The position numbers and the translations under genes are program-made. Under the pieces are notes generated by a model. It saw only the letters and a program-made list of their open reading frames with translations. It was not told the DNA's origin and ran no database searches. Positions 1 to 64,000 of a stretch of 64,000 bases of DNA are shown one piece after another. The stretch lies in NCBI RefSeq assembly GCF_000062885.1, contig NC_009142.1:4701584-4765583 (forward strand). Direction: 5' to 3'. Numbering within the stretch: position 1 is the first letter of the stretch; the number at the start of each line of letters is the position of its first letter. The DNA is from Saccharopolyspora erythraea NRRL 2338. Lineage in GTDB: Bacteria > Actinomycetota > Actinomycetes > Mycobacteriales > Pseudonocardiaceae.

Positions 1-273
1 GCCATGGAGGAGAAGGACGTGCGGGCAGGCATCGACGTCTTCACCGACGAGCCCGCGACCGGGACGGGACACATCGGGTCGCGGCTGGCCCGGCACCCCA
101 ACGTCTACGGCACCCACCACATCGGGGCCTCCACCGAGCAGGCCCAGCACGCCGTGGCCGCCGAGGTGGTGCGGATGGTCGACGCGTTCGAGTCCGGTTC
201 GGTGCTGAACTGCGTGAACCTGGACGCGGTGCGCCTCGCGCAGTCCACGACGCGCAGCGGCGAACCCTCGTGA
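1..273 (+). CDS. D-2-hydroxyacid (phosphoglycerate) dehydrogenase, C-terminal part only
   Basis: The frame is open at the left window edge, so this is the 3' end of a gene. The visible 90 residues contain the end of the NAD-dependent D-2-hydroxyacid dehydrogenase catalytic domain, with HHIGAST carrying the histidine that completes the active site in SerA-like enzymes. An ending VLNCVNL followed by a short tail indicates a short form without a regulatory ACT domain. Family members oxidise 3-phosphoglycerate in serine synthesis or related 2-hydroxyacids; the substrate cannot be told from this fragment. The stop codon overlaps the GTG start of the DUF1015 gene by four bases, so the two are probably translated together. 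Confidence 0.85.
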   Translation, partial: AMEEKDVRAGIDVFTDEPATGTGHIGSRLARHPNVYGTHHIGASTEQAQHAVAAEVVRMVDAFESGSVLNCVNLDAVRLAQSTTRSGEPS

Positions 274-1307
274 GCGCCTACCCCGTCCGGCAGGCCGCCC
301 CGGCGGAGCACCGCGGCATCACCCTCCGCCCGCCCCGCATGCGGCTGAGCGGACCGCACGGCGCGGCCACGCGGCTGCCCGCCCCGGCGATCGTGGTGTA
401 CCGGCTCGAATCCGGGCAGCACCGGCAGACCGGTGTCGTGGTCGAGGTGTCGGTCGACGACTACCGCGACGGCCGGATCCGCCGCCACGAGGACACCCGG
501 CCGGACCACGTGCGCCAGATCGCCGAGCTGACCGAGAGCACCGGGACCGAGCAGACCCCGGTGATGCTCGTCCACAGAGGACGCGGAGTGCTGCGCGCCC
601 GGCTCGCCGCGATCACCGCAGGCGAACCCGATGTCCGGGTGCTCAGGGACGGTGTCGCGCACTCGGTCTGGATCCGCCGGAGCGCCGAGCTCGCACGTGA
701 GCTCGCCGACGAGGCCGGTCGCATCGACGCGCTCTACATCGCCGACGGCCACCACCGGATGGCGGCTGCCGAGCGCTACGCCGACCGCAGGCGCCAACTC
801 GGCCAGGACCACGCCTTCACCCTGGCCGCGTTGTTTCCCGGCGACGAGGCCCGCATCCTCGGATACCACCGGTGCTTCGCGCTCGCGGAGCGGGCGACGG
901 CCCAGGACGTGCTCGACCGGCTGGCCGCGCATCCGGGCACAGCGCGGATCGAGGAGTCCGCCGCCGGCGCAACGGCTCCCGGAGTCGTGGCGGTGGGGCT
1001 GGGTGACCGCTGGTACCGCCTGGTGTTGCGGCCCCGGGACCACCGCTCGCTCGACGCCTTCACCGTCGACGACGAGCTCGTGCCCACGCTCAGCGGTCTC
1101 ACCGACCAGGCCGGGACGACGGCCGGCAGCCACCACGCGATGGAGACCTGCTGGTGCGCGGGCCGGAACGCGGTCCGGCTCGTCCCGCACCCGCCGACCA
1201 TCGAGCAGCTCATGGCGACCTCGGACGCCGGGGTGCCCATGCCGCCGAAGTCGACCTGCTTCGACCCCAAACCCATGTCGGGGCTGTTCGTCCGCGAGCT
1301 GACCTAG
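270..1307 (+). CDS. DUF1015 family protein
   Basis: A 345-residue protein starting with GTG at 270, overlapping the previous stop (GTGA). It shows the hallmarks of DUF1015: an HED motif at residues 73-75 followed by TRPDHV, and the signature ADGHHRM at about residues 158-164. DUF1015 genes lie beside serine-biosynthesis genes in many bacteria and archaea. The DGHHR motif also recalls the ParB-like free-serine kinases SerK and SbnI, so a role in serine or phosphoserine metabolism is a reasonable inference but is not demonstrated here. It is soluble, with no signal peptide. Coupling to the SerA-like gene suggests the two act in one pathway. Confidence 0.85.
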   Translation: MSAYPVRQAAPAEHRGITLRPPRMRLSGPHGAATRLPAPAIVVYRLESGQHRQTGVVVEVSVDDYRDGRIRRHEDTRPDHVRQIAELTESTGTEQTPVMLVHRGRGVLRARLAAITAGEPDVRVLRDGVAHSVWIRRSAELARELADEAGRIDALYIADGHHRMAAAERYADRRRQLGQDHAFTLAALFPGDEARILGYHRCFALAERATAQDVLDRLAAHPGTARIEESAAGATAPGVVAVGLGDRWYRLVLRPRDHRSLDAFTVDDELVPTLSGLTDQAGTTAGSHHAMETCWCAGRNAVRLVPHPPTIEQLMATSDAGVPMPPKSTCFDPKPMSGLFVRELT

Positions 1308-1310
1308 GGA

Positions 1311-1510
1311 ATGCCTCAGGAGTGGTTCGCGTAGCTGGGCGGGTGGCGGAACCTCAGCCGCCTTCTCGCTCCGGGACAGCCGACCTCGAGGATGTCCCAT
1401 TCGCCACACCGGCGCTGCCCTCGCCAGTGGGCATCTGAGAACCCCCTCGGTGCGAGCTGAGTCCCCCACCACAAGCGGCTGACGCCGCTTGTGAGGCAGA
1501 ACCTACGTGG
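1311..1510. repeat. dispersed intergenic repeat (copy 1) with perfect hairpin
   Basis: The stretch after the DUF1015 stop carries a 10-bp perfect hairpin (CACAAGCGGC at 1470-1479, GCCGCTTGTG at 1484-1493, loop TGAC) followed by AGGCAGAACCT. The end CCGCTTGTGAGGCA (1486-1499) recurs in reverse complement at 9035-9048. A shorter piece lies at 12654-12665 and a diverged copy near 58460. I believe similar blocks recur between genes in Saccharopolyspora genomes, from memory. No protein is supported here. The hairpin may also act as a terminator for the serA-DUF1015 pair. Confidence 0.6.
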
Positions 1511-1859
1511 GGCTCGGCCCATCCCGCCGCCCGGCGTCCTCGGCTTCGGTGCGGGCGTCGACGGTCGTGCGGATCGCGGTGGCCATCGACGCCGTCGCCA
1601 TCGACGCGGCGTCGGCCCGCGCAGAACGCGCGCCATGGCACCAACCGGGTTATGGCGTCCCGCGGCGGTACCGCGCACCAGCTCCGTCCGAACCCGCGCG
1701 GCGCACCGGGATCCGCGGTCATCTCGGTCTGGCCCACCGCGCCGCGCCCATACCCGTGACCGCGATCTGCGCGACCGCGCTGCTGACGCTGGGCTTTGCG
1801 CGGCCCCGGGGTCATCCGGTCTTGGCCGCGCATTCCCGCCGATGTGCGGCGACCTTCTC

Positions 1860-1945
1860 CACGCGCCGGAGCGGGTCGACCTCTTCACGCGCCGTAGCGG
1901 GCCTGGCTCACCCTCCACGCGCCGGAGCGGGCCTGGCTCACTCCT
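1860..1945. repeat. short tandem repeat at the 3' end of the YjbR gene
   Basis: Three imperfect copies of a unit beginning CACGCGCC start at 1860, 1886 and 1916, giving spacings of 26 and 30 bases. The second and third copies are nearly identical over 26 bases (one difference). The stop codon of the minus-strand YjbR gene (1938-1940) lies inside the third copy. The stretch 1511-1859 to its left contains no gene I can support. Confidence 0.55.
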
Positions 1946-2313
1946 CGTCGCTGAGGCCGGTCCACATCAGCTTCTCCTGCTCGCGCTTCGGCAGCTTGGA
2001 GACCACGAGGTCGTAGGAGTCCTCGATCATCTCCAGGACGAGGCGGTCGGGCACCGAACCGTCGAGGACCACGGTGTTCCAGTGCCGCTTGGGCAGGTGG
2101 TAGCCGGGCGTGATGGCCGGATACGCGCCGCGCAGCTGCACCGCCAGCTCCGGGTCGCACTTGAGGCTCACCCGCAGCGGACTGGCGTCCAGCCTGCTGA
2201 GCGCGAAGATCTTCCCGACGACCTTGAAGACGCTGTTGGCCTCGTCGAAGGGGAACTCCTCGCGCGCACCGGCGAAATCCCAGACAGGCGGCCCTGAGCT
2301 CCTTCGGCGTCAT
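1938..2313 (-). pseudogene. MmcQ/YjbR family DNA-binding-fold protein, frameshifted
   Basis: The minus strand encodes a typical MmcQ/YjbR protein (about 125 residues) in two frames. The start MTPKELRAAC is at 2313. The rest, from residues reading DFAGAREEFPFDEANSVFK to the stop at 1938, lies one frame over and contains the family pattern PGYHLPKRHWNTV and SYDLVVSKLP. The shift maps to the CCC run at 2279-2281 (GGG on the coding strand): removing one base restores a continuous protein. The downstream frame has a stop and no start codon upstream of this point. It is either a young pseudogene or a base-calling error. YjbR proteins have a CyaY-like fold and no settled function. Confidence 0.8.
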
Positions 2314-2810
2314 TGCGGCAGCCTAACCGCTGCCTCCGACAGGTCACCCCGGTCCAGGTGCGGGCGGGCGGCCGGCAGCGGTCCGTGCCGCTCGACGACA
2401 GGCCACGCCCGCCCCTGCACCCCGGGGAAGTCGACGGTCACTCGTCGCAGGCGAGCATTCGCTCCCGATCGGAAATCAATTCACCGGAATTACGAGATCC
2501 GCGCCACCACTCTGTTGGTCCTATCGCCGCCGGTCCCGTCTTCGCTGGAAGGAGGGCTTGTTACTGGTCAAACGGGTGATTCACCACGGACCGATTTCAC
2601 TCTGCGCATGCTACCTATCAGTATTCCCGAACATCGTCTCACTCCTTCAGTCCATCCGTATCACTGAATCGGCGGCTTGGTGCGCCCGGCAAAACGTGGC
2701 GAAATTTACCGGCGGCACCTGCAACCGAATTCGAAGACACCAGTAGCGCTTTCCCCCCGCTAACCCCGACCGATGACTCACGCCCCCCCCCGAACACCGA
2801 GAGGCCTGGA
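2314..2810 (+). promoter_or_regulatory. AT-richer leader and promoter region of the lanthipeptide operon
   Basis: No gene is supported in these 497 bases. The part from about 2460 to 2760 is clearly richer in A/T than its surroundings, as is common for the regulatory region of actinobacterial lanthipeptide operons such as ram/SapB, where a response regulator binds upstream of the synthetase gene. I could not identify a convincing regulator box or a -35/-10 pair by eye. A weak purine run (GAGAGGCCTGG) lies before the ATG at 2811. Confidence 0.4.
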
Positions 2811-5345
2811 ATGGATCTGCGGTACGAAGCTTTCTGCTTCGCCGATCCGCTCTTCTTCGACGAGCAACGCCGGCACTCCGGTACTCAGGACGAGTACGCC
2901 CGACAGCTGCCCGAGCCCGGGGACGACTGGGTGCGAAGCGCCCTCGGAACCTGGCACATGCTGCGTCCGGCGGAGGTCGTTCTCCCCGCACAGGGCTGGA
3001 AAGTGCACGTCTCGGCCACGCTCGGCAACGCGGAGCGGGTGCTGGCCGCGGTCCACCGCTACTGCCTGCGGGAACGCGTCGCGTTCAAACACCTGCGCAG
3101 CCCCCGCGTACTGCTCGCGCGCAACGCCAAATACGCGCCGCGCTCGGCGAGCGGGAAGCTGGTCACCATTTATCCGGTGGACGACGAACACCTGGCCACC
3201 GTGCTCACCGAATTGGCACCGCAATTGCGGGGCGAGCCGGGCCCTTACATCCTCAGCGACCTGCGTTATGAGCAGGGCCCGCTGTACGTGCGTTACGGCG
3301 GATTCGCGGAACGCTGGGTCGAGTTCGACGGGACCCGGGTTCTCGCCATTGCCGGCCCGGACGGCGAGCTGGTTCCCGACAAGCGCAACCCGGGGTTCTC
3401 CTTGCCCGACTGGGTCTCCCCGCCGGAGTGCCTGAGCGCGTCGCTGGCCGCCCGCAAGGGCGGCGACCGCGCCGCCTTCGGCTACCGGGTCACCTCGTCG
3501 ATGCACTTCTCCAACGGCGGCGGGGTCTACCGCGCCGTGCGCAAGTCCGACGGTGCCGAGGTCGTGCTCAAAGAAGCCCGCCCGCACGCGGGACTGGACC
3601 GCGACGGCACCGACGCCGTGGCCCGGCTGCACCGGGAGCACGAGGTGCTGCGCAGGCTCGACGGCATCGGCGGTGTCCCCGCCGTGCACGAGCTGTTCCA
3701 GCTCTGGGAGCACACCTTCCTCGCGATGGACCTGGTTCCCGGCACGCCGCTGGGCACGTGGCTGGCGCGCACCTACCCGCTCACCCGGCAGCACCCCACC
3801 GAGCAGGAGATCGCCGACTACACCCGGCGCGCCCTGGCACTGCTGGAGCGGGTCGAGCGGCTGCTGGACCGCGTGCACGGGCGCGGAGTGGTCTTCGGCG
3901 ACCTGCACGGGCTGAACGTCCTCGTCGACGAGGACGACGAGGTCTCGGTCATCGACTTCGAGATGGCCTCCACCGACTCCGCCGCCCCACGGCCCGCGCT
4001 CGGCGCACCCGGGTTCCGGGCGCCCGAGGGGCGCACCGGCGTCGCCATCGACCGGTACGCGCTGGCCGCGCTGAAGCTGTGGATGTTCCTGCCGCTCAAC
4101 CCGCTGCTGGAGCTGTCGCCCGGCAAGCTGGCCGGGTTCGTCGACATCGTCGAACGGCGGTTCCCGCTGCCCGCAGGCTTCGGCGACCAGATCCGCCGCG
4201 AGCTGCTCGGGACCGAAGCCGCGGTGACCGAGCTCGACAACGCCGTCCCGGACTGGGGCGTGGTGCGCAAGGGCTTGGCCGAGGCGATCCTCTGCACGGC
4301 GACGCCCGAGCGCGAGGACCGGCTGTTCCCCGGCGACATCGAGCAGTTCCGCGTCGGCGGCACCTGCTTCGCCTACGGCGCCGCCGGTGTCCTGCACGCG
4401 CTGGACGCCGCCGGGCTCGGCCGCTACCCCGAGCACGAGCGCTGGCTGGTCGACGCGGTGCGGCGCACCGCACCGGCCCGGCCCGGTTTCCTCGACGGCG
4501 CGCACGGCATCGCCCACGTGCTGGAGAACCTCGGCCACCACTCCGACGCCGACGCCCTGCTCGACGGCGCCGCGACGCTGGTCGAGCAGACCCGCGACCA
4601 CGGATTCGGCGGCGGGCTGTCGGGGATCGCGCTCAACCTGCTGCACTTCGCGTCCACGAGGGACGACCGCGAGCTGCGGGAGCGCGCCCGCGACCTGGGC
4701 GACCGGCTGGCCGACGCGCTGCGCGTTGCCCTGCCGCCGGGCTCGGTGGGACGCGCCGGCCTGCTCGACGGCTGGGCCGGCCCGGCGCTGCTGTTCACCC
4801 ACCTGCACGACGACACCGGCGACCGCGGCTGGCTCGAGCTCGCCGACCGCGCGCTCCAGCGCGACCTCGACGAGTGCGTGGCCACCGACGACGGCGCGTT
4901 GCAGGTCCGCGACAGCGGCACCCGGACGCTGCCCTACCTCGCGGTCGGCAGCGCCGGAGTCGCCCTGGTCGCCGAGGAGCTCGCCGCGCGCCACCCGGGT
5001 GCGAGCTGCCTGGAGCGCCAACCGGAGCTGCTGCGCGGCTGCCTCGGCGAGTTCGTGATCCACCCGGGCCTGCTCTTCGGGCGCTGCGGTCTGCTCGCCG
5101 CGCTGGCCGCGGCGAACCGCCGCGCCCCCGATCCGATGTGGACCGACGCGGTCTCGCGGCACCTGACCGCGCTCGGCTGGCACGCGATCCCGCACGGTGA
5201 CGGCGGGATCGCCATGCCCGGCAACCAGTTGCTGCGCCTGTCGATGGACCTCGCCACCGGCGGCGCCGGCGTGCTGAGCGCCGTCGCGGCGACGCTCGAC
5301 GGTCACGGCCGCGTGCTGCCGTTCTTCGGCAGGCCGAACGCCTGA
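2811..5345 (+). CDS. lanKC: class III lanthionine synthetase (LanKC/RamC type)
   Basis: An 844-residue three-domain enzyme that phosphorylates Ser/Thr of the precursor, eliminates phosphate and cyclises. Residues 1-210 form the phosphothreonine/serine lyase-like domain. Residues about 225-480 form a kinase domain with VVLKEA (K254), catalytic loop FGDLHGLNV (362-370, D364 and N369) and IDFE (DFE, 382-384) in place of DFG. Residues about 510-844 form a LanC-like cyclase domain with GGGLSGIALNL and LLDGWAGPALLF but without the usual zinc ligands, as expected for class III. Length matches RamC and AciKC. It heads the operon, 67 bp before the precursor gene. It closely fits the erythreapeptin synthetase of S. 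erythraea. Confidence 0.95.
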   Translation: MDLRYEAFCFADPLFFDEQRRHSGTQDEYARQLPEPGDDWVRSALGTWHMLRPAEVVLPAQGWKVHVSATLGNAERVLAAVHRYCLRERVAFKHLRSPRVLLARNAKYAPRSASGKLVTIYPVDDEHLATVLTELAPQLRGEPGPYILSDLRYEQGPLYVRYGGFAERWVEFDGTRVLAIAGPDGELVPDKRNPGFSLPDWVSPPECLSASLAARKGGDRAAFGYRVTSSMHFSNGGGVYRAVRKSDGAEVVLKEARPHAGLDRDGTDAVARLHREHEVLRRLDGIGGVPAVHELFQLWEHTFLAMDLVPGTPLGTWLARTYPLTRQHPTEQEIADYTRRALALLERVERLLDRVHGRGVVFGDLHGLNVLVDEDDEVSVIDFEMASTDSAAPRPALGAPGFRAPEGRTGVAIDRYALAALKLWMFLPLNPLLELSPGKLAGFVDIVERRFPLPAGFGDQIRRELLGTEAAVTELDNAVPDWGVVRKGLAEAILCTATPEREDRLFPGDIEQFRVGGTCFAYGAAGVLHALDAAGLGRYPEHERWLVDAVRRTAPARPGFLDGAHGIAHVLENLGHHSDADALLDGAATLVEQTRDHGFGGGLSGIALNLLHFASTRDDRELRERARDLGDRLADALRVALPPGSVGRAGLLDGWAGPALLFTHLHDDTGDRGWLELADRALQRDLDECVATDDGALQVRDSGTRTLPYLAVGSAGVALVAEELAARHPGASCLERQPELLRGCLGEFVIHPGLLFGRCGLLAALAAANRRAPDPMWTDAVSRHLTALGWHAIPHGDGGIAMPGNQLLRLSMDLATGGAGVLSAVAATLDGHGRVLPFFGRPNA

Positions 5346-5412
5346 CCACCACCCCGAGAACTCCGGCCGGACCTCGGCCGGTGATCGAGAACGACCGGAA
5401 AGGAACACCACC

Positions 5413-5553
5413 ATGGAGATGGTTCTGGAGCTGCAGGAGCTCGACGCCCCCAACGAGCTGGCCTACGGCGACCCCAGCCACGGCGGCGGGAGCAACCTGA
5501 GCCTGCTGGCCTCGTGCGCCAACAGCACGGTGAGCCTCCTGACCTGCCACTGA
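5413..5553 (+). CDS. lanA: class III lanthipeptide precursor (erythreapeptin-like)
   Basis: A 46-residue peptide starting at ATG 5413, preceded by GAAAGGAAC. The leader carries the helical LELQEL motif (residues 5-10) that LanKC enzymes recognise. The C-terminal core holds two Ser-x-x-Ser-x(n)-Cys motifs: S27, S30 and C35, and S38, S41 and C45, each able to give a labionin or lanthionine ring. This architecture is that of SapB, catenulipeptin and erythreapeptin, and the sequence fits erythreapeptin as I remember it. No protease gene is adjacent, which is common for this class because leader trimming is done by proteases encoded elsewhere. A strong hairpin follows directly. Confidence 0.93.
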   Translation: MEMVLELQELDAPNELAYGDPSHGGGSNLSLLASCANSTVSLLTCH

Positions 5554-5562
5554 CGCGGCACG

Positions 5563-5603
5563 GGTGCGAGAGCGGCGCAGGACAGGTGCGCCGCTCTCGC
5601 ACC
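5563..5603 (+). terminator. strong hairpin between precursor and exporter genes
   Basis: A perfect 17-bp inverted repeat: GGTGCGAGAGCGGCGCA at 5563-5579 and its complement at 5587-5603, with a 7-base loop. It begins nine bases after the precursor stop and has no U-tract. Placement suggests a partial terminator or 3'-end stabiliser that lets the precursor mRNA accumulate above the downstream transporter mRNA. Confidence 0.8.
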
Positions 5604-5648
5604 GCAACAGTCTGGCGCGCGGCCAGCGCAACGACAAGGAGCAGTCAC

Positions 5649-7307
5649 ATGGCCCGTGCGGGCGACCGCCTGCTGCGCTCGGCGGTGCGCCACGACCGCG
5701 GCACCGCGGCTCTGCTGCTGTTCACCGCCCTGCTCGCGGCCGCCGCGAGCGTCCTCCTGCCGACCGCCCTGGCCGACGCCGTCGACTCCGTGCTGTCGGG
5801 CGACGGGGCGTCCGCGCGCGTGCTGTGGCTGGTTTCGCTGGGCGCGGCCCAGGTGCTGGCCGAAGTCGCCGGAGTCGCCCTCACCGCCAGGCTCACCGCC
5901 GCTGCCGCCGCCCGCCTGCGAGCACTGCTCGCGACGGCGCTGGTCCGCTCCGGTGGCCGATCCCCGGTCGCCGACGGCGACGCCGTCAGCCGGATGACCG
6001 GCGACTGCGCGGGTGCGGGCCAGATCGTCTCGGTCGTCGTCCAGCTCTGCACCGCGCTGCTGCTGGCGGCGGGAGCCGCCGTGGCCCTGGTGCTCATCGA
6101 CTGGCGCGTGGCCCTGGTGCTCTTGGTCGCCGTTCCGGCCGCTGTGCTGCTCGCGCGCTCCCACCTGCGGCACACCGCCGACGACGTGCTCGCCTACCAG
6201 GAGGCGGCGGGCTCGCTCGGGGCGCGGCTGCTCGACGCCGTCCTGGGACTGCGCACCATCGCCGCAGCCGGGGTCGCCGAGCAGGAGTCCGCGCGCGTGC
6301 TGCGCCCGCTGCCCGAGCTGAGCGCCGCCGGTGCCGGTATGTGGCGCACCCAGGCGCGGATGATGTGGCGCGGCGGTCTGCTCCTGCCCCTCGTGCAGGT
6401 CGCCGTGCTGTGCGCGGCCGGTTTCGGCGTCCTGGCCGGTGATCTCAGCGTCGGCGACGTGCTCGCCGCGCTCGGCTACGCGACGCTCGCGCTCGGCATC
6501 GTCCGGCAGCTGCCGCAGTTCACCGCGCTGTCGCGCGCGCGGTCGTGCGCGGACCGGATCGCGGCCCTGCTCGACCACGCTCCACCACCCCGCCCGAGAG
6601 TCCCGTTGCCCCGCGGAAGCGGACAGGTGGAACTGAGCGGTGTCGGGGTCGACGGCGCGTTGGACGACATCGACCTCGTGGTTCCCGGCGGTGACGTCGT
6701 GGCCGTCGTCGGCCGCTCCGGGTCCGGCAAGTCCGCGCTCGCCGAAGTGCTGGGCGGCCTGCGCGAACCGGACCGCGGTGACGCGCTGCTCGACGGAGTC
6801 CCGGTCGGCGCGGTCGAACGCACCGCCGTCGGCTACTCCTTCGAACGTCCCGCGCTGCTCGGCGAGTCGGTCGCCGCCGCCGTCGCCTACGGCAGCGGCG
6901 CGGACGACGCGGCGGTGCGCTCGGCGTGCCGCACCGCCGACATCGACGACCTGGTGACCCGGCTCCCCTCCGGCTACGCCACGCCGCTGTCGGAGACCCC
7001 GCTCTCCGGTGGGGAAGCCCAGCGGCTCGGCCTGGCCAGAGCGCTCGCCCGGCGGCCGAGGCTGCTCGTGCTCGACGACGCGGCCGCCGCGCTGGACACC
7101 GCCACCGAAGCCCGGGTCGAGAACGCCGTCGCCGACGAACATCCGGGGCTGACCCGCGTCGTGGTCACCCACCGGGCCTGCACCGCGCGTCGCGCGGACT
7201 CGGTGGTGTGGCTGGAGGCGGGATGCGTGCGCGCCTTCGCACCGCACGACGCGCTGATGGACGAACCCACCTACCGCGCGCTTTTCGCCGAGGAGGTCCA
7301 GCCGTGA
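5649..7307 (+). CDS. ABC exporter half-transporter (permease-ATPase), lanthipeptide export
   Basis: A 552-residue half-transporter. ATG 5649 is chosen because AAGGAG lies just upstream; the frame extends further left but without a ribosome site. An N-terminal membrane domain (about residues 15-310) is fused to an ATPase with Walker A GRSGSGKS (355-362), signature LSGGEAQRLGLA (from 452) and Walker B LLVLDDAAAALD. The residue after Walker B D476 is D477 rather than the catalytic glutamate, a change typical of the degenerate site of heterodimeric exporters. Its partner starts at 7304 with a four-base overlap. Together they correspond to the RamA/RamB pair of SapB-type clusters. Confidence 0.9.
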   Translation: MARAGDRLLRSAVRHDRGTAALLLFTALLAAAASVLLPTALADAVDSVLSGDGASARVLWLVSLGAAQVLAEVAGVALTARLTAAAAARLRALLATALVRSGGRSPVADGDAVSRMTGDCAGAGQIVSVVVQLCTALLLAAGAAVALVLIDWRVALVLLVAVPAAVLLARSHLRHTADDVLAYQEAAGSLGARLLDAVLGLRTIAAAGVAEQESARVLRPLPELSAAGAGMWRTQARMMWRGGLLLPLVQVAVLCAAGFGVLAGDLSVGDVLAALGYATLALGIVRQLPQFTALSRARSCADRIAALLDHAPPPRPRVPLPRGSGQVELSGVGVDGALDDIDLVVPGGDVVAVVGRSGSGKSALAEVLGGLREPDRGDALLDGVPVGAVERTAVGYSFERPALLGESVAAAVAYGSGADDAAVRSACRTADIDDLVTRLPSGYATPLSETPLSGGEAQRLGLARALARRPRLLVLDDAAAALDTATEARVENAVADEHPGLTRVVVTHRACTARRADSVVWLEAGCVRAFAPHDALMDEPTYRALFAEEVQP

Positions 7308-9013
7308 CGGTCAGCGCCCAGCACTGGCGCGCACTCGCCGGGCGCTGGCGCGCCTGCTCGGTGCTCGCGGCCTACTCGCTGCTGGAGGCGCTGCCCGCGT
7401 TGCTCTCCGGTGGACTCGTGCAGCGTGCCGTGGACGACGGTTTCGCCGCCGGGGACCCGCTGAGCGGTCTGGCCTGGCTGGCCGCCTTCGCCGCCGCGGC
7501 GGTGGCCGGGGCGTTCGGCGTCCGGCTGGTCTGGCAGCGGCTCGGCACGATCGTCGAACCGCTGCGCGACGCGCTCGTGCGCACCGTCGTGCGGGGCGTC
7601 CTGCACGACACCGCCCCTCCGCGCGGCGGCCCGGACGCGGCGGGGGTCGCCCGGATCACCCAGCACGTGGAGGTCGTGCGCGACGCCACGGCGGGTCTGC
7701 TGGTCCAGGCGCGCGGACTCGTGGTGAGCACGGCCGGTGCCCTGGTGGGCATCGCTTCGCTGTCGGGGACGCTGGCGTGGCTCGCCGGCCCCCCGGTGGT
7801 GATCGCGGTAGCGGTGTTCCTGTGCCTGCTGCCCGCGCTGGCGCGCAGGCAGCGCGGGCTCGCACTCGCCGACGAGGCCACCGCGGCGGCGACCGGCACC
7901 GTGCTGGCGGGCATGCGCGACGTCGTGGCCTGCGGCGGGCAGGACATCGCCGAGGACTCGATGCGGACGGCGATCCGTTCCCAGGCCGGTGCCGCGGTGC
8001 GGATGTCCAACGCCGCCGCCCTGCGCACCGCCGTGGTCGCCGTCGGCGGCTTCCTGCCGGTCGTGCTCGTGCTCGCCGCCGCGCCGGCGGCGGTCGCCGC
8101 GGGCGAGCTGACCGCGGGCACGGTGCTCGGCACTCTGGTGTACCTGACCGGCACCCTGCACCCGGCGCTGCACGGGTTCGCCGCGACCACGAGCACGGTC
8201 GTGGTGCGCCTGCTCGTCGCGCTCAACCGACTCAGCGAGGTCCGCCCGCCCGAGCCGCCGCGCGCGACCGCCGTGCCGGACGGAGCCGCGGTCCGCGTGC
8301 GCGGGTTGACGCACCGCTGGGGCGAGCACTCCGAACCGATCCTGCGCGACTTCGACATGGACCTGGATCCCGGCCAGCACCTGGCGGTGGTCGGCCCCAG
8401 CGGCATCGGCAAGTCCACCCTCGCGTCGTTGCTGACCGGCACCGTGCAGCCGTGCGAGGGACGAGTGCTGGTCGGGGGCGTCCCGATCGCCGAAATCGAC
8501 CCCGCGCACCGCCACCGCCTCATCGCCTTCACCCCGCAGGAGTGCTACCTCTTCGCCGGTACCGCGCGGGAGAACCTGGCGTTGCTGGCACCCGGCGCCG
8601 ACGACGCGCACCTGCTGCGCGCCGCGTCCGCGGTCGGCGCCGACGCGCTGCTCGACAGGCTGGGCGGGCTGGACGCCGCGCTCGGCCACGCGGGCGCGGG
8701 ACTGTCGGCCGGGGAACGCCAGTTGCTGGGGCTGGCGCGGGTTTTCGCGAGCCCGGCGCGGATCGTCGTGCTGGACGAGGCCACCGCGCACCTAGACGGT
8801 GCGGCGGAAGCACGAGCCGAGCGGGCTTTCGCCGCCCGGGGCGGCATCCTGGTGGTCATCGCGCACCGGCCGGCCTCCGCCCGCCGCGCCGGCCGGGTGC
8901 TGGTCATGGACGGAAGGCAGGCGGTGCTCGGCGAGCACGAACAGCTGCTCGTGCGCTCGCGGCACTATGCCGACATGACCCAGGCGTGGGCGGGAGCCGG
9001 CTCCACGCGGTGA
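7304..9013 (+). CDS. ABC exporter half-transporter, partner subunit
   Basis: A 569-residue fused permease-ATPase starting at GTG 7304, overlapping the stop of the first subunit (GTGA), so the two are translationally coupled. Walker A is GPSGIGKS (364-371), the signature is LSAGERQLLGLA (from 467, A in place of the first G) and Walker B ends with D491-E492, so this subunit supplies the catalytic glutamate that the partner lacks. About six membrane spans occupy the first 300 residues. It is expected to export the modified lanthipeptide. It ends 26 bases before the convergent phospholipase D-like gene. Confidence 0.9.
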   Translation: MTVSAQHWRALAGRWRACSVLAAYSLLEALPALLSGGLVQRAVDDGFAAGDPLSGLAWLAAFAAAAVAGAFGVRLVWQRLGTIVEPLRDALVRTVVRGVLHDTAPPRGGPDAAGVARITQHVEVVRDATAGLLVQARGLVVSTAGALVGIASLSGTLAWLAGPPVVIAVAVFLCLLPALARRQRGLALADEATAAATGTVLAGMRDVVACGGQDIAEDSMRTAIRSQAGAAVRMSNAAALRTAVVAVGGFLPVVLVLAAAPAAVAAGELTAGTVLGTLVYLTGTLHPALHGFAATTSTVVVRLLVALNRLSEVRPPEPPRATAVPDGAAVRVRGLTHRWGEHSEPILRDFDMDLDPGQHLAVVGPSGIGKSTLASLLTGTVQPCEGRVLVGGVPIAEIDPAHRHRLIAFTPQECYLFAGTARENLALLAPGADDAHLLRAASAVGADALLDRLGGLDAALGHAGAGLSAGERQLLGLARVFASPARIVVLDEATAHLDGAAEARAERAFAARGGILVVIAHRPASARRAGRVLVMDGRQAVLGEHEQLLVRSRHYADMTQAWAGAGSTR

Positions 9014-9034
9014 CCACCGGGGTCCGCATTGCGT

Positions 9035-9062
9035 TGCCTCACAAGCGGTTCTGCCTGCGCAT
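9035..9062 (-). repeat. dispersed repeat end (copy 2) containing a stop codon
   Basis: TGCCTCACAAGCGG at 9035-9048 is the exact reverse complement of the repeat end at 1486-1499, and GTTCTGCCT follows. Read on the minus strand, the repeat provides the last codons (QNRL) and the TGA stop of the phospholipase D-like gene, so the repeat end has defined the C-terminus of a protein. Confidence 0.65.
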
Positions 9063-10628
9063 CGCCCGCGAACGGCCGTCCGGGTCGATGACGGCGCGCG
9101 CGGTGGGCCGCGCCCACGCCTTGCGCGCCACCGACGGAGCCGGGCGAGGATGGATGCGCAGGTGCCCTCGCGGCCGGGGTTCGGTCCGCGCCGAGTTCCG
9201 CCAGTCCTCCAGGGCTTCGGAAGCGCGCCGCAGCACCTCCATTCCCCGCAGCGGGTCGACCAGGTCCTCGTCGTCGTCTTCGCCCCGGCCCAGGTGTTCC
9301 CGCCACAGCCGGAGCCGCAGCTCCGCGGCGAACGAGCGGGTGTCGCCGGTGTCCTCGTCCACCACCGCGGCGGTGAGCTCCGAGTCGTAGGTCCAAGACC
9401 GGCGGTTGAGGTTGGCCGAGCCCACGGCCGCCCACTCGTCGTCGACGACGCACACCTTGGAGTGCACGTAGACGGGCAGCCCCTCGGTGTTCTCCAGCTC
9501 GTAGACCTGGACCCGGTCACCGCCTGCCGCGTACAGCTCGTCCAGCGCCTCGCGGTGCGCGACGTCGCTGGTCGCGACCTGCACGACGCCGTCCTTGTCC
9601 GGTCCCTCGGGAAGCACCGCGACCAAGTGCAGCTCCGGCTCGCGCCGCAGGGCCTCGGCGAACACCTCGGCCACCATCGGCGACCAGAGGAACTGGTCCT
9701 CGACGTAGACGAACCGGCGCGCGTTGCCCAGCGCCTTGCGGTAACCGCGCGCCACGCTGCGCTCGCCGTGCGGCGCGAACGGATAGGGCGGCAGCTTGCT
9801 CGGATAGGTCCGCAGCAACTGCACGACGTGTCCTCCGCACCGAGGCGGCGGCGGCTGTTGCGGCGGGAGTTCGACGGTCTCGCTCCGAGCGCCCCGGATC
9901 CTCTCGTAGAGCCACAACAGCGGTTTGCGCCGCAGCGCGGCGGAGTCGTTCCACCGCTCGCGGAAGCAGTGCTCGACGTCGGCCACCGCGGGCCCGCGCA
10001 CCTGAAGGTGCGCGTCGTGCCACGCCGGCTGATCACCGAACACGTCGGCGATCGACGCCTGCGCCTGGGGATCGCCGTGGTGCTCGGCGTCGTCGCGCCG
10101 GCTCGCGCACGGGTCCAGGCCCCCGACGAAGGCGACGTCGGAGTCCGGCTGCCGCGGCCTGCGGATCACGATGAACTTCTGGTGGTGGCAGCCGACGGCC
10201 CGCACCCGCTGGTCGAACACCGCCTCCCCACCGAGGCTCTGCAGAAGCGCGACGAAGCTGTCGTTCTCCGGCACGAAGTCCTTCCTGGCGTCCACGTACG
10301 GACACCAGAACAGCCCGTGCACTGCCGCTCCGGCCTCCAGCGCCCGGACCAGCAGGCCGCCGACGGATTTCCCCGAGCCGTCGAGCCGCTCGGCGGGATC
10401 ACCGATCCACGCCGAGATGTAGATCTGGTCGCCCTCACCGACGTCGGCCAGCTCGTCCCGCAGCCGGCGGAAGTAGTCGACGCCGTCGATCAGCGGACGC
10501 ACCAGGTTGCCCCGGGACCACGCCGCGCCGTCCGCGTGGCGGAGGTCGAGATCGGTCGCGGGGTTGCCCCGTTCCTCGCTGCTGAGCAACCATTTCCCGG
10601 CCAGACCGCCGTCCTCGACGTGCTCCAC
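9039..10628 (-). CDS. phospholipase D-like domain protein
   Basis: A protein of about 530 residues with two PLD active-site motifs: an N-terminal HHQKFIV followed by GGLDPC, and a C-terminal HSKVCVVDDEWAAVGSANLN that fits HxKx4D exactly. The first motif has arginine where the canonical aspartate would be. The family hydrolyses or transfers phosphodiester head groups (phospholipase D or cardiolipin synthase-like). The frame is open to 11054. GTG 10628 is chosen because recognisable homology (SSEERGNPATDLD) begins soon after it, while the longer extension looks non-coding; GTG 10808 is an alternative. There is no clear signal peptide. The last residues come from the dispersed repeat at 9035. 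Confidence 0.75.
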   Translation of the reverse strand: MEHVEDGGLAGKWLLSSEERGNPATDLDLRHADGAAWSRGNLVRPLIDGVDYFRRLRDELADVGEGDQIYISAWIGDPAERLDGSGKSVGGLLVRALEAGAAVHGLFWCPYVDARKDFVPENDSFVALLQSLGGEAVFDQRVRAVGCHHQKFIVIRRPRQPDSDVAFVGGLDPCASRRDDAEHHGDPQAQASIADVFGDQPAWHDAHLQVRGPAVADVEHCFRERWNDSAALRRKPLLWLYERIRGARSETVELPPQQPPPPRCGGHVVQLLRTYPSKLPPYPFAPHGERSVARGYRKALGNARRFVYVEDQFLWSPMVAEVFAEALRREPELHLVAVLPEGPDKDGVVQVATSDVAHREALDELYAAGGDRVQVYELENTEGLPVYVHSKVCVVDDEWAAVGSANLNRRSWTYDSELTAAVVDEDTGDTRSFAAELRLRLWREHLGRGEDDDEDLVDPLRGMEVLRRASEALEDWRNSARTEPRPRGHLRIHPRPAPSVARKAWARPTARAVIDPDGRSRAMRRQNRL

Positions 10629-10927
10629 CTGGCAACCGACCTCCCCGTCACCCGAACCGCGCCACGGCCTCGCCCGCCGGCCGGCCGCGTCGCGAACGTC
10701 GTCCTCACGTGTGATCACCGCCTTGCGACGCGCCCAAACATCGCGCAGGTAAAGCGGTGCCGGACTGGCGCCCGCCGCGCCGATCACGCCGCGGGCGAAG
10801 TTGATCACGGTGGGTTCCGGCGACCGGCCGGGTGACGACCGGCCCGGTGAGAAGCGAAGTCCGGTCGGTGGACGGGACTCGGCTCGGCTGGCCAGGCCGC
10901 GGGACGCACCGATTGGCTTTGTCCCCG

Positions 10928-10946
10928 GGAAGGCACGGTGCCTTCC
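10928..10946 (+). promoter_or_regulatory. 19-bp palindrome upstream of a small secreted protein
   Basis: GGAAGGCAC and GTGCCTTCC flank a single central G, a perfect palindrome ending immediately before the ribosome site GTGAGGAGAGG of the gene at 10964. The position and symmetry suggest a dimeric repressor operator or a 5'-UTR hairpin controlling translation. Confidence 0.5.
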
Positions 10947-10963
10947 GTGAGGAGAGGACGCAC

Positions 10964-11227
10964 ATGCGCAAGTCACTGTCCCGGGGCCTGGTGTCGGCCG
11001 CCGTGCTGCTCGGCGGTGTGCTGGTGGCGCCGCTGGCCACGACGCCCGCCGCACAGGCCAACGTCTTCGACTGCATCGACCACGCCGTCAACAGCGGCGC
11101 CACGAACCAGCAGGCGACGGCCGCCTGCGAGAAGCCCACGACCGACGAGTGCTACCAGGCCTTCCGCACCGACCACGGCGCTCAGTCCTGGGCGCAGGAC
11201 TCCTGCGAACGGGGCCGCGAGGACTGA
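10964..11227 (+). CDS. small secreted cysteine-containing protein, function unknown
   Basis: An 87-residue protein with a strong ribosome site (GTGAGGAGAGG) seven bases before ATG 10964. Residues 1-31 form a Sec signal peptide: MRKSLSRGL, a hydrophobic core, and probable cleavage after AQA near residue 31-33. The mature part of about 55 residues contains four cysteines that could form two disulfides. Similar short exported proteins with an even number of cysteines are common in actinomycetes, but I do not recognise a family and assign no function. It is transcribed alone, away from the phospholipase D-like gene, behind the palindrome at 10928. Confidence 0.75.
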   Translation: MRKSLSRGLVSAAVLLGGVLVAPLATTPAAQANVFDCIDHAVNSGATNQQATAACEKPTTDECYQAFRTDHGAQSWAQDSCERGRED

Positions 11228-11266
11228 CCCGGGCGCGAGCGCAGCCGGGCCCGGTGCCCGTGCGGA

Positions 11267-11307
11267 CCAGGACGGCTCCGAGACCGCGCTTCGGGCGGCC
11301 GTCCTGG
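11267..11307. terminator. hairpin between convergent genes
   Basis: CCAGGACGGC (11267-11276) and GCCGTCCTGG (11298-11307) form a 10-bp perfect stem between the 3' ends of the small secreted protein and the endonuclease/phosphatase-fold gene. The 21-base loop is long and partly self-complementary. It is placed to stop transcription from both sides. Confidence 0.5.
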
Positions 11308-11329
11308 GATCCGGGCGCGGCTCGCCGCC

Positions 11330-12211
11330 TCAGCCGGCGCTCCAGCGGAAGCCGGCGCTGAGCGGGTCGTGGTCGGACAGCGGCGCGCCGCTCTGGGTGC
11401 GGAAGCCGGAGCGCTCGTTGCGGTAGCTCGTCGCGTCGAGGGAGACGCCCGCGCCACCCCGGTAGAAGATCTTGTCCACCACCTCGCACTGGTCGGCGGT
11501 CTCGTCGTCGCAACCCGGTGCGGGCTCGCCGACCGCGGGCGGGACGCCGCCGCGCACCAGCCGCACCCAGACGTCCTCCAGGCCGTTGCGCTGCGCGAAC
11601 TCGCGCACGATGTCGCCGCTGCTGGTGTAGCGGGAGTTGGTGTCGCCCATCACCACCACAGCCCGGCCTGCCGAGTGCTCGGCCATGTGGTCCGAGACCT
11701 GGATCAGGTTCGACCGCCGCGCCGCCTGGTCCAGCGGTGCGTCACCGGCGTCGGCGTGCAGGTTGTAGAAGTCGACCTCCACCCCGGGGGCTACCTCGAC
11801 GCGGGTGAACGTGAACCCCTTGGGCGTCAGGCAGTCGGCCTCGTTGATCCAGCACTGCGACCACGTCACGCGGTCGAGGCCGTGCAGCGGGAAGTCCGAG
11901 AGGGTGTTGAGCCCCGAGCCGAACGGCACTCCCCCGCTCGTGGGCGTGCGGTGCGGGTGGTCGTCGGCCTCGTACAGCGCGTCGTGGTAGTTGAAGTCCT
12001 CCTGCACGTGCACCACGTCGTATGGCCGGACGCGCTCACCGATCACCGGCGTGTTGTTCGCGGGGTCGCTGCCCGACAGCGGCTCGGGCAGCCCGGCCAC
12101 GTTGTAGGTGAGCACCGTGAACTCCCCGCCCGGCGCCGCGGGCGCGGCGACGGCGGCGGACGGCGTCGCGGCGAGCAGTCCCGCGAACAGCAGTGCGGCG
12201 GTGCGCCTCAT
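11330..12211 (-). CDS. secreted endonuclease/exonuclease/phosphatase-fold protein (sphingomyelinase C-like)
   Basis: A 293-residue exported protein. ATG 12211 is chosen because MRRTAALLFAGLLAATPSAA is a clear signal peptide and GAAGGGGC lies upstream. The mature domain follows the DNase I/sphingomyelinase pattern: LTYNVAGLP at the start, VVHVQEDFNYHDAL with the metal-binding glutamate, NLHADAG, VVVMGDTNSRY with the catalytic Asp-x-Asn, and the terminal PLSDHDPLSAGF with the active-site histidine. All catalytic elements are present. Bacterial relatives hydrolyse sphingomyelin, other phosphodiesters or nucleic acids; the substrate is not settled by sequence. CWINEADCL adds a likely disulfide. 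Confidence 0.85.
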   Translation of the reverse strand: MRRTAALLFAGLLAATPSAAVAAPAAPGGEFTVLTYNVAGLPEPLSGSDPANNTPVIGERVRPYDVVHVQEDFNYHDALYEADDHPHRTPTSGGVPFGSGLNTLSDFPLHGLDRVTWSQCWINEADCLTPKGFTFTRVEVAPGVEVDFYNLHADAGDAPLDQAARRSNLIQVSDHMAEHSAGRAVVVMGDTNSRYTSSGDIVREFAQRNGLEDVWVRLVRGGVPPAVGEPAPGCDDETADQCEVVDKIFYRGGAGVSLDATSYRNERSGFRTQSGAPLSDHDPLSAGFRWSAG

Positions 12212-12965
12212 CCCAGCCCCTTCCCACTCGAAACGTCCGGTCGTCCACCAGACAAACATGAGCGAATCTCACGTTTGTGCCGCTGTCAACCGCCGACCGG
12301 CTGCGGCCGGAACTTCGCGCGGGGAGCGGAAAAGCGCGCCGATGCCCGGCTGTCGAAGGACCGCGACCGTCAATCGAGGAGCCGGCTACCGGTGCGCATT
12401 GCATCGGAGCATTCGAAGTCGGTTGCCCTCCAGCGCCAATCCACCCACGACCCGCGGCGAGCAGATCGTCCTTTTCCGGTGTTATTGGCCACCCACCACT
12501 CGCACCGCCCGGAGGGGCGGCGAAGCGCGCTCGACACTCCGGTATTCCAAGCTCCTCGACTACCGGCTCATCGCCGGGCGCTGCCCGCCCAGTAGCACGG
12601 ATCCGTGATCAATGCGCAAGCACCCCACCGGCTCGCGAAACGGCACGGACGCATGCCTCACAAGCACTGCGCGTGGCAGCAACCTGCCAGGTACATGGCA
12701 CGAATCACGTAGCCGGACCGCCCGAACCGAGAGTGCCGCTCCGGCCACTCGCCGTGGGCCGGACCGGCGCCGCGGAGCCTCCCGGAGCGGGTTCCCGGCC
12801 GCAACGCCCCCGCCGGAACCTGCACTTTGGCGATTCCTTACGACTTTTGGTTCGGATCATGGGGCGTGTTCTACATTTCCATACTGGCCGGTAACCGAGA
12901 TCGTGTCCCATCGTGGGGCTAGACCGCCCTCGGACAGGTTGCAGTGAATCAGGAGGCTCGAGTCG
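12212..12965. other. 754-bp intergenic region with a repeat fragment
   Basis: No gene is supported. It holds the divergent promoters of the secreted phosphatase-fold gene and the carboxylase gene. A short repeat fragment, TGCCTCACAAGC at 12654-12665, matches the dispersed repeat ends at 1488-1499 and 9035. A purine-rich stretch (AATCAGGAGGCTCGAG) before 12966 gives the carboxylase a good ribosome site. Confidence 0.5.
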
Positions 12966-18449
<5,484 letters not shown>

Positions 18450-18464
18450 TCGGCTGAACCGCGG

Positions 18465-18480
18465 AAGGGGCCCCGGCCTG
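18465..18480 (+). terminator. left arm of the carboxylase terminator, split by an insertion sequence
   Basis: AAGGGGCCCCGGC (18465-18477) is the exact complement of GCCGGGGCCCCTT at 19920-19932, on the far side of the insertion sequence. Each is separated from the element by CTG (18478-18480 and 19917-19919). Without the element the site would be a 13-bp stem with a three-base CTG loop starting 15 bases after the carboxylase stop. The insertion therefore sits in the loop of the terminator and duplicated the loop bases. Confidence 0.88.
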
Positions 18481-18518
18481 TGAACTGGTCCCCGGGAGTT
18501 GGACCGACTAATTGAAGG

Positions 18519-19325
18519 CTAGTTGGTGGGGGTCTGGGCTCGGTATTCGGCCGGGCTCAGACCCTTCATCGTGGTGGAGATGCGGGTGGTGTTGTACCAG
18601 TCGAGGTAGTCGTCGAGGGCGGTGGTGAGGTCCTTGGCGGTGTCGAACTGGTTGTGGTGGAAGAGTTCTTCTTTGAGGTGGCCGAAGAAGTTCTCGGCCA
18701 GGGCGTTGTCCAGGCAGGTGGCTTTTCGGGACATCGACTGTGTCAGGCCGGCGTTGGTGAGGAGTCTGCGCCAGGAGGCGTGCTGGTACTGAAATCCCTG
18801 GTCGGAGTGCACCAGCGGGGTTTGCCCTGGTTCGAGTGTGGCGATGGCCTTGCGTAGCGAGGAGTTCGTCAGCTCCGTGTTGGGTGAGGTGCTCCAGGAG
18901 TAGGCCACGACGGACCGGTCGAACAGGTCGATCACTGGGGACAGGTAGATCTTGCCGGTGCCGACGCGGAACTCGGTGACGTCGGTGACCCACTTGGTGT
19001 TCGGCGCGGTCGCGGCGAACTCGCGGTTGAGCACGTTGGCGGCGATCGTGCCGACCTCCCCTTTCCAGGACACATACGGTCGGCGGCGCCGGACCTTGCA
19101 GACCAGGCCCAGGGCCCGCATCAGTTTCAGCACGGTCTTTTTGGCGACCTGCCAGCCCCGGCGGACAAGGATCGTGTGAACCCGCCGATGCCCGTACCGA
19201 CGGTGGGCCTGCTCGAAGACCTCCGTCACCGCTTCTTTGAGGTCTGCCTGCGGATCTTCGGCGTCCATCCGGGCCTGGTGGTAGAAGAATGTCGAGCGGG
19301 CTACGCCCGCGACCGCCAGCAGCAC
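18519..19325 (-). CDS. IS3-family transposase OrfB (DDE integrase domain)
   Basis: A 268-residue transposase catalytic subunit with an HTH_21-like start (EQAHRRYGHRRVH) and an rve-type integrase core. The DDE triad is visible as TDVTEF (first D), HSDQGFQY (second D) and ENFFGHLKEE (E). In this family OrfB is normally made as an OrfA-OrfB fusion by programmed -1 frameshifting. Here the OrfB frame is open leftward into the orfA end, and a run of six A on the coding strand (T6 at 19403-19408) in CTGAAAAAATTG is the likely slippery site. GTG 19325 is only the first internal start codon and may not be used. Confidence 0.9.
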   Translation of the reverse strand: MLLAVAGVARSTFFYHQARMDAEDPQADLKEAVTEVFEQAHRRYGHRRVHTILVRRGWQVAKKTVLKLMRALGLVCKVRRRRPYVSWKGEVGTIAANVLNREFAATAPNTKWVTDVTEFRVGTGKIYLSPVIDLFDRSVVAYSWSTSPNTELTNSSLRKAIATLEPGQTPLVHSDQGFQYQHASWRRLLTNAGLTQSMSRKATCLDNALAENFFGHLKEELFHHNQFDTAKDLTTALDDYLDWYNTTRISTTMKGLSPAEYRAQTPTN

Positions 19326-19369
19326 AGCCAGCGGGTACTGCGCCTTGAGAGTGGCGATGACCTGGGTCT

Positions 19370-19858
19370 TTACTTTCGCCCCTGCGCTCTCGAGGCCCGC
19401 AATTTTTTCAGGTAGGCGTTTTCGGCAGCCAGACGCTGGTTCTCCTGCCGCAGCCGTTGCACCTCGCTGAGCTCGCCCTCGGGTGGTTCCGGGGCGCCTG
19501 GCGGTCGGCCTCGCCGCTTGGGCCGCAGCGCGTCCTCACCCTCACGCCGGTACTTGCGCACCCAGGTCTCGACCAGCTTGGGCGAGGACAGGGCGTACTC
19601 GCGGGCCAGTTCCGCCGTGGTGGCCTCGCCGTCAAGGAACCGACGCACGACTTCGAGCTTGAACTCGAACGAGAACGACTGCTTCGGTTTCATGATCAGC
19701 GCTCCCGCGCCTCGCAGGACCCATCGGTGCCGCAAGCGTCTCACCGCCGTGCGCGACACACCCAACCGGGCCGCGACGACCTTCGCCCCGTAACCAGCCT
19801 CGAACAAAGCCACGGCAGCCTCACGCTGCCGCTCCGACAACGAACTACCTGGATACAC
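19370..19858 (-). CDS. IS3-family transposase OrfA (helix-turn-helix protein)
   Basis: A 162-residue OrfA starting at ATG 19858 and ending at 19370. It has two successive helix-turn-helix segments (about residues 8-45 and 60-100), as in IS150 InsA, followed by a leucine-zipper-like stretch LSEVQRLRQENQRLAAENAY that mediates dimerisation. The C-terminus reads YLKKLRASRAQGRK before the stop. The six-A frameshift site lies within the KK codons. It binds the inverted repeats and is fused to the integrase domain in the active transposase. Confidence 0.88.
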   Translation of the reverse strand: MYPGSSLSERQREAAVALFEAGYGAKVVAARLGVSRTAVRRLRHRWVLRGAGALIMKPKQSFSFEFKLEVVRRFLDGEATTAELAREYALSSPKLVETWVRKYRREGEDALRPKRRGRPPGAPEPPEGELSEVQRLRQENQRLAAENAYLKKLRASRAQGRK

Positions 19859-20127
19859 GAACCGCTCCCCAAGAGCTGGAACTGGATTTCCAGTCCAACC
19901 CTCGGGGACCAGTTCACTGGCCGGGGCCCCTTTCTCGTCGGCAGGCGCTCACCGCCGCCTCTGCGCCGGACGGCGGATGGGAACGCCGCCGTTCCCACCA
20001 GCGCTCACACATCCGGCTCGCCACCGACCGGTTGGGTCCGGCCTGACCCCGCGGTCGAGGGCGAAGTTGATGTCGGACGTCGGCTACGATGCGTCGCGCG
20101 TTGGACACGAGGACGGATGGGGGCGGC

Positions 20128-20973
20128 GTGACTGATCCGGCAGGGGCTGGGCGGCGGCAGGCCGGCTCGGCGGCTCAGCCCGACCTCGTCGACGTCAACA
20201 CCGACGAGGTCTCGATCGCCCGCGTCTACGACTACTGCCTCGACGGCAAGGACAACTTCGCGGTGGACCGCGCGGCGGCCCAGGCCATGATCGAGGCCGT
20301 CCCGGAGACACCGCTGCTGGCCAAGGCCAACCGCTGCTTCCTGCGCGCGGCGGTGCGCCACCTCGTCGGCGAAGCAGGCATCCGCCAGATCGTCGACATC
20401 GGCTCCGGACTGCCCACGGCGGGCAACGTGCACGAGATCGCGCAGGAGATCGCCTCCGACGTCCGCGTCGTCTACGTCGACAACGACCCGATCGTGCTCG
20501 CCCACGGGCGCGCGCTGCTGGCCACCGACAACCGCACCACCGTGATCCAGGGCGACCTGCGGGAGGCCGACGCGATCTTCGACCACCCCGAGACCCGGCG
20601 GCTCGTCGACACCACCGAGCCGTTCGCGGTGCTGCTGGGCGGCATCCTCATGCACCTGGAGGACGAGGAGGACCCGGAGGGGGTCGCGGCGGGCATCCGC
20701 GAGCGGCTCCCCTCGGGCGGCTACCTGCTGGTGTCCAACACCTGCGACACCGGCGAGCCCCGTGCGCGCGAGCTGGCCAAGGCCTTCGCCGAGAACGGGA
20801 TGGGCAACCGCTGCTTCCGCTCGTGGGAGGAGCAGATCCGCTACTTCGACGGTCTGGAGCTGGTCGAACCCGGGCTCGTGCCGAACAACCGGTGGCGGCC
20901 CGGGCCGGACGTCCCCGACCCGGACAACCCCGCGCACGCGCTGCACATCGGCGGGCTCGGCCGCAAGCCCTGA
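20128..20973 (+). CDS. S-adenosylmethionine-dependent methyltransferase, DUF574 (Methyltransf_19) family
   Basis: A protein of about 281 residues. GTG 20128 is chosen because GATGGGGGCGGC precedes it; ATG 20089 in the same frame is possible. Family signatures are RVYDYCLDGKDNFAVDR near the start, the SAM-binding QIVDIGSGLPT, YVDNDPIVLAHGRALL and VIQGDLREAD, and NNRWRPG near the end. This family is greatly expanded in actinomycetes with mostly unknown substrates, so no target is assigned. It is monocistronic, downstream of the right arm of the split terminator and convergent with the HTH gene at 21005. Confidence 0.85.
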   Translation: MTDPAGAGRRQAGSAAQPDLVDVNTDEVSIARVYDYCLDGKDNFAVDRAAAQAMIEAVPETPLLAKANRCFLRAAVRHLVGEAGIRQIVDIGSGLPTAGNVHEIAQEIASDVRVVYVDNDPIVLAHGRALLATDNRTTVIQGDLREADAIFDHPETRRLVDTTEPFAVLLGGILMHLEDEEDPEGVAAGIRERLPSGGYLLVSNTCDTGEPRARELAKAFAENGMGNRCFRSWEEQIRYFDGLELVEPGLVPNNRWRPGPDVPDPDNPAHALHIGGLGRKP

Positions 20974-21004
20974 CAGACCCCGACACCGAGCCTGCCGTGC
21001 GGTG

Positions 21005-21982
21005 TCAGCGCGCGGGCTCGACGAGGAACGCCTGGTTCTCCGCTCCCGTGCAGGGCTCCACCACCGCCTCGGCTCCTTCGGTCGTGTCCGAAGCCGCGAT
21101 CCCGACGCACCCCTGACCCTGCACGCGGAGCGCGAACGCGCCGCGGCCCCAGACCTCGGCGGGCTGGAGGAGGAACGAGCTCGCCTTCTCGCAGGCGTCC
21201 CACGGCTCGAGGAGCCCGGCCGCGGGCCCGTCGGTCAGCGCCTTGAGGCAGCCCTTGCCGAACTCCGGGTGGTGCCACTGGATTCGGCGCAGGTCCCCGC
21301 CCACCGGCTCCAGCACCGTCGTCTGCGGCGCGACCTCCTCGCACGGCCGCTGCACCGCGACCAGCGACGCGTAGCGCCCGTCCCGGACGTGCCCGTCGGT
21401 GAGGCACAGCCGCGGAGCGGCGACCGGACGCAACCGGACCCGTTCACCTGTCGCCGGCCCGCCGACCGCGGCTCCGGTCGTCGCGGTGTTCTCGCCCGGT
21501 GCGTCCGGCGGCAGCAACATCCAGGCGGCGGTGGCGGCGGCCACGACGGCGACGGCCGCCCCGAGCGGGAGGACGGCGCGCGAGTACCTGCGCGGTGACG
21601 ACCGCCGGGGCTCGGCCCCAATCGGTTGGTCCGCTTCACCGGGTGCGGCGTCCGGGCCGGCAACCGGCTCCGCGCTCGCAACGGATTCGCCTGCGCTGTG
21701 GGACATCTCCCTCTCCGCGAGCACGTCGCGGGCGCGGAGCCAGGCCGGTACTTCGTCCCCGCGTCCGCACGCGTGCAGGAAGACCGCCAGCAGCTCCGGA
21801 CGCGGCAACCGCTTGCCGCCGAGCACACCGGCCAGCGTGCTGCGCGCCAGGACCTGGCCGCGCGCGGCGGCGCGCTCCTCCAACTGGCGGTAGGTCAGGT
21901 CCGAGCGCTGCTTGAGCCGGCGCAGCAACGCGATGAACTCGTCGGCGTCGCGCGCCTGGTGCGGGGAGATCTCGTGTTCCAC
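21005..21982 (-). CDS. XRE-type HTH membrane protein with ricin-like C-terminal domain
   Basis: A 325-residue protein read from GTG 21982 (GAGGA eight bases upstream); ATG 22018 is an alternative. Residues about 10-90 form the HTH seen in many actinomycete proteins, with FIALLRRLKQRSDLTYRQLE and LPRPELLAVFLHACG. A single membrane span (AVLPLGAAVAVVAAATAAWM) follows a charged linker, and the outside part resembles a beta-trefoil/ricin-like module with repeated Q-W and C pairs (CLTDGHV, QGCVGIAA, AENQAFLV). Such proteins may link an external ligand to cytoplasmic DNA or partner binding, but no function is established. No obvious partner gene adjoins it. Confidence 0.65.
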   Translation of the reverse strand: MEHEISPHQARDADEFIALLRRLKQRSDLTYRQLEERAAARGQVLARSTLAGVLGGKRLPRPELLAVFLHACGRGDEVPAWLRARDVLAEREMSHSAGESVASAEPVAGPDAAPGEADQPIGAEPRRSSPRRYSRAVLPLGAAVAVVAAATAAWMLLPPDAPGENTATTGAAVGGPATGERVRLRPVAAPRLCLTDGHVRDGRYASLVAVQRPCEEVAPQTTVLEPVGGDLRRIQWHHPEFGKGCLKALTDGPAAGLLEPWDACEKASSFLLQPAEVWGRGAFALRVQGQGCVGIAASDTTEGAEAVVEPCTGAENQAFLVEPAR

Positions 21983-22228
21983 GACCGATATCCTCGTCCG
22001 CCCGGCACGGCGCGACATCGGCCATTCGAGGAGTAGCGGACACCTCCGGCGATCCGGTCGCGCAGTCCCGGACAGGGCTGCGAGCAGGCCGGACAGATCC
22101 GGACAGTCCGGGACGTCCCACCGCTCTTGCCACTCTGCCCGCCGCGTCGGAAGACTTCCGGGGGCAGCAGCGGTGCGACGCGGTTGGCCGGAGCGAACTG
22201 GGGGTGTTCCGGCCAACCACGCTCATCC

Positions 22229-22429
22229 TCACTCCAGCACGGTGATCGCCCCGGCGGGGCACAGCTGCGCGGCCTCCCGGGCCGCGTCGTGCTCACCGGC
22301 GGGCGGCGCGGCGTCCAGCAGGAGCACCCGGCCGTCCCCGCCGTCCTGGTCGAACACATCGGGGGCGGTCAGAGCGCACATCCCCGCCCCGCAACAACGT
22401 TCGCGGTCCACCTCGACGCGCATCCTCAC
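22229..22429 (-). CDS. [3Fe-4S]-type ferredoxin, P450 partner
   Basis: A 66-residue ferredoxin. GTG 22429 overlaps the P450 stop (GTGA), giving the start MRMRVEV; ATG 22423 is also possible. The motif CCGAGMC and the distal CPAG supply the three cysteines of a [3Fe-4S] cluster as in actinomycete P450-linked ferredoxins of the Fd-1/SuaB type. It would pass electrons from a ferredoxin reductase encoded elsewhere to the adjacent P450. Translational coupling supports this pairing. Confidence 0.9.
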
Positions 22430-23643
22430 GCCCCGTCCCAGGTGACCGGCAGACCGTGCACGCCGTAGATGTTCATGTCGCCGCGCAGCGGAACCTCCTC
22501 CGGAGCGACCGCCAGGCGCAGGCCGGGGAACCGGTTGAACAGCGCGGGGAAAGCCACCCGCATCTCCACCCGGGCGAGCTGCTGACCGAGGCACTGGTGG
22601 ATGCCGTGACCGAAGGACAGGTGCCCGGCGGCGTGCCGGCGCAGGTCCAGCGCGTCGGGATCGGTGAACCTCCGGGGGTCGCGGTTGGCGGCCTGGATCG
22701 ACAACGTGACCGTCTCGCCCGCCCTGATCAGCGTGCCGTCGATCTCCACGTCCTCCAGTGCGGACCGCATGCCGGTGTGGGCGATGCTCAGGTACCGCAA
22801 CAGCTCCTCGACCGCCCGGTCCGCGTCGCCCTCGCGCAGCGCCGCGATCTGCTCCGGGTTCCGCAGGAGGGCGAAGGTGCCCAGCGCCAGTATGTTCGCC
22901 GTCGTGTCCAGCCCGGCGGCCAGCAGCAGCCCACCGATGCCTGCGAGCTCCTGGTCGGTGAGCTCGGTCGTGGTCAGGTCGCTGAGCAGGTCGTCGGTCG
23001 GCTTCGCGCGCTTGGCCGGCACCAGCTCCCGGACGAACTCCTGGATCTTGGCGAAGGCGTCGAACTGCTCCTCCGGCGTGAGGTCTCGATCTCCGGAAGC
23101 CGCCACCAGGCCCAGGAACTCCTCGAGCCTGTCGTACGGGACGCCGAGCAGCTCGCAGATCATCAGCGCCGGGATCGGCTGCGCGTAGGCCTCGACCAGA
23201 TCCACCGGCGGACCGAGCCGCTGCATCGCATCCAGGCGTTCCGCGGTGATCTGCTCGACCCGCTCGGTGAGCGCACGCATCCGCCGCACCGTGAACTTGC
23301 CCGTCAGCAGCTTGCGGTAGCGGGTGTGCTCCGGCGGGTCGATCCCGGTGATGTCCCCGACCTGAGCCGGCGGGATCTGCGCGGGGAGGCCCGGCATGGC
23401 GACCGGGAAGTGCATCAGCTCGTAGCGCGAGCTGAAACGCCGGTCGGCCAGAACCGCGCGGACGACCGCGTGGCCGGTCGCCAGCCAGCCCACGTGCCCG
23501 TCGCCGTAGACCAGCCTGGTGAGCGGGCGCTGCCCGCGGATCTCCGCCAGACCCTCCGGCGGGTCGAAGGGACAACCCGAGGGCCGGTCCCTGGGCAGCG
23601 ACTCCAGTACGTCGTCGGCGTTGTGCGGCGCATGCTTCTGCAT
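22426..23643 (-). CDS. cytochrome P450 monooxygenase
   Basis: A 405-residue bacterial class I P450 with ATG 23643 behind a good GGAGGAAAAA site. Landmarks are the I-helix oxygen-binding AGLDTT (243-248), the K-helix ExxR as ELLR (280-283) and the heme loop [10 protein letters not shown] with thiolate C351. Length and motifs fit the CYP105/CYP107 range that oxidises secondary metabolites and xenobiotics; the substrate is unknown. The ferredoxin gene overlaps its stop. Directly upstream lies a truncated transporter remnant, so the original operon promoter may be gone. Confidence 0.93.
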
Positions 23644-23677
23644 TTTTTCCTCCAGTGGTGGGTGGAACCGGTCGCGG

Positions 23678-23871
23678 TCAGACCCGCGCCGGCGTCCGGC
23701 CGTTCTCCGGCTGCGGCTCCGGGCGGCGGATGAAGAGGGCGATCAGGCCGGCGACGACGGCGACCCCTGCGGCGACGGCGAACACCACGTGCATCCCGTC
23801 GACGAACGTGTGGTGCGCCGCCGTGGTGACGGTCCGCACGAGCTCGTCCACCTGCTCCGCGGGCATCCCCG
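23678..23871 (-). pseudogene. C-terminal remnant of an MFS (DHA2-type) drug transporter
   Basis: About 62 residues on the minus strand match the end of a 14-span MFS drug transporter: an extracellular stretch THHTFVDGMHVVF-like, one membrane span ([18 protein letters not shown]) and the cytoplasmic tail [10 protein letters not shown]. All earlier spans are missing. The frame breaks off near 23871, exactly where the TetR remnant begins on the other strand. The tail ends 35 bases before the P450 start and on the same strand, so it once preceded the P450 gene in an operon. Confidence 0.75.
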
Positions 23872-24171
23872 CGCGCGCTGTTCACGTTCGTCCTGGGGAC
23901 CGCGCTCAACGACTCGACCGAGGTCGCGATGAAGGCGCAGATCCGCCGGGAGGGCGGCGACGAGCAGGAGCGGCTGGAGGAGTCCTCGGCCTGGGCCAAC
24001 GGGATCGCGGCGCAGTACCCGCGCCTTCGGGCCCGCATCGCCGAACTCGGCGCCGGCGACCAGGAGGAGCTGAAGGCGGAGAGCTTCGAGTTCGGGGTGC
24101 AGACGATCCTCAACGGCCTCGAAGCCCGGCTCGCCGCCACCGCGAACGCTTCGGCGGTGCAGACCCGCTGA
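23872..24171 (+). pseudogene. C-terminal remnant of a TetR-family regulator
   Basis: About 99 residues on the plus strand read as the ligand-binding C-terminal domain of a TetR/AcrR regulator (LFTFVLGTALNDSTEVAMKA, then FEFGVQTILNGLEARLAAT). There is no HTH and no start codon at the proper place; ATG 23929 is internal. The MFS remnant abuts it back-to-back. One deletion within a divergent tetR-MFS pair would remove both N-termini and the shared promoter and leave precisely this arrangement. Confidence 0.75.
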
Positions 24172-24668
24172 CCGGGATCCACCGGGGACCGACCGGACAT
24201 CGAGCGCCGCGTCCAACCCGGCAAGCACGCCCCAAGTGCCGAGCGCCACCGACGCGGCGCAGTACGCCACACATCCACGGACTCGCCGCGCTGACCCGCG
24301 CCGCCATCACCGTGGCGCCGTGCGCGCCACCCCACGCGCCCCCGCCAAGCCGCACAGCAACGAGGGCACGCCTTCGGCCACAGTGGACCTCTCACCCGTA
24401 TGAGTGATGAGCGGAGTCTCGCGCCTACTCGCCGTGTTCGGACTCACGCCGGTCGAGCTGGACATGCCCGCGCCGAGTCCTGAAACTGGATACAGGACAG
24501 CCGATGAGGGCGAGAACCGAAATCGTCTGTCCAATTTCACGGTCTGAACTGGATCGATTCAGTACCGCTGAGTGACCCTCCGGCGCGAGGGGAGCTCCAC
24601 CCCGTCTCGACTGCGGCGACCAGGACCCCGACGTCGCCACCCCGACTCCGCTTCTCGAGAGGAGAACT
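24172..24668. other. 497-bp region without a supportable gene
   Basis: No complete gene is seen. A minus-strand stretch around 24180-24270 could be read as a short hydrophobic remnant but has no matching context. The right end holds the promoter region of the MFS gene at 24669, whose ribosome site is GAGAGGAGAACT. Confidence 0.4.
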
Positions 24669-25904
24669 GTGCCCTTCGCGCTGCTCGCGCTTGCCCTCGG
24701 CGCATTCGGCATCGGTACGACCGAGTTCGTCATGATGGGCGTGCTGCCGCAGGCGGCCGCCGATCTCGGCGTCTCCATCCCCACCGCCGGCCACCTGATC
24801 ACCGGCTACGCGCTCGGCGTGGTGATCGGTGCGCCGACCCTGGCCGTCCTCGGTGCCCGGCTGCCCCGCAAGGCCATGCTCGTCTCGACGATGAGCCTGT
24901 TCACCGTCGGGAACCTGCTCTTCGCGCTCTCCCCCAGCGCCGAGATCGGCATGGCGTTCCGCTTCCTCGTCGGACTGCCGCACGGCGCCTTCTTCGGCAT
25001 CGGCGCGGTGGTGGCCACCAGCCTCGCCGGCGAGGGCAACCGCGCCAAGGCGGTCTCGATGATGTTCATGGGCCTCACGCTGGCCAACGTCGTCGGCGTC
25101 CCGCTTGGCACGCTGCTCGGCCAGCAGTTCGGCTGGCGGGCCACCTTCGTCGTGGTCGCCGCGGTCGGCCTGGTCGCCGTCGCCGCCATCGCCCGCCTCG
25201 TCCCCGACCAGGGGCGCCCCGACCCCCAGCAGGCCTCGGTGCGCGGCCAGCTCGCCGCCTTCCGCAGCCCGCAGGTGTGGCTGGCGCTGGCGATCGTCAC
25301 CTTCGGCCTCGGCGGGACCTTCGCCTGCCTGAGCTACCTGACCCCGATCCTCACCGACGTCTCCGGCTACTCCCCGACCGGCGTGACGCTGCTGCTGGTG
25401 CTGGCCGGGCTCGGCATGACGCTGGGCAACTACCTGGGCGGCCGCATCGCCGACAAGGCCCTGATGCCCGGTCTCTACGCGGCGCTCGTCGGCATCGCCG
25501 CGGTGCTCGGCACCTTCGCGATCACCTCGTCGGACAAGGTGGCAGCCGCGGTGACGGTCTTCCTGATCGGCGTGGGCGGCTTCATGGTCGCGCCGATCAT
25601 GCAGACCATGGTCATGTCCAAGGCCGGCGGTTCGCCGGTGCTGGTGTCGGCCGCCGTGCAGTCGGCGTTCAACATCGCCAACTCGATCGGCGCCTACGCG
25701 GGCGGCCTGGTGATCGCCCACGGACTCGGCCTGCTGGCCCCGAACCTGGTCGGGTCGGTGCTGTCCATGCTCGGCCTCGCGCTGGCCGTCGTCTCCGGCG
25801 GCCTGGAGCGAAGCACCCGGCGCAGGACCGCCGCCCGGGAGGTCCCCGCACGCGACATCCCGGTGGTCGAGCCCAGGACCGAGCCCGCCCTGGTCCCGGC
25901 CTGA
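24669..25904 (+). CDS. MFS transporter, DHA1 family (drug/sugar efflux type)
   Basis: A 411-residue, twelve-span major facilitator starting at GTG 24669 behind GAGAGGAG. The N-terminal FGIGTTEFVMMGVLPQAA is the hallmark of the AraJ/CmlA/YdhP group of DHA1 efflux pumps, which use the proton gradient to export drugs or arabinose-like sugars. The antiporter motif region GAPTLAVLGARLPRKAML lies between spans 2 and 3. The C-terminal tail RSTRRRTAAREVP is basic and cytoplasmic. It is transcribed alone and ends at a strong terminator. The substrate cannot be inferred. Confidence 0.88.
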   Translation: MPFALLALALGAFGIGTTEFVMMGVLPQAAADLGVSIPTAGHLITGYALGVVIGAPTLAVLGARLPRKAMLVSTMSLFTVGNLLFALSPSAEIGMAFRFLVGLPHGAFFGIGAVVATSLAGEGNRAKAVSMMFMGLTLANVVGVPLGTLLGQQFGWRATFVVVAAVGLVAVAAIARLVPDQGRPDPQQASVRGQLAAFRSPQVWLALAIVTFGLGGTFACLSYLTPILTDVSGYSPTGVTLLLVLAGLGMTLGNYLGGRIADKALMPGLYAALVGIAAVLGTFAITSSDKVAAAVTVFLIGVGGFMVAPIMQTMVMSKAGGSPVLVSAAVQSAFNIANSIGAYAGGLVIAHGLGLLAPNLVGSVLSMLGLALAVVSGGLERSTRRRTAAREVPARDIPVVEPRTEPALVPA

Positions 25905-25929
25905 TCGACTGCCCCCGCGGCATCCCACG

Positions 25930-25972
25930 AACGGCTCGACGCCGGCACGACCGCCGGCGTCGAGCCGTTTTC
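25930..25972 (+). terminator. rho-independent-type terminator after the MFS gene
   Basis: AACGGCTCGACGCCGGC (25930-25946) and its exact complement (25953-25969) form a 17-bp stem with a 6-base loop followed by TTT. It begins 25 bases after the MFS stop and can also serve the convergent gene ending at 26005. Confidence 0.9.
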
Positions 25973-26004
25973 CATGTCCACCCGGGACAAACGGCGACAT
26001 GGGC

Positions 26005-27282
26005 CTATCTGCGCGCTGCGCGCACGCCGAGCCCAGCGGAAGGCGCCCGCGCTTCCGGCCCTCGCGCCGGACCGCGGACCTCACCGATCCGGGCGATCGC
26101 CAGCCCTTGGCCCGCGGCGGCGAGGAGCATGAGCGCGATGGCCGCCGAGTAGCCGCCGGTCGCGTCGATCAGCAGGCCCATGAGCAGCGGTCCGAGACCG
26201 GCGGCCAGGTAGCCGGCTCCGAGGGCGAACCCGCTGACGGCCGCACTCGTCCCGGCGTCCGGAGTCCGCCAGGCGATGACCGCGAGCCCCAGCGGGAACC
26301 CAGCGCCTCCGGCCGCGCCGAGCAGCACCACCCACGGCCACGGGCCGACCACCGGCGGGACCGGCAGGAGCAGCGCTCCGACGGTTCCGGTCACCGCGCA
26401 GGCCAGCATCAGCGTCGACCAGAACCGCCACCGCCTGCGGCGCTCCGCCAGCGCGGGGACGAGCAGCCCAGCCGGGATGTGGGCCAGGCTCCACGCCGCG
26501 AGCAGGAGTCCGGCGTGCTGCGCCCCGATGCCGTGGGAGGCGTAGTAGGCGGGCAGCCACGTCGACCAGCCGTAGACGAGCAACGACGTACCGCCCTGGT
26601 AGCAGGCCGCCCAGCGACGCAACCGCCCGCACGACGGTCGAGCACCCGATGGCCGCCCGGTGCGGGTGGGAGTCATCCGGCGGACGAGCACCGTCCACAT
26701 CACGACGGCGAGCAGCGCGGGCACGGCCCAGGCGGCCAGGGAGAGCGACCAGCCGCCGAGGACCCGCGCGACCGGCACCGCGGCGGCACTGGCCACCGTC
26801 GAGCCGAGCATCATGGCCACCACGTAGCCGCCGGTCACCGCGCCGACCCTGCCGGGCAACCGGTCCTTGACCACACCGGCGAGCAGCACACCGGCCACCC
26901 CGAGGCCGAGCCCGACCAGGACGCTGCCCGCGGTCAGCGAGGCCAGCGAGGGCACACCCCTGACCAGGCCACCCGCCGCGACCAGGGCCACCGCGGCGCC
27001 GAGCGCCCGCTCCCGGCCGAAGCGCGCCCCGATCGCCGAGCCCGCGAAGGATCCGGCCGCCATCATCAGCACCACCGCGGACTGCACGAGACCGGTCAAA
27101 CCCGCCGGAGCCGCGAGATCCCTTCCCACCATCCCCAGCAGCGGCGGATAACCCGCCAGCGGCGACCGGAGGTTGACAGCCAGCAGGAGCAGACCGGCCA
27201 GCACGACCAGCGGATGCGCGCCCGGGACGGCACGTGGGTCCGGATCGCTCGTGGGCATGGATCTGCCCGGCAGGAACGTGCT
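26005..27282 (-). CDS. MFS transporter, CynX/NimT family
   Basis: A protein of about 425 residues with twelve predicted spans. The early AVNLRSPLAGYPPLLG corresponds to the conserved NLRP-x-SxGPLL stretch of the CynX (cyanate) and NimT (2-nitroimidazole) group. ATG 27282 (MSTFLPGRS) is chosen, but 27303 and 27258 are possible because no start has a clear ribosome site. It is divergent from the CGNR zinc-finger gene at 27357 across a very short intergenic region, an arrangement often seen for regulator-efflux pairs. The C-terminus is basic. The substrate is unknown. Confidence 0.85.
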   Translation of the reverse strand, partial: STFLPGRSMPTSDPDPRAVPGAHPLVVLAGLLLLAVNLRSPLAGYPPLLGMVGRDLAAPAGLTGLVQSAVVLMMAAGSFAGSAIGARFGRERALGAAVALVAAGGLVRGVPSLASLTAGSVLVGLGLGVAGVLLAGVVKDRLPGRVGAVTGGYVVAMMLGSTVASAAAVPVARVLGGWSLSLAAWAVPALLAVVMWTVLVRRMTPTRTGRPSGARPSCGRLRRWAACYQGGTSLLVYGWSTWLPAYYASHGIGAQHAGLLLAAWSLAHIPAGLLVPALAERRRRWRFWSTLMLACAVTGTVGALLLPVPPVVGPWPWVVLLGAAGGAGFPLGLAVIAWRTPDAGTSAAVSGFALGAGYLAAGLGPLLMGLLIDATGGYSAAIALMLLAAAGQGLAIARIGEVRGPARGPEARAPSAGLGVRAARR

Positions 27283-27356
27283 CATGAGAAACACCCGCAG
27301 CATCGACAGGGGTATAATTCGTTATGACGGTTACCGTAGCCCGCTGGAGGTAAGAG
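27283..27356. promoter_or_regulatory. short divergent promoter between CynX-type transporter and CGNR regulator
   Basis: TATAAT at 27313-27318 is a perfect -10 hexamer in an otherwise GC-rich context, followed by the A/T-rich TTCGTTATGACGGTTACCGTA and the ribosome site GGAGG before GTG 27357. A matching -35 is not obvious. The whole divergent control region is under 80 bases, so a regulator bound here would affect both genes. Confidence 0.55.
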
Positions 27357-27974
27357 GTGCAAGTACTCTTAGACGATTACGTCCGGGCTGCGGGCATCGC
27401 GACCGCGCTGGTCAACACAGCACCGGAAGTGGCCGTGAGCACCGGCGACCTGCTCGCCGGCCCGGACTCGCTGGCCCGCTTCCTCACCGAGCACGGCATC
27501 CGCCCGGACGCGCTGGCCGACGGCCGGTCGCCCACCGCCGACGACGTCGCGGAAGTCCACGAGGTGCGCGCAGCTCTGCGCGAGGCCATCGAGGCACCCG
27601 ACGCCGCCACGATGACCGGCCTGGTCGAGTCCCTCGTGCGAGACGTCGCCCACGGACCGGGGCTGCGCCAGGACACCGACGGGCGCTGGCAGTGGAGCCT
27701 CGGCTCACGGCCTGGCGCACGAGTCGCCGAGGAAGTCGCGCTGGTCGCAGGCGTCGGCCTGCTCTCGACGCTGCGCGTGCTCGGCCACGACCGCTTCCGC
27801 GGTTGCGGCAGCCCCACCTGCAACGGCGTCTTCGTCGACACCAGCCGCGGCGGCCGGCGCCGCTACTGCGAGCCGGAGATCTGCGGCAACCGCCTCAACG
27901 TCGCGAAGCACCGGGCCCGCGCACGTGCCGCCCGGGAAGCCGCCCAGCAGCGGGAACGCTCGCCCCGACGCTGA
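27357..27974 (+). CDS. CGNR zinc-finger (ABATE domain) regulator
   Basis: A 205-residue protein with GTG 27357 behind CTGGAGG. Residues 1-140 fit the ABATE domain, and residues about 150-190 form the C-terminal treble-clef zinc finger: CGSPTCNGVFVDTSRGG, then YCEPEICGNRLNVAKHRAR, with four cysteines and the CGNR signature. Actinobacterial members are stress-linked DNA-binding regulators often encoded beside transporters. Divergence from the CynX-type transporter suggests it controls that gene and itself. The finger motif is canonical. Confidence 0.9.
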   Translation: MQVLLDDYVRAAGIATALVNTAPEVAVSTGDLLAGPDSLARFLTEHGIRPDALADGRSPTADDVAEVHEVRAALREAIEAPDAATMTGLVESLVRDVAHGPGLRQDTDGRWQWSLGSRPGARVAEEVALVAGVGLLSTLRVLGHDRFRGCGSPTCNGVFVDTSRGGRRRYCEPEICGNRLNVAKHRARARAAREAAQQRERSPRR

Positions 27975-27976
27975 GT

Positions 27977-27995
27977 CGCGGGCACCCCGCCCGCG
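27977..27995. terminator. short hairpin between convergent genes
   Basis: CGCGGGC (27977-27983) and GCCCGCG (27989-27995) form a 7-bp stem with a 5-base loop, between the stop of the CGNR gene and the end of the DUF1990 gene at 28010. There is no U-tract, so this is only a modest candidate. Confidence 0.4.
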
Positions 27996-28009
27996 GACGT
28001 GGCCCGACT

Positions 28010-28714
28010 TCACGAGGTGACGGCGCTGGTGCGGGTGCGTATGCGCACGCCGTCGTCCGCGCGACCCCGGGCGACCGAGGCGGCGTGCAGGCAGAACCGC
28101 ACCCACATGTTGAGCTGCATCTCCTTGGCCAGCCGAGCCCTGGAGTAGAGCAGGTGGACCAGCATGCTGCTCGGCCGCGCCCAGGCTTCGATCTCGAAGC
28201 GCAGCCCGTCGCCTTCCGGCCTCGCGCGGAACTCGATCTGGCCGGCCTCCAGGTGCCCCCGCAGCGTCAGCAGGTGGAACGAGGTCGGCCGGCAGGCGAC
28301 CACCCGGACCGGCGCGTTCCAGGGGCCGGGCATGCGGACCACGAGCTCGTCGCCGAGGCCCAACGCCTCACCCTCGCCGCGAGTCCGGTGCACCCTCGCC
28401 ACCTCGCGCGGAAGTGCCTGGTTCATGTCGGCCATCACCGCGGCCATGAGTCCGGCCGCGTCCAGCTCGTTGTCCACGATCCGCACGCTGAACGTCCGGT
28501 GGTACAGCGGTCCCGTGCCGTCGGCGAGCATCTGGCAGTTCTCGTCGACCAGCTCAGCGGGCAGCTCGGGCGGCAGGTCCGAGGCATCGCCGGCCTCCTC
28601 GGACCGGTGCAGCGGCGTGATCTGCCAGAGGTAGCGCCACGACACCAGCGCCATGCCGAAGAGCCACTGCGCCAGCACGAGCGGTCGGCGCGTCGCGGGA
28701 GTCTCGTAAGCCAC
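28010..28714 (-). CDS. DUF1990-like protein
   Basis: A 234-residue protein from GTG 28714 with AAAGGAA upstream. The C-terminal half shows the DUF1990/UPF0548 pattern: LGDELVVRMPGPWNAPVRVV, then FHLLTLRGHLEAGQIEF and a final cluster around SRARLAKEMQLNMW, although more diverged than its neighbour at 29020. The N-terminal part contains a hydrophobic segment (LVLAQWLFGMALVSWRYLW) that may attach it to the membrane. DUF1990 has no known biochemical activity. The two DUF1990-type genes are divergently arranged around a small membrane protein and may form one functional set. Confidence 0.6.
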   Translation of the reverse strand: MAYETPATRRPLVLAQWLFGMALVSWRYLWQITPLHRSEEAGDASDLPPELPAELVDENCQMLADGTGPLYHRTFSVRIVDNELDAAGLMAAVMADMNQALPREVARVHRTRGEGEALGLGDELVVRMPGPWNAPVRVVACRPTSFHLLTLRGHLEAGQIEFRARPEGDGLRFEIEAWARPSSMLVHLLYSRARLAKEMQLNMWVRFCLHAASVARGRADDGVRIRTRTSAVTS

Positions 28715-28800
28715 GTCGGCGTTCCTTTCGCGCGGGAGCCCCGGAACGGGGATGCTCGTGGCATGCCCCGGCACGCGCTGGACGACACAGGGAGGCCCCA

Positions 28801-29012
28801 TGCTCGTTCGGGTGATGCACCGCGTCGGGCTCCGCAGCACCCACTTCCACGTCCTGTCGCTGATGTCGGTCGTGCTCTGCCTGGGCCTGTGGATCCGCGC
28901 GAAGACCGTCGACCAGAGCATGCGCGGCAACGCCGAGCGCCGCGCGCTGTTCACCGGGTTGTGGCCCCCGACCCTGTGGCTGATCGGTGACTCGCTGCGC
29001 GAGCTCGAATGA
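28801..29012 (+). CDS. small hypothetical membrane protein
   Basis: A 70-residue protein, ATG 28801 with AGGGAGG seven bases upstream. It has a hydrophobic segment (FHVLSLMSVVLCLGLWI) flanked by basic residues and a second amphipathic stretch (FTGLWPPTLWLIGDSL) near the C-terminus. I do not recognise a family. It ends eight bases before the DUF1990 gene at 29020 and is probably co-transcribed with it. A short membrane protein paired with DUF1990 would fit a membrane-associated function, but this is inference only. Confidence 0.65.
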
Positions 29013-29019
29013 GGGCCTG

Positions 29020-29742
29020 ATGCGCTCCCGGCTGCTGGGCGGGGTCGACTACGCCTCGGCGTTGCGCGGACTGCGGCACCGCCGGGTCAACTTCAGCGCC
29101 GACGAGGTGTCCGCGCCGGCCTGGCACTTCGACACGCACCGCCACCACATCGCCCTCGAACATCCGGGCCCTCCCGCACCCGGCGGTGCCTGGGAGAGCG
29201 CCCGCGAACTCATCCGGGACTACGAGTTCTCCCCTCCGGAGATCGTCCGCGCCGTCTACGACCGCCGCTCGCCCCTGCTCGGTCGCGACATGCTGCTCGA
29301 GGGCCGCTTCCACGGGGCGCGCTTCCACATGGGCGTCCGGGTCACCGCCGTGACCGACGAGGTCCGCGGGAACTCGCAACGCGTGTGGGGCTGGTCGTAC
29401 GAGACGCTCGAGGGCCACCTGGAACGCGGCAGGTTGAGCTACGAGGTGGTCAAGAACCTGCGGACGGGCGTGGTGTGGTTCGTCATCAGGGGTTTCTCGC
29501 GGGTTTCGCCGGACGTCGGGCCGCTGCTCCGGCTGGGCTGGCGGCTGTTCGGCCGCCGCACGCAGCTGCGCTTCTACGCCCGGTGCGGCGCACGTCTGCG
29601 CGGACTCGTGCGGTTGCGCATGGCGGGGGTGGCCATCACCCCGAACACGTTCGGCGAGAGCCGGCTGGTCCTGGTGCCCTCGGGGACACGCCCCGGCATG
29701 GGCGACCGGTTGGGCCTGCGGTGGCACCACCCCAGCACGTGA
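29020..29742 (+). CDS. DUF1990 (UPF0548) family protein
   Basis: A 240-residue protein, ATG 29020 preceded by GAGGGC. It shows the full DUF1990 pattern: YEFSPPEIVRAVYDRRSPLL, GRDMLLEGRFHGARFHMG, WGWSYETLEGHLERG, and the C-terminal RLGWRLFGRRTQLRFYARC. It is soluble, with no signal peptide. The family is widespread in bacteria and plants without a known role. It follows the 70-residue membrane protein and faces the more diverged DUF1990 gene at 28010. Confidence 0.85.
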   Translation: MRSRLLGGVDYASALRGLRHRRVNFSADEVSAPAWHFDTHRHHIALEHPGPPAPGGAWESARELIRDYEFSPPEIVRAVYDRRSPLLGRDMLLEGRFHGARFHMGVRVTAVTDEVRGNSQRVWGWSYETLEGHLERGRLSYEVVKNLRTGVVWFVIRGFSRVSPDVGPLLRLGWRLFGRRTQLRFYARCGARLRGLVRLRMAGVAITPNTFGESRLVLVPSGTRPGMGDRLGLRWHHPST

Positions 29743-30025
29743 TCCGCGCAGCGGACGGCTCCTGGGCACTCAGCCGTCACGTCGCCCGGAATCGGTCTCG
29801 TCGTCGTGCCGGAGCGGCTGATCACGGCGGGAGCACTCCGAAACCACCTCTATCGCACGGGCGACGAGCCACTCGACGCCTCTGTCCTCTTCGGACCGCG
29901 GTTGCACCGGCTGCTCTGCACTGCGAGGGGAGTGAGCGGGCGGAACGCAGGTCCGTCCATCATGGACCTCCGCGGCCGACGGCCTGCGATCCGCCCGCTC
30001 TTCCCGCACGGTCGAACCTCGCAAC

Positions 30026-31426
30026 TCAGCGGGGCGTCCGTTCGACGGCCGGGGCCGCCTCCGCCGCGGGACGCCCGCGGCGAGAGGCGAGGTAGCCGAG
30101 GAAGGCGGCCAGTGCGAGGACGGGGGTGATGTAGAGGGCGATGCGGGTTTCGGCGTCGAAGGCGAGCAGGACCACGACCAGGGCGAGGAAGGCCAGCACG
30201 ACGTAGTTGGAGTAGGGGGCCAGCGGCATGCGGAAGGTGCCTTCGGGCAGGGTGCCGGTGGCGACCTTGCGGCGGTAGCCGAGGTGGGCGATGAGGATCA
30301 TGCCCCAGGTGAAGATCGCTCCCACGGTGGAGGCGCTGGTGATGTAGGTGAAGGCCTGCTCGGGCACGAAGTAGTTGAGCACGACCCCGATGAGCATGGC
30401 CACGAAGGTCACCGCGATCGCCCGCGCGGGCACCGCCCGGGAGCTGAGCTTGGACACCGCCCGCGGGGCCTGGCCGTCCTCGGACAGGGTGCGCAGCATC
30501 CGCCCGGTGGAATAGATCCCGGAGTTGCACGACGACAGCGCGGCGGTGGTGACCACGAAGTTGACCACGCCGGCCGCGGCGGGGATGCCGATCAGGGTGA
30601 AGGCGTGCACGAACGGGCTGCCGTCGGCGGGGAACTGGTTCCACGGCACCAGCGCGCACAGCGCGGCCAGCGCACCGACGTAGAAGATCAGGATCCGCCA
30701 CATGATGGAGTTGACCGCGCGCGGCAGCACCTTCTGCGGGTTCGCGCTCTCGCTGGCGGTCTGGCCGACCATCTCCACGCCGATGAAGGCGAACATCACG
30801 ATCTGGAACGCCAGCAGCGCCTGGGTCGAGCCGGTGGGGAACATCCCGCCGTGGGCCCACAGGTTCGACACCGCCGCGGTGTCGCCGACGTCGGAGAACC
30901 CGAACGCCAGGATCGCCGCGGCCAGCACGATCAGGCCCACGATCGCCACGACCTTGACCAGGGCGAACCAGAACTCGAACTCGCCGAAGAGCTTGACCGC
31001 GATCAGGTTGACCCCCGAGAGCACGATCAGCGCGCCCAGCGCGGGAATCCACTGCGGCACGTGGGGGAACCAGAACTGGAAGTACTCGCCCACCGCGGTG
31101 ATCTCGGCCATGCCGGTCACGATCCACACCAGCCAGTAGCCCCACCCGGTGGCGAACCGCGCCCACGGGCCCACGAACTCCCCGGCGTACTCGGCGAACG
31201 ACCCGCTCACCGGCCGGTACATCAGCAACTCGCCCAGCGCACGCATCACGAAGAAGATCATCAGACCCGCGACGGCGTAGATGAGGATCAGACCGGGCCC
31301 GACCTGGTTGAGCGCCTTGCCCGAACCGAGGAACAACCCGACACCGATCGCACCACCGATCGCGATCATGTTGATGTGCCGGGTACTCAGATCCTTCCGG
31401 TACCCCTCGGCCACTGGCTCTGACAT
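30026..31426 (-). CDS. amino-acid permease (AAT/GABA-permease family)
   Basis: A 466-residue permease of the amino acid-polyamine-organocation superfamily. ATG 31426 is chosen, with GAAGGGAG upstream; the frame runs further right without a better start. Landmarks are the N-terminal DLSTRHINMIAIGGAIGVGLF and the consensus GSFAEYAGEFVGPWARFATG of the AAT family (CycA, GabP, AnsP). About twelve membrane spans are present. Members import amino acids such as D-alanine, D-serine, glycine, GABA or asparagine with protons; the exact substrate is not assignable. It stands alone. Confidence 0.92.
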   Translation of the reverse strand: MSEPVAEGYRKDLSTRHINMIAIGGAIGVGLFLGSGKALNQVGPGLILIYAVAGLMIFFVMRALGELLMYRPVSGSFAEYAGEFVGPWARFATGWGYWLVWIVTGMAEITAVGEYFQFWFPHVPQWIPALGALIVLSGVNLIAVKLFGEFEFWFALVKVVAIVGLIVLAAAILAFGFSDVGDTAAVSNLWAHGGMFPTGSTQALLAFQIVMFAFIGVEMVGQTASESANPQKVLPRAVNSIMWRILIFYVGALAALCALVPWNQFPADGSPFVHAFTLIGIPAAAGVVNFVVTTAALSSCNSGIYSTGRMLRTLSEDGQAPRAVSKLSSRAVPARAIAVTFVAMLIGVVLNYFVPEQAFTYITSASTVGAIFTWGMILIAHLGYRRKVATGTLPEGTFRMPLAPYSNYVVLAFLALVVVLLAFDAETRIALYITPVLALAAFLGYLASRRGRPAAEAAPAVERTPR

Positions 31427-31744
31427 CGAACGGACTCCCTTCCACAACCTCCCCGGCCGGCGCTGCGCTCGACCGGCCGAGTGCCGGGGACCACAGTGAG
31501 GTGTCCGCCATACGACGTCATCGTTGTGCGAGCACCATATGGGCCGCTCTGGTTGTGCCGGGACGACATCCGTCCTGTTCGGCCAGCGGGGAAAACGTTT
31601 GCCCCGCAACGCTTCTCGTCGCCGCCGGAGGCCCGTGGCGCCTCTGAGTCGATCGCCCGAGCAGTCTCGCGGGTTTCCTTCCGACAAGGTGCCCGGCGAT
31701 TTCGGGAAGATTCCGCGCGACTCGCTACGCGCCGCTCCCGTTCG
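31427..31744. other. 318-bp intergenic region
   Basis: This region lies between the permease start and the end of the ROK gene. Both genes are on the minus strand, so it carries the permease promoter. I see no gene, and no convincing hairpin or operator. Confidence 0.4.
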
Positions 31745-32965
31745 TCACTCGCTTGCCACGGCCCCGGCACCGCGCGCGTCCACGAGCCGCGCGCGCACGG
31801 CACGGCCCTGGTCCCCGCCCGCCTCCGCGCTGTCGAGCGGCACGGACATGACCAGCGCGGCGGCCCCCTGCGTCCAGTTGCGGTCGTCCCAGCGGTCCAC
31901 CTCGACCGGAACGTCGTTGCGCGACCTGGGCAGGTGGGCGCGCAGCGCCGGCTCGAACCCGGGTTCCCAGTACCGCCAGCCCGCGATGCCCTCGCCGTAG
32001 ACGACCACGCTCTCCGGGTCGATCACGTTGAGCAGGGAGGCGACCGAGCGGCCGAGCTTGCGCCCCGCCTCCCGCAGGATGGCCGACGCACCCGCGTCAC
32101 CGGCGGCAGCGGCGTCGTGCAGCGCCGCGATGCCCTGGTCGGCCGAGAGGATTCCGTCGCGCCGCGCCTGGGCGACCAGCGCGCGGTCTCCGATGACCGC
32201 TTCCAGACAGCCGTTGTTGCCGCACACGCAACGGGGACCGTCCAGTTCGAACGGGGTGTGGCCGAGCTCCCCGGCGTCGCCGTGCGCACCGCGGTAGACC
32301 GAGCCCCCGGAGACGATCGCGGCGCCGATGCCGACCCCGATCGTGATGATCACGAGGTTCCGCCGCGTCCTGCCCCGACCGTAGAGGCACTCGGCGACGG
32401 CGAGCGCGTTGACATCGTTGTCGACCAGCACCGGGAGCCCCAGCATCGAACGCAGGCGCCGACCGAGCGGCAACCCGTTCCACCCCAGGATGTCGGCGTT
32501 GACCACGCCTTCCCAGCGGTCGCTGACTCCCCCGGGCACGCCGAGACCGACGCCGAGCAGCGAAGCGGTACCGCCCTCGCAGTCACCGGCGAAGGACAGG
32601 ATCGCGTCCGCGAGCGCTCCGAGGGCGTCGGCCGAGCCCGGGTCGAAGTCCGCGGTCTCGACCCGCCGCACGGTGCCGTCCAACTGCACGTCCGCGATCG
32701 CCAGGTGATCCGGCGTCACCTTGACGCCGATGGCGTGCCTGGCCGTACCCGCCAGCCCCAGCAGCTGAGCCGGACGGCCGCCGCGCGAGGGGGCGGCGGC
32801 CAGTTCCGCGAGCAGTCCGCGCTCGATCAGGTCCTTGGTGAGCTGGGTGACCGACGCCGGGCTCAGCTCCAGCCGCCGCGCGATCTCGGTGCGGCTCAGC
32901 GATCCCGCGGTCCCCGCCAGGGCGAGGATCGCGGCGCGGTGGAGGTCGGCCGACTGCGAGGCCAC
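31745..32965 (-). CDS. ROK-family transcriptional regulator (repressor of the sugar operon)
   Basis: A 406-residue ROK protein from GTG 32965, chosen because AAAGGGGTG lies just before it. Residues about 10-75 form a MarR-like winged helix (SLSRTEIARRLELSPASVTQ). The sugar-kinase-like domain follows with GVGLGVPGG, VDNDVNALAVAE and the ROK zinc motif CVCGNNGCLEAV after GHTPFEL. The zinc site and the phosphate-loop glycines are intact. The gene is divergent from the alpha-glucoside transport operon, so it is most likely its sugar-responsive repressor. The candidate operator is the TAAGT/ACTTA inverted repeat at 33137-33154. Confidence 0.92.
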   Translation of the reverse strand: MASQSADLHRAAILALAGTAGSLSRTEIARRLELSPASVTQLTKDLIERGLLAELAAAPSRGGRPAQLLGLAGTARHAIGVKVTPDHLAIADVQLDGTVRRVETADFDPGSADALGALADAILSFAGDCEGGTASLLGVGLGVPGGVSDRWEGVVNADILGWNGLPLGRRLRSMLGLPVLVDNDVNALAVAECLYGRGRTRRNLVIITIGVGIGAAIVSGGSVYRGAHGDAGELGHTPFELDGPRCVCGNNGCLEAVIGDRALVAQARRDGILSADQGIAALHDAAAAGDAGASAILREAGRKLGRSVASLLNVIDPESVVVYGEGIAGWRYWEPGFEPALRAHLPRSRNDVPVEVDRWDDRNWTQGAAALVMSVPLDSAEAGGDQGRAVRARLVDARGAGAVASE

Positions 32966-33113
32966 CCGGCACCCCTTTCGACAAGAACGAAGAAAGGCAA
33001 TGCTAAGCCGACGCCATGTGGCGGTCAACGCCGGGGCACCCGCGCACAGCGGCCCTTCCCTCGTCGTACCCCCGATTCCAGCGGAGCCACGGGGCACCGC
33101 CGATGCACACCCC

Positions 33114-33154
33114 TTGACGTGGTCGCGGTCACCATCTAAGTTTCCACCCACTTA
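33114..33154 (+). promoter_or_regulatory. promoter and candidate ROK operator of the sugar operon
   Basis: TTGACG at 33114-33119, a 17-base spacer and TAAGTT at 33137-33142 form a sigma-70-type promoter pointing at the binding-protein gene. TAAGT (33137-33141) and ACTTA (33150-33154), separated by eight bases, form an inverted repeat that overlaps the -10, a position suited to repression by the divergent ROK protein. Confidence 0.6.
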
Positions 33155-33344
33155 ATTCACATCCGAAAAAACTGGTGCGGTTCGCAAGCGAGCCGACGGA
33201 GCGCGATCCGCTCCCCGCCCCGCGACCGCACCACGGGAGCACCCGACCGCGGCAAGCGAACCTCGCGGCCCCGAGACCACCTCGCCGCCCGGCGCGGTGG
33301 CCGCGCTCCCGCCTTCGGTGACCGTCGCATCAAGGGAGATCGAC

Positions 33345-34634
33345 GTGAAGTTCAAGCGCGCGACCTCTGTATCGATCATGATCTGCGCGCTCGTCCTCCC
33401 CAACGCCGCCTGCGGTGCCGGGGATCGCGAGCACGCGGCCACCGAGCCGCTCGAAGGTCGCGGCCCCATCACCTTCGTCACCGGCAAGGACGACTACGGC
33501 GTCAACCCCAGGCTGGTCGCCGAGTGGAACCGGACGCACCCCCGCGAACCGGTGCGGCTGATCGAGCTGCCCGCCTCCGGTGACGAGCAACGCCAGCAGA
33601 TGATCCAGAACGCCCAGACCCGCTCGGATGCCTTCACCGTGCTCGACCTCGACAGCGTCTGGGTCTCGGAGTTCGCCGCCAACCGCTGGATCACCGAACT
33701 GCCCGAGGAGCAGTTCGACACCTCGAAGTACCTGGGGCCGCCGGTCGAGACCGCGCTCTACCGCGGCCGGCTGTTCAGCGTTCCGGCCAGTTCGGACGGT
33801 GCGATGCTCTACTACCGCAAGGACCTGCTCGACGAGGCGGGCGTCGCGCCTCCCACGACACTCGCCGAGCTCCAGCAGGCGTGCCGGCGCGTCCTCGCGC
33901 TGCCGCGGGCGGCCGGGATGTCCTGCTACACCGGGCAGTTCGAGAAGTACGAGGGCCTCGTCGCGAACTTCGCCGAAGTCGTCCACGGCGCGGGCGGGAA
34001 GATCGTCGGCGAGGACGGCAGGCCCGACGTGAACACCCCGCAGGCCAGGCAGGCGCTGGACTTCCTGGTGGACGGGCTGCGTTCCGGGGTGATCCCGCGG
34101 CAGTCGATCGCCTTCAAGGAACCGGAGTCACGCCGCGCCTTCCAGGAAGGCCGGGTGGTGTTCAGCCGCTGGTGGCCCTCCCAGTGGTCGCTGCTGAGCA
34201 AGACCGACGGATCGTCGGCGGTCGCGGGCAAGTTCGCCGTCACCGCTCTCCCCGGACTCACCGGGCCGGGAGTCTCCAGCCTCGGCGGCCACAACGTGGC
34301 GATCTCCTCCTACGGCAGGAACAAGGCCACCGCGCTGGACTTCATCAAGTTCCGGGCCAGTGAGCAGCAGCAGCGCAACTACCTGGCGCAGGGAGCCATG
34401 GCCCCCACCATCGCCTCGCTCTACGAGGATCCGGCGCTGCGCGAGCGCTACCCGTACCTGCCGGTGCTCAAGGAGTCGATCGCCGGGGCCGAGCCGAGGC
34501 CCCGCGTCGTCAAGTACGGCGAGGTGACCCAGGCGATCCAGGACGAGGTCTACGACGCGCTGACGGGCACCAAGACTTCCGGGCAGGCGCTGGCAGATCT
34601 GCAGAACCGGCTCGAGGGACTGATCAAGCTGTGA
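33345..34634 (+). CDS. ABC transporter sugar-binding lipoprotein
   Basis: A 429-residue extracytoplasmic solute-binding protein of family 1, GTG 33345 with AAGGGAG upstream. The signal ends in ALVLPNAAC, a slightly atypical lipobox, giving a lipid-anchored cysteine near residue 24. The mature part has the family 1 pattern including DVNTPQARQALDFLVDGLRSG and FKEPESRRAFQEGRVVF, and matches trehalose/maltose/alpha-glucoside binders such as LpqY and ThuE. It is first in a five-gene operon, and its stop overlaps the start of the first permease (GTGA). Confidence 0.9.
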   Translation: MKFKRATSVSIMICALVLPNAACGAGDREHAATEPLEGRGPITFVTGKDDYGVNPRLVAEWNRTHPREPVRLIELPASGDEQRQQMIQNAQTRSDAFTVLDLDSVWVSEFAANRWITELPEEQFDTSKYLGPPVETALYRGRLFSVPASSDGAMLYYRKDLLDEAGVAPPTTLAELQQACRRVLALPRAAGMSCYTGQFEKYEGLVANFAEVVHGAGGKIVGEDGRPDVNTPQARQALDFLVDGLRSGVIPRQSIAFKEPESRRAFQEGRVVFSRWWPSQWSLLSKTDGSSAVAGKFAVTALPGLTGPGVSSLGGHNVAISSYGRNKATALDFIKFRASEQQQRNYLAQGAMAPTIASLYEDPALRERYPYLPVLKESIAGAEPRPRVVKYGEVTQAIQDEVYDALTGTKTSGQALADLQNRLEGLIKL

Positions 34635-35713
34635 CTCACGAAGTGATCGGCCGGCACCGCGACGAGGCGGATCCGGCTGCGAGGGATGGCACGACGATGA
34701 CGACCGGTACCGCCACCCGCACCTCGGGCGGCGTGCGGCGGCAGGACGGCAGGCGGCGGGAACGGCGCGAACGCACGCTCACGGCCGCGACGACGCGGCT
34801 GGCGGGCATCCTGCTCTCGCCCACGCTGCTGGTCCTCGGCCTGGTGGTGTTCTACCCGCTGCTTTCGGCGCTGCGCCAGTCCTTCTTCACCGAGAACGAC
34901 GAGCTCGACGCCGAGGGCTTCGTCGTCGAAGGCGAGAAGTTCAACGGGCTCGGCCACTACTTCGACGCCATCGCGGGTGAGGGTGCGCCGAGGTTCTGGA
35001 ACGCGGTGTGGAACACGACGATGTTCACAACCACCACGGTCGTGCTGGAAGTGGTCCTGGGTATGGCGATGGCGCTGGTCATGCACCGCGCCTTCCGGGG
35101 ACGGGCGCTGGTACGCGCCAGCATCCTGGTTCCCTGGGCGATCCCGACCGCGGTGTCCGGCCTGCTCTGGCGGTGGATCTTCGCGCCGGACGGGATTGCC
35201 AACGAGGTTCTGGGCCAGCAGGTCGTCTGGAGCGCCGACGGACCGCAGGCGCAGCTCGCGGTGATCATCGCCGAGGTGTGGAAGACCGCGCCGTTCGTCG
35301 GGCTGCTGACCTTGGCGGGGCTGCAGGTGATCCCCGGCGAGGTCTACGAGGCCGCCGTGGTGGACGGAGCGGGCGGCTGGCGCCGGTTCCTGCACATCAC
35401 GCTGCCGCTGGTGAAACCGGCACTGCTGGTCGCGGTGCTGTTCCGGGTGCTGGACGCGCTGCGCATGTTCGACCTGCCCTTCGTCCTGGTAGGACAGCAG
35501 AAGCAGTCGGTGGAGACGCTGTCGATGCTCGCCTGGCAGGAGGCGACCAACGTCCGCTACGGCGCGGCCGCGGCCTACGCCACGATCATGTTCCTCTACG
35601 TCGCGCTGGTGGCCTTCGCCCTCGTCCGGCTGCTGGGCACCGACGTCGTCGGGGAGGCGCGCTCGCAGCTGCGCTCCCGGCGGGTCCGCTCCCGCGAGGC
35701 GGTGGTCGCATGA
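34631..35713 (+). CDS. sugar ABC transporter permease, MalF/SugA type
   Basis: A 360-residue inner-membrane permease. GTG 34631 overlaps the previous stop; ATG 34697 in the same frame would remove a 22-residue hydrophilic start. After a basic N-terminus (RRQDGRRRERRERTL) there are six to seven spans. The EAA loop that contacts the ATPase is EAAVVDGAGGWRRFLHITLP. The family is binding-protein-dependent carbohydrate uptake-1. The stop overlaps the ATG of the second permease by four bases. Confidence 0.9.
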   Translation: MTHEVIGRHRDEADPAARDGTTMTTGTATRTSGGVRRQDGRRRERRERTLTAATTRLAGILLSPTLLVLGLVVFYPLLSALRQSFFTENDELDAEGFVVEGEKFNGLGHYFDAIAGEGAPRFWNAVWNTTMFTTTTVVLEVVLGMAMALVMHRAFRGRALVRASILVPWAIPTAVSGLLWRWIFAPDGIANEVLGQQVVWSADGPQAQLAVIIAEVWKTAPFVGLLTLAGLQVIPGEVYEAAVVDGAGGWRRFLHITLPLVKPALLVAVLFRVLDALRMFDLPFVLVGQQKQSVETLSMLAWQEATNVRYGAAAAYATIMFLYVALVAFALVRLLGTDVVGEARSQLRSRRVRSREAVVA

Positions 35714-36570
35714 GCGCGCCGCGGCCCGACCGCAGGCACTCGCGGAGTGCCGCGTGGAAGCGCTGGCTGCCCACCGCGGGCATCGCCGCCATCGTGATCT
35801 ACTGCCTGGCCCCCTTCTACTGGATGGTGGTCACCGCGTTTCGGCGGCCGTCGGACCAGTTCGACAACTTCCCGGTGCCGCGCGTCTGGTCGTTCGAGAG
35901 CTTCCTCGCGGTGTTCGAGCCCGGCACCGGCTTCGGGCGCGCACTGCTCAACAGCCTCGTCGTGGCCGGATGCACAACGCTGCTGACACTGGTCGTCGGG
36001 GTCTCGGCGGCCTACGCGCTGGCACGGCTGGAGTTCCGCGGGAAGTCGCTGGTTCTGGCCCTGATCATCGCGTGCAGCATGTTCCCCGGCATCTCGCTGG
36101 TGGTCCCGCTGCTCGGGCTGTTCACCGAACTGGGCTGGATCAACAGCTACCAGTCGATGATCGCGCCGAGCATGTCCTTCGCGCTGCCACTGGCGGTGTG
36201 GAACCTGACGACGTTCTTCCGGCAGATGCCGGTGGAGCTCGAGCAGGCGGCCATGATCGACGGCTGCACACCGGCGCAGGCGTTCCGCAGGGTCATCGTG
36301 CCGCTGGCCGCTCCGGGCGTGTTCACCACCGCCATCCTCACCTTCATCATGTCCTGGAACGAGTTCATCATCGCGCTGTCGGTGGTCAACGAGCAGGACA
36401 TGCAGACGGTCACCGTCGCGATCTCCAAGTTCACCGGCGCGCAGGGTTTCGAGCAGCCCTTCGGCACCCAGATGGCCGCCGGCGTCGTGGTCACCGTCCC
36501 GCTCGTGGTCGCAGTGCTCCTCTTCCAGCGCCGAATCGTCGCGGGCCTCACCGCGGGCGGCGTCAAGTAA
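35710..36570 (+). CDS. sugar ABC transporter permease, MalG/SugB type
   Basis: A 286-residue permease with six spans, ATG 35710 overlapping the upstream stop (ATGA). The EAA loop reads EQAAMIDGCTPAQAFRRVIV, and the pattern FSWNEF-like MSWNEFIIALS is typical of MalG-type subunits. It pairs with the 34631 product to form the membrane channel of the alpha-glucoside importer. The GH13 gene follows 37 bases later behind GAGGGAGAAACTCG. Confidence 0.9.
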   Translation: MSAPRPDRRHSRSAAWKRWLPTAGIAAIVIYCLAPFYWMVVTAFRRPSDQFDNFPVPRVWSFESFLAVFEPGTGFGRALLNSLVVAGCTTLLTLVVGVSAAYALARLEFRGKSLVLALIIACSMFPGISLVVPLLGLFTELGWINSYQSMIAPSMSFALPLAVWNLTTFFRQMPVELEQAAMIDGCTPAQAFRRVIVPLAAPGVFTTAILTFIMSWNEFIIALSVVNEQDMQTVTVAISKFTGAQGFEQPFGTQMAAGVVVTVPLVVAVLLFQRRIVAGLTAGGVK

Positions 36571-36607
36571 CCGGCCGGCAATTCCCGCAGCAGAGGGAGA
36601 AACTCGA

Positions 36608-38281
36608 ATGCAGCAGCCCCAGACCGTTCCCACCGGCGAGGCCACCGCGCCGTGGTGGCGCGACGCGGTGATCTACCAGGTCTACATCCGCAGCTTCGCC
36701 GACGGCGACGGCGACGGGATGGGCGACATCGCGGGCATCCGGTCCCGGTTGCCGTACCTGCGCGATCTCGGCGTCGACGCGATCTGGATCAACCCGTGGT
36801 ACGTCTCGCCCCAGGCCGACGCGGGCTACGACGTCGCCGACTTCCGCGACATCGACCCCCGCTTCGGCACCCTGGCCGACGCCGAGCGGCTCATCGAGGA
36901 GGCCCACCGGCACGGCATCCGGGTCATCCCCGACATCGTCCCCAACCACACCTCCGACCAGCACGAGTGGTTCCGGGCGGCGCTGGCCGCGGGCCCCGGC
37001 AGCCCCGAGCGGCAGCGCTACGTCTTCCGCCCCGGTCGCGGACCCGGCGGTGAGCAGCCGCCGAACAACTGGATCTCCAACTTCGGCGGGCCCGCGTGGA
37101 CGCGGGTGGCCGAGCCCGACGGCAGCCCCGGCGAGTGGTACCTGCACCTGTTCGCCCCGCAGCAGCCGGACCTGAACTGGGCGAATCCGCAGGTGCGCGA
37201 GGAGTTCGAGTCGATCCTGCGGTTCTGGTTCGACCGCGGCGTCGACGGGTTCCGCATCGACGTGGCGCACGGGCTGGTCAAGGACCCCGAGCTGCCGGAC
37301 GCGCTGGCCCCGCAGGGCTCCGGCTACGTCTACCCCGACGGCGAGCACCCGCACTGGGACCGCGACGAGGTGCACGAGATCTACCGCGGCTGGCGGCGCA
37401 TCGCCGACTCCTATCCCGGAGAACGCAAGTTCGTCGCCGAGGCGTGGACCGACACCCCGCACCGGCTGGCCCACTACGTGCGCGAGGGCGGCCTGCACAC
37501 CGCCTTCAACTTCGACTTCCTGCAATGCCCCTGGGACGCCGCCCGGCTGCGCGAAGTCGTCGACCGCACGACCGCCACCCTGGGCGGCGTCGGCGCCCCC
37601 GCGACCTGGGTGCTGTCCAATCACGACGTCGTCCGCCACGTCACGCGCTACGGGCGTCCGCCGGTGGACTGGCGACCCGGGATGCTCTTCCGGCCGCACG
37701 GGTCGCTCGACCTGGAGCTCGGCACGCGGCGGGCGCGGGCGGCCGCGCTGCTGATGCTCTCGTTGCCCGGTGGCGCCTACGTCTACCAGGGCGAGGAGCT
37801 CGGGCTGCCGGAAGTCGAGGACCTGCCCGAGGAACTGCTGCAGGACCCGACGTGGGAGCGGTCCGGGCGCACCGAGCGGGGCCGGGACGGTTGCCGGGTG
37901 CCGATCCCGTGGTCGGGCCTGCGTCCGCCGTTCGGTTTCAGCGCGGACGGCGGTCCGGCGCAGCCGTGGCTTCCGCAGCCGGAGTCGTGGAAGGACCTCA
38001 CCGCACAGGCCCAGCAGGGCGACCCGAACTCAATGCTCGAGCTCTACCGCTCGGCGCTGCGCATCCGCCGCGAGCACCCCGCTCTCGGCGAGGGCGACCT
38101 GCACTGGGAGGACACCGGAGAAGGGGTGCTGTCGTTCCGGCGGACGCCCGGATTCCGCTGCGTCACCAACGTCTCCGGCCAACCCGCGCAGTTGCCGCCG
38201 CACAACGGTGTCCTGCTCGCCAGCGGAGCGCTGGACGACGGGCTGCTGCCGCCGGACACCACGGTCTGGCTCCAGGTCTGA
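36608..38281 (+). CDS. GH13 alpha-glucosidase (oligo-1,6-glucosidase-like)
   Basis: A 557-residue cytoplasmic glycoside hydrolase of family 13. It begins with WWRDAVIYQVYIRSFADG and contains the four conserved regions: DIVPNHTS, GFRIDVAHG with nucleophile D218, FVAEAW with acid/base E278, and VLSNHDVVRH with transition-state residue D340. The catalytic residues are all present. It would split imported alpha-glucosides such as maltose, isomaltose, sucrose or trehalose-like sugars to glucose. Its position inside the transport operon indicates direct use of the imported sugar. No signal peptide is present. Confidence 0.92.
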   Translation: MQQPQTVPTGEATAPWWRDAVIYQVYIRSFADGDGDGMGDIAGIRSRLPYLRDLGVDAIWINPWYVSPQADAGYDVADFRDIDPRFGTLADAERLIEEAHRHGIRVIPDIVPNHTSDQHEWFRAALAAGPGSPERQRYVFRPGRGPGGEQPPNNWISNFGGPAWTRVAEPDGSPGEWYLHLFAPQQPDLNWANPQVREEFESILRFWFDRGVDGFRIDVAHGLVKDPELPDALAPQGSGYVYPDGEHPHWDRDEVHEIYRGWRRIADSYPGERKFVAEAWTDTPHRLAHYVREGGLHTAFNFDFLQCPWDAARLREVVDRTTATLGGVGAPATWVLSNHDVVRHVTRYGRPPVDWRPGMLFRPHGSLDLELGTRRARAAALLMLSLPGGAYVYQGEELGLPEVEDLPEELLQDPTWERSGRTERGRDGCRVPIPWSGLRPPFGFSADGGPAQPWLPQPESWKDLTAQAQQGDPNSMLELYRSALRIRREHPALGEGDLHWEDTGEGVLSFRRTPGFRCVTNVSGQPAQLPPHNGVLLASGALDDGLLPPDTTVWLQV

Positions 38282-38318
38282 CAGCCCCACCGGACAACGA
38301 TCGAGGAGGTCGGAGAAC

Positions 38319-39398
38319 ATGGCGACCGTCGCCTACGAAGAGGTGACGCGGCACTACGGTGGCGCGGACCGTCCCGCCGTGGACGGGCTCGACCTGGAGA
38401 TCGCCGACGGCGAGTTCCTGGTGCTGGTGGGCCCGTCCGGATGCGGCAAGTCCACCAGCCTGCGAATGCTGGCCGGTCTGGAGGAGGTCGACTCCGGCGC
38501 GGTCCGCATCGGCGACCGCGACGTCACCGGACTGTCCCCGAAGGACCGCGACATCGCGATGGTGTTCCAGAACTACGCGCTCTACCCGCACATGACCGTG
38601 TCCCAGAACATGGGTTTCGCGCTGAAGATCGCCGGAACGCCCGAGCACGAGATCCGGCGCCGGGTCGCCGACGCCGCCGAGCTGCTGGACCTCAGCGGCT
38701 ACCTGGACCGCAAGCCCAGGGCGCTCTCCGGCGGCCAGCGGCAGCGGGTCGCGATGGGACGCGCCATCGTGCGGGAACCGCGGGTGTTCCTGATGGACGA
38801 GCCGCTGTCCAACCTGGACGCCAAGCTGCGGGTGTCCACCCGCACGCAGATCGCCGCGCTGCAACGGCGTTTGGGCGTCACCACGGTCTACGTCACCCAC
38901 GACCAGGTGGAGGCCATGACCATGGGCGACCGGGTGGCGGTGCTGGACGGGGGCGTGCTCCAGCAGTGCGCTCCCCCGCGCGAGCTGTACGAGCGCCCGG
39001 CCAACGCGTTCGTGGCGGGATTCGTCGGCTCCCCCGGCATGAACCTCCTCCGCTGCGCGCTGACCGATGTGGGCGCTCGCCTCGGCGACGTCGAGGTGCC
39101 GCTGCCCAGGGCGACCCGGACCGCCGCGGCCGGTGATGGCGAGGTCGTCATCGGCTTCCGGCCCGAAGCGGTCCGCCCCGGGACGGTGGACGACGGGTTC
39201 GAGGTGGCGGTCGACCTCGTCGAGCAGCTCGGCCCGGACGCCTACGTGCACTGCACCACCGCCCACGAGCCCACCGGGATCATCGCGCGCGCGGACCCCG
39301 GCGACGCACCGGAGAAGGGCCGCAAGATCCGGCTGCACGTCCAGCCCGAGCACGTCCACGCGTTCTCCGCGTCCACCGGGGAACGGCTGCCCGCCTGA
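38319..39398 (+). CDS. sugar ABC transporter ATP-binding protein (MsmK/UgpC type)
   Basis: A 359-residue ATPase, ATG 38319 with GAGGAGGT upstream. It shows Walker A GPSGCGKST, Q-loop MVFQNYALYPHM, signature LSGGQRQRVAMGRA, Walker B VFLMDEPLSNLDAKLR, the H-loop YVTHDQVEAM, and a C-terminal TOBE/MalK regulatory domain from about residue 240. In many streptomycetes one MsiK ATPase encoded elsewhere energises several sugar importers, so a dedicated ATPase gene within the operon is notable. It is the last gene of the operon and ends at a strong bidirectional hairpin. Confidence 0.93.
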   Translation: MATVAYEEVTRHYGGADRPAVDGLDLEIADGEFLVLVGPSGCGKSTSLRMLAGLEEVDSGAVRIGDRDVTGLSPKDRDIAMVFQNYALYPHMTVSQNMGFALKIAGTPEHEIRRRVADAAELLDLSGYLDRKPRALSGGQRQRVAMGRAIVREPRVFLMDEPLSNLDAKLRVSTRTQIAALQRRLGVTTVYVTHDQVEAMTMGDRVAVLDGGVLQQCAPPRELYERPANAFVAGFVGSPGMNLLRCALTDVGARLGDVEVPLPRATRTAAAGDGEVVIGFRPEAVRPGTVDDGFEVAVDLVEQLGPDAYVHCTTAHEPTGIIARADPGDAPEKGRKIRLHVQPEHVHAFSASTGERLPA

Positions 39399-39401
39399 TC
39401 G

Positions 39402-39433
39402 TCCGGTGCGGGCGGGCACCCGCCCGCACCGGA
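39402..39433. terminator. bidirectional terminator between convergent genes
   Basis: TCCGGTGCGGGCGGG (39402-39416) and its exact complement (39419-39433) form a 15-bp stem with a 2-base loop. It fills the space between the ATPase stop (39398) and the GntR stop (39434) and can end transcription from both sides. Confidence 0.88.
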
Positions 39434-40099
39434 TCAGCCGGCCGCGCTGAAGTGGCGCCGCAGCGAGTCGTGCGCGCCGTCGAGGTGCTCGCGCATGCAC
39501 CGCACGGCCGCCTCGGCCTCGCCGTCGCGCAGCGCGTCCAGCACCGCGCGGTGCTCGGTGGCGATGCGCTCGCGGCCCAGCGTCAGGCGCGTCTGGACCA
39601 TGCAGAGGTGGATCTCGCCCTGGATCGTCCGGTAGAGCCTGCTGAGCCGGGGGCTGCCGATCGCGTCGACCAGGATCTGGTGGAACCGCAGGTCGGCCTC
39701 GACGAACGTGCTGTGCGACGCCGACGGCCGCAGGCGGTCGAGGTCGGCCACCGCGCGCTCGGCCTCCTCCAGCACGCCGCCGTCCACCCCGGTCAGCCCC
39801 CGCACGACCTCCAGCTCCAGCGGGGTGCGCACGAGGAAGAGGTCGTTGATGTCGCCGATCCCCAGCCGCGGCACGGTCGCGGGCTTGTTGGCCTCGCGCT
39901 GCAGCAGTCCCTGGTAGACCAACGTGGAGATCGCGCTCTTGGCGGTGGGTCGCGAGACGCCGTACTCGGCGGCGACCTCGTTCTCGGCCAGCGTGGTGCC
40001 CGCCTGGATCTGGCCGTCCAGGACCCGGTCGCGCAGGGAGGCCACCAGGGCGTCCACGACCGAGACCGTGGACAGCGTGGTGAACGCCCGCCGCGCCAT
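39434..40099 (-). CDS. GntR-family regulator, FadR/FCD subfamily
   Basis: A 221-residue repressor, ATG 40099 preceded by AAGGAGG. Residues about 12-75 are the winged HTH (AENEVAAEYGVSRPTAKSAI). The FCD ligand domain follows with metal-type ligands D and H in EADLRFHQILVDA and histidines in TEHRAVLDAL and MREHLDGAH. It is divergent from the lactate permease operon, which suggests an LldR/GlcC-like regulator responding to lactate or glycolate. The palindrome TTGTCTGACAA at 40179-40189 fits the FadR-subfamily consensus TNGTNNNACNA and is its likely operator. Confidence 0.9.
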   Translation of the reverse strand: MARRAFTTLSTVSVVDALVASLRDRVLDGQIQAGTTLAENEVAAEYGVSRPTAKSAISTLVYQGLLQREANKPATVPRLGIGDINDLFLVRTPLELEVVRGLTGVDGGVLEEAERAVADLDRLRPSASHSTFVEADLRFHQILVDAIGSPRLSRLYRTIQGEIHLCMVQTRLTLGRERIATEHRAVLDALRDGEAEAAVRCMREHLDGAHDSLRRHFSAAG

Positions 40100-40139
40100 C
40101 GTGCCTCCTTATCGATCCACCGCCATCGTCGCACAACTG

Positions 40140-40189
40140 TTGACATCCCGGCGTTGACAGGCCCGCGTCGGTGTCCCATTGTCTGACAA
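40140..40189 (+). promoter_or_regulatory. promoter and GntR/FadR-type operator of the lactate/glycolate operon
   Basis: Two TTGACA hexamers occur at 40140-40145 and 40154-40159. The second, with a 17-base spacer, would use CATTGT (40177-40182) as -10. The perfect palindromic operator TTGTCTGACAA (40179-40189) overlaps that -10, so bound GntR protein would block polymerase. Confidence 0.65.
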
Positions 40190-40235
40190 CGATACGTGAG
40201 CCAAGCCACTCGGGTCAGCGACGACGGGAGGGCCG

Positions 40236-41867
40236 ATGCAGGTCTACGAGCAGAACTACGCCCCGTTCTGGGATTCCCTCGGATGGAGCGCGCTGTTCGC
40301 GGCATTACCCCTCCTGACGCTGTTCGCGCTGCTCGGCGGCCTGCGGTGGAAGGCGTGGAAGGCTTCCCTGGTCGCGCTCGCGGTGTCGCTGGCGGTCGCG
40401 CTCGCCGTCTACGGCATGCCGCTCGGGCAGGCCGTGCTGGCCGGCACCGAGGGGGCGGCGTTCGGCTTCATGCCGATCCTGTGGATCGTGCTCAACGCCA
40501 TCTGGATCTACAAGCTCACCGAGCTGACCGGGTGGGACGACGTGCTGCGCCGAGCCTTCGGCACGCTCTCCGGCGACCAGCGCGTCCAGGCGGTGATCAT
40601 CGCGTTCTGCTTCGGTGCGCTGCTGGAGGCGCTGGCCGGCTTCGGCACCCCGGTCGCGGTGTCGGCGGCCATGCTGATCGCCCTCGGCCTCCAGCCGATC
40701 AAGGCCGCCGGCGTCGCCCTGGTGGCCAACACCGCACCGGTCGCCTTCGGCGCGATCGGCGTGCCGATCACGACCCTCGGCGAGATCACGGGCCTGGACC
40801 CGGCGGAGGTGGGTGCGGTGGTCGGCCGCCAGACGCCGGTGCTGGCCGCCGTCGTACCGCTGGTCCTGGTGTTCATGGTCGACGGGCGCCGCGGCCTGCG
40901 CCAGACCTGGCCCGTCGCGCTCGCGACCGGCGTGGCCTTCGGCGTCGCCCAGTTCGTGAGCGCGAACTACATCTCCTACCAGATCGCCGACATCATCGCC
41001 GCCTTCGCGGGCGCGCTCGCCGCGATCGTGGTGCTGCGGGTGTGGCAGCCGCAGAAGCACACCGCGCTGGTCTCCTCCGGCGGGGGCGGGGACGCGGCCG
41101 CCGGCGAGCCGGCGGCCGAGCGCCCCTCGCGGGGCTCGGCCCTGCTGTCCTTCGCGCCTTACCTGATCGTGGTCGTGCTGTTCGCCATCACGACTTCCGG
41201 GCCGGTGTCGGACTGGCTGGCCGACCACGCGACCTGGAAGTGGCAGTGGCCGGGCCTGCACGTGGTGGACAGCGCAGGAGAAGCCCTGTCGGCTACCGCC
41301 TTCAAGTTCGAGCTGCTCAACGGCGGGACCGTCCTGCTGCTCGTCGGTGTGCTCACCGCGGTGCTCTACCGCGTCGGCCCGATGCGGGCGCTGCGCGCGT
41401 ACGGGGCGACTTTCGCGCAGTTCCGCTGGACGATCCTCACCGTGATGGCCGTGCTCGCGCTGGCCTACGTCATGAACTTCTCCGGGCAGACCATCACCCT
41501 CGGACTCTTCCTGGCCCAGGCGGGCAGCGTGTTCGCGCTGCTGTCGCCGGTGGTCGGCTGGCTCGGCGTGGCCGTCACCGGATCCGACACCTCGTCGAAC
41601 TCGCTGTTCGGCCTGCTCCAGCTCACCGCCGCGCAGCAGACGGGGCTCTCGGCGCAGCTGCTGGCCGCGGGGAACAGCTCCGGCGGCGTGCTCGGCAAGA
41701 TGGTCTCGCCGCAGAACCTGGCGATCGCCGCGGCCGTGGTGGGGATCGAGGGCCGCGAAGGCGAGCTGTTCCGCCGGGTCGTCGGCTGGAGCCTGGGCCT
41801 GCTCGTCCTGATCTGCCTGCTCGTCTACCTGCAGTCCACGCCGGTCCTGGGTTGGATGGTGAGCTGA
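40236..41867 (+). CDS. lldP: L-lactate permease (LctP family)
   Basis: A 543-residue membrane protein with about thirteen spans, ATG 40236 behind GACGGGAGGG. Family landmarks are the conserved AFCFGALLEALAGFGTPVAVSA-type region, NTAPVAFGAIGVPI, and the C-terminal TGSDTSSNSLFGLLQ plus GNSSGGVLGKMVSPQN. LctP proteins import lactate or glycolate with protons. The adjacent GlcD- and GlcF-like subunits would oxidise the imported 2-hydroxy acid. Its stop overlaps the next ATG by one base (TGATG). Confidence 0.94.
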   Translation: MQVYEQNYAPFWDSLGWSALFAALPLLTLFALLGGLRWKAWKASLVALAVSLAVALAVYGMPLGQAVLAGTEGAAFGFMPILWIVLNAIWIYKLTELTGWDDVLRRAFGTLSGDQRVQAVIIAFCFGALLEALAGFGTPVAVSAAMLIALGLQPIKAAGVALVANTAPVAFGAIGVPITTLGEITGLDPAEVGAVVGRQTPVLAAVVPLVLVFMVDGRRGLRQTWPVALATGVAFGVAQFVSANYISYQIADIIAAFAGALAAIVVLRVWQPQKHTALVSSGGGGDAAAGEPAAERPSRGSALLSFAPYLIVVVLFAITTSGPVSDWLADHATWKWQWPGLHVVDSAGEALSATAFKFELLNGGTVLLLVGVLTAVLYRVGPMRALRAYGATFAQFRWTILTVMAVLALAYVMNFSGQTITLGLFLAQAGSVFALLSPVVGWLGVAVTGSDTSSNSLFGLLQLTAAQQTGLSAQLLAAGNSSGGVLGKMVSPQNLAIAAAVVGIEGREGELFRRVVGWSLGLLVLICLLVYLQSTPVLGWMVS

Positions 41868-43249
41868 TGGCGCTGCCGAAGAAGGACGCCGACGCGCTGG
41901 CGTCCATCGTCGGGGCCGAGCACGTGCGCGTCGAGCCGGGAGAGCTGGCGCCCTACGCGCGCGACGCCACGCCGCTGTTCCACGCCGAACCCGACGCTGT
42001 CGTCTTCCCCGCCACGACGGCGGAAGTCGCCGAGGTGCTCGAGCTCGCGACCGAGCGCGGCATCCCGGTGACACCGCGCGGTGCCGGGACCAACCTCTGC
42101 GCCGCCACCGTCGCCGAGCGCGGCGGCATCGTGCTCGTGCTCACCCGCCTGAACCGGATCCTGGAGATCAGCCGGGAAGAACTGCTGGCGCGCGTCGAGC
42201 CGGGTGTGACCACCGCCCGGCTCGCCGACGCGGCGGGCGCGCGAGGTCTGCTCTACGCCCCCGACCCGGGCAGCCGCACCGCGTCCACAGTGGGCGGCAA
42301 CGTCGCGACCTGCGCCGGCGGCCTGCGCGGGCTGAAGTACGGCGTCACCCGCAACTACGTCCTCGGCCTCACCGCCGTGCTGCCGACCGGCGAGGTCGTC
42401 CGCACCGGAGGACGGCTGTGGAAGGACGTGGCGGGCTACGACCTGACCCGCCTGCTCACCGGATCGGAAGGCACGCTCGCGGTGATCACCGAGGTCACCG
42501 TGGCGCTGCTGCCCGCCCCGGCGGGCAGCGGGACCGGAGTGGCCTACTTCGACTCGCTCGCCGACGCCTGCCGGGCCGTCACCGCCGTCATCTCGGCGGG
42601 TCTGGTGCCCGCGACGCTGGAGTTCCTCGACCAGAAGTGCGTTGCCGCCGTGGAGGAGTTCGCCGCGCTCGGCCTGCGCACGGACGCGGGAGCGCTGCTG
42701 CTGTTCGGTGACGACGGCACCGACGACGTGGTGGCGGGCAACCTGGCGCGGATGGCCGAGGTATGCACGTCGGCAGGTGCGCTGGAGGTGACGCTGGCCG
42801 AGGACGTCGCGCGGTCCGAGGCCCTGCTGGCTGCCCGCCGCTGCTCGCTGCCCGCGCTGTCGCGGCTGAACTCGCTGACCATCCTGGAGGACGCGACCGT
42901 GCCCCGGCCGAAGCTGGCCGAGATGGTCGACCGCATCGACGCGATCGCGGCCCGCCACGAGCTGATGATCGCGACCTTCGGCCACGCCGGGGACGGAAAC
43001 CTGCACCCGACCTGCGTGCTGGACCCCGACGACGCCGGTGCCGTCGACCGCGCGCACAAGGCGTTCGCCGAGATCTTCGCCGCCGCGGTGGAGCTGGGCG
43101 GCACCATCACCGGCGAGCACGGCGTCGGCGCCGCGAAGCTGCCCTACCTCGCCGACCGCATCGGTCCCGAGCAAGTGGCGCTGCTGCGGCGGATCAAGAG
43201 CGCGTTCGACCCCGCCCGCATCCTCAACCCCGGAAAGCTGGGATCTTGA
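41867..43249 (+). CDS. glcD: FAD-linked 2-hydroxyacid oxidase subunit (GlcD-like)
   Basis: A 460-residue flavoprotein, ATG 41867 overlapping the permease stop. It has the PCMH/FAD_binding_4 fold: PVTPRGAGTNLCAATV, PDPGSRTASTVGGNVATCAG, LTGSEGTLAVITEVT, and the C-terminal FAD-oxidase domain with TFGHAGDGNLHP and ITGEHGVGAAKLPYL. This is the pattern of glycolate oxidase GlcD and D-lactate dehydrogenases. Its electron partner is the iron-sulfur protein encoded at 44222, now separated from it by a TnpB element. The stop TGA lies directly at the boundary of that element. Confidence 0.93.
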   Translation: MALPKKDADALASIVGAEHVRVEPGELAPYARDATPLFHAEPDAVVFPATTAEVAEVLELATERGIPVTPRGAGTNLCAATVAERGGIVLVLTRLNRILEISREELLARVEPGVTTARLADAAGARGLLYAPDPGSRTASTVGGNVATCAGGLRGLKYGVTRNYVLGLTAVLPTGEVVRTGGRLWKDVAGYDLTRLLTGSEGTLAVITEVTVALLPAPAGSGTGVAYFDSLADACRAVTAVISAGLVPATLEFLDQKCVAAVEEFAALGLRTDAGALLLFGDDGTDDVVAGNLARMAEVCTSAGALEVTLAEDVARSEALLAARRCSLPALSRLNSLTILEDATVPRPKLAEMVDRIDAIAARHELMIATFGHAGDGNLHPTCVLDPDDAGAVDRAHKAFAEIFAAAVELGGTITGEHGVGAAKLPYLADRIGPEQVALLRRIKSAFDPARILNPGKLGS

Positions 43250-43250
43250 C

Positions 43251-44210
43251 TACTCCCCGCCGTGAAGGGCGGGAATTCCCTTCCGGCTCGCGCCGGAATG
43301 TTCCTGCTTCTCAGCCGACTGCCCGTCCGGGAGGTCTCCCGTTGAGGTCTTACACCGGCTCCACAGGCCGATACCGCCAGCCCGGCGGCCGGAATGTTCT
43401 TCGCGGCGTTGACGTCCCGGTCGTGGGCCGTGTTGCAGCCGGAGCACGTCCACGTGCGGACGTTGAGCGTGCCGTTACGGAGCATGTTGCGCACCTGAAG
43501 GTCTTCGATCACGACCGTTTGGTTCTCGCGCACGAGTCGAGTGGTGACCTTGTGCAGGTGGTCCCGGCGCCGGTCGGTGATCCGCGCATGGCCCCGGGCG
43601 ACCTTCCGACGGGCCTTGTCCCGGTTGTTCGAGCCCTTTTGTTTGCGGGCAAGTTCCCGCCGGGCCTTCGCCAGACGGGTCCGGTCCCGGTTCTCGTGCT
43701 TGGGGTTGGTGATCTTCCCGCCGGTCGACAGCGTGGCCAGCGAGCTGATGCCCGCGTCCACACCCACGGCGGTGTCGCTCAGGTCGTGCTGCTCAACCGA
43801 CGTTTCCACCAGGAGGGACACGAACCACCGGTCAGCCGCGTCTCGCGACACGGTCACCGTGGACGGCTCCGCACCCTCCGGAAGAGGACGCGACCACTCG
43901 TCGGTCTTCTTCCACGCGGTCAGCATCGCGGAGGTCTCGGTGTAGTTCACCCGGCGTTGCTCTGTGAACCACGCGCGGGTCCTGGCGTCCAGGGCGAGGT
44001 TGTAGAGCTTGCGGACGCAACCGAACGTGCGCAGCAACTCCTGCCGCTGCGCACGTTCGGATAGAAGCGGTACTTGTACGCCCGCTTCACCCGCGTTCTC
44101 GCCGTGCCTCACAGGTTAGTAAGCCAGTTTGCAAGTGCCGATCTCGGGTGATCAACGAACAGCACTCGGGATCAGCTCCTCCCCGACCTGAAGGCCGGGG
44201 CATCCGCCGA
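43251..44210 (-). mobile_element. IS200/IS605-type (tnpB-only, IS1341 group) element, decayed
   Basis: An approximately 960-bp element lies between glcD and glcF. Each end has a short imperfect palindrome typical of the family: CCCGCC/GGCGGG at 43256-43273 and a hairpin of CCCCGACC with GGCCGGGG at 44181-44200. There is no tnpA gene, and only a degraded tnpB. The insertion point touches the glcD stop context (CTTGAC at 43245-43250). Exact boundaries are estimated from these hairpins. Confidence 0.7.
43267..44090 (-). pseudogene. TnpB (RNA-guided nuclease family) remnant with frameshift and two internal deletions
   Basis: The start KRAYKYRFYP (GTG 44090) is in one frame; from ERAQRQELLRTFG the protein continues one base out of frame (shift near 44058-44060). 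Compared with related actinobacterial TnpBs, about 75 residues are missing between TAWKKTDEW and SRPLPEGAEP. About 55 more are missing between VRNML and LNVRTWTC, removing the first half of the zinc finger. All three RuvC acidic residues survive (GVDAGISS, VVIEDLQ, HDRDVNAAKN). The frame then runs without a stop into antisense of glcD. It is very unlikely to be an active guide nuclease. Confidence 0.85.
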
Positions 44211-44221
44211 TTGGATTTCAG

Positions 44222-45301
44222 ATGACCGAGCCGGCCGAGCGCGGGATCTTCGGCAAGGACCTGCTGGACCGCTGCATCTCCTGCGGTTTCTGCCTGCCCG
44301 CCTGCCCCACCTACGCGCTCACCGGCGACGAGGCGTCGTCGCCGCGCGGGCGCATCACGCTGATGCGCGCGCTGGAGACCGGGCGGCTCGACGAGGACGA
44401 CCCCACCCTCGCCGAGGAGTCGTCGTTCTGCCTCGGCTGCCGCAGCTGCGAGACGGTGTGCCCGGCCGGTGTGGAGTACGGCGCGCTCCTGGAGCAGTGG
44501 CGCGACCACCAGTGGCGGGGCAGGCGCCGCCCGTGGATCGCGCGGCTGCTCATGGCGGTGGTGTCCCGGACGTGGCTGCTGCGCCTGCAGGGCCTCGTCC
44601 GGCGCCACGCCCGTGCGCGCTCGCGGGAGGACGGGTCCGCGCTGATGCTCGGTTGCGTCGAACGCGGGCTGTACCCGCAGGTCAGCCGGGCGGCGCGGGC
44701 GCTTCGCCCGGAGCTCGCCGCCCCGGCGGCCCAGGGTTGCTGCGGCGCGCTGCACGCGCACAACGGCGACTCCGCCAAGGGCGCCGCGCTCGCGCGCGAA
44801 CTCGGTGACCGGCTGCCCGGGCGCATCGTCACCACCGCCGGGGGTTGCGCGGCACACCTGAGCACCCATCTGGGACGCGACCGCGTCAAGGAGGTCAGCG
44901 AGTACCTCGCCGAGGCCGGCCACCAGGCGCTCGGCGAGGTCCGCGTCGGAGACCGCCGTGCGCGCGTCGCGCTGCAGGACTCGTGCCACCTGCGCAACGG
45001 CATGGGCGTGACCCGCCAGCCGCGCGACCTGATCCGCGCCGTGGCCGACTACGTCGAGCTGCCCGGCGCCGGTGACTGCTGCGGTGCCGCGGGCACGTAC
45101 GCGATGCTGCGGCCGAAGGACAGCCGCGCCGTGCTGGATCCGAAGCTCGACGCGATCGAGCAGTCCGGTGTGGACTACGTCGTGGCCGTCAACCCGGGCT
45201 GCCTCCGCCAGTTGCAGCAGAGCCTGCGGGCACGCCGCTCCACAATCCGCGCGCTGCACCTGGTCGAGCTCCTGCGGGAGGCGCAGAACGCGCGGGTGTG
45301 A
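44222..45301 (+). CDS. glcF: glycolate/lactate oxidase iron-sulfur subunit (GlcF/LutA-like)
   Basis: A 359-residue iron-sulfur protein with two 4Fe-4S motifs, CISCGFCLPACPTY near residue 18 and CLGCRSCETVCPAG near 70, and two CCG cysteine-rich domains marked by QGCCGALHAH and GDCCGAAGTYAM. It passes electrons from the GlcD-like flavoprotein to the membrane quinone pool. It was originally next to glcD and is now 970 bases downstream because of the TnpB element, which also removed the usual ribosome site: only GGATTTCAG precedes ATG 44222. Expression may therefore be reduced. Confidence 0.92.
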   Translation: MTEPAERGIFGKDLLDRCISCGFCLPACPTYALTGDEASSPRGRITLMRALETGRLDEDDPTLAEESSFCLGCRSCETVCPAGVEYGALLEQWRDHQWRGRRRPWIARLLMAVVSRTWLLRLQGLVRRHARARSREDGSALMLGCVERGLYPQVSRAARALRPELAAPAAQGCCGALHAHNGDSAKGAALARELGDRLPGRIVTTAGGCAAHLSTHLGRDRVKEVSEYLAEAGHQALGEVRVGDRRARVALQDSCHLRNGMGVTRQPRDLIRAVADYVELPGAGDCCGAAGTYAMLRPKDSRAVLDPKLDAIEQSGVDYVVAVNPGCLRQLQQSLRARRSTIRALHLVELLREAQNARV

Positions 45302-45936
45302 GCCACCGGGGCGGTGGGCTCACGCGAGGTACGCGCCGTCGATGTCGACAACCGCGCCGGTGCCTAACGACGCGCCCGGACCGGCGCGCCAAGCAGATCG
45401 TGCTCGCCGCGTCCGGTCCCCCTGCGGTCCAGGCCGCTCCACGCGGCGCCTCCGGTCGCCGCTGACCACGCTTTCGGCCTCGCAGTAGGAGAGCGCGCGC
45501 GACCTGCTGGAGGAGCTCCTGGCGCGATAGGACTCACCGGATGACGGGCCGAGGCACTCGTTCCGCGGCCACATCCGGGCACACGCCCGCATGCTGTTCG
45601 GCGGGAACTCCACCCCGCCGCGGACGGCTATTGGCCCGTGCACATTCCCGAAAGCCAGTCAGCCTCGGCACGACCAACAGGTCGTCCACCTGGTTCGCAC
45701 CGAGGTCGGCCGAGCCTCACACCCCCGGCAGGTTCGCCGGACCGAAGAAGCAAGTCGAAATCGGTGTTGCCCAGCCTGTGTGGACACCGATGTTCCCTGT
45801 CATTGGCTTGCTGACAAAGACGCGGGGGCAGAGGACACTGCCAGAGCGGGAAGCCGCTGCCCCAGCTCGGCACCCGAGCCCGGACCACGAGATTCCGACC
45901 TGCTCTCCGGCACGCTGGAGAGCCGACGAACCCGAC
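45302..45936. other. 635-bp region without an intact gene; possible dehydrogenase remnant
   Basis: On the minus strand, 45320-45380 reads GASLGTGAVVDIDGAYLA and a stop, which resembles the C-terminal end of a short-chain dehydrogenase, with nothing recognisable upstream of it. The remainder shows frames interrupted by stops and no ribosome site. It looks like degraded sequence bordering the insertion-sequence cluster. Confidence 0.35.
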
Positions 45937-46533
45937 TCAGATGTTGATATCCCAGCTGCCGACGTACCAAGCGTTCTCGTGCTTCTTGACTTCCAATGAC
46001 AGGCTGAACGAGCCGGTGTCGCCGGACGAGCCGATGAGCTCCAGCTCGCGCAGGGTCCGGCCGTCAAGCGTAATGGCCGAGTCCGGCACCGTGACGGTGT
46101 CGCCCTCCTCGACCACGCCGGTAACCGCCACCTTGCCTTCCGGCGGGAGCTTCACTCCCGGCTTGGCCCAGGCGTTGCGCAATACGGCCAGCGACCTCGT
46201 CACCTCCTGTCTCGCGCAGAAGGCCGCAGGATCTTGGTCTACCTCCAGGACCGGAGCACTGGCTATGCACGTCTGCGAATACCGCTCCTGAAGCACTTGG
46301 GTGACGAAGGTCTTCACAGCGTCAGCGGGTTTCTGGCTTCCCTGGTTGCCCACAGGCTGCGCTGGTGGTGGCGTGCTTTGGCTCTTTCCACTCGGTGAAG
46401 CGGATCGAGCGTCGTCCTCCCCCGTCGCCGCGGTCTGCGAACCGCAGCCCGTCAGGCTCAACGCGAGCACGGTCAAGGCCACCGGCCATCTCATGTTGGA
46501 CGCCTGAACGCCACGGACCGAACCGATCTCCAT
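45937..46533 (-). CDS. putative lipoprotein, function unknown
   Basis: A 198-residue exported protein. ATG 46533 is preceded by a very strong AGGAGGGG site, giving a long n-region before the hydrophobic WPVALTVLALSLTGC; ATG 46494 would give a more usual signal peptide but lacks a ribosome site. The lipobox LTGC places the acylated cysteine near residue 30. A Ser/Pro/Gln-rich linker (about 35-70) leads to a compact domain with two cysteines (QTCIASA and AAFCARQ) and a terminal KKHENAWYVGSW. The shape suggests a small NTF2-like or related domain but I do not recognise it. Confidence 0.75.
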   Translation of the reverse strand: MEIGSVRGVQASNMRWPVALTVLALSLTGCGSQTAATGEDDARSASPSGKSQSTPPPAQPVGNQGSQKPADAVKTFVTQVLQERYSQTCIASAPVLEVDQDPAAFCARQEVTRSLAVLRNAWAKPGVKLPPEGKVAVTGVVEEGDTVTVPDSAITLDGRTLRELELIGSSGDTGSFSLSLEVKKHENAWYVGSWDINI

Positions 46534-46968
46534 ACGATTCCCCTCCTGGATCGCCTCTCACCCTCTCGACATGACGACTCCGGACAGCCGTGTCGTCCCC
46601 TCCGCGCGACCACGAATGGTTGCCCTGTGAGGGGATGACCGCTTATGGCGTCATGCGGCACGACCCTAACCCGCCACGATCGCGCGGCAGTAGAAACAAT
46701 GGACCGAACGTGCACGCGCGCGTGTCCGAGCGGGCAGGAAGCACAGCCGGATTCCAGGGCGGGGCTCGAAAAGCGACCGGGAAACACTGCAGCGCCGAAA
46801 ACCTTGGCGCGCCCGGAGACAGCGAAGGAAGATACCAGGGCACGAGCAAGAGACCGGAGGCCAGCCGCGATGTTTTGCCGGTGATTGACCGACGGCGTCA
46901 ACGATCTCGCTCGGCGTCGGTATCCGTCGGGCTTTCGTGCGGACCGATTCGGAATAGGTCGTGGCCAT
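46534..46968. other. 435-bp region without a supportable gene
   Basis: This is non-coding or degraded sequence between the lipoprotein gene and the IS256 fragment. The open frames here are compositional and match nothing I recognise. Its right edge is the point where homology to the IS256 transposase stops. Confidence 0.4.
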
Positions 46969-47175
46969 ACGGTCGCGAGGCACTTCGGTCTCGACCGGGC
47001 CGATCTCGGTGAGCACGGCCTTGGTCCACGTGCCGTTACGGGAGTTCCTACTCCCACGACCAGCAGCCGCGTGCTTGCCATATCCCAGGTGCTCGGTCAC
47101 CTCCGCGTCCATGGCGGTCTCGAGCACGTTCTTGGTCAGCTGGTTGAGCAGCCCATTCGGGCCCACCAGCTCCAC
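46969..47175 (-). pseudogene. IS256-family (mutator) transposase, N-terminal fragment
   Basis: The first 69 codons of an IS256-family transposase survive from GTG 47175: LLNQLTKNVLETAMDAEVTEHLGYGKH, written here only by its landmarks LTKNVLETAMDAE, GYGKHAAAG and TEIGPVETEVPRDR. After PRDR (near 46969) the similarity ends abruptly and the DDE core is absent. The fragment lies eight bases from the left end of the IS5-family element. Confidence 0.8.
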
Positions 47176-47182
47176 ACCCTTA

Positions 47183-48093
47183 GGGGTCCTTTCAGATTGC
47201 GTGTGTGGGGAGCTTGGCGGCGAGGATCATGCAGTGGGTGAGTTGGAGGAAGCCGTCGTGGATGTCGTCGCGGGTTTCCCAGCGGATCCGTAGGCGGCGT
47301 GGTCCGTGCAGCCAGGCGATCGCGGCTTCGACCACCCACCGCAGCTTGCCGAGGCCGGAACCGTGGTCGTCACCTCGGCGAGCGATCCGGGGTGTGATGC
47401 CCCGGGCCCGCAGCTTGTCTCGGTAGACGTCGTGGTCGTAGGCCCGGTCTGCGTAGAGGCGGCGGGGTTTGCGGCGGGGCCGACCCGGCCGTCCGCGCAC
47501 CGGTGGGATCGCCTCCACCAGCGGCACCAGCTGGGTCACATCGTTGCGGTTGCTGCCGGTCAGCACCACCCGCAACGGGGTTCCACAGGCATCGGTGATG
47601 ACGTGGTGCTTCGAGCCCGGCCGACCACGGTCAACCGGACTCGGACCGACTTTTGGGCAACCACGTCCCCGTTTGGCCTGGATCTGGGAGGAATCCACGA
47701 CCGCTCGGGAGAAGTCCAACTGATCGGCCGCTCGCAGGCGATCCAGCAGCACCCGCTGCAACTGCTCCCGTACTCCGGCCTGCTGCCACTCGGCCAACCG
47801 CCGCCAGCACGTCGACCCCGAGCCGAATCCCAACTCCTGCGGCAGAAACTCCCACTGGATGCCGGTGTAGAGCACGAACAAGATGCCCTGCAGAGTCTTG
47901 CGATCGTCGATCCGACGCCGACCCGGATACCGAAACCGACGCTCGTGCCGGGGCAGCAACGGCTCGATCAACGCCCACAACTCGTCGCTGACCTCCCACG
48001 GCCTCGGGCGAGCCATCTCACGCTCCCAACGATCGAAACGTGATCAACTCCAGCCACCACCATGCCAGACCAAGATCATTATGCAAGGACCCC
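47183..48093 (-). mobile_element. IS5-family insertion sequence, complete
   Basis: A 911-bp element whose ends GGGGTCCTT (left, 47183) and AAGGACCCC (right, 48085-48093) are inverted repeats, flanked by a TTA target duplication (47180-47182 and 48094-48096), as is usual for IS5-type elements. It carries one uninterrupted transposase gene and so may be active. Confidence 0.88.
47192..48016 (-). CDS. IS5-family transposase
   Basis: A 274-residue single-ORF transposase. The N-terminal DUF4096 region (WEVSDELWALIEPLLP) is followed by a DDE domain: AVVDSSQIQA (first D), LYADRAYDHD (second D) and WVVEAAIAWLHGPRRLR (the glutamate in the YREK-like stretch). Length and layout fit members encoded in one frame, in contrast to IS5 relatives that need frameshifting. 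It occupies almost the whole element, ending nine bases from the left inverted repeat. Confidence 0.92.
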   Translation of the reverse strand: MARPRPWEVSDELWALIEPLLPRHERRFRYPGRRRIDDRKTLQGILFVLYTGIQWEFLPQELGFGSGSTCWRRLAEWQQAGVREQLQRVLLDRLRAADQLDFSRAVVDSSQIQAKRGRGCPKVGPSPVDRGRPGSKHHVITDACGTPLRVVLTGSNRNDVTQLVPLVEAIPPVRGRPGRPRRKPRRLYADRAYDHDVYRDKLRARGITPRIARRGDDHGSGLGKLRWVVEAAIAWLHGPRRLRIRWETRDDIHDGFLQLTHCMILAAKLPTHAI

Positions 48094-48096
48094 TTA

Positions 48097-48623
48097 GCCT
48101 TGGCCCGGGCCAATACCGCACCGCAGCGGCCGGAACGCCCGTCGGGCCTGCGGCTCACCTACCTCTCCGGCATCCGCCGGCCTGCGCTGACCGCCGACAT
48201 CGACCACCTGCAAGACGAATTCACTTCCTTGGTCGAAAACCGAACGCCGTCGCTACTGGCGATTTCCGGGTGCGGGCCACTGACCGCGGCCAAGATCCTC
48301 GGCGAAACCGCAGGTGCCGACCGGTTCCTTTCCAAGGACGCCTACGCTCGGCACACCGGAACCGCACCGCTTCCTGTCTGGTCGTCCAACCTCGCCCGAC
48401 ACCGGCTATCACGCACCCGCAATTGGCAGCTCAACGCCGAGCTGCACCGCATCGCGCTCACACAAGCTCACTGGCAGCCTGAGGCCCGCGCCACCTCGCC
48501 CGGCGCAAAGCCGACGGCGACGGCGGGCTCAAGGCCCTCCACATCCTCAAACGACGACTCTCTGACATCGTCTACCGCGCCGTGATCAACAATGCCCAGA
48601 CCCTCGAACCCACCCCAGCCTGA
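48097..48623 (+). pseudogene. IS110-family transposase, C-terminal fragment with frameshift
   Basis: The C-terminal Transposase_20 domain of an IS110-family recombinase is recognisable: TPSLLAISGCGPLTAAKILGE, RFLSKDAYARHTGTAPLPVW, and RNWQLNAELHRIALTQ. A one-base loss near 48494 shifts the frame; in the other frame the end continues (GDGGLKALHILKRRLSDIVY) to a stop at 48621. The N-terminal RuvC-like catalytic domain is missing. The IS5-family element lies directly to its left. Confidence 0.85.
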
Positions 48624-48710
48624 CAGAGGAGCAAGAGACAGACCCGGCTTTTGTGCACACGCTGAAGACGGGTCGCCGTGCACAGGTTCCGAAATCCGCA
48701 TCGGACGTAT

Positions 48711-48741
48711 CCTCTGTGGACCCGCCAGCGGTCCACAGAGG
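48711..48741. terminator. 12-bp perfect hairpin next to the GlxA-type gene
   Basis: CCTCTGTGGACC (48711-48722) and GGTCCACAGAGG (48730-48741) with a 7-base loop lie ten bases past the stop of the minus-strand regulator gene, so a terminator for that gene is likely. A second inverted repeat, CCACGGCT (48746-48753) and AGCCGTGG (48769-48776), overlaps the gene end. Confidence 0.65.
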
Positions 48742-48751
48742 GCCTCCACGG

Positions 48752-49708
48752 CTAACCGCCGTCGCGCGAGCCGTGGAAGGCGGCGCGGTAGGCGTGCGGG
48801 CTGGTGCCGACGACGCGCTTGAAGCGGTCGCGGAAGGCCGTCGGCGAGCCGAACCCGACCTGGGTGCCGATGCGGTCCACCGGGTGGTCGGTGGACTCGA
48901 GCAGGTACTGGGCCTGGCGGACGCGGGCGCGGTGCAGCCATTGCAGCGGTGTCGTGCCGGTCTGCTCGCGGAACCGCCGGTTGAGCGTGCGGGTGCTCAT
49001 GCCCGCACGCGCCGCGATGTCCTCCAGCACGAGGTCCTTCGCGCAGTTGTCCTCCATCCAGCGCAGCACCGGCTCGAGGACCGCGCCCCGCGGCACGGGC
49101 GGCTGGTCGTGGACGATGAACTGCGCCTGCCCGCCCTCGCGCTCCAGCGGCATGACCGACAGCCGCGCCGCGTCGGCGGCGACCGCCGAGCCGTGGTCGC
49201 ACCGGATCATGTGCAGGCACAGGTCCAGGCCCGCCGCGGCTCCCGCCGAGGTGAGGAACTGGCCGTTGTCCACGTAGAGCACGTCGGGGTCGACCTCGAT
49301 CCCGGGATGGCGCTGGGCGAGCTCGTCCGTGCCCATCCAGTGCGTGGTCGCCCGGTGCCCGTCGAGCAGCCCGGTGGCGGCGAGGACGAACGCGCCCACG
49401 CAGATGGAGGCCATGCGGGTGCCGTTGGCCGCGGCCTGCCGCAGCGCGTCGAGAACCTCGTCGGGCACCGGGTCCTCGGGCTCGGAGCAGCCGGGCAGGA
49501 CGATCGTGTCGGCGTCGGCCAGCGCCTCCAGACCCCACCGCGGTTGCAGCGTGAACGCTCCGGCGTCAACGGCCGGCGCGTTGCCGCAGACCCGGACCCG
49601 GTAGGCGGGGCGACCGTCGGGCAGCCGGGCGAAGCTGAACACCTGGAGCGGCGTGGCCAGGTCGAAGGGGATGACCTTGTCCAGGGCGAGTATGGCCACC
49701 GTGTGCAT
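48752..49708 (-). CDS. GlxA-type regulator (DJ-1/PfpI domain plus AraC HTH)
   Basis: A 318-residue transcription factor. Residues 1-190 form a class I glutamine amidotransferase-like (DJ-1/PfpI) sensor domain with the elbow cysteine in MASICVGAFVLAATGLLDG. Residues about 215-310 carry the double AraC HTH: LVLEDIAARAGMSTRTLNRR and VDRIGTQVGFGSPTAFRDRF. Such regulators sense small molecules through a non-catalytic DJ-1 domain. It is divergent from a stand-alone DJ-1/PfpI gene at 49887 across 178 bases and is the natural candidate to control that operon. Confidence 0.92.
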   Translation of the reverse strand: MHTVAILALDKVIPFDLATPLQVFSFARLPDGRPAYRVRVCGNAPAVDAGAFTLQPRWGLEALADADTIVLPGCSEPEDPVPDEVLDALRQAAANGTRMASICVGAFVLAATGLLDGHRATTHWMGTDELAQRHPGIEVDPDVLYVDNGQFLTSAGAAAGLDLCLHMIRCDHGSAVAADAARLSVMPLEREGGQAQFIVHDQPPVPRGAVLEPVLRWMEDNCAKDLVLEDIAARAGMSTRTLNRRFREQTGTTPLQWLHRARVRQAQYLLESTDHPVDRIGTQVGFGSPTAFRDRFKRVVGTSPHAYRAAFHGSRDGG

Positions 49709-49886
49709 GGCGACACACTAGACACCCGTCCGATTCCAGCCAAGCACGCCACCAGTCAGTTCACGCATAACGCCAGCTCATCGAGTTGGCGAGAATCCGT
49801 TGCCTTGTGGCATTCCAGCCCGTTCCCGATCACGCGCAGCGCGGCTAGCTTCGTGGTGACCAAGCCCGAGGAGGACTGGACCGCCG

Positions 49887-50561
49887 ATGTTCGCCCAGAT
49901 CGTGTTGTTCGACGGGTTCGACCCGCTCGACGTCGTCGCCCCGTACGAAGTGCTCAGCGCCGGTGGAAACGCCGCAGGTGGCGCGCTGGAGGTGGAGCTG
50001 GTCTCCGCCGAAGGCGCGCGGGAGGTCCCCAGCGGTGTCGGCGCGTTGTCGCTGCGCGCGACGGCGCGGCTGGACCCGGGGCGCGGCGGCCTGCTCGTCG
50101 TGCCCGGTGCGGCCGGACGCCTCGAGGGCGACGGCGACGACACCGTTGTCGCCGTCCTCCGTCGCGCGCTCGGCACCGAGCTGCCCGTTCTGCTGCGGGA
50201 GGCCGTCGACCGCTCCGGGCTGGTCGTCTCCACCGTGTGCGGCGGCTCGTTGCTGCTGGCGATGGCCGGCCTGATCCAGGGTCGCAGGGCGACGACGCAC
50301 CACCTCGGCCTCGACGAGCTCGCGGCAGCCGGGGTGACCGCGATCAAGGCCCGTGTCGTCGACGACGGCGACCTGGTGACCGGTGCCGGCGTCACCTCGG
50401 GACTCGACCTGGGGCTCCACCTCCTGGAGCGCGAGCTCGGACCGCGCGTCGCGCTCGCCGTGGAGGAGCTGTTCGCCCACGAGCGCCGCGGCACCGCGTG
50501 GCGCGACGCCGGGGCTGCCGCGGTGCCGTTGGCCGCCGAGGGCGCTGGAGCGGTCGCGTGA
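49887..50561 (+). CDS. DJ-1/PfpI family protein
   Basis: A 224-residue stand-alone DJ-1/PfpI protein with IVLFDGFDPLDVVAPYEVL at the start and the nucleophile-elbow cysteine in VVSTVCGGSLLLAMAGL. Relatives include isonitrile hydratase and glyoxalase III-like enzymes, but the assignment is open. It shares its general fold with the divergently encoded regulator. Its stop overlaps the GTG of the DUF2269-like membrane protein (GTGA), so the two are co-translated. Confidence 0.88.
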   Translation: MFAQIVLFDGFDPLDVVAPYEVLSAGGNAAGGALEVELVSAEGAREVPSGVGALSLRATARLDPGRGGLLVVPGAAGRLEGDGDDTVVAVLRRALGTELPVLLREAVDRSGLVVSTVCGGSLLLAMAGLIQGRRATTHHLGLDELAAAGVTAIKARVVDDGDLVTGAGVTSGLDLGLHLLERELGPRVALAVEELFAHERRGTAWRDAGAAAVPLAAEGAGAVA

Positions 50562-51031
50562 CGAAGGTGCTGCTGTCCATCCACGTCCTGGCCGCCATCA
50601 TCGCGATCGGCCCGGTCACGGTCGCCGCGAGCATGTTCCCCGCCGCGGCGCGGCGTGCCATGGCCGCCACCGACCGCGGGTCCGGACTGGCCGTCGTCCG
50701 CACGCTGCACCGAGTCTGCCGCGTCTACTCCGCAATCGGGATCGTCGTGCCGGTCTTCGGGCTGGCGACCGCGAGCAGCCTGGGCGTTCTGGGCGACGCG
50801 TGGCTGATCGTCTCGATGGTGCTGACCGCCGCCGCGGCGGCGGTGCTGGGCCTGCTGGTGATCCCGCGCCAGTCCGCCATCCTCACCGAACTCGGTGCGT
50901 CCACCGAGGCCACCGCCGAGCGGCGCGGAGCGCTCGCGCGGCTGGCCATGCACACCGGGATCTTCAACGTGCTGTGGGCGGTGGTGACGGTGCTGATGAT
51001 CGTCCGGCCCGGCTCGACGACGGGGGCCTGA
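50558..51031 (+). CDS. DUF2269-like integral membrane protein
   Basis: A 157-residue protein from GTG 50558, overlapping the DJ-1 stop. Four hydrophobic segments are seen: LLSIHVLAAIIAIGPVTVAA, a span around IGIVVPVFGLATASSLG, LIVSMVLTAAAAAVLGLLVI, and IFNVLWAVVTVLMIV. The first resembles the DUF2269 start with its conserved His. No enzyme motif is visible. It precedes another small membrane protein by two bases, making a three-gene operon. Confidence 0.7.
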   Translation: MTKVLLSIHVLAAIIAIGPVTVAASMFPAAARRAMAATDRGSGLAVVRTLHRVCRVYSAIGIVVPVFGLATASSLGVLGDAWLIVSMVLTAAAAAVLGLLVIPRQSAILTELGASTEATAERRGALARLAMHTGIFNVLWAVVTVLMIVRPGSTTGA

Positions 51032-51033
51032 AC

Positions 51034-51330
51034 GTGAGTTCCCGGCGGGTGCTGCGGATCGCGGCCGGTGTCGAACTGGTGTCCCTGGTCGTGCTGTTCA
51101 CCAACATTGCGACCGTGCACTGGGACGGGGTTTCCTCGCTGGTCGGCCCCGCGCACGGGTGCGCGTACCTGATCGTCGTCGTCCTGGCGTTCGCCCGCCG
51201 GGCGGGAGCACGGGTGGGCTCGGCGGCGATGGTCCCAGGGTTCGGCGGTCTCATCGTCCTGCGGCTCCTCGCCGGATCCGCGGACCGGCAACCCCTCGAC
51301 CAGCGTGGATTGAAATCCGAAGGAGGTTAG
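51034..51330 (+). CDS. small membrane protein (DUF3817-like)
   Basis: A 98-residue protein from GTG 51034, two bases after the preceding stop. Three hydrophobic segments include IAAGVELVSLVVLFTNI and GPAHGCAYLIVVVLAFA; the order and the GPxHG motif fit DUF3817 family proteins. The function is unknown. It is the last gene of the DJ-1 operon. Confidence 0.7.
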   Translation: MSSRRVLRIAAGVELVSLVVLFTNIATVHWDGVSSLVGPAHGCAYLIVVVLAFARRAGARVGSAAMVPGFGGLIVLRLLAGSADRQPLDQRGLKSEGG

Positions 51331-51378
51331 GTGCGGTGCAACGCGCCGGTCACGGGCCGTAGCCGGCTGACGGGCGCG

Positions 51379-51873
51379 TCAGCGGCCTTCCGGTGAAGAC
51401 GGCTCGGAGACGGCCGGGGGCGGCACCACGCTGGCCTGGATGAGCTTGCGGGCACCCCGGTCCAGGGCGGTCAGCAGCGCGGGCACCGCGACCGACGACT
51501 GCTCGTCGAGCTTGTCGCGCAGGCTGAACTGGTCGTGCGCCTCGTGCAGCAGCCGGCGCTGCTCGTGGTCGCGGATCTGAGGCAGCAACCGCCGTTCGAT
51601 CACGCCACAGGCGCCCTCGGCGATCTGGTCCAGGGCGTCGAACGACGGCGGGATCAGGCTCGCGATGGTGGCCAGAGTGTCGAGCTCCCGCGCGGGGCCG
51701 ACGTCGACGACGTCGGCGGCCACGGTGGCCCGCCGCTCCAGGTGCCAGGCGATGAAGTCCCGGAGGTGGGCGTAGAGCTCCGCGGCGGCACGAACCCGGT
51801 CCGAGTCGTCGGCGTACCGGTGGGAGAAGTACTCGGTGGTGCAGTCGAGCATCGCGCTCGGATCTTCGAACAT
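51379..51873 (-). CDS. hypothetical protein
   Basis: A 164-residue soluble protein, ATG 51873 with GGAGCG upstream. It is rich in alpha-helix-forming residues, with segments DRVRAAAELYAHLRDFIAWH and DQIAEGACGVIERRLLPQI that suggest a helical bundle. A histidine/glutamate-rich stretch (IRDHEQRRLLHEAHDQF) recalls hemerythrin-like or DUF-type bundles, but I cannot assign a family. It is monocistronic. Confidence 0.55.
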   Translation of the reverse strand: MFEDPSAMLDCTTEYFSHRYADDSDRVRAAAELYAHLRDFIAWHLERRATVAADVVDVGPARELDTLATIASLIPPSFDALDQIAEGACGVIERRLLPQIRDHEQRRLLHEAHDQFSLRDKLDEQSSVAVPALLTALDRGARKLIQASVVPPPAVSEPSSPEGR

Positions 51874-52135
51874 GTCGGTGCGCTCCGGCTTCGGCGGCTT
51901 CCGAATTCCGCAGTGGGCGTGCGATCGCGAGCAATGATGCACCACCGCCGATCAAGGGGATCCGCGACCTCCGAATTGTTACCTTTGGATGCGGAATAGC
52001 GAATTCCCCGGCCGGATCGTTCCACTTGCACAGGCGAAGAACGCGATGTCCTCATCGAGTCCGCGTGGCGCGGAGCCCTGCCCGGTCGCGCTGAGGAAAT
52101 GATCGCGAATTCGAGTCCCACGACCGAAGCACCTT

Positions 52136-53116
52136 TCAACCGGACCCGAGCCGGTCGACGGTTTCGGTGAAACCCTTCCACGCAGTCTCGGTGTCGGAGG
52201 TGCGTTCGTGCGGACCGCGGAACCACGCCACGAACTCGGCGACGTCCACCAGGTCCCAGCGCAACCGGTAGAGCGCGAGCGCGTCCGCGTCGAGTTCCCG
52301 TCCGGTCACCTCCACGTACCGGGCGAGCGCGGCGGGGTCGCCGGAGACCACCGACAGGTCGCGTTCGGGGACGGCCAGGCCCACGGTGTCCCAGTCGACC
52401 AGGCGGTACCCGTCCTCCCGTGCGAGCAGGTTTCCGGGATGCGGTTCGCCGTGGGTGACGACGTGCCGCGCGCCGCGCGCCCGCACCGCGTCGGCCAGCC
52501 GGTCGAAGTCGACCAGCCGGTCGCGGAGGAGAGCCGCGTGCTCGGCTACCAGTTCTCGTGCCGGCTCGGCGAAAGGACCGCCCTCCCAGACTCCCGGGAG
52601 CTCGCCGAGTGCGGCTTCCATCCCGGCCCGGCCCGCCGGGTCCAGCACGGCTCGCGGTGTGCGTTCCGGTGGTGTGCGGGCGTGCAGGGCCGCCAGCATG
52701 TCGAGCACCTGGTTCCGTCGCTCCGCCGCCATTTCCTGCCCGAACTCGCCGGATTCGCCGGTAACGAACGGGAAAACGCTCATCGCGTAGCGGTCGTCGA
52801 GCGCGACGACCGGATCGCCGCCGGCGGAACGCAGGGGCGCGACCACGAAGTCCAGGCCGCCCTCGTGCAGGGAAACCGCGGTGCCCATCGCACGGCGCAA
52901 GCCGTCCAGCGCCGCCGTCGCACCGCGCCCGCAGTGCTCCTTGTGCTCGAGGTCGGAGACGGTGACGAACCACCGCCGCCCGTCGCCATCGCCGGCTTCC
53001 CAGTGGTGGTCACCGAAACCGACGGGGACGTAGACCGTCGTGGTGGCGCGGATACCGAATTCTTCCATACCGCGCAACACTTTTTCTTCGGGCAGGCACA
53101 GAGGAAGTTCTTGCAC
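52136..53116 (-). CDS. aminoglycoside phosphotransferase-fold protein
   Basis: A 326-residue protein of the APH/choline-kinase superfamily. The Brenner motif VVTHGEPHPGNLL carries the catalytic base in the place of HGDxHxxN (E for D), and YRLVDWDTVGLAVPERDLS provides the metal-binding aspartate. The glutamate in place of the usual catalytic aspartate resembles spectinomycin/hygromycin-type relatives, where HGE or HAD variants occur. It may phosphorylate an antibiotic or a small hydroxylated metabolite; no substrate can be named. It is transcribed alone. Confidence 0.8.
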   Translation of the reverse strand: MQELPLCLPEEKVLRGMEEFGIRATTTVYVPVGFGDHHWEAGDGDGRRWFVTVSDLEHKEHCGRGATAALDGLRRAMGTAVSLHEGGLDFVVAPLRSAGGDPVVALDDRYAMSVFPFVTGESGEFGQEMAAERRNQVLDMLAALHARTPPERTPRAVLDPAGRAGMEAALGELPGVWEGGPFAEPARELVAEHAALLRDRLVDFDRLADAVRARGARHVVTHGEPHPGNLLAREDGYRLVDWDTVGLAVPERDLSVVSGDPAALARYVEVTGRELDADALALYRLRWDLVDVAEFVAWFRGPHERTSDTETAWKGFTETVDRLGSG

Positions 53117-53207
53117 GCAGTCACGCTAGCAGAACCTCCGGTGCGGCCTTCGGCCGGCGAAACCGCACCGCGGCGGCGGAAACACCCGTACGGCCTCCCG
53201 GGCTCGC

Positions 53208-54089
53208 CTACGGAACACGCCCGGCCTCGGGTTCCTCCTCGCCGCGAGCCGTGAGCACCTGGCTGATGAGAAGGTCGTAGACCAATGCCCCGATCACGCC
53301 TCCGATGAGCGGGCCGATGATGGGGATCCAGAAGTAGTTGCTGAACCACTCGTAGGTCCCCGGGAGCGAGATGTCCCCCCACCCGGTGAGGAACGTCCAC
53401 AGCCGTGGACCGAAGTCACGCGCCGGGTTGATCGCGTAGCCCGCGTTGGGACCGAAGGTCAGCCCGATCACGCCCACGACCATGCCGATGAGGTACGGGG
53501 CCATGTTCGCCGCGGGCGCGGAGTTGCGCTTGTCGGTGAGCGCGCAGATGAGCAGGAGCAGCACGGCGGTGCCGACGATCTGGTCCAGCAGCGGTCCCCA
53601 CCACGATCCCCCGAAGTACTCCGCCGGGAAGGTGGCGAAGATCGCGAAGGTGTCCAGGGACTCGTTGCGCGGCGTCCCGGCCTTGGCGTTGAAGGCGTCG
53701 ATCGCCCAGCTGTAGACCGCGTACACCAGCGCCGCCGCGACGAACGCCCCGACCAGCTGTGCGATCCAGTACGGGACCACCTTGCGCCAGGGGAACACCC
53801 GCCGCACCGCGAGCGCCAGGCTCACGGCGGGGTTGATGTGGGCGCCGCTGACGCCGCCCGCGGTGTAGACGCCGAACACCACGGCGAAGCCCCAGCCGAA
53901 GGCGATGATCAGCCAGTTGGCGGCACCGAAGGAGTCGGCCTGGCGTCCCGATCCGGGCAGCCCGGCCACCGCGACGGCGACCGAGGCGCAGCCCAGCAGG
54001 ATCAGGACGAACGTGCCGAGGAACTCGGCGAGCATCTCACCGCCGAGGCCCGCTCGGTAGCCGCGGCGGCCTTTCCCGGACTCAGCCAT
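53208..54089 (-). CDS. aquaglyceroporin (MIP family, GlpF-like)
   Basis: A 293-residue channel with six spans. ATG 54089 has GAGGAG seven bases upstream. The two pore motifs are HINPAVSLA and AINPARDFGPRL. The aspartate after the second NPA (NPARD) is diagnostic of glycerol-conducting GlpF-type channels rather than water-specific aquaporins. An insertion between spans (FNAKAGTPRNESLDTF) is larger than in E. coli GlpF. No glycerol kinase or dehydrogenase gene is adjacent, so the physiological solute may be another small polyol. Confidence 0.93.
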   Translation of the reverse strand: MAESGKGRRGYRAGLGGEMLAEFLGTFVLILLGCASVAVAVAGLPGSGRQADSFGAANWLIIAFGWGFAVVFGVYTAGGVSGAHINPAVSLALAVRRVFPWRKVVPYWIAQLVGAFVAAALVYAVYSWAIDAFNAKAGTPRNESLDTFAIFATFPAEYFGGSWWGPLLDQIVGTAVLLLLICALTDKRNSAPAANMAPYLIGMVVGVIGLTFGPNAGYAINPARDFGPRLWTFLTGWGDISLPGTYEWFSNYFWIPIIGPLIGGVIGALVYDLLISQVLTARGEEEPEAGRVP

Positions 54090-54323
54090 CGCTCCTCCTC
54101 GTCTTGTGGTGGCCGAGGGCAGCAGACTCTTACCTCCCCCAGCGGGCGGCACGGACCCGCACGGCCCGTCGTACGCAAGACCTACCCGCTGAGCCGCGCC
54201 CTACACCCGCCCGCACGAGGCAGGCTTGGATGCGAATCGATTTCGGTTCGGCGCCGCCCGTCGCGCGGACGACGGGTGCGAACGCGCGTTCGCCGCGCCG
54301 CCCCTGTACCCGCACGCGCGGCC

Positions 54324-55031
54324 TCACCCGGAAAGCGCGCTCTGCTCCGCGAAGCGCAGGACCTCGGCGCGCACCACCGACAGGACTTCCGGGTTGGCCT
54401 CGGCGAGGTAGAAGTGCCCGCCCGGGAAGCGGTGGCTGCGGAACGCACCGGTGGTCGACCGCTCCCACGCCGCGAGCTCGTCGCGGTCGACCTCGTGGTC
54501 GTCCTCCCCCGCCATGGCCACCACCGGGCAGTGCAGCCGCCGGCCCGCGGGCGCGGTGAAGCTCTCGCTGAGCGTGAAATCGGCGCGCAGCGTGGGAAGC
54601 AGCAACTCGACCAGCTCGGGGTTGTCCAGGACCTCCCGCGGGGTACCGCCGAGCCTGCCCAGCTCGGCGAGGAACAGCTCGTCGGGGAGTTCCGACAGCC
54701 GCCTGCGCCGGGTGGGCAGGTGCGGTCCGCGACGCGCTGACGCGACGACGCCCAGCGGGCCGGTCCGGCGCGCGACCTCCCACGCCAGGCCGGCGCCCAT
54801 GCTGTGGCCGAAGCAGGCGTGCGGGCGGTCCAGCGACGGCGCGAGCTCGCGGGTGACCTGCTCGGCCAGCGCCTCCATTCTGGTGTGCGCGGGCTCGCCG
54901 ATGCGCGCCTCGCGGCCGGGAAGCGGTACCGGGACCACCTCGATCTCCGGGCCAAGCGCCCCCACCCACGGCCGGAAGGCGGCCATGCCGCCGCCGGCGT
55001 GCGGGAAGCAGAACAGCCGGATGGGTTGCAC
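54324..55031 (-). CDS. type II thioesterase
   Basis: A 235-residue alpha/beta hydrolase. GTG 55031 is chosen, with GAGGA eight bases upstream. The start IRLFCFPHAGGGMAAFRPW, the nucleophile elbow FGHSMGAGLAWE, GEDDHEV with the acidic residue and GGHFYL with the histidine are those of editing thioesterases of NRPS/PKS clusters. It would free carrier proteins that were loaded with the wrong group. It lies at the left of the NRPS cluster, followed rightward by the exporter genes on the same strand. Confidence 0.92.
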   Translation of the reverse strand: MQPIRLFCFPHAGGGMAAFRPWVGALGPEIEVVPVPLPGREARIGEPAHTRMEALAEQVTRELAPSLDRPHACFGHSMGAGLAWEVARRTGPLGVVASARRGPHLPTRRRRLSELPDELFLAELGRLGGTPREVLDNPELVELLLPTLRADFTLSESFTAPAGRRLHCPVVAMAGEDDHEVDRDELAAWERSTTGAFRSHRFPGGHFYLAEANPEVLSVVRAEVLRFAEQSALSG

Positions 55032-55100
55032 CTGCTCGTCCTCTCGAGTCCGCTCGTCACAGCCGACGAGCACGTTTGCTGGTTCAGGCGCCGGCGCCGC

Positions 55101-56219
55101 CTACGCGTAGCGCCGGTACTTCCACACCGACAGCGGCACGAACACCAGCAGCATGCCGCCGATCCACAGGAACGCACCCAGCGCCGACGGCGCCACCGGG
55201 CCGCCGAGGAACAGGTTCCGGCAGGTGTCGGTGACCAGCGTCGTCGGGTTGACCTGCGCGAACGCCCGAAGCCAGCCGGGCATGGTGTCCAGCGGCACGA
55301 ACATCGAGCTGCCGAACTGCAGCGGGATCGTCCAGATGAACCCGATCGACTGCACCGTCTCCGGGCTCTTGAGGGCCAGGCCGATGAAGGCCGAGATCCA
55401 GCACAGCGCGAAGCCGTAGGCCAGCAGCACCCCGAACGCGGCCAGCGCCGACAGCGGGTCGGTCTGCACGCGGAACCCGATGACCAGCGCGAAGACGAAC
55501 ATCACCAGCTGCCCGAGCAGCACCCGGCACATGTCGGCCGAGATCCGGGCCGACAGCACCGCCGAGCGCGCGATCGGCAGCGCCCGCAACCGGTCCATCA
55601 CGCCCTTGCTCGCGTCGACGTTGAGCGTGACGCCGGTCAGGCGGGAGGCGAACGACACCGTCTGCACCATGATCCCGGGCAGCAGGTACTGCTTGTAGTC
55701 GCTCTGGTCGCCGTTGGCGATCGCCCCGCCGAAGACGTAGACGAAGATCAGCGTGAAGATCATCGGCATCAGCGTGGCGTCGAGGATCGCTCCCCGGTCG
55801 TTGACCACCTGCAGCAGGTTGCGGCGGGCGATGGCGCCGGTGTGGCGCAGCGTCGCGCGTGGTCCGACGCGGCCGGAGACCTCCCGCATTCGCGACGGCT
55901 TCGACGGCGGTCCCTCGCGGCGCGGCGACTTCGGCGGGTTCTCGCCACGCTGCGGCGGTTCGTCGCGGCGCGGCGTCCGCTGCGGAGCCGCCGCGGGCGG
56001 CGGCCCGGACCTCGCGGGCGGGGGCGGCTGCGGCGCGGGCCGGGCGTGCGGGGCCGGGGCCGATCGCGCCGGCGGCTGCGGCGGCGGACCGCCCGGCCGC
56101 TGCGGAGCGGCCGGGCCGCGCCCCGGCGGGCGCTGGCCCGGTGGCGGCACGGCGCGCTGCCCCGGCGCCTGCGGGCCGGGCGTGCGGCGCGGCATCTGGC
56201 CTCCGGTGGGAGCGGCCAT
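55101..56219 (-). CDS. ABC-2 type permease (DrrB-like) with proline-rich N-terminal extension
   Basis: A 372-residue permease. The last 260 residues are a standard DrrB/ABC-2 membrane domain with six spans, including LLPGIMVQTVSFASRLTGV and SIGFIWTIPLQFGSSMFVP. The first 110 residues are an unusual low-complexity Pro/Arg/Gln-rich tail (repeats of PPPQPPA and RPAPQPPPPA types) without precedent in the core family. ATG 56219 overlaps the ATPase stop by one base. With the 56219-57199 ATPase it should export the cluster product or confer self-resistance. Confidence 0.88.
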   Translation of the reverse strand: MAAPTGGQMPRRTPGPQAPGQRAVPPPGQRPPGRGPAAPQRPGGPPPQPPARSAPAPHARPAPQPPPPARSGPPPAAAPQRTPRRDEPPQRGENPPKSPRREGPPSKPSRMREVSGRVGPRATLRHTGAIARRNLLQVVNDRGAILDATLMPMIFTLIFVYVFGGAIANGDQSDYKQYLLPGIMVQTVSFASRLTGVTLNVDASKGVMDRLRALPIARSAVLSARISADMCRVLLGQLVMFVFALVIGFRVQTDPLSALAAFGVLLAYGFALCWISAFIGLALKSPETVQSIGFIWTIPLQFGSSMFVPLDTMPGWLRAFAQVNPTTLVTDTCRNLFLGGPVAPSALGAFLWIGGMLLVFVPLSVWKYRRYA

Positions 56220-57199
56220 CAGAACACCCTCCGCAGCACGACCGTGGCGTCCGGGTCGGCCGGGCGGTGCGGCTTGTCGGTGAGGGTCAGGAACACCTCG
56301 TCCAGGCTCGGCAGGTGGGTGTCGACCCCGGAGATGGGCAGCCGGGACGCGGCGAGCATGTGGATCACCTCGGTGAGCTCGGACTCGTTGACGATCGGCA
56401 CCGACACCAGCGAGTTCTCGGCGTCCACCCGGAAGTTGCGGGCGCGCATGGCGGTGAGCCTGCGCGCGAGCTGGTCCAAGTGCTCCTGGCCTGCCGTGCG
56501 CACGCGCAGGACCTGTCCGCCGACGCGGGCCCGCAGTTCGCTGCTGGTGCCGGAGGCGATCACGCGGCCCTGGTCCATCACGACCACCGAGTCCGCCAGC
56601 GCTTCGGCCTCCTCCATGTACTGCGTGGTCAGCAGCACCGTGGTCCCTTCGTCCACCAAGGCGCGCACGGAGTCCCAGAGGTTGTTGCGGCTGCGCGGGT
56701 CCAGGCCGGTGGTGGGTTCGTCGAGGTAGAGCACGGCGGGGTCGCCGACCATGCTGGCGGCCAGGTCCAGCCGCCGGCGCATGCCGCCGGAGTACTTGCC
56801 TGCGGGCCGCGACGCGGCCTCGACCAGGTCGAACTGCTCCAGCAGTTCGTCGACCCGCGCCCAGGCGCGCTTGCGCGGCAGGTCGAGCAGCCGGGCGATC
56901 ATGTAGAGGTTCTCCCGGCCCGATATGCCCTCGTCGACCGAGGCGTACTGGCCGGTCAGCCCGATGAGCCTGCGCACCTGGTTGGCCTGCTTGACCAGGT
57001 CGTATCGGCCGATGCGGGCCCGACCGCCGTCGGGCCGGATCAGGGTCGACAGCATCCGCACGGTGGTGGTCTTGCCCGCGCCGTTGGGCCCGAGCAGGCC
57101 GAGCACGGTGCCCTCCGGGATCGTCAGGTCGACCCCGTCGACCACCCGGCGTTCACCGAAGCGCTTGACCAGTCCCTCGACCTGGACGGCAGCCGTCAT
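56219..57199 (-). CDS. ABC-2 type transporter ATP-binding protein (DrrA-like)
   Basis: An ATPase of about 326 residues, ATG 57199 (MTAAVQVEG); a longer version from 57280 is possible as no ribosome site is clear. It shows Walker A GPNGAGKTTTVRM, signature YSGGMRRRLDLAAS, Walker B VLYLDEPTTGLDPRSR, the H-loop region LLTTQYMEEAEALAD and the C-terminal DUF4162 domain of DrrA-type drug exporters. It energises the proline-rich permease that follows immediately (TGATG overlap). It is divergent from the NRPS operon across about 220 bases. Confidence 0.92.
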   Translation of the reverse strand: MTAAVQVEGLVKRFGERRVVDGVDLTIPEGTVLGLLGPNGAGKTTTVRMLSTLIRPDGGRARIGRYDLVKQANQVRRLIGLTGQYASVDEGISGRENLYMIARLLDLPRKRAWARVDELLEQFDLVEAASRPAGKYSGGMRRRLDLAASMVGDPAVLYLDEPTTGLDPRSRNNLWDSVRALVDEGTTVLLTTQYMEEAEALADSVVVMDQGRVIASGTSSELRARVGGQVLRVRTAGQEHLDQLARRLTAMRARNFRVDAENSLVSVPIVNESELTEVIHMLAASRLPISGVDTHLPSLDEVFLTLTDKPHRPADPDATVVLRRVF

Positions 57200-57420
57200 G
57201 ACGCGGGGTCCCGCGACGGGCGGCGCGTTGCGGTCCACATGAGACTGACCCTTCGTCGGCGTACCTCTGCTCACTCGCACCGCACGCTAGACCCCGGGCT
57301 TATCGGGCCAATATCGGAAAAGGAATCGATATCGCCGCAAAAGCAGGCTTGCCTAAGTTCGCTGCCCGGGTCGCCGTGTGCGAACGGCGAGGAGTCGAGG
57401 AGAACCGGAGGATGGTGCAC
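57200..57420. promoter_or_regulatory. divergent promoter region of the NRPS cluster, possible iron box
   Basis: This 221-bp region separates the exporter ATPase and the first oxygenase gene. It is A/T-rich around 57300-57360. AGGCTTGCCTAA at 57345-57356 (reverse TTAGGCAAGCCT) resembles a half to two-thirds of the actinobacterial iron-dependent repressor (IdeR/DmdR) box. The match is partial and made by eye. A good GGAGG lies before ATG 57421. Confidence 0.35.
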
Positions 57421-58404
57421 ATGTCGGTGGCAGTCCGCACCGAGTTGCCCGCGCAGACGGCGGTGGTGGAGCCGTCCGCGGCACAGGAGATCGAACGGGT
57501 GGCGCTGGGCCTGCTGCCCGTCGCGCAGGGCAGGATCGACGACCAGGGCTGGGTGTCGGCGGCGCGCGAGGCGTGGGAGGAGCTGCCCGCATCGGTGCGC
57601 ACGGCGATCCGGCGGTTCCGCCGGGATTCCGGCACCACGGGTGCGCTCGTGGTCAGCGGCCTCCCGCTGGGGCCCGGCGAGGTGCCCGACACCCCGACGG
57701 CCGACGGTTCCGTGCAGCGAACCGCCACCGTCTCCGCGGCGGTGCTGATGATGTTCGCCTGCGGGCTCGGCGATCCCGCCTCGTTCCGGCCCGAGAAGTC
57801 CGGCGCGCTGGTGCAGGACGTGGTCCCGGTGCCGGGCAAGGAGGAGTTCCAGGGCAACGCCGGCTCGGTGCTGCTGTCGTTCCACGTCGAGAACGCCTTC
57901 CACCCGCACCGCCCCGACTTCGTGATGCTCTCGTGCCTGCGGGCCGACCACGAGGCCGTCGCCGGGCTGCGCACCGCGTGCATCCGGCAGGTAGACCACC
58001 TGCTCAGCGACGCCGCGCGGGAGGCGCTGTTCCGCGCCGACTACGTCACCGAGCCACCGCCGTCGTTCGGCTCGGCCGACAGTGACCCGACCCCGCACGC
58101 CGTGCTCAGCGGCGCGGAGGACGACCCGGATCTGAAGGTGGACTTCGCAGCGACCAGGCCGCTCACCCCGCGGGCGCGCGAGGCGATGGACGAGCTGCAG
58201 AAGCTGTTCGCCGACAACGCCCACACCCACTACCTGACCCCGGGTTCTCTGGCCATTGTGGACAACAGGGTCACCGTGCACGGCCGGACCGCCTTCGAGC
58301 CCCGCTACGACGGCAGGGACCGCTGGTTGCAGCGCAGCTTCGCGCTGGCCGACTTCCGCGCGTCCCGCGAGCACCGCACCGCCGACGGCTACGTGCTCGA
58401 CTAG
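57421..58404 (+). CDS. Fe(II)/2-oxoglutarate oxygenase, VioC/AsnO (clavaminate synthase-like) family
   Basis: A 327-residue oxygenase, ATG 57421 with GGAGG nine bases upstream (ATG 57412 is possible). The facial triad is visible: H155-x-E157 in LSFHVENAFHP and the distal H287 in TVHGRTAF. The 2-oxoglutarate-binding arginine is R301 or R305 in GRDRWLQRSF. The HxE motif rather than HxD, and the phrase HPHRPDFVMLSCLR, are typical of enzymes that beta-hydroxylate free arginine, ornithine or asparagine (VioC, OrfP, AsnO). It probably supplies a 3-hydroxylated amino acid for the NRPS encoded next. Confidence 0.9.
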   Translation: MSVAVRTELPAQTAVVEPSAAQEIERVALGLLPVAQGRIDDQGWVSAAREAWEELPASVRTAIRRFRRDSGTTGALVVSGLPLGPGEVPDTPTADGSVQRTATVSAAVLMMFACGLGDPASFRPEKSGALVQDVVPVPGKEEFQGNAGSVLLSFHVENAFHPHRPDFVMLSCLRADHEAVAGLRTACIRQVDHLLSDAAREALFRADYVTEPPPSFGSADSDPTPHAVLSGAEDDPDLKVDFAATRPLTPRAREAMDELQKLFADNAHTHYLTPGSLAIVDNRVTVHGRTAFEPRYDGRDRWLQRSFALADFRASREHRTADGYVLD

Positions 58405-58490
58405 AGCGTGTTCCAGAGGTGGCTTGCGCAGTGGGTCGCCTGGCGCAACCCCGGCCGCCTGTGAAGCAGAACCCAGTCGGGTCCGGCGGC
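58405..58490. repeat. diverged dispersed repeat (copy 4) inside the cluster
   Basis: The block after the oxygenase stop (GAGGTGGCTTGCGCAGTGGG and then CCTGTGAAGCAGAACCCAG) resembles the repeat at 1311-1510: there GCGTAGCTGGG, GGTGGCGGAACC and finally GCTTGTGAGGCAGAACCT. The end GTGAAGCAGAACC differs from GTGAGGCAGAACC by one base. It lies in a 198-bp gap that splits the oxygenase gene from the NRPS gene. Confidence 0.5.
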
Positions 58491-58602
58491 ACCCGGCACG
58501 CCGGACCACCGGCCGGATCGGCGAAAAAGTTCCGATAACGAGGCAAAAGGCGACGCGCATAGCGTTGGGCGCGGCCAGCCACTACTGGAGGGAGAGCCTC
58601 GG

Positions 58603-61600
58603 TTGAACCAGTCAACCGCCGGAGGGCGCGGATTCTGGGCGGAAGTGCTGGAGAGCGCCGCCTTCACGCCGATCCCCCGCTGGTACGAACCCACCGTCGG
58701 ACCGGATCCCCGGACCGAGGTGCACGAGCGCACGCTGCCCGACGCCACGGTCGAGGCGCTTCGCGCCGCTTCCGACGCGCTCGGCGTACGTCCCGGCACC
58801 GTGCTGCTGGCCGCTCACGTCAAGGTGCTCGCCGAGGTCACCGGCGAACGGCACGTGGTGACCGGCTACTGGACCGGGGAGGGCGACCCGATGCCGTGCT
58901 CCCTCGCGCTGCCGGACGGTTCGTGGCGCGAGGTCGTCGAGCACGTCGGCCGCGCCGAGACCGCCCTCCGCGAGCACCTGCCCGGCTCGCTTTCCGAGCT
59001 GGGCCACACCGGGCCGCTCTTCGACACCGTCTTCGACCTCGCGGGCTCGGCCGCCGGAACCGACCACGCCGCGTTGCACGTCAGCTGCACCGGCGACGCG
59101 CTGCGGTTGAGCTATCGCGTCGAACTGCTGAGCCCTGAGCAGGTGGACCGCCTCGGCGGGTACTACCTCGCCGCGCTGCGGCTGATCGGCTCGGACCTCG
59201 ACGCCGCGCACACCGACGGGTCGCTGCTGTCGGACGCGGAGGTCGAGTTCCAGCTCACGGGACTGGCGGGCCCGGAACGCGCGCTCCCGGACCTGCGCGT
59301 GCACGAACTGTTCGAGCAACGCGTGGACCGGCACCCGGACGCCGTCGCGGCGGTCCACCAGGGCCAGGAGTGGACGTACCGCCGGCTCGACGAGCGCGCC
59401 AACCAGATCGCCAACGCCCTGCTGGGCCGCGGACTGCGGCGCGAGGACGTCGTCGCCGTGGTCACCGACCGCAACCTGGACTGGATGGCCTCGGTGCTGG
59501 GCGTGTTCAAGGCCGGCGGCTGCTACCTGCCGGTGGAGCCCGACTTCCCGGCCGACCGGATCGCCAGGACGCTGAGACGCAGCGAGTGCCGGTTCGCGCT
59601 GGCCGAGAGCGGCCGCACCGCCAACCTCGACCAGGCCGGGGCGGAGGCCGAAGTGCTGCCGCTGCGCGACATCGACGGCGACACCACCAGGCCCGGGGTG
59701 CCGGTCGACGCGGACCAGCTCGCCTACGTGTACTTCACCTCCGGCTCCACCGGCGAGCCCAAGGGCGCGATGTGCGAGCACGCCGGGATGACCAACCACC
59801 TCTACGCCAAGATCGACGACCTCGGCATCGGCGAGGGCGCGGTGGTCAGCGAGACCGCTCCGCAGTGCTTCGACATCTCGCTGTGGCAGCTCGTGAGCGC
59901 GTTGCTGGTCGGCGGGCGGACGCTGATCGTCGAACAGGACGTGATACTCGACGTGCAGCGGTTCGTCGACACCATCGCCGAGCACGGCGTGCAGATCGCG
60001 CAGCTCGTGCCCTCCTACCTGGAGACCGTGCTGTCCTGTCTGGAGGACGCGCCGCGCCCGCTGCCCGCTCTCCAGTGCGTGTCGGTCACCGGCGAGGCGC
60101 TGAAGAAGGAGCTGACCCAGCGCTGGTTCGCGACCTATCCCGAGGTGAGGTTGGCCAACGCCTACGGGCTCACCGAGACCTCCGACGACACCAACCACGA
60201 GGTCATGTCCGAGGTCCCGGTCCGCGAGCGGGTGCCGCTGGGGCCGGCGGTGAACAACACCCGCGTCTACATCGTCGACGAGCGGCTGCGGCCGGTGCCG
60301 CTGGGCGCTCCCGGTGAGATCGTCTTCTCCGGCGTGTGCGTGGGCCGCGGCTACATCAACGACGAGGAACGCACCCGGGCGGCGTTCCTCCCCGATCCGC
60401 ACCGTCCGGGGCAGCGGCTCTACCGCTCCGGCGACTTCGGCCGGTGGCTGCCGGAGGGCAAGGTCGAGTTCCTCGGCAGGCGCGACGCGCAGGTCAAGAT
60501 CCGCGGGTTCCGCATCGAGATCGGGGAGATCGAGAACCAGCTGCTGCGCGCTCCCGGCGTACGCGACGGCGCGGTGGTGGTGACCGAGGACGCCGGCGGC
60601 AACAAGCACCTGGTCGCCTTCCACACTGGCCAGGAGGACATCGCCGCCGACGAGTTCAAGGGCTTCCTGCGGCGAAGCCTGCCGCACTACATGGTTCCCG
60701 AGCACTTCCACCACTGCGAGGCGCTGCCGCTGACGGGCAACGGCAAGACCGACAAGAAGGCGCTCTCCGCGCTCGCGGCCGAACGCGCGGCCGCCGCGGG
60801 CGAGCACCAGCCGCCGCGAACGCCCACCGAACGCATGCTGGCCGGGAAGTGGGCCGAGGTGCTGGGCGTGCCGGTGTCCGAGATCGGCCGCGACGACCAC
60901 TTCTTCGATCGCGGCGGCACCTCGCTGTCGGCGGTGCGGCTGATCATCAAGCTCGACCGGCAGGTCTCACTCAAGGATGTCAACGGCCGCCCCGTGCTCG
61001 CCGACCTGGCAGCGGTCATCGACGGCAGGACCGGTGCCGGCGGCGGAATCCTGCAACGCCTGTCCACAGGGGACGGATCCGGCCACGGGCTGGTCGTGTT
61101 CCCCTACGCCGGCGGCGGGCCGGTCAACTTCCACTCCTTCGCCCAGGCGTTGCAGTCGCGCGGCATCGCGGTGCACGCGGTGGAACTGCCCGGCCACGAC
61201 CTCGGCGCCGACGCGGGATCGTTCGCGGAGCTGGAGCAGATCGTCAAGGAGGTCGTCGCCGAGATCGGCGGGCTGGGCCTGCGCACGGTCTCGCTGTGGG
61301 GCCACTCCGCGGGTGCCGCCTTCGCCGCGTACGCGGCCCGGCTCCTGGAGGAGCAGGGCACTGCGGTGCACCAGGTGATCGTCGCCGCGCGCGCGATGGA
61401 CACCGTCGAGGAGTTGCAGGCCGACATCGCCGAGGCCGGCTCGCTTTCCCTGGAGCGGATCAAGCAGCGGCTCAGCGCGCAGGAGGCGTTCCGCGAGCTC
61501 GCCCAGCTGCGCACCGAGCACGCCGACAACGTCGCGCAGGCGTACCGGCACGACGTGCGCAGCGCGGCGCAGTACCTCGTCGACGTCCAGGTCAACCCGC

Positions 61601-61812
61601 CGCAGCCACGGCTTTCGGCGCCGCTCACCGTCGTCTTCGCCGAAGGCGACCCCGGCAAGGCCGAGGGTCTGGCGCGGCACCACCGGTGGGAGGCCGTGGC
61701 CCGGCACGTCGACCACCGGCAGATCTCCGGTGGCGGCCACTACTTCCTGGCCACCCACGCCGCCGAGGCGGCGGCCGTCGTCCGCGGCGCCGCCGAGTCC
61801 CCGACCGCCTGA
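58603..61812 (+). CDS. single-module nonribosomal peptide synthetase (half-C, A, PCP, TE)
   Basis: A 1,069-residue synthetase from TTG/ATG-like start 58603 behind GGAGGGAG. Residues 1-215 match only the C-terminal half of a condensation domain (LFDTVFDLAG, then LSPEQVDRLGGYY); the catalytic HHxxxDG half is absent. The adenylation domain follows (about 225-745) with YFTSGSTGEPKGA, FDISLW (D424), AYGLTE and GNGKTDKKAL. Read by eye, its specificity code is D-I-W-Q-S-T-A-D-D. The PCP carries GGTSLSA with phosphopantetheine serine S774. A C-terminal thioesterase has GHSAGAA (S902) and GGGHYF (H1046). The two acidic code residues suggest a basic or amine-bearing substrate. The TTG at 58603 is read as the initiator. 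Confidence 0.9.
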   Translation: MNQSTAGGRGFWAEVLESAAFTPIPRWYEPTVGPDPRTEVHERTLPDATVEALRAASDALGVRPGTVLLAAHVKVLAEVTGERHVVTGYWTGEGDPMPCSLALPDGSWREVVEHVGRAETALREHLPGSLSELGHTGPLFDTVFDLAGSAAGTDHAALHVSCTGDALRLSYRVELLSPEQVDRLGGYYLAALRLIGSDLDAAHTDGSLLSDAEVEFQLTGLAGPERALPDLRVHELFEQRVDRHPDAVAAVHQGQEWTYRRLDERANQIANALLGRGLRREDVVAVVTDRNLDWMASVLGVFKAGGCYLPVEPDFPADRIARTLRRSECRFALAESGRTANLDQAGAEAEVLPLRDIDGDTTRPGVPVDADQLAYVYFTSGSTGEPKGAMCEHAGMTNHLYAKIDDLGIGEGAVVSETAPQCFDISLWQLVSALLVGGRTLIVEQDVILDVQRFVDTIAEHGVQIAQLVPSYLETVLSCLEDAPRPLPALQCVSVTGEALKKELTQRWFATYPEVRLANAYGLTETSDDTNHEVMSEVPVRERVPLGPAVNNTRVYIVDERLRPVPLGAPGEIVFSGVCVGRGYINDEERTRAAFLPDPHRPGQRLYRSGDFGRWLPEGKVEFLGRRDAQVKIRGFRIEIGEIENQLLRAPGVRDGAVVVTEDAGGNKHLVAFHTGQEDIAADEFKGFLRRSLPHYMVPEHFHHCEALPLTGNGKTDKKALSALAAERAAAAGEHQPPRTPTERMLAGKWAEVLGVPVSEIGRDDHFFDRGGTSLSAVRLIIKLDRQVSLKDVNGRPVLADLAAVIDGRTGAGGGILQRLSTGDGSGHGLVVFPYAGGGPVNFHSFAQALQSRGIAVHAVELPGHDLGADAGSFAELEQIVKEVVAEIGGLGLRTVSLWGHSAGAAFAAYAARLLEEQGTAVHQVIVAARAMDTVEELQADIAEAGSLSLERIKQRLSAQEAFRELAQLRTEHADNVAQAYRHDVRSAAQYLVDVQVNPPQPRLSAPLTVVFAEGDPGKAEGLARHHRWEAVARHVDHRQISGGGHYFLATHAAEAAAVVRGAAESPTA

Positions 61813-61832
61813 AGAACCGAAAGGTACGACCG

Positions 61833-62825
61833 ATGGCTTCACCAGCCGCTGACCTCGACCTCGCCCTCACCGCGGGCAAGCCGGCGATCCTGCACGCCGG
61901 CGACGTCGCGGAGGCCGCGCCGTGGGCCGACGCGCACCGCGCCGAGCTGCGTTCGCTGGTCGACGAGCACGGCGCCGTCCTCGTGCGGGGCCTGTCGCTG
62001 AGCACCGCCGAGGAGTTCGGCCGCATCAGCGGGGACCTCGCCGGACCGCTGATGCGCGAACGGGAGGCGTTCGCCCGCCGCTGGACCTACGCCGACGGCG
62101 TCTACTCCTCCTCGAAGTGGCCGCCGAACCAGCCGATGTGCATGCACCACGAGCTCAGCTACACGCTGGAGTTCCCCGGCCTGATGATGTTCGCCTGCCT
62201 GGGCGCCCCGGCATCCGGTGGCGTGACCGGCGTGGCCGACGCGAGCGCGGTGCTGCGGGCGCTGCCCGCCGACCTCGTCGAGCGGTTCGAGCGGGAGGGC
62301 TGGCAGCTTGCGCGCAACTACAACGAGATGGTCGGCGTGCCGTGGCAGGAGGCGTTCGGCACCGAGGACCGCTCCGTGGTCGAGCGCTACTGCCGGGAGA
62401 ACTCCATCGAGTTCGAGTGGGACGACATGGACGGGCTGCGGACCAGGCAGCGCCGGTCGGCGGTCATCCGCCACCCCAGGACCGGCGAGCGGGTCTGGTT
62501 CAACCAGATCGCTTTCCTCAACGAGTGGACCATCGACCCGGAGGTCCGCGACTACCTCGTCATGGAGTTCGGCCCCGGCGGACTGCCGTTCAACAGCCAC
62601 TACGGCAGCGGAGAGCCGATCGGCGACGACGTGATCGCGCTGCTCAACGAGGTCTACGAAAGGCACACGCTGCGCGAGCCGTGGCAGGCGGGCGACCTGA
62701 TGCTGGTCGACAACATCGCCCGGGCGCACAGCCGCGAGCCCTACGAGGGCTCCCGCGAGGTGCTGGTGGCGATGGGCGACCCGGTGCGCCTGGCCGAGTG
62801 CTCGCCGACCATCGCACTTCCCTGA
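61833..62825 (+). CDS. Fe(II)/2-oxoglutarate oxygenase, TauD/SyrP-like
   Basis: A 330-residue oxygenase, ATG 61833, 20 bases after the NRPS stop. The metal site is H105-x-E107 in MCMHHELSYTLEFP with distal H299 in IARAHSREPYEGSREVL, whose final arginine can bind 2-oxoglutarate. The phrase SSKWPPNQPMCMHHELSYT parallels SyrP of syringomycin biosynthesis, which beta-hydroxylates a carrier-bound aspartate. Its place directly after the NRPS favours a role on the tethered or released amino acid. It is unrelated in detail to the VioC-like enzyme at 57421, so the cluster has two distinct hydroxylation steps. Confidence 0.88.
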   Translation: MASPAADLDLALTAGKPAILHAGDVAEAAPWADAHRAELRSLVDEHGAVLVRGLSLSTAEEFGRISGDLAGPLMREREAFARRWTYADGVYSSSKWPPNQPMCMHHELSYTLEFPGLMMFACLGAPASGGVTGVADASAVLRALPADLVERFEREGWQLARNYNEMVGVPWQEAFGTEDRSVVERYCRENSIEFEWDDMDGLRTRQRRSAVIRHPRTGERVWFNQIAFLNEWTIDPEVRDYLVMEFGPGGLPFNSHYGSGEPIGDDVIALLNEVYERHTLREPWQAGDLMLVDNIARAHSREPYEGSREVLVAMGDPVRLAECSPTIALP

Positions 62826-62856
62826 CCGCCCGAACCACCGACCCCGGAGTAGAAGC

Positions 62857-63882
62857 ATGTCCGCAGTCCCCTCGTTCACGGTGATATCCGGTGCCGAGGT
62901 CCAGAATTCGCTCGACGGCCGCCAGAAGCAGGTCGTCGACATCGTGGAGGCGGCCTACCGGCTGCACGGCGAGGAGCGGACGGTGAACCCGCCGTCGTAC
63001 TTCCTGCGCTTCCCCGAACGCCCCACCTCCCGCATCATCGCGCTGCCCGCCTCACTCGGCGGGGACTCCGCGGTGGACGGCATCAAGTGGATCTCCAGCT
63101 TCCCCGGCAACGTCGCCGCCGGGATCCCCCGCGCCTCGGCGGTGCTGGTCCTCAACGACCACGACACCGGATACCCCTTCGCGTGCCTGGAGAGCTCGGT
63201 CATCAGCGCCACCCGCACGGCCGCCTCGGCCGCGCTGGCCGCCGACCGCCTCACCCGCGACCGCGGCCGCCCCCGCCGGGTGGGCTTCTTCGGCGTCGGC
63301 CTGATCGCCCGGTACCTGCACGACTACCTGCAGGCCACCGGCTGGAGCTTCGACGAGATCGGCGTCCACGACCTCTCCGCCGAGCACGCCGACGGGTTCC
63401 GCGGCTACCTGGAGCGGGCCGAGTCCGGGCCGCGGATCACCGTGCACGACAGCGCCGAGGAGCTCATCCGCTCCAGCGACCTGGTCGTGTTCGCCACCGT
63501 CGCGGGCACCCCGCACGTCCACGACCCGGCGTGGTTCGAGCACAACCCGCTGGTGCTGCACGTGTCGCTGCGCGACCTGTCGCCGGAGATCATCCTCTCG
63601 GCGGTCAACGTCGTCGACGACGTCGAGCACTGCCTCAAGGCCGACACCTCGCCGCACCTGGCCGAACAGCGCACCGGCAACCGCGACTTCCTCGACGGCA
63701 CGATCAACGACGTGCTCTGCGGGCGGCTCTCCGTCCCCGCCGACCGGCCGGTGGTGTTCTCCCCGTTCGGCCTGGGCGTGCTGGACCTGGCCGTGGGCAA
63801 GTTCGTCTACGACGAGGTCACCCGCAACGGCCACCCGACGGTCGTGCCCGACTTCTTCTCCGAGCTCAAGCGCTACGGCTGA
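62857..63882 (+). CDS. SbnB-like (ornithine cyclodeaminase family) dehydrogenase for 2,3-diaminopropionate
   Basis: A 341-residue NAD-dependent enzyme of the ornithine cyclodeaminase/mu-crystallin family, ATG 62857. The Rossmann segment RVGFFGVGLIARYLHDYL lies near residue 140, and NPPSYFLRFP near 45 and ASLGGDSAVDGIKWISSFPG near 65-85 follow the SbnB/VioK subgroup rather than true cyclodeaminases. SbnB oxidises the SbnA product N-(1-amino-1-carboxy-2-ethyl)glutamate to L-2,3-diaminopropionate plus 2-oxoglutarate. The next gene, cut by the window, looks like the SbnA partner. Diaminopropionate is therefore a likely building block. Confidence 0.85.
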   Translation: MSAVPSFTVISGAEVQNSLDGRQKQVVDIVEAAYRLHGEERTVNPPSYFLRFPERPTSRIIALPASLGGDSAVDGIKWISSFPGNVAAGIPRASAVLVLNDHDTGYPFACLESSVISATRTAASAALAADRLTRDRGRPRRVGFFGVGLIARYLHDYLQATGWSFDEIGVHDLSAEHADGFRGYLERAESGPRITVHDSAEELIRSSDLVVFATVAGTPHVHDPAWFEHNPLVLHVSLRDLSPEIILSAVNVVDDVEHCLKADTSPHLAEQRTGNRDFLDGTINDVLCGRLSVPADRPVVFSPFGLGVLDLAVGKFVYDEVTRNGHPTVVPDFFSELKRYG

Positions 63883-63941
63883 GCTCCAGGGGCCTCACCG
63901 CAACACGCTCGGTTCGTTCCCGCCAAGACGGAGATAGCTCG

Positions 63942-64000
63942 GTGCCCATCATTTCGCAGCCGCACGAATTCAACGAGGACGACCTCTACGTCGACCTCCG
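63942..64000 (+). CDS. probable SbnA-like PLP-dependent synthase, N-terminus only
   Basis: Only 19 codons are visible from GTG 63942 (GGAG 11 bases upstream): a start MPIISQPHEFNEDDLYVDL and then the window ends. The PHEFNEDDLYVDL phrase fits what I remember of cysteine-synthase-like enzymes of diaminopropionate pathways (SbnA/VioB type), and its place behind the SbnB-like gene supports this. SbnA joins O-phospho-L-serine and glutamate. The call rests mostly on context. Confidence 0.5.
   Translation, partial: MPIISQPHEFNEDDLYVDL

Follow-up and report, generated by a model that had tools for sequence, protein, structure and literature searches.

Diaminopropionate supply genes and a putative free-standing loader beside an 11-module peptide synthetase with four modules that lack a complete adenylation domain

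What do genes for diaminopropionate (Dap) supply, a single incomplete non-ribosomal peptide synthetase (NRPS) and two 2-oxoglutarate oxygenases build together in an actinomycete? They lie at the right edge of the window, by which we mean the whole stretch of 64,000 nucleotides analysed here (C1:4701584-4765583 of an 8.21-Mb genome, below G000). The initial annotation read them as a small cluster with a one-module NRPS, predicted to yield a short peptide that combines Dap with a 3-hydroxylated basic residue. The gene set and order that it gave are present: an AsnO-type oxygenase, the NRPS (the loader, below), a SyrP-like gene, SbnB and the start of SbnA all run in one direction on the plus strand. 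The type II thioesterase and ABC-2 exporter placed alongside are there too, on the minus strand and with Pfam matches. The features are as follows.

54324..55073, minus strand: type II thioesterase, left edge of the cluster (Pfam PF00975, 147 bits)
55101..56219, minus strand: ABC-2 exporter permease (PF01061)
56219..57280, minus strand: ABC exporter ATPase, DrrA-like (PF00005, PF13732)
57421..58404 (open reading frame opening at 57349), plus strand: AsnO-type 2-oxoglutarate oxygenase, TauD/clavaminate-synthase superfamily
58603-61812, plus strand: loader NRPS, adenylation-thiolation-thioesterase (A-T-TE)
58603..59310, plus strand: N-terminal region of the loader, no HHxxxDG
59311..60759, plus strand: A domain of the loader, code DIWQSTADDK (PF00501, 267 bits)
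60835..61020, plus strand: T domain of the loader, GGTSL (PF00550)
61090..61758, plus strand: TE domain of the loader, GHSAG (PF00975, 69 bits)
61833..62825, plus strand: SyrP-like 2-oxoglutarate oxygenase (Pfam TauD PF02668, 167 bits)
62857..63882, plus strand: SbnB (TIGR03944)
63942..64000, continuing to genome position C1:4766508 (L009:525-1508), plus strand: start of SbnA (TIGR03945)

The SbnA and SbnB families together make L-2,3-diaminopropionate, and the supply genes claimed for this locus both pass their curated cut-offs. SbnB scores 440 bits with TIGR03944, above the NCBIfam equivalog cut-off of 327. The gene running beyond position 64000, read from the genome to the right of the window, is SbnA as had been supposed, with 387 bits for TIGR03945 against a cut-off of 350.

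The cluster does not end there, and it is not small. It runs for about 44 kb further to the right, and two large NRPSs lie in that part. To the right of SbnA, on the opposite strand, follow a class A beta-lactamase, MbtH, a 1260-aa protein, a type II thioesterase, a 3337-aa NRPS, a 7259-aa NRPS and an amidase; past the amidase come a BTAD regulator on the plus strand and an ornithine-carbamoyltransferase-like gene. We place the limits of the cluster at about 54.3 kb in the window and about C1:4809768 in the genome. According to profiles built on these NRPSs, the 7259-aa protein has the domain order A-T; C-[91 aa of A end]-T-E; C-T; C-A-T; C-[A remnant]-T; C-[A remnant]-T; C-A-T; C-A-T-E, and the 3337-aa protein C-A-T, C-A-T, C-A-T-TE. 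The two are an 11-module line ending in a TE domain; it opens with an A-T module that has no condensation (C) domain, and modules 2 and 8 carry epimerization (E) domains. A complete A domain is missing from modules 2, 3, 5 and 6, and their C and T motifs are intact: the stretch from C to T measures 109, 24, 151 and 213 aa, respectively, against 473-487 aa for A1, A4, A7 and A8 alone. The initial statement that no tuberactinomycin-type NRPS set is in view holds for the full cluster, and a tuberactinomycin cluster (a five-module NRPS set with one A-less module) is ruled out by 11 modules with four A-less ones.

The specificity codes of the remaining modules were read by alignment: DATQFALID (module 1), DFWNVGMVH (4), DILQLGLIW (7), DAWTVAAVC (8), DVWHFGLID (9), DLTKVGEVG (10) and DVAHVGAVE (11). 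We take modules 4, 7, 8, 9 and 10 to select Thr, Gly, Phe, Ser and Asn, in that order; module 1 has no reading, and module 11 perhaps selects a basic residue.

Are the four gaps real? We read eight other clusters of this type: one in the same genus (G012), four in the same family (G128, G207, G144 and G268), and those of Kutzneria viridogrisea (G297, locus L021), Allokutzneria (G298, locus L071) and a member of another family of the same class (G491, family f5). The last came from a 396-genome sample in which two genomes, the source genome included, match the 1260-aa protein at E <= 1e-200. The cluster type thus occurs in at least two actinomycete families, namely Pseudonocardiaceae (the source genome and seven others) and that of G491. 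Loader matches were found in 55 of the 297 genomes of the family sample; the less similar ones are unsorted by cluster type, so that nine clusters are a lower bound. In seven of the eight other genomes, none of modules 2, 3, 5 and 6 has a complete A domain, and the same holds for modules 3, 5 and 6 of G268, where the fetched stretch starts in the E domain of module 2. The gaps thus recur in eight other genomes (in G268 as far as seen), and an assembly error does not explain them. In all genomes where they were seen, every C domain of the A-less modules keeps HHxxxDG and every T domain its serine, and these C and T domains are about as conserved as those of normal modules.

What is left between C and T looks like decayed A domain. 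The module 6 remnant is long and degenerate in G298 (372 aa) and G491 (398 aa) and measures 303 aa in G297, in which module 5 has about 336 aa between C and T. Between G000 and G297 the remnants are 39-42% identical, against 63-68% for the intact A domains of the same protein. The dN/dS values of the remnants (0.16, 0.35 and 0.35) do not stand out from those of intact domains (0.16-0.41). Where remnant 6 is longest, in G298 and G491, its best match is a Ser-type A domain (38-40%), a weak hint; in G297, G000 and G128 its best match is module 11. We also considered T- and C-domain similarity as a guide to the substrate of each A-less module and gave it up, as nothing marks modules 2, 3, 5 and 6: their T domains have no signature in common, and C3 groups with C9 (47%, compared with 27-32% to the other C domains), which is what their position behind E domains predicts. 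In other words, four modules combine intact C and T motifs with no complete A domain, which is the sequence pattern of trans-acting adenylation and suggests that T2, T3, T5 and T6 would be charged by a separate A domain.

A candidate for that A domain lies in the window. The "one-module NRPS" does carry A and T domains, but as an A-T-TE protein without a condensation motif it is an incomplete module and should not elongate alone. About 230 residues precede A-T-TE; they contain no C-profile match in this loader itself, and several multi-domain structures align to it only from about residue 157. We compared 80 loaders, namely those of 70 loci, that of the window, its paralogue and eight from the related clusters, with four genomes represented twice. 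None of them has HHxxxDG, and in 57 only the C-terminal portion of the C profile is matched. Judged from these relatives, the N-terminus is probably the degenerate C-terminal half of a condensation domain. The A-domain code fits DIWQ[SCA]T[ATVC]DD in all 74 sequences of a second set, and is DIWQSTADD in 62; this set consists of 70 of 80 loci, the window, its paralogue and two plasmid relatives, the ten loci left out having no frame that matches at 48% identity or more. A literature search on this code found nothing relevant. The TE domain is absent in G268 and, by tail length (less than 120 aa past the T domain), in 25 of the 79 loaders with a T domain, G268 included. The loader TE is therefore not an obligatory transferase, and such a role for it is weakened by these TE-less relatives. 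Overall, the protein looks like a free-standing loader with Dap as its predicted substrate.

The two oxygenases of the window are different, as first noted. The one at 57421..58404 had been called a VioC/AsnO-type hydroxylase of a free amino acid, and the AsnO half of this label survives. Against structures it scores 390 bits with AsnO (2og5) along 312 residues, 143 with clavaminate synthase and about 111 with VioC; the HxE and the later H of the AsnO triad align, and a DPDLxVD block is common to both proteins. It fails the VioC family TIGR03946 (150 bits, cut-off 419), and an identity as a VioC arginine 3-hydroxylase is not supported. These scores make a free-asparagine hydroxylase the better reading. 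We take D241 of AsnO to be the residue that sets Asn over Asp, and AsnO itself to be the oxygenase of CDA biosynthesis. An AsnO relative is present in nine of the nine clusters read, the present one counted. The enzyme is thus a predicted free-asparagine 3-hydroxylase and, with the Asn-type code of module 10, it points to 3-hydroxyasparagine and not to the 3-hydroxylated basic residue proposed before. The likeness to CDA lies in this AsnO match and the Asn-type module; CDA is presumably made by another NRPS from other building blocks.

The SyrP-like protein, apart from its TauD match, scores 98 bits with the TauD-like structure 1y0z (At3g21360), and its residues H105-x-E107 and H299 are conserved in its paralogue. 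Its gene adjoins that of the loader, and in two loci (L015 and L064) both form one open frame, which suggests joint action, although a lost stop with an internal start is possible. Its family, its HxE...H residues and the adjoining carrier-bearing NRPS fit an oxygenase of carrier-bound amino acids, and we predict that it would act on carrier-bound Dap. Plain 3-hydroxylation of Dap would give an unstable carbinolamine, so that desaturation, or oxidation after N-carbamoylation, are alternatives.

The 1260-aa protein is a further free-standing enzyme. It has the order A-KR-T, has no C domain, is present in nine of the nine clusters read, and matches 6ulw over residues 53-1258 (750 bits). According to the excerpted text of PMC11253843, 6ulw is StsA, whose keto-acid-activating A domain carries Ile where other A domains have the amino-binding Asp, and Met in place of a conserved Pro. 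The present protein reads FGMSE, with Met for that Pro, and has Gly at the aligned Asp place; it thus has the features of a depsipeptide module of the StsA type, namely the A-KR-T order, no Asp at the amino-binding place and Met for Pro. The match is nearly full-length, but StsA is described in that excerpt as an initiation module, whereas here the large NRPS opens with its own A-T, which has no C domain.

We therefore ask how these parts may work together, and consider it fairly probable that the window genes are the precursor-supply and loading arm of the 11-module NRPS, which would make a probable hydroxyasparagine depsipeptide with Dap loaded in trans. SbnA and SbnB would make L-2,3-diaminopropionate; the loader would activate it and may keep it bound to the T domain of the same protein while the SyrP-like oxygenase acts, and would then deliver it in trans to modules 2, 3, 5 and 6, or to some of these. 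The AsnO relative would make 3-hydroxyasparagine for module 10, the StsA-like A-KR-T module would supply an alpha-hydroxy acid and may fill one of the A-less modules, and the E domains of modules 2 and 8 would set D residues.

The A-less modules may instead be charged otherwise, by the A-KR-T protein or by cis A domains that act on several T domains, with the Dap loader serving one position or making a modified amino acid released by its TE. We judge this rather unlikely. In its favour, the A-KR-T protein is a second free-standing enzyme without a C domain in every cluster read, module 1 has no C domain with which to accept its product, and in capreomycin biosynthesis a cis A domain serves a second module (PMC12400406, excerpted text). 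On the other hand, one A-KR-T enzyme would have all four gaps to fill, although an E domain follows one of them and makes an amino acid a more fitting substrate there than a hydroxy acid, and release by the TE is at odds with the TE-less relatives. It is very improbable that modules 2, 3, 5 and 6 are dead and skipped, giving a heptapeptide and leaving the Dap cassette to another pathway; the missing A domains would agree with this, but the C motif and T serine are intact wherever seen, C and T are conserved about normally, and the cassette is in all nine clusters read. Least credible of all is a separate small cluster whose product would be a short peptide containing Dap and a hydroxylated basic residue, for although the two arms are convergent in the source genome and related cassettes stand beside Pls-like proteins elsewhere (71 of the best 80 loci), the loader, the SyrP-like gene, SbnB, SbnA and both large NRPSs form one co-directional run in G297, G298 and G491, and the oxygenase is an AsnO match.

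The reading with Dap loaded in trans has a close precedent. In the excerpted text of PMC12400406, CmnA-A1 of the capreomycin system is shown by experiment to activate Dap and to load the A-less module CmnI in trans. Capreomycin and viomycin therefore resemble the present cluster in a Dap-activating A domain that loads an A-less module in trans and in an MbtH partner. In those systems a single module is A-less, and the loading A domain is a cis domain that works for its own module as well. The present line of 11 modules has four A-less ones, comes with a free-standing loader that has an oxygenase of its own next to it, and is accompanied by an A-KR-T protein. For the oxygenase, the comparison is dapdiamide: the excerpted text of PMC12451424, a computational paper, describes a 2-oxoglutarate oxygenase (DdaC) whose substrate, a derivative of Dap, is bound to the carrier of an NRPS (DdaD). 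This is a likeness by description, and DdaD has 578 aa and the substrate is N-fumaramoyl-Dap. The poly-diaminopropionate synthetase of S. albulus (PMC4668381, excerpted text) is likewise an NRPS fed with Dap by cysteine-synthase-like and ornithine-cyclodeaminase-like proteins, and Pls-type proteins are found beside 71 of the best 80 related cassettes. This synthetase, however, contains an A domain itself, its paper uses neither tauD nor dioxygenase as a term in the main text, and a Pls protein is missing from the window cluster. Among the matches listed from titles and abstract starts of open-licence PMC papers, none describes such a cluster. Should one loader indeed charge several modules, the case would extend what capreomycin shows for a single module loaded in trans. 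The A remnants show A domains being lost with C and T retained, and the cluster would then offer a natural system in which to study carrier recognition, the use of one activating enzyme by several modules, and the way in which NRPS machines share parts.

Where did the loader come from? A scan with the pair of SyrP-like proteins gave 480 confirmed stretches, and in the best 80 of these loci partners were sought by tblastn, with partial matches counted. An A-T protein was found in 73, SbnB in 72, SbnA in 70 and a Pls-like T-membrane protein in 71; MbtH and the other window-type partners were found in four (L015, L016, L021 and L071, L016 being Saccharopolyspora hirsuta of the Pseudonocardiaceae), and the remaining five loci are each under 13 kb. 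In 68 of the 71, the Pls-like open frames have no A domain, and the three others, in L018, L030 and L081, contain A-domain sequence, which is incomplete in two or more of them. The source genome itself has a paralogous locus at C1:3.30 Mb with a Pls-like protein (768 bits, TIGR02353). This TIGR02353 protein of Pls/PosA poly(amino acid) synthetase clusters was not found in the window-type cluster, nor was a Pls-like match in the four window-type loci or the stretches of the eight related clusters. We tentatively propose, as a possibility with something short of an even chance, that SbnA, SbnB, the A-T loader and the SyrP-like oxygenase are a portable cassette that charges A-less carriers, which are Pls-type in most relatives and here four modules whose ancestral A domains decayed after the takeover, some perhaps first serine-specific. 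In a tree of the SyrP-like proteins, 77 of 91 rows form one set (100/94) that holds all except the window-type rows and one Kitasatospora row. Some genomes stand twice in it, the root was placed only for display and the bootstrap is unsettled; the window-type rows need two label changes, and one origin and two are not told apart there.

It should be mentioned that other genes of the cluster differ in how widely they are conserved. Relatives of the ABC-2 permease and the ATPase are present in all eight other clusters read, and the type II thioesterase at 54324..55073 has relatives of 74-80% identity in both Saccharopolyspora loci, L015 and L016. The class A beta-lactamase between SbnA and MbtH had raised the idea of a beta-lactam, which was dropped as the gene is not a conserved part: blastp finds a relative in the same-genus cluster G012 only and none in the fetched stretches of the other seven, and tblastn finds none in the best 80 loci. 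The carbamoyltransferase-like gene scores 238 bits against a family cut-off of 281, whereas another gene, at C1:5886259, reaches 377, so that the one in the cluster looks like an additional copy that serves this pathway; a relative is present in eight of the nine clusters, and the fetched stretch of the ninth ends short of that place.

Finally, the clusters differ in some modules. In G491 the E domain of module 8 shows no HHxxxDG motif, in G298 the code of module 7 is Phe-type, and in G297 that of module 9 reads DVWHYGGVD. The absence of the motif in G491 and the code of module 7 in G298 suggest that the products are probably not identical across genomes.

The genome of S. erythraea NRRL 2338 (contig C1) carries a paralogous cassette, in which the A-T-TE loader has the same specificity code as the window loader and is 58% identical to it. 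Loci described here include:

L012:9758-19266 (C1:3.30 Mb), paralogous cassette: SbnA (minus strand), then a Pls-like T-membrane protein, A-T-TE, SyrP-like protein and SbnB
L013-L014 (C1:3328675-3344964), locus of a 5429-aa NRPS
L009:1590-2378 (C1:4766590-4767378), class A beta-lactamase gene, flanked by SbnA and MbtH
L131 (Kitasatospora sp. NBC_00039 plasmid, 11956-21363), A-T loader and TauD gene

Some 19 kb separate the 5429-aa NRPS locus from this cassette, and the A-domain codes of the NRPS are presumably of the hydroxyornithine, serine and ornithine types; this is perhaps a hydroxamate siderophore cluster. By eye, the gene ahead of the NRPS resembles an amino-acid N-monooxygenase, and an MbtH-like gene follows it.

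Among the eight related clusters compared, the beta-lactamase has a counterpart (96.6% identical) in the same-genus genome G012, and no relative was found in the stretches read from the other seven. In G268, of the same family (L107-L108), the loader has no TE, SbnA and MbtH are about 14 kb apart, and a fragment of the A-KR-T gene is flanked by two MbtH genes.

In the Kitasatospora plasmid locus, where neither SbnA nor SbnB is annotated, the loader (code DIWQATCDD) and TauD gene adjoin genes annotated as a kinase, a lyase family protein and a PLP-dependent enzyme, which possibly provide an alternative route to diaminopropionate. According to PMC11479980, the reported proteins of Streptomyces scabies include an SbnB homologue, whose gene adjoins an sbnA homologue and a gene for an NRPS; this group may represent a cassette of the common kind.

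What looks by eye like a polyketide synthase start lies at L011:18878-20000, with an acyl-ligase-like gene and a carrier-protein-like gene upstream, also judged by eye; these polyketide synthase genes apparently form a separate cluster.
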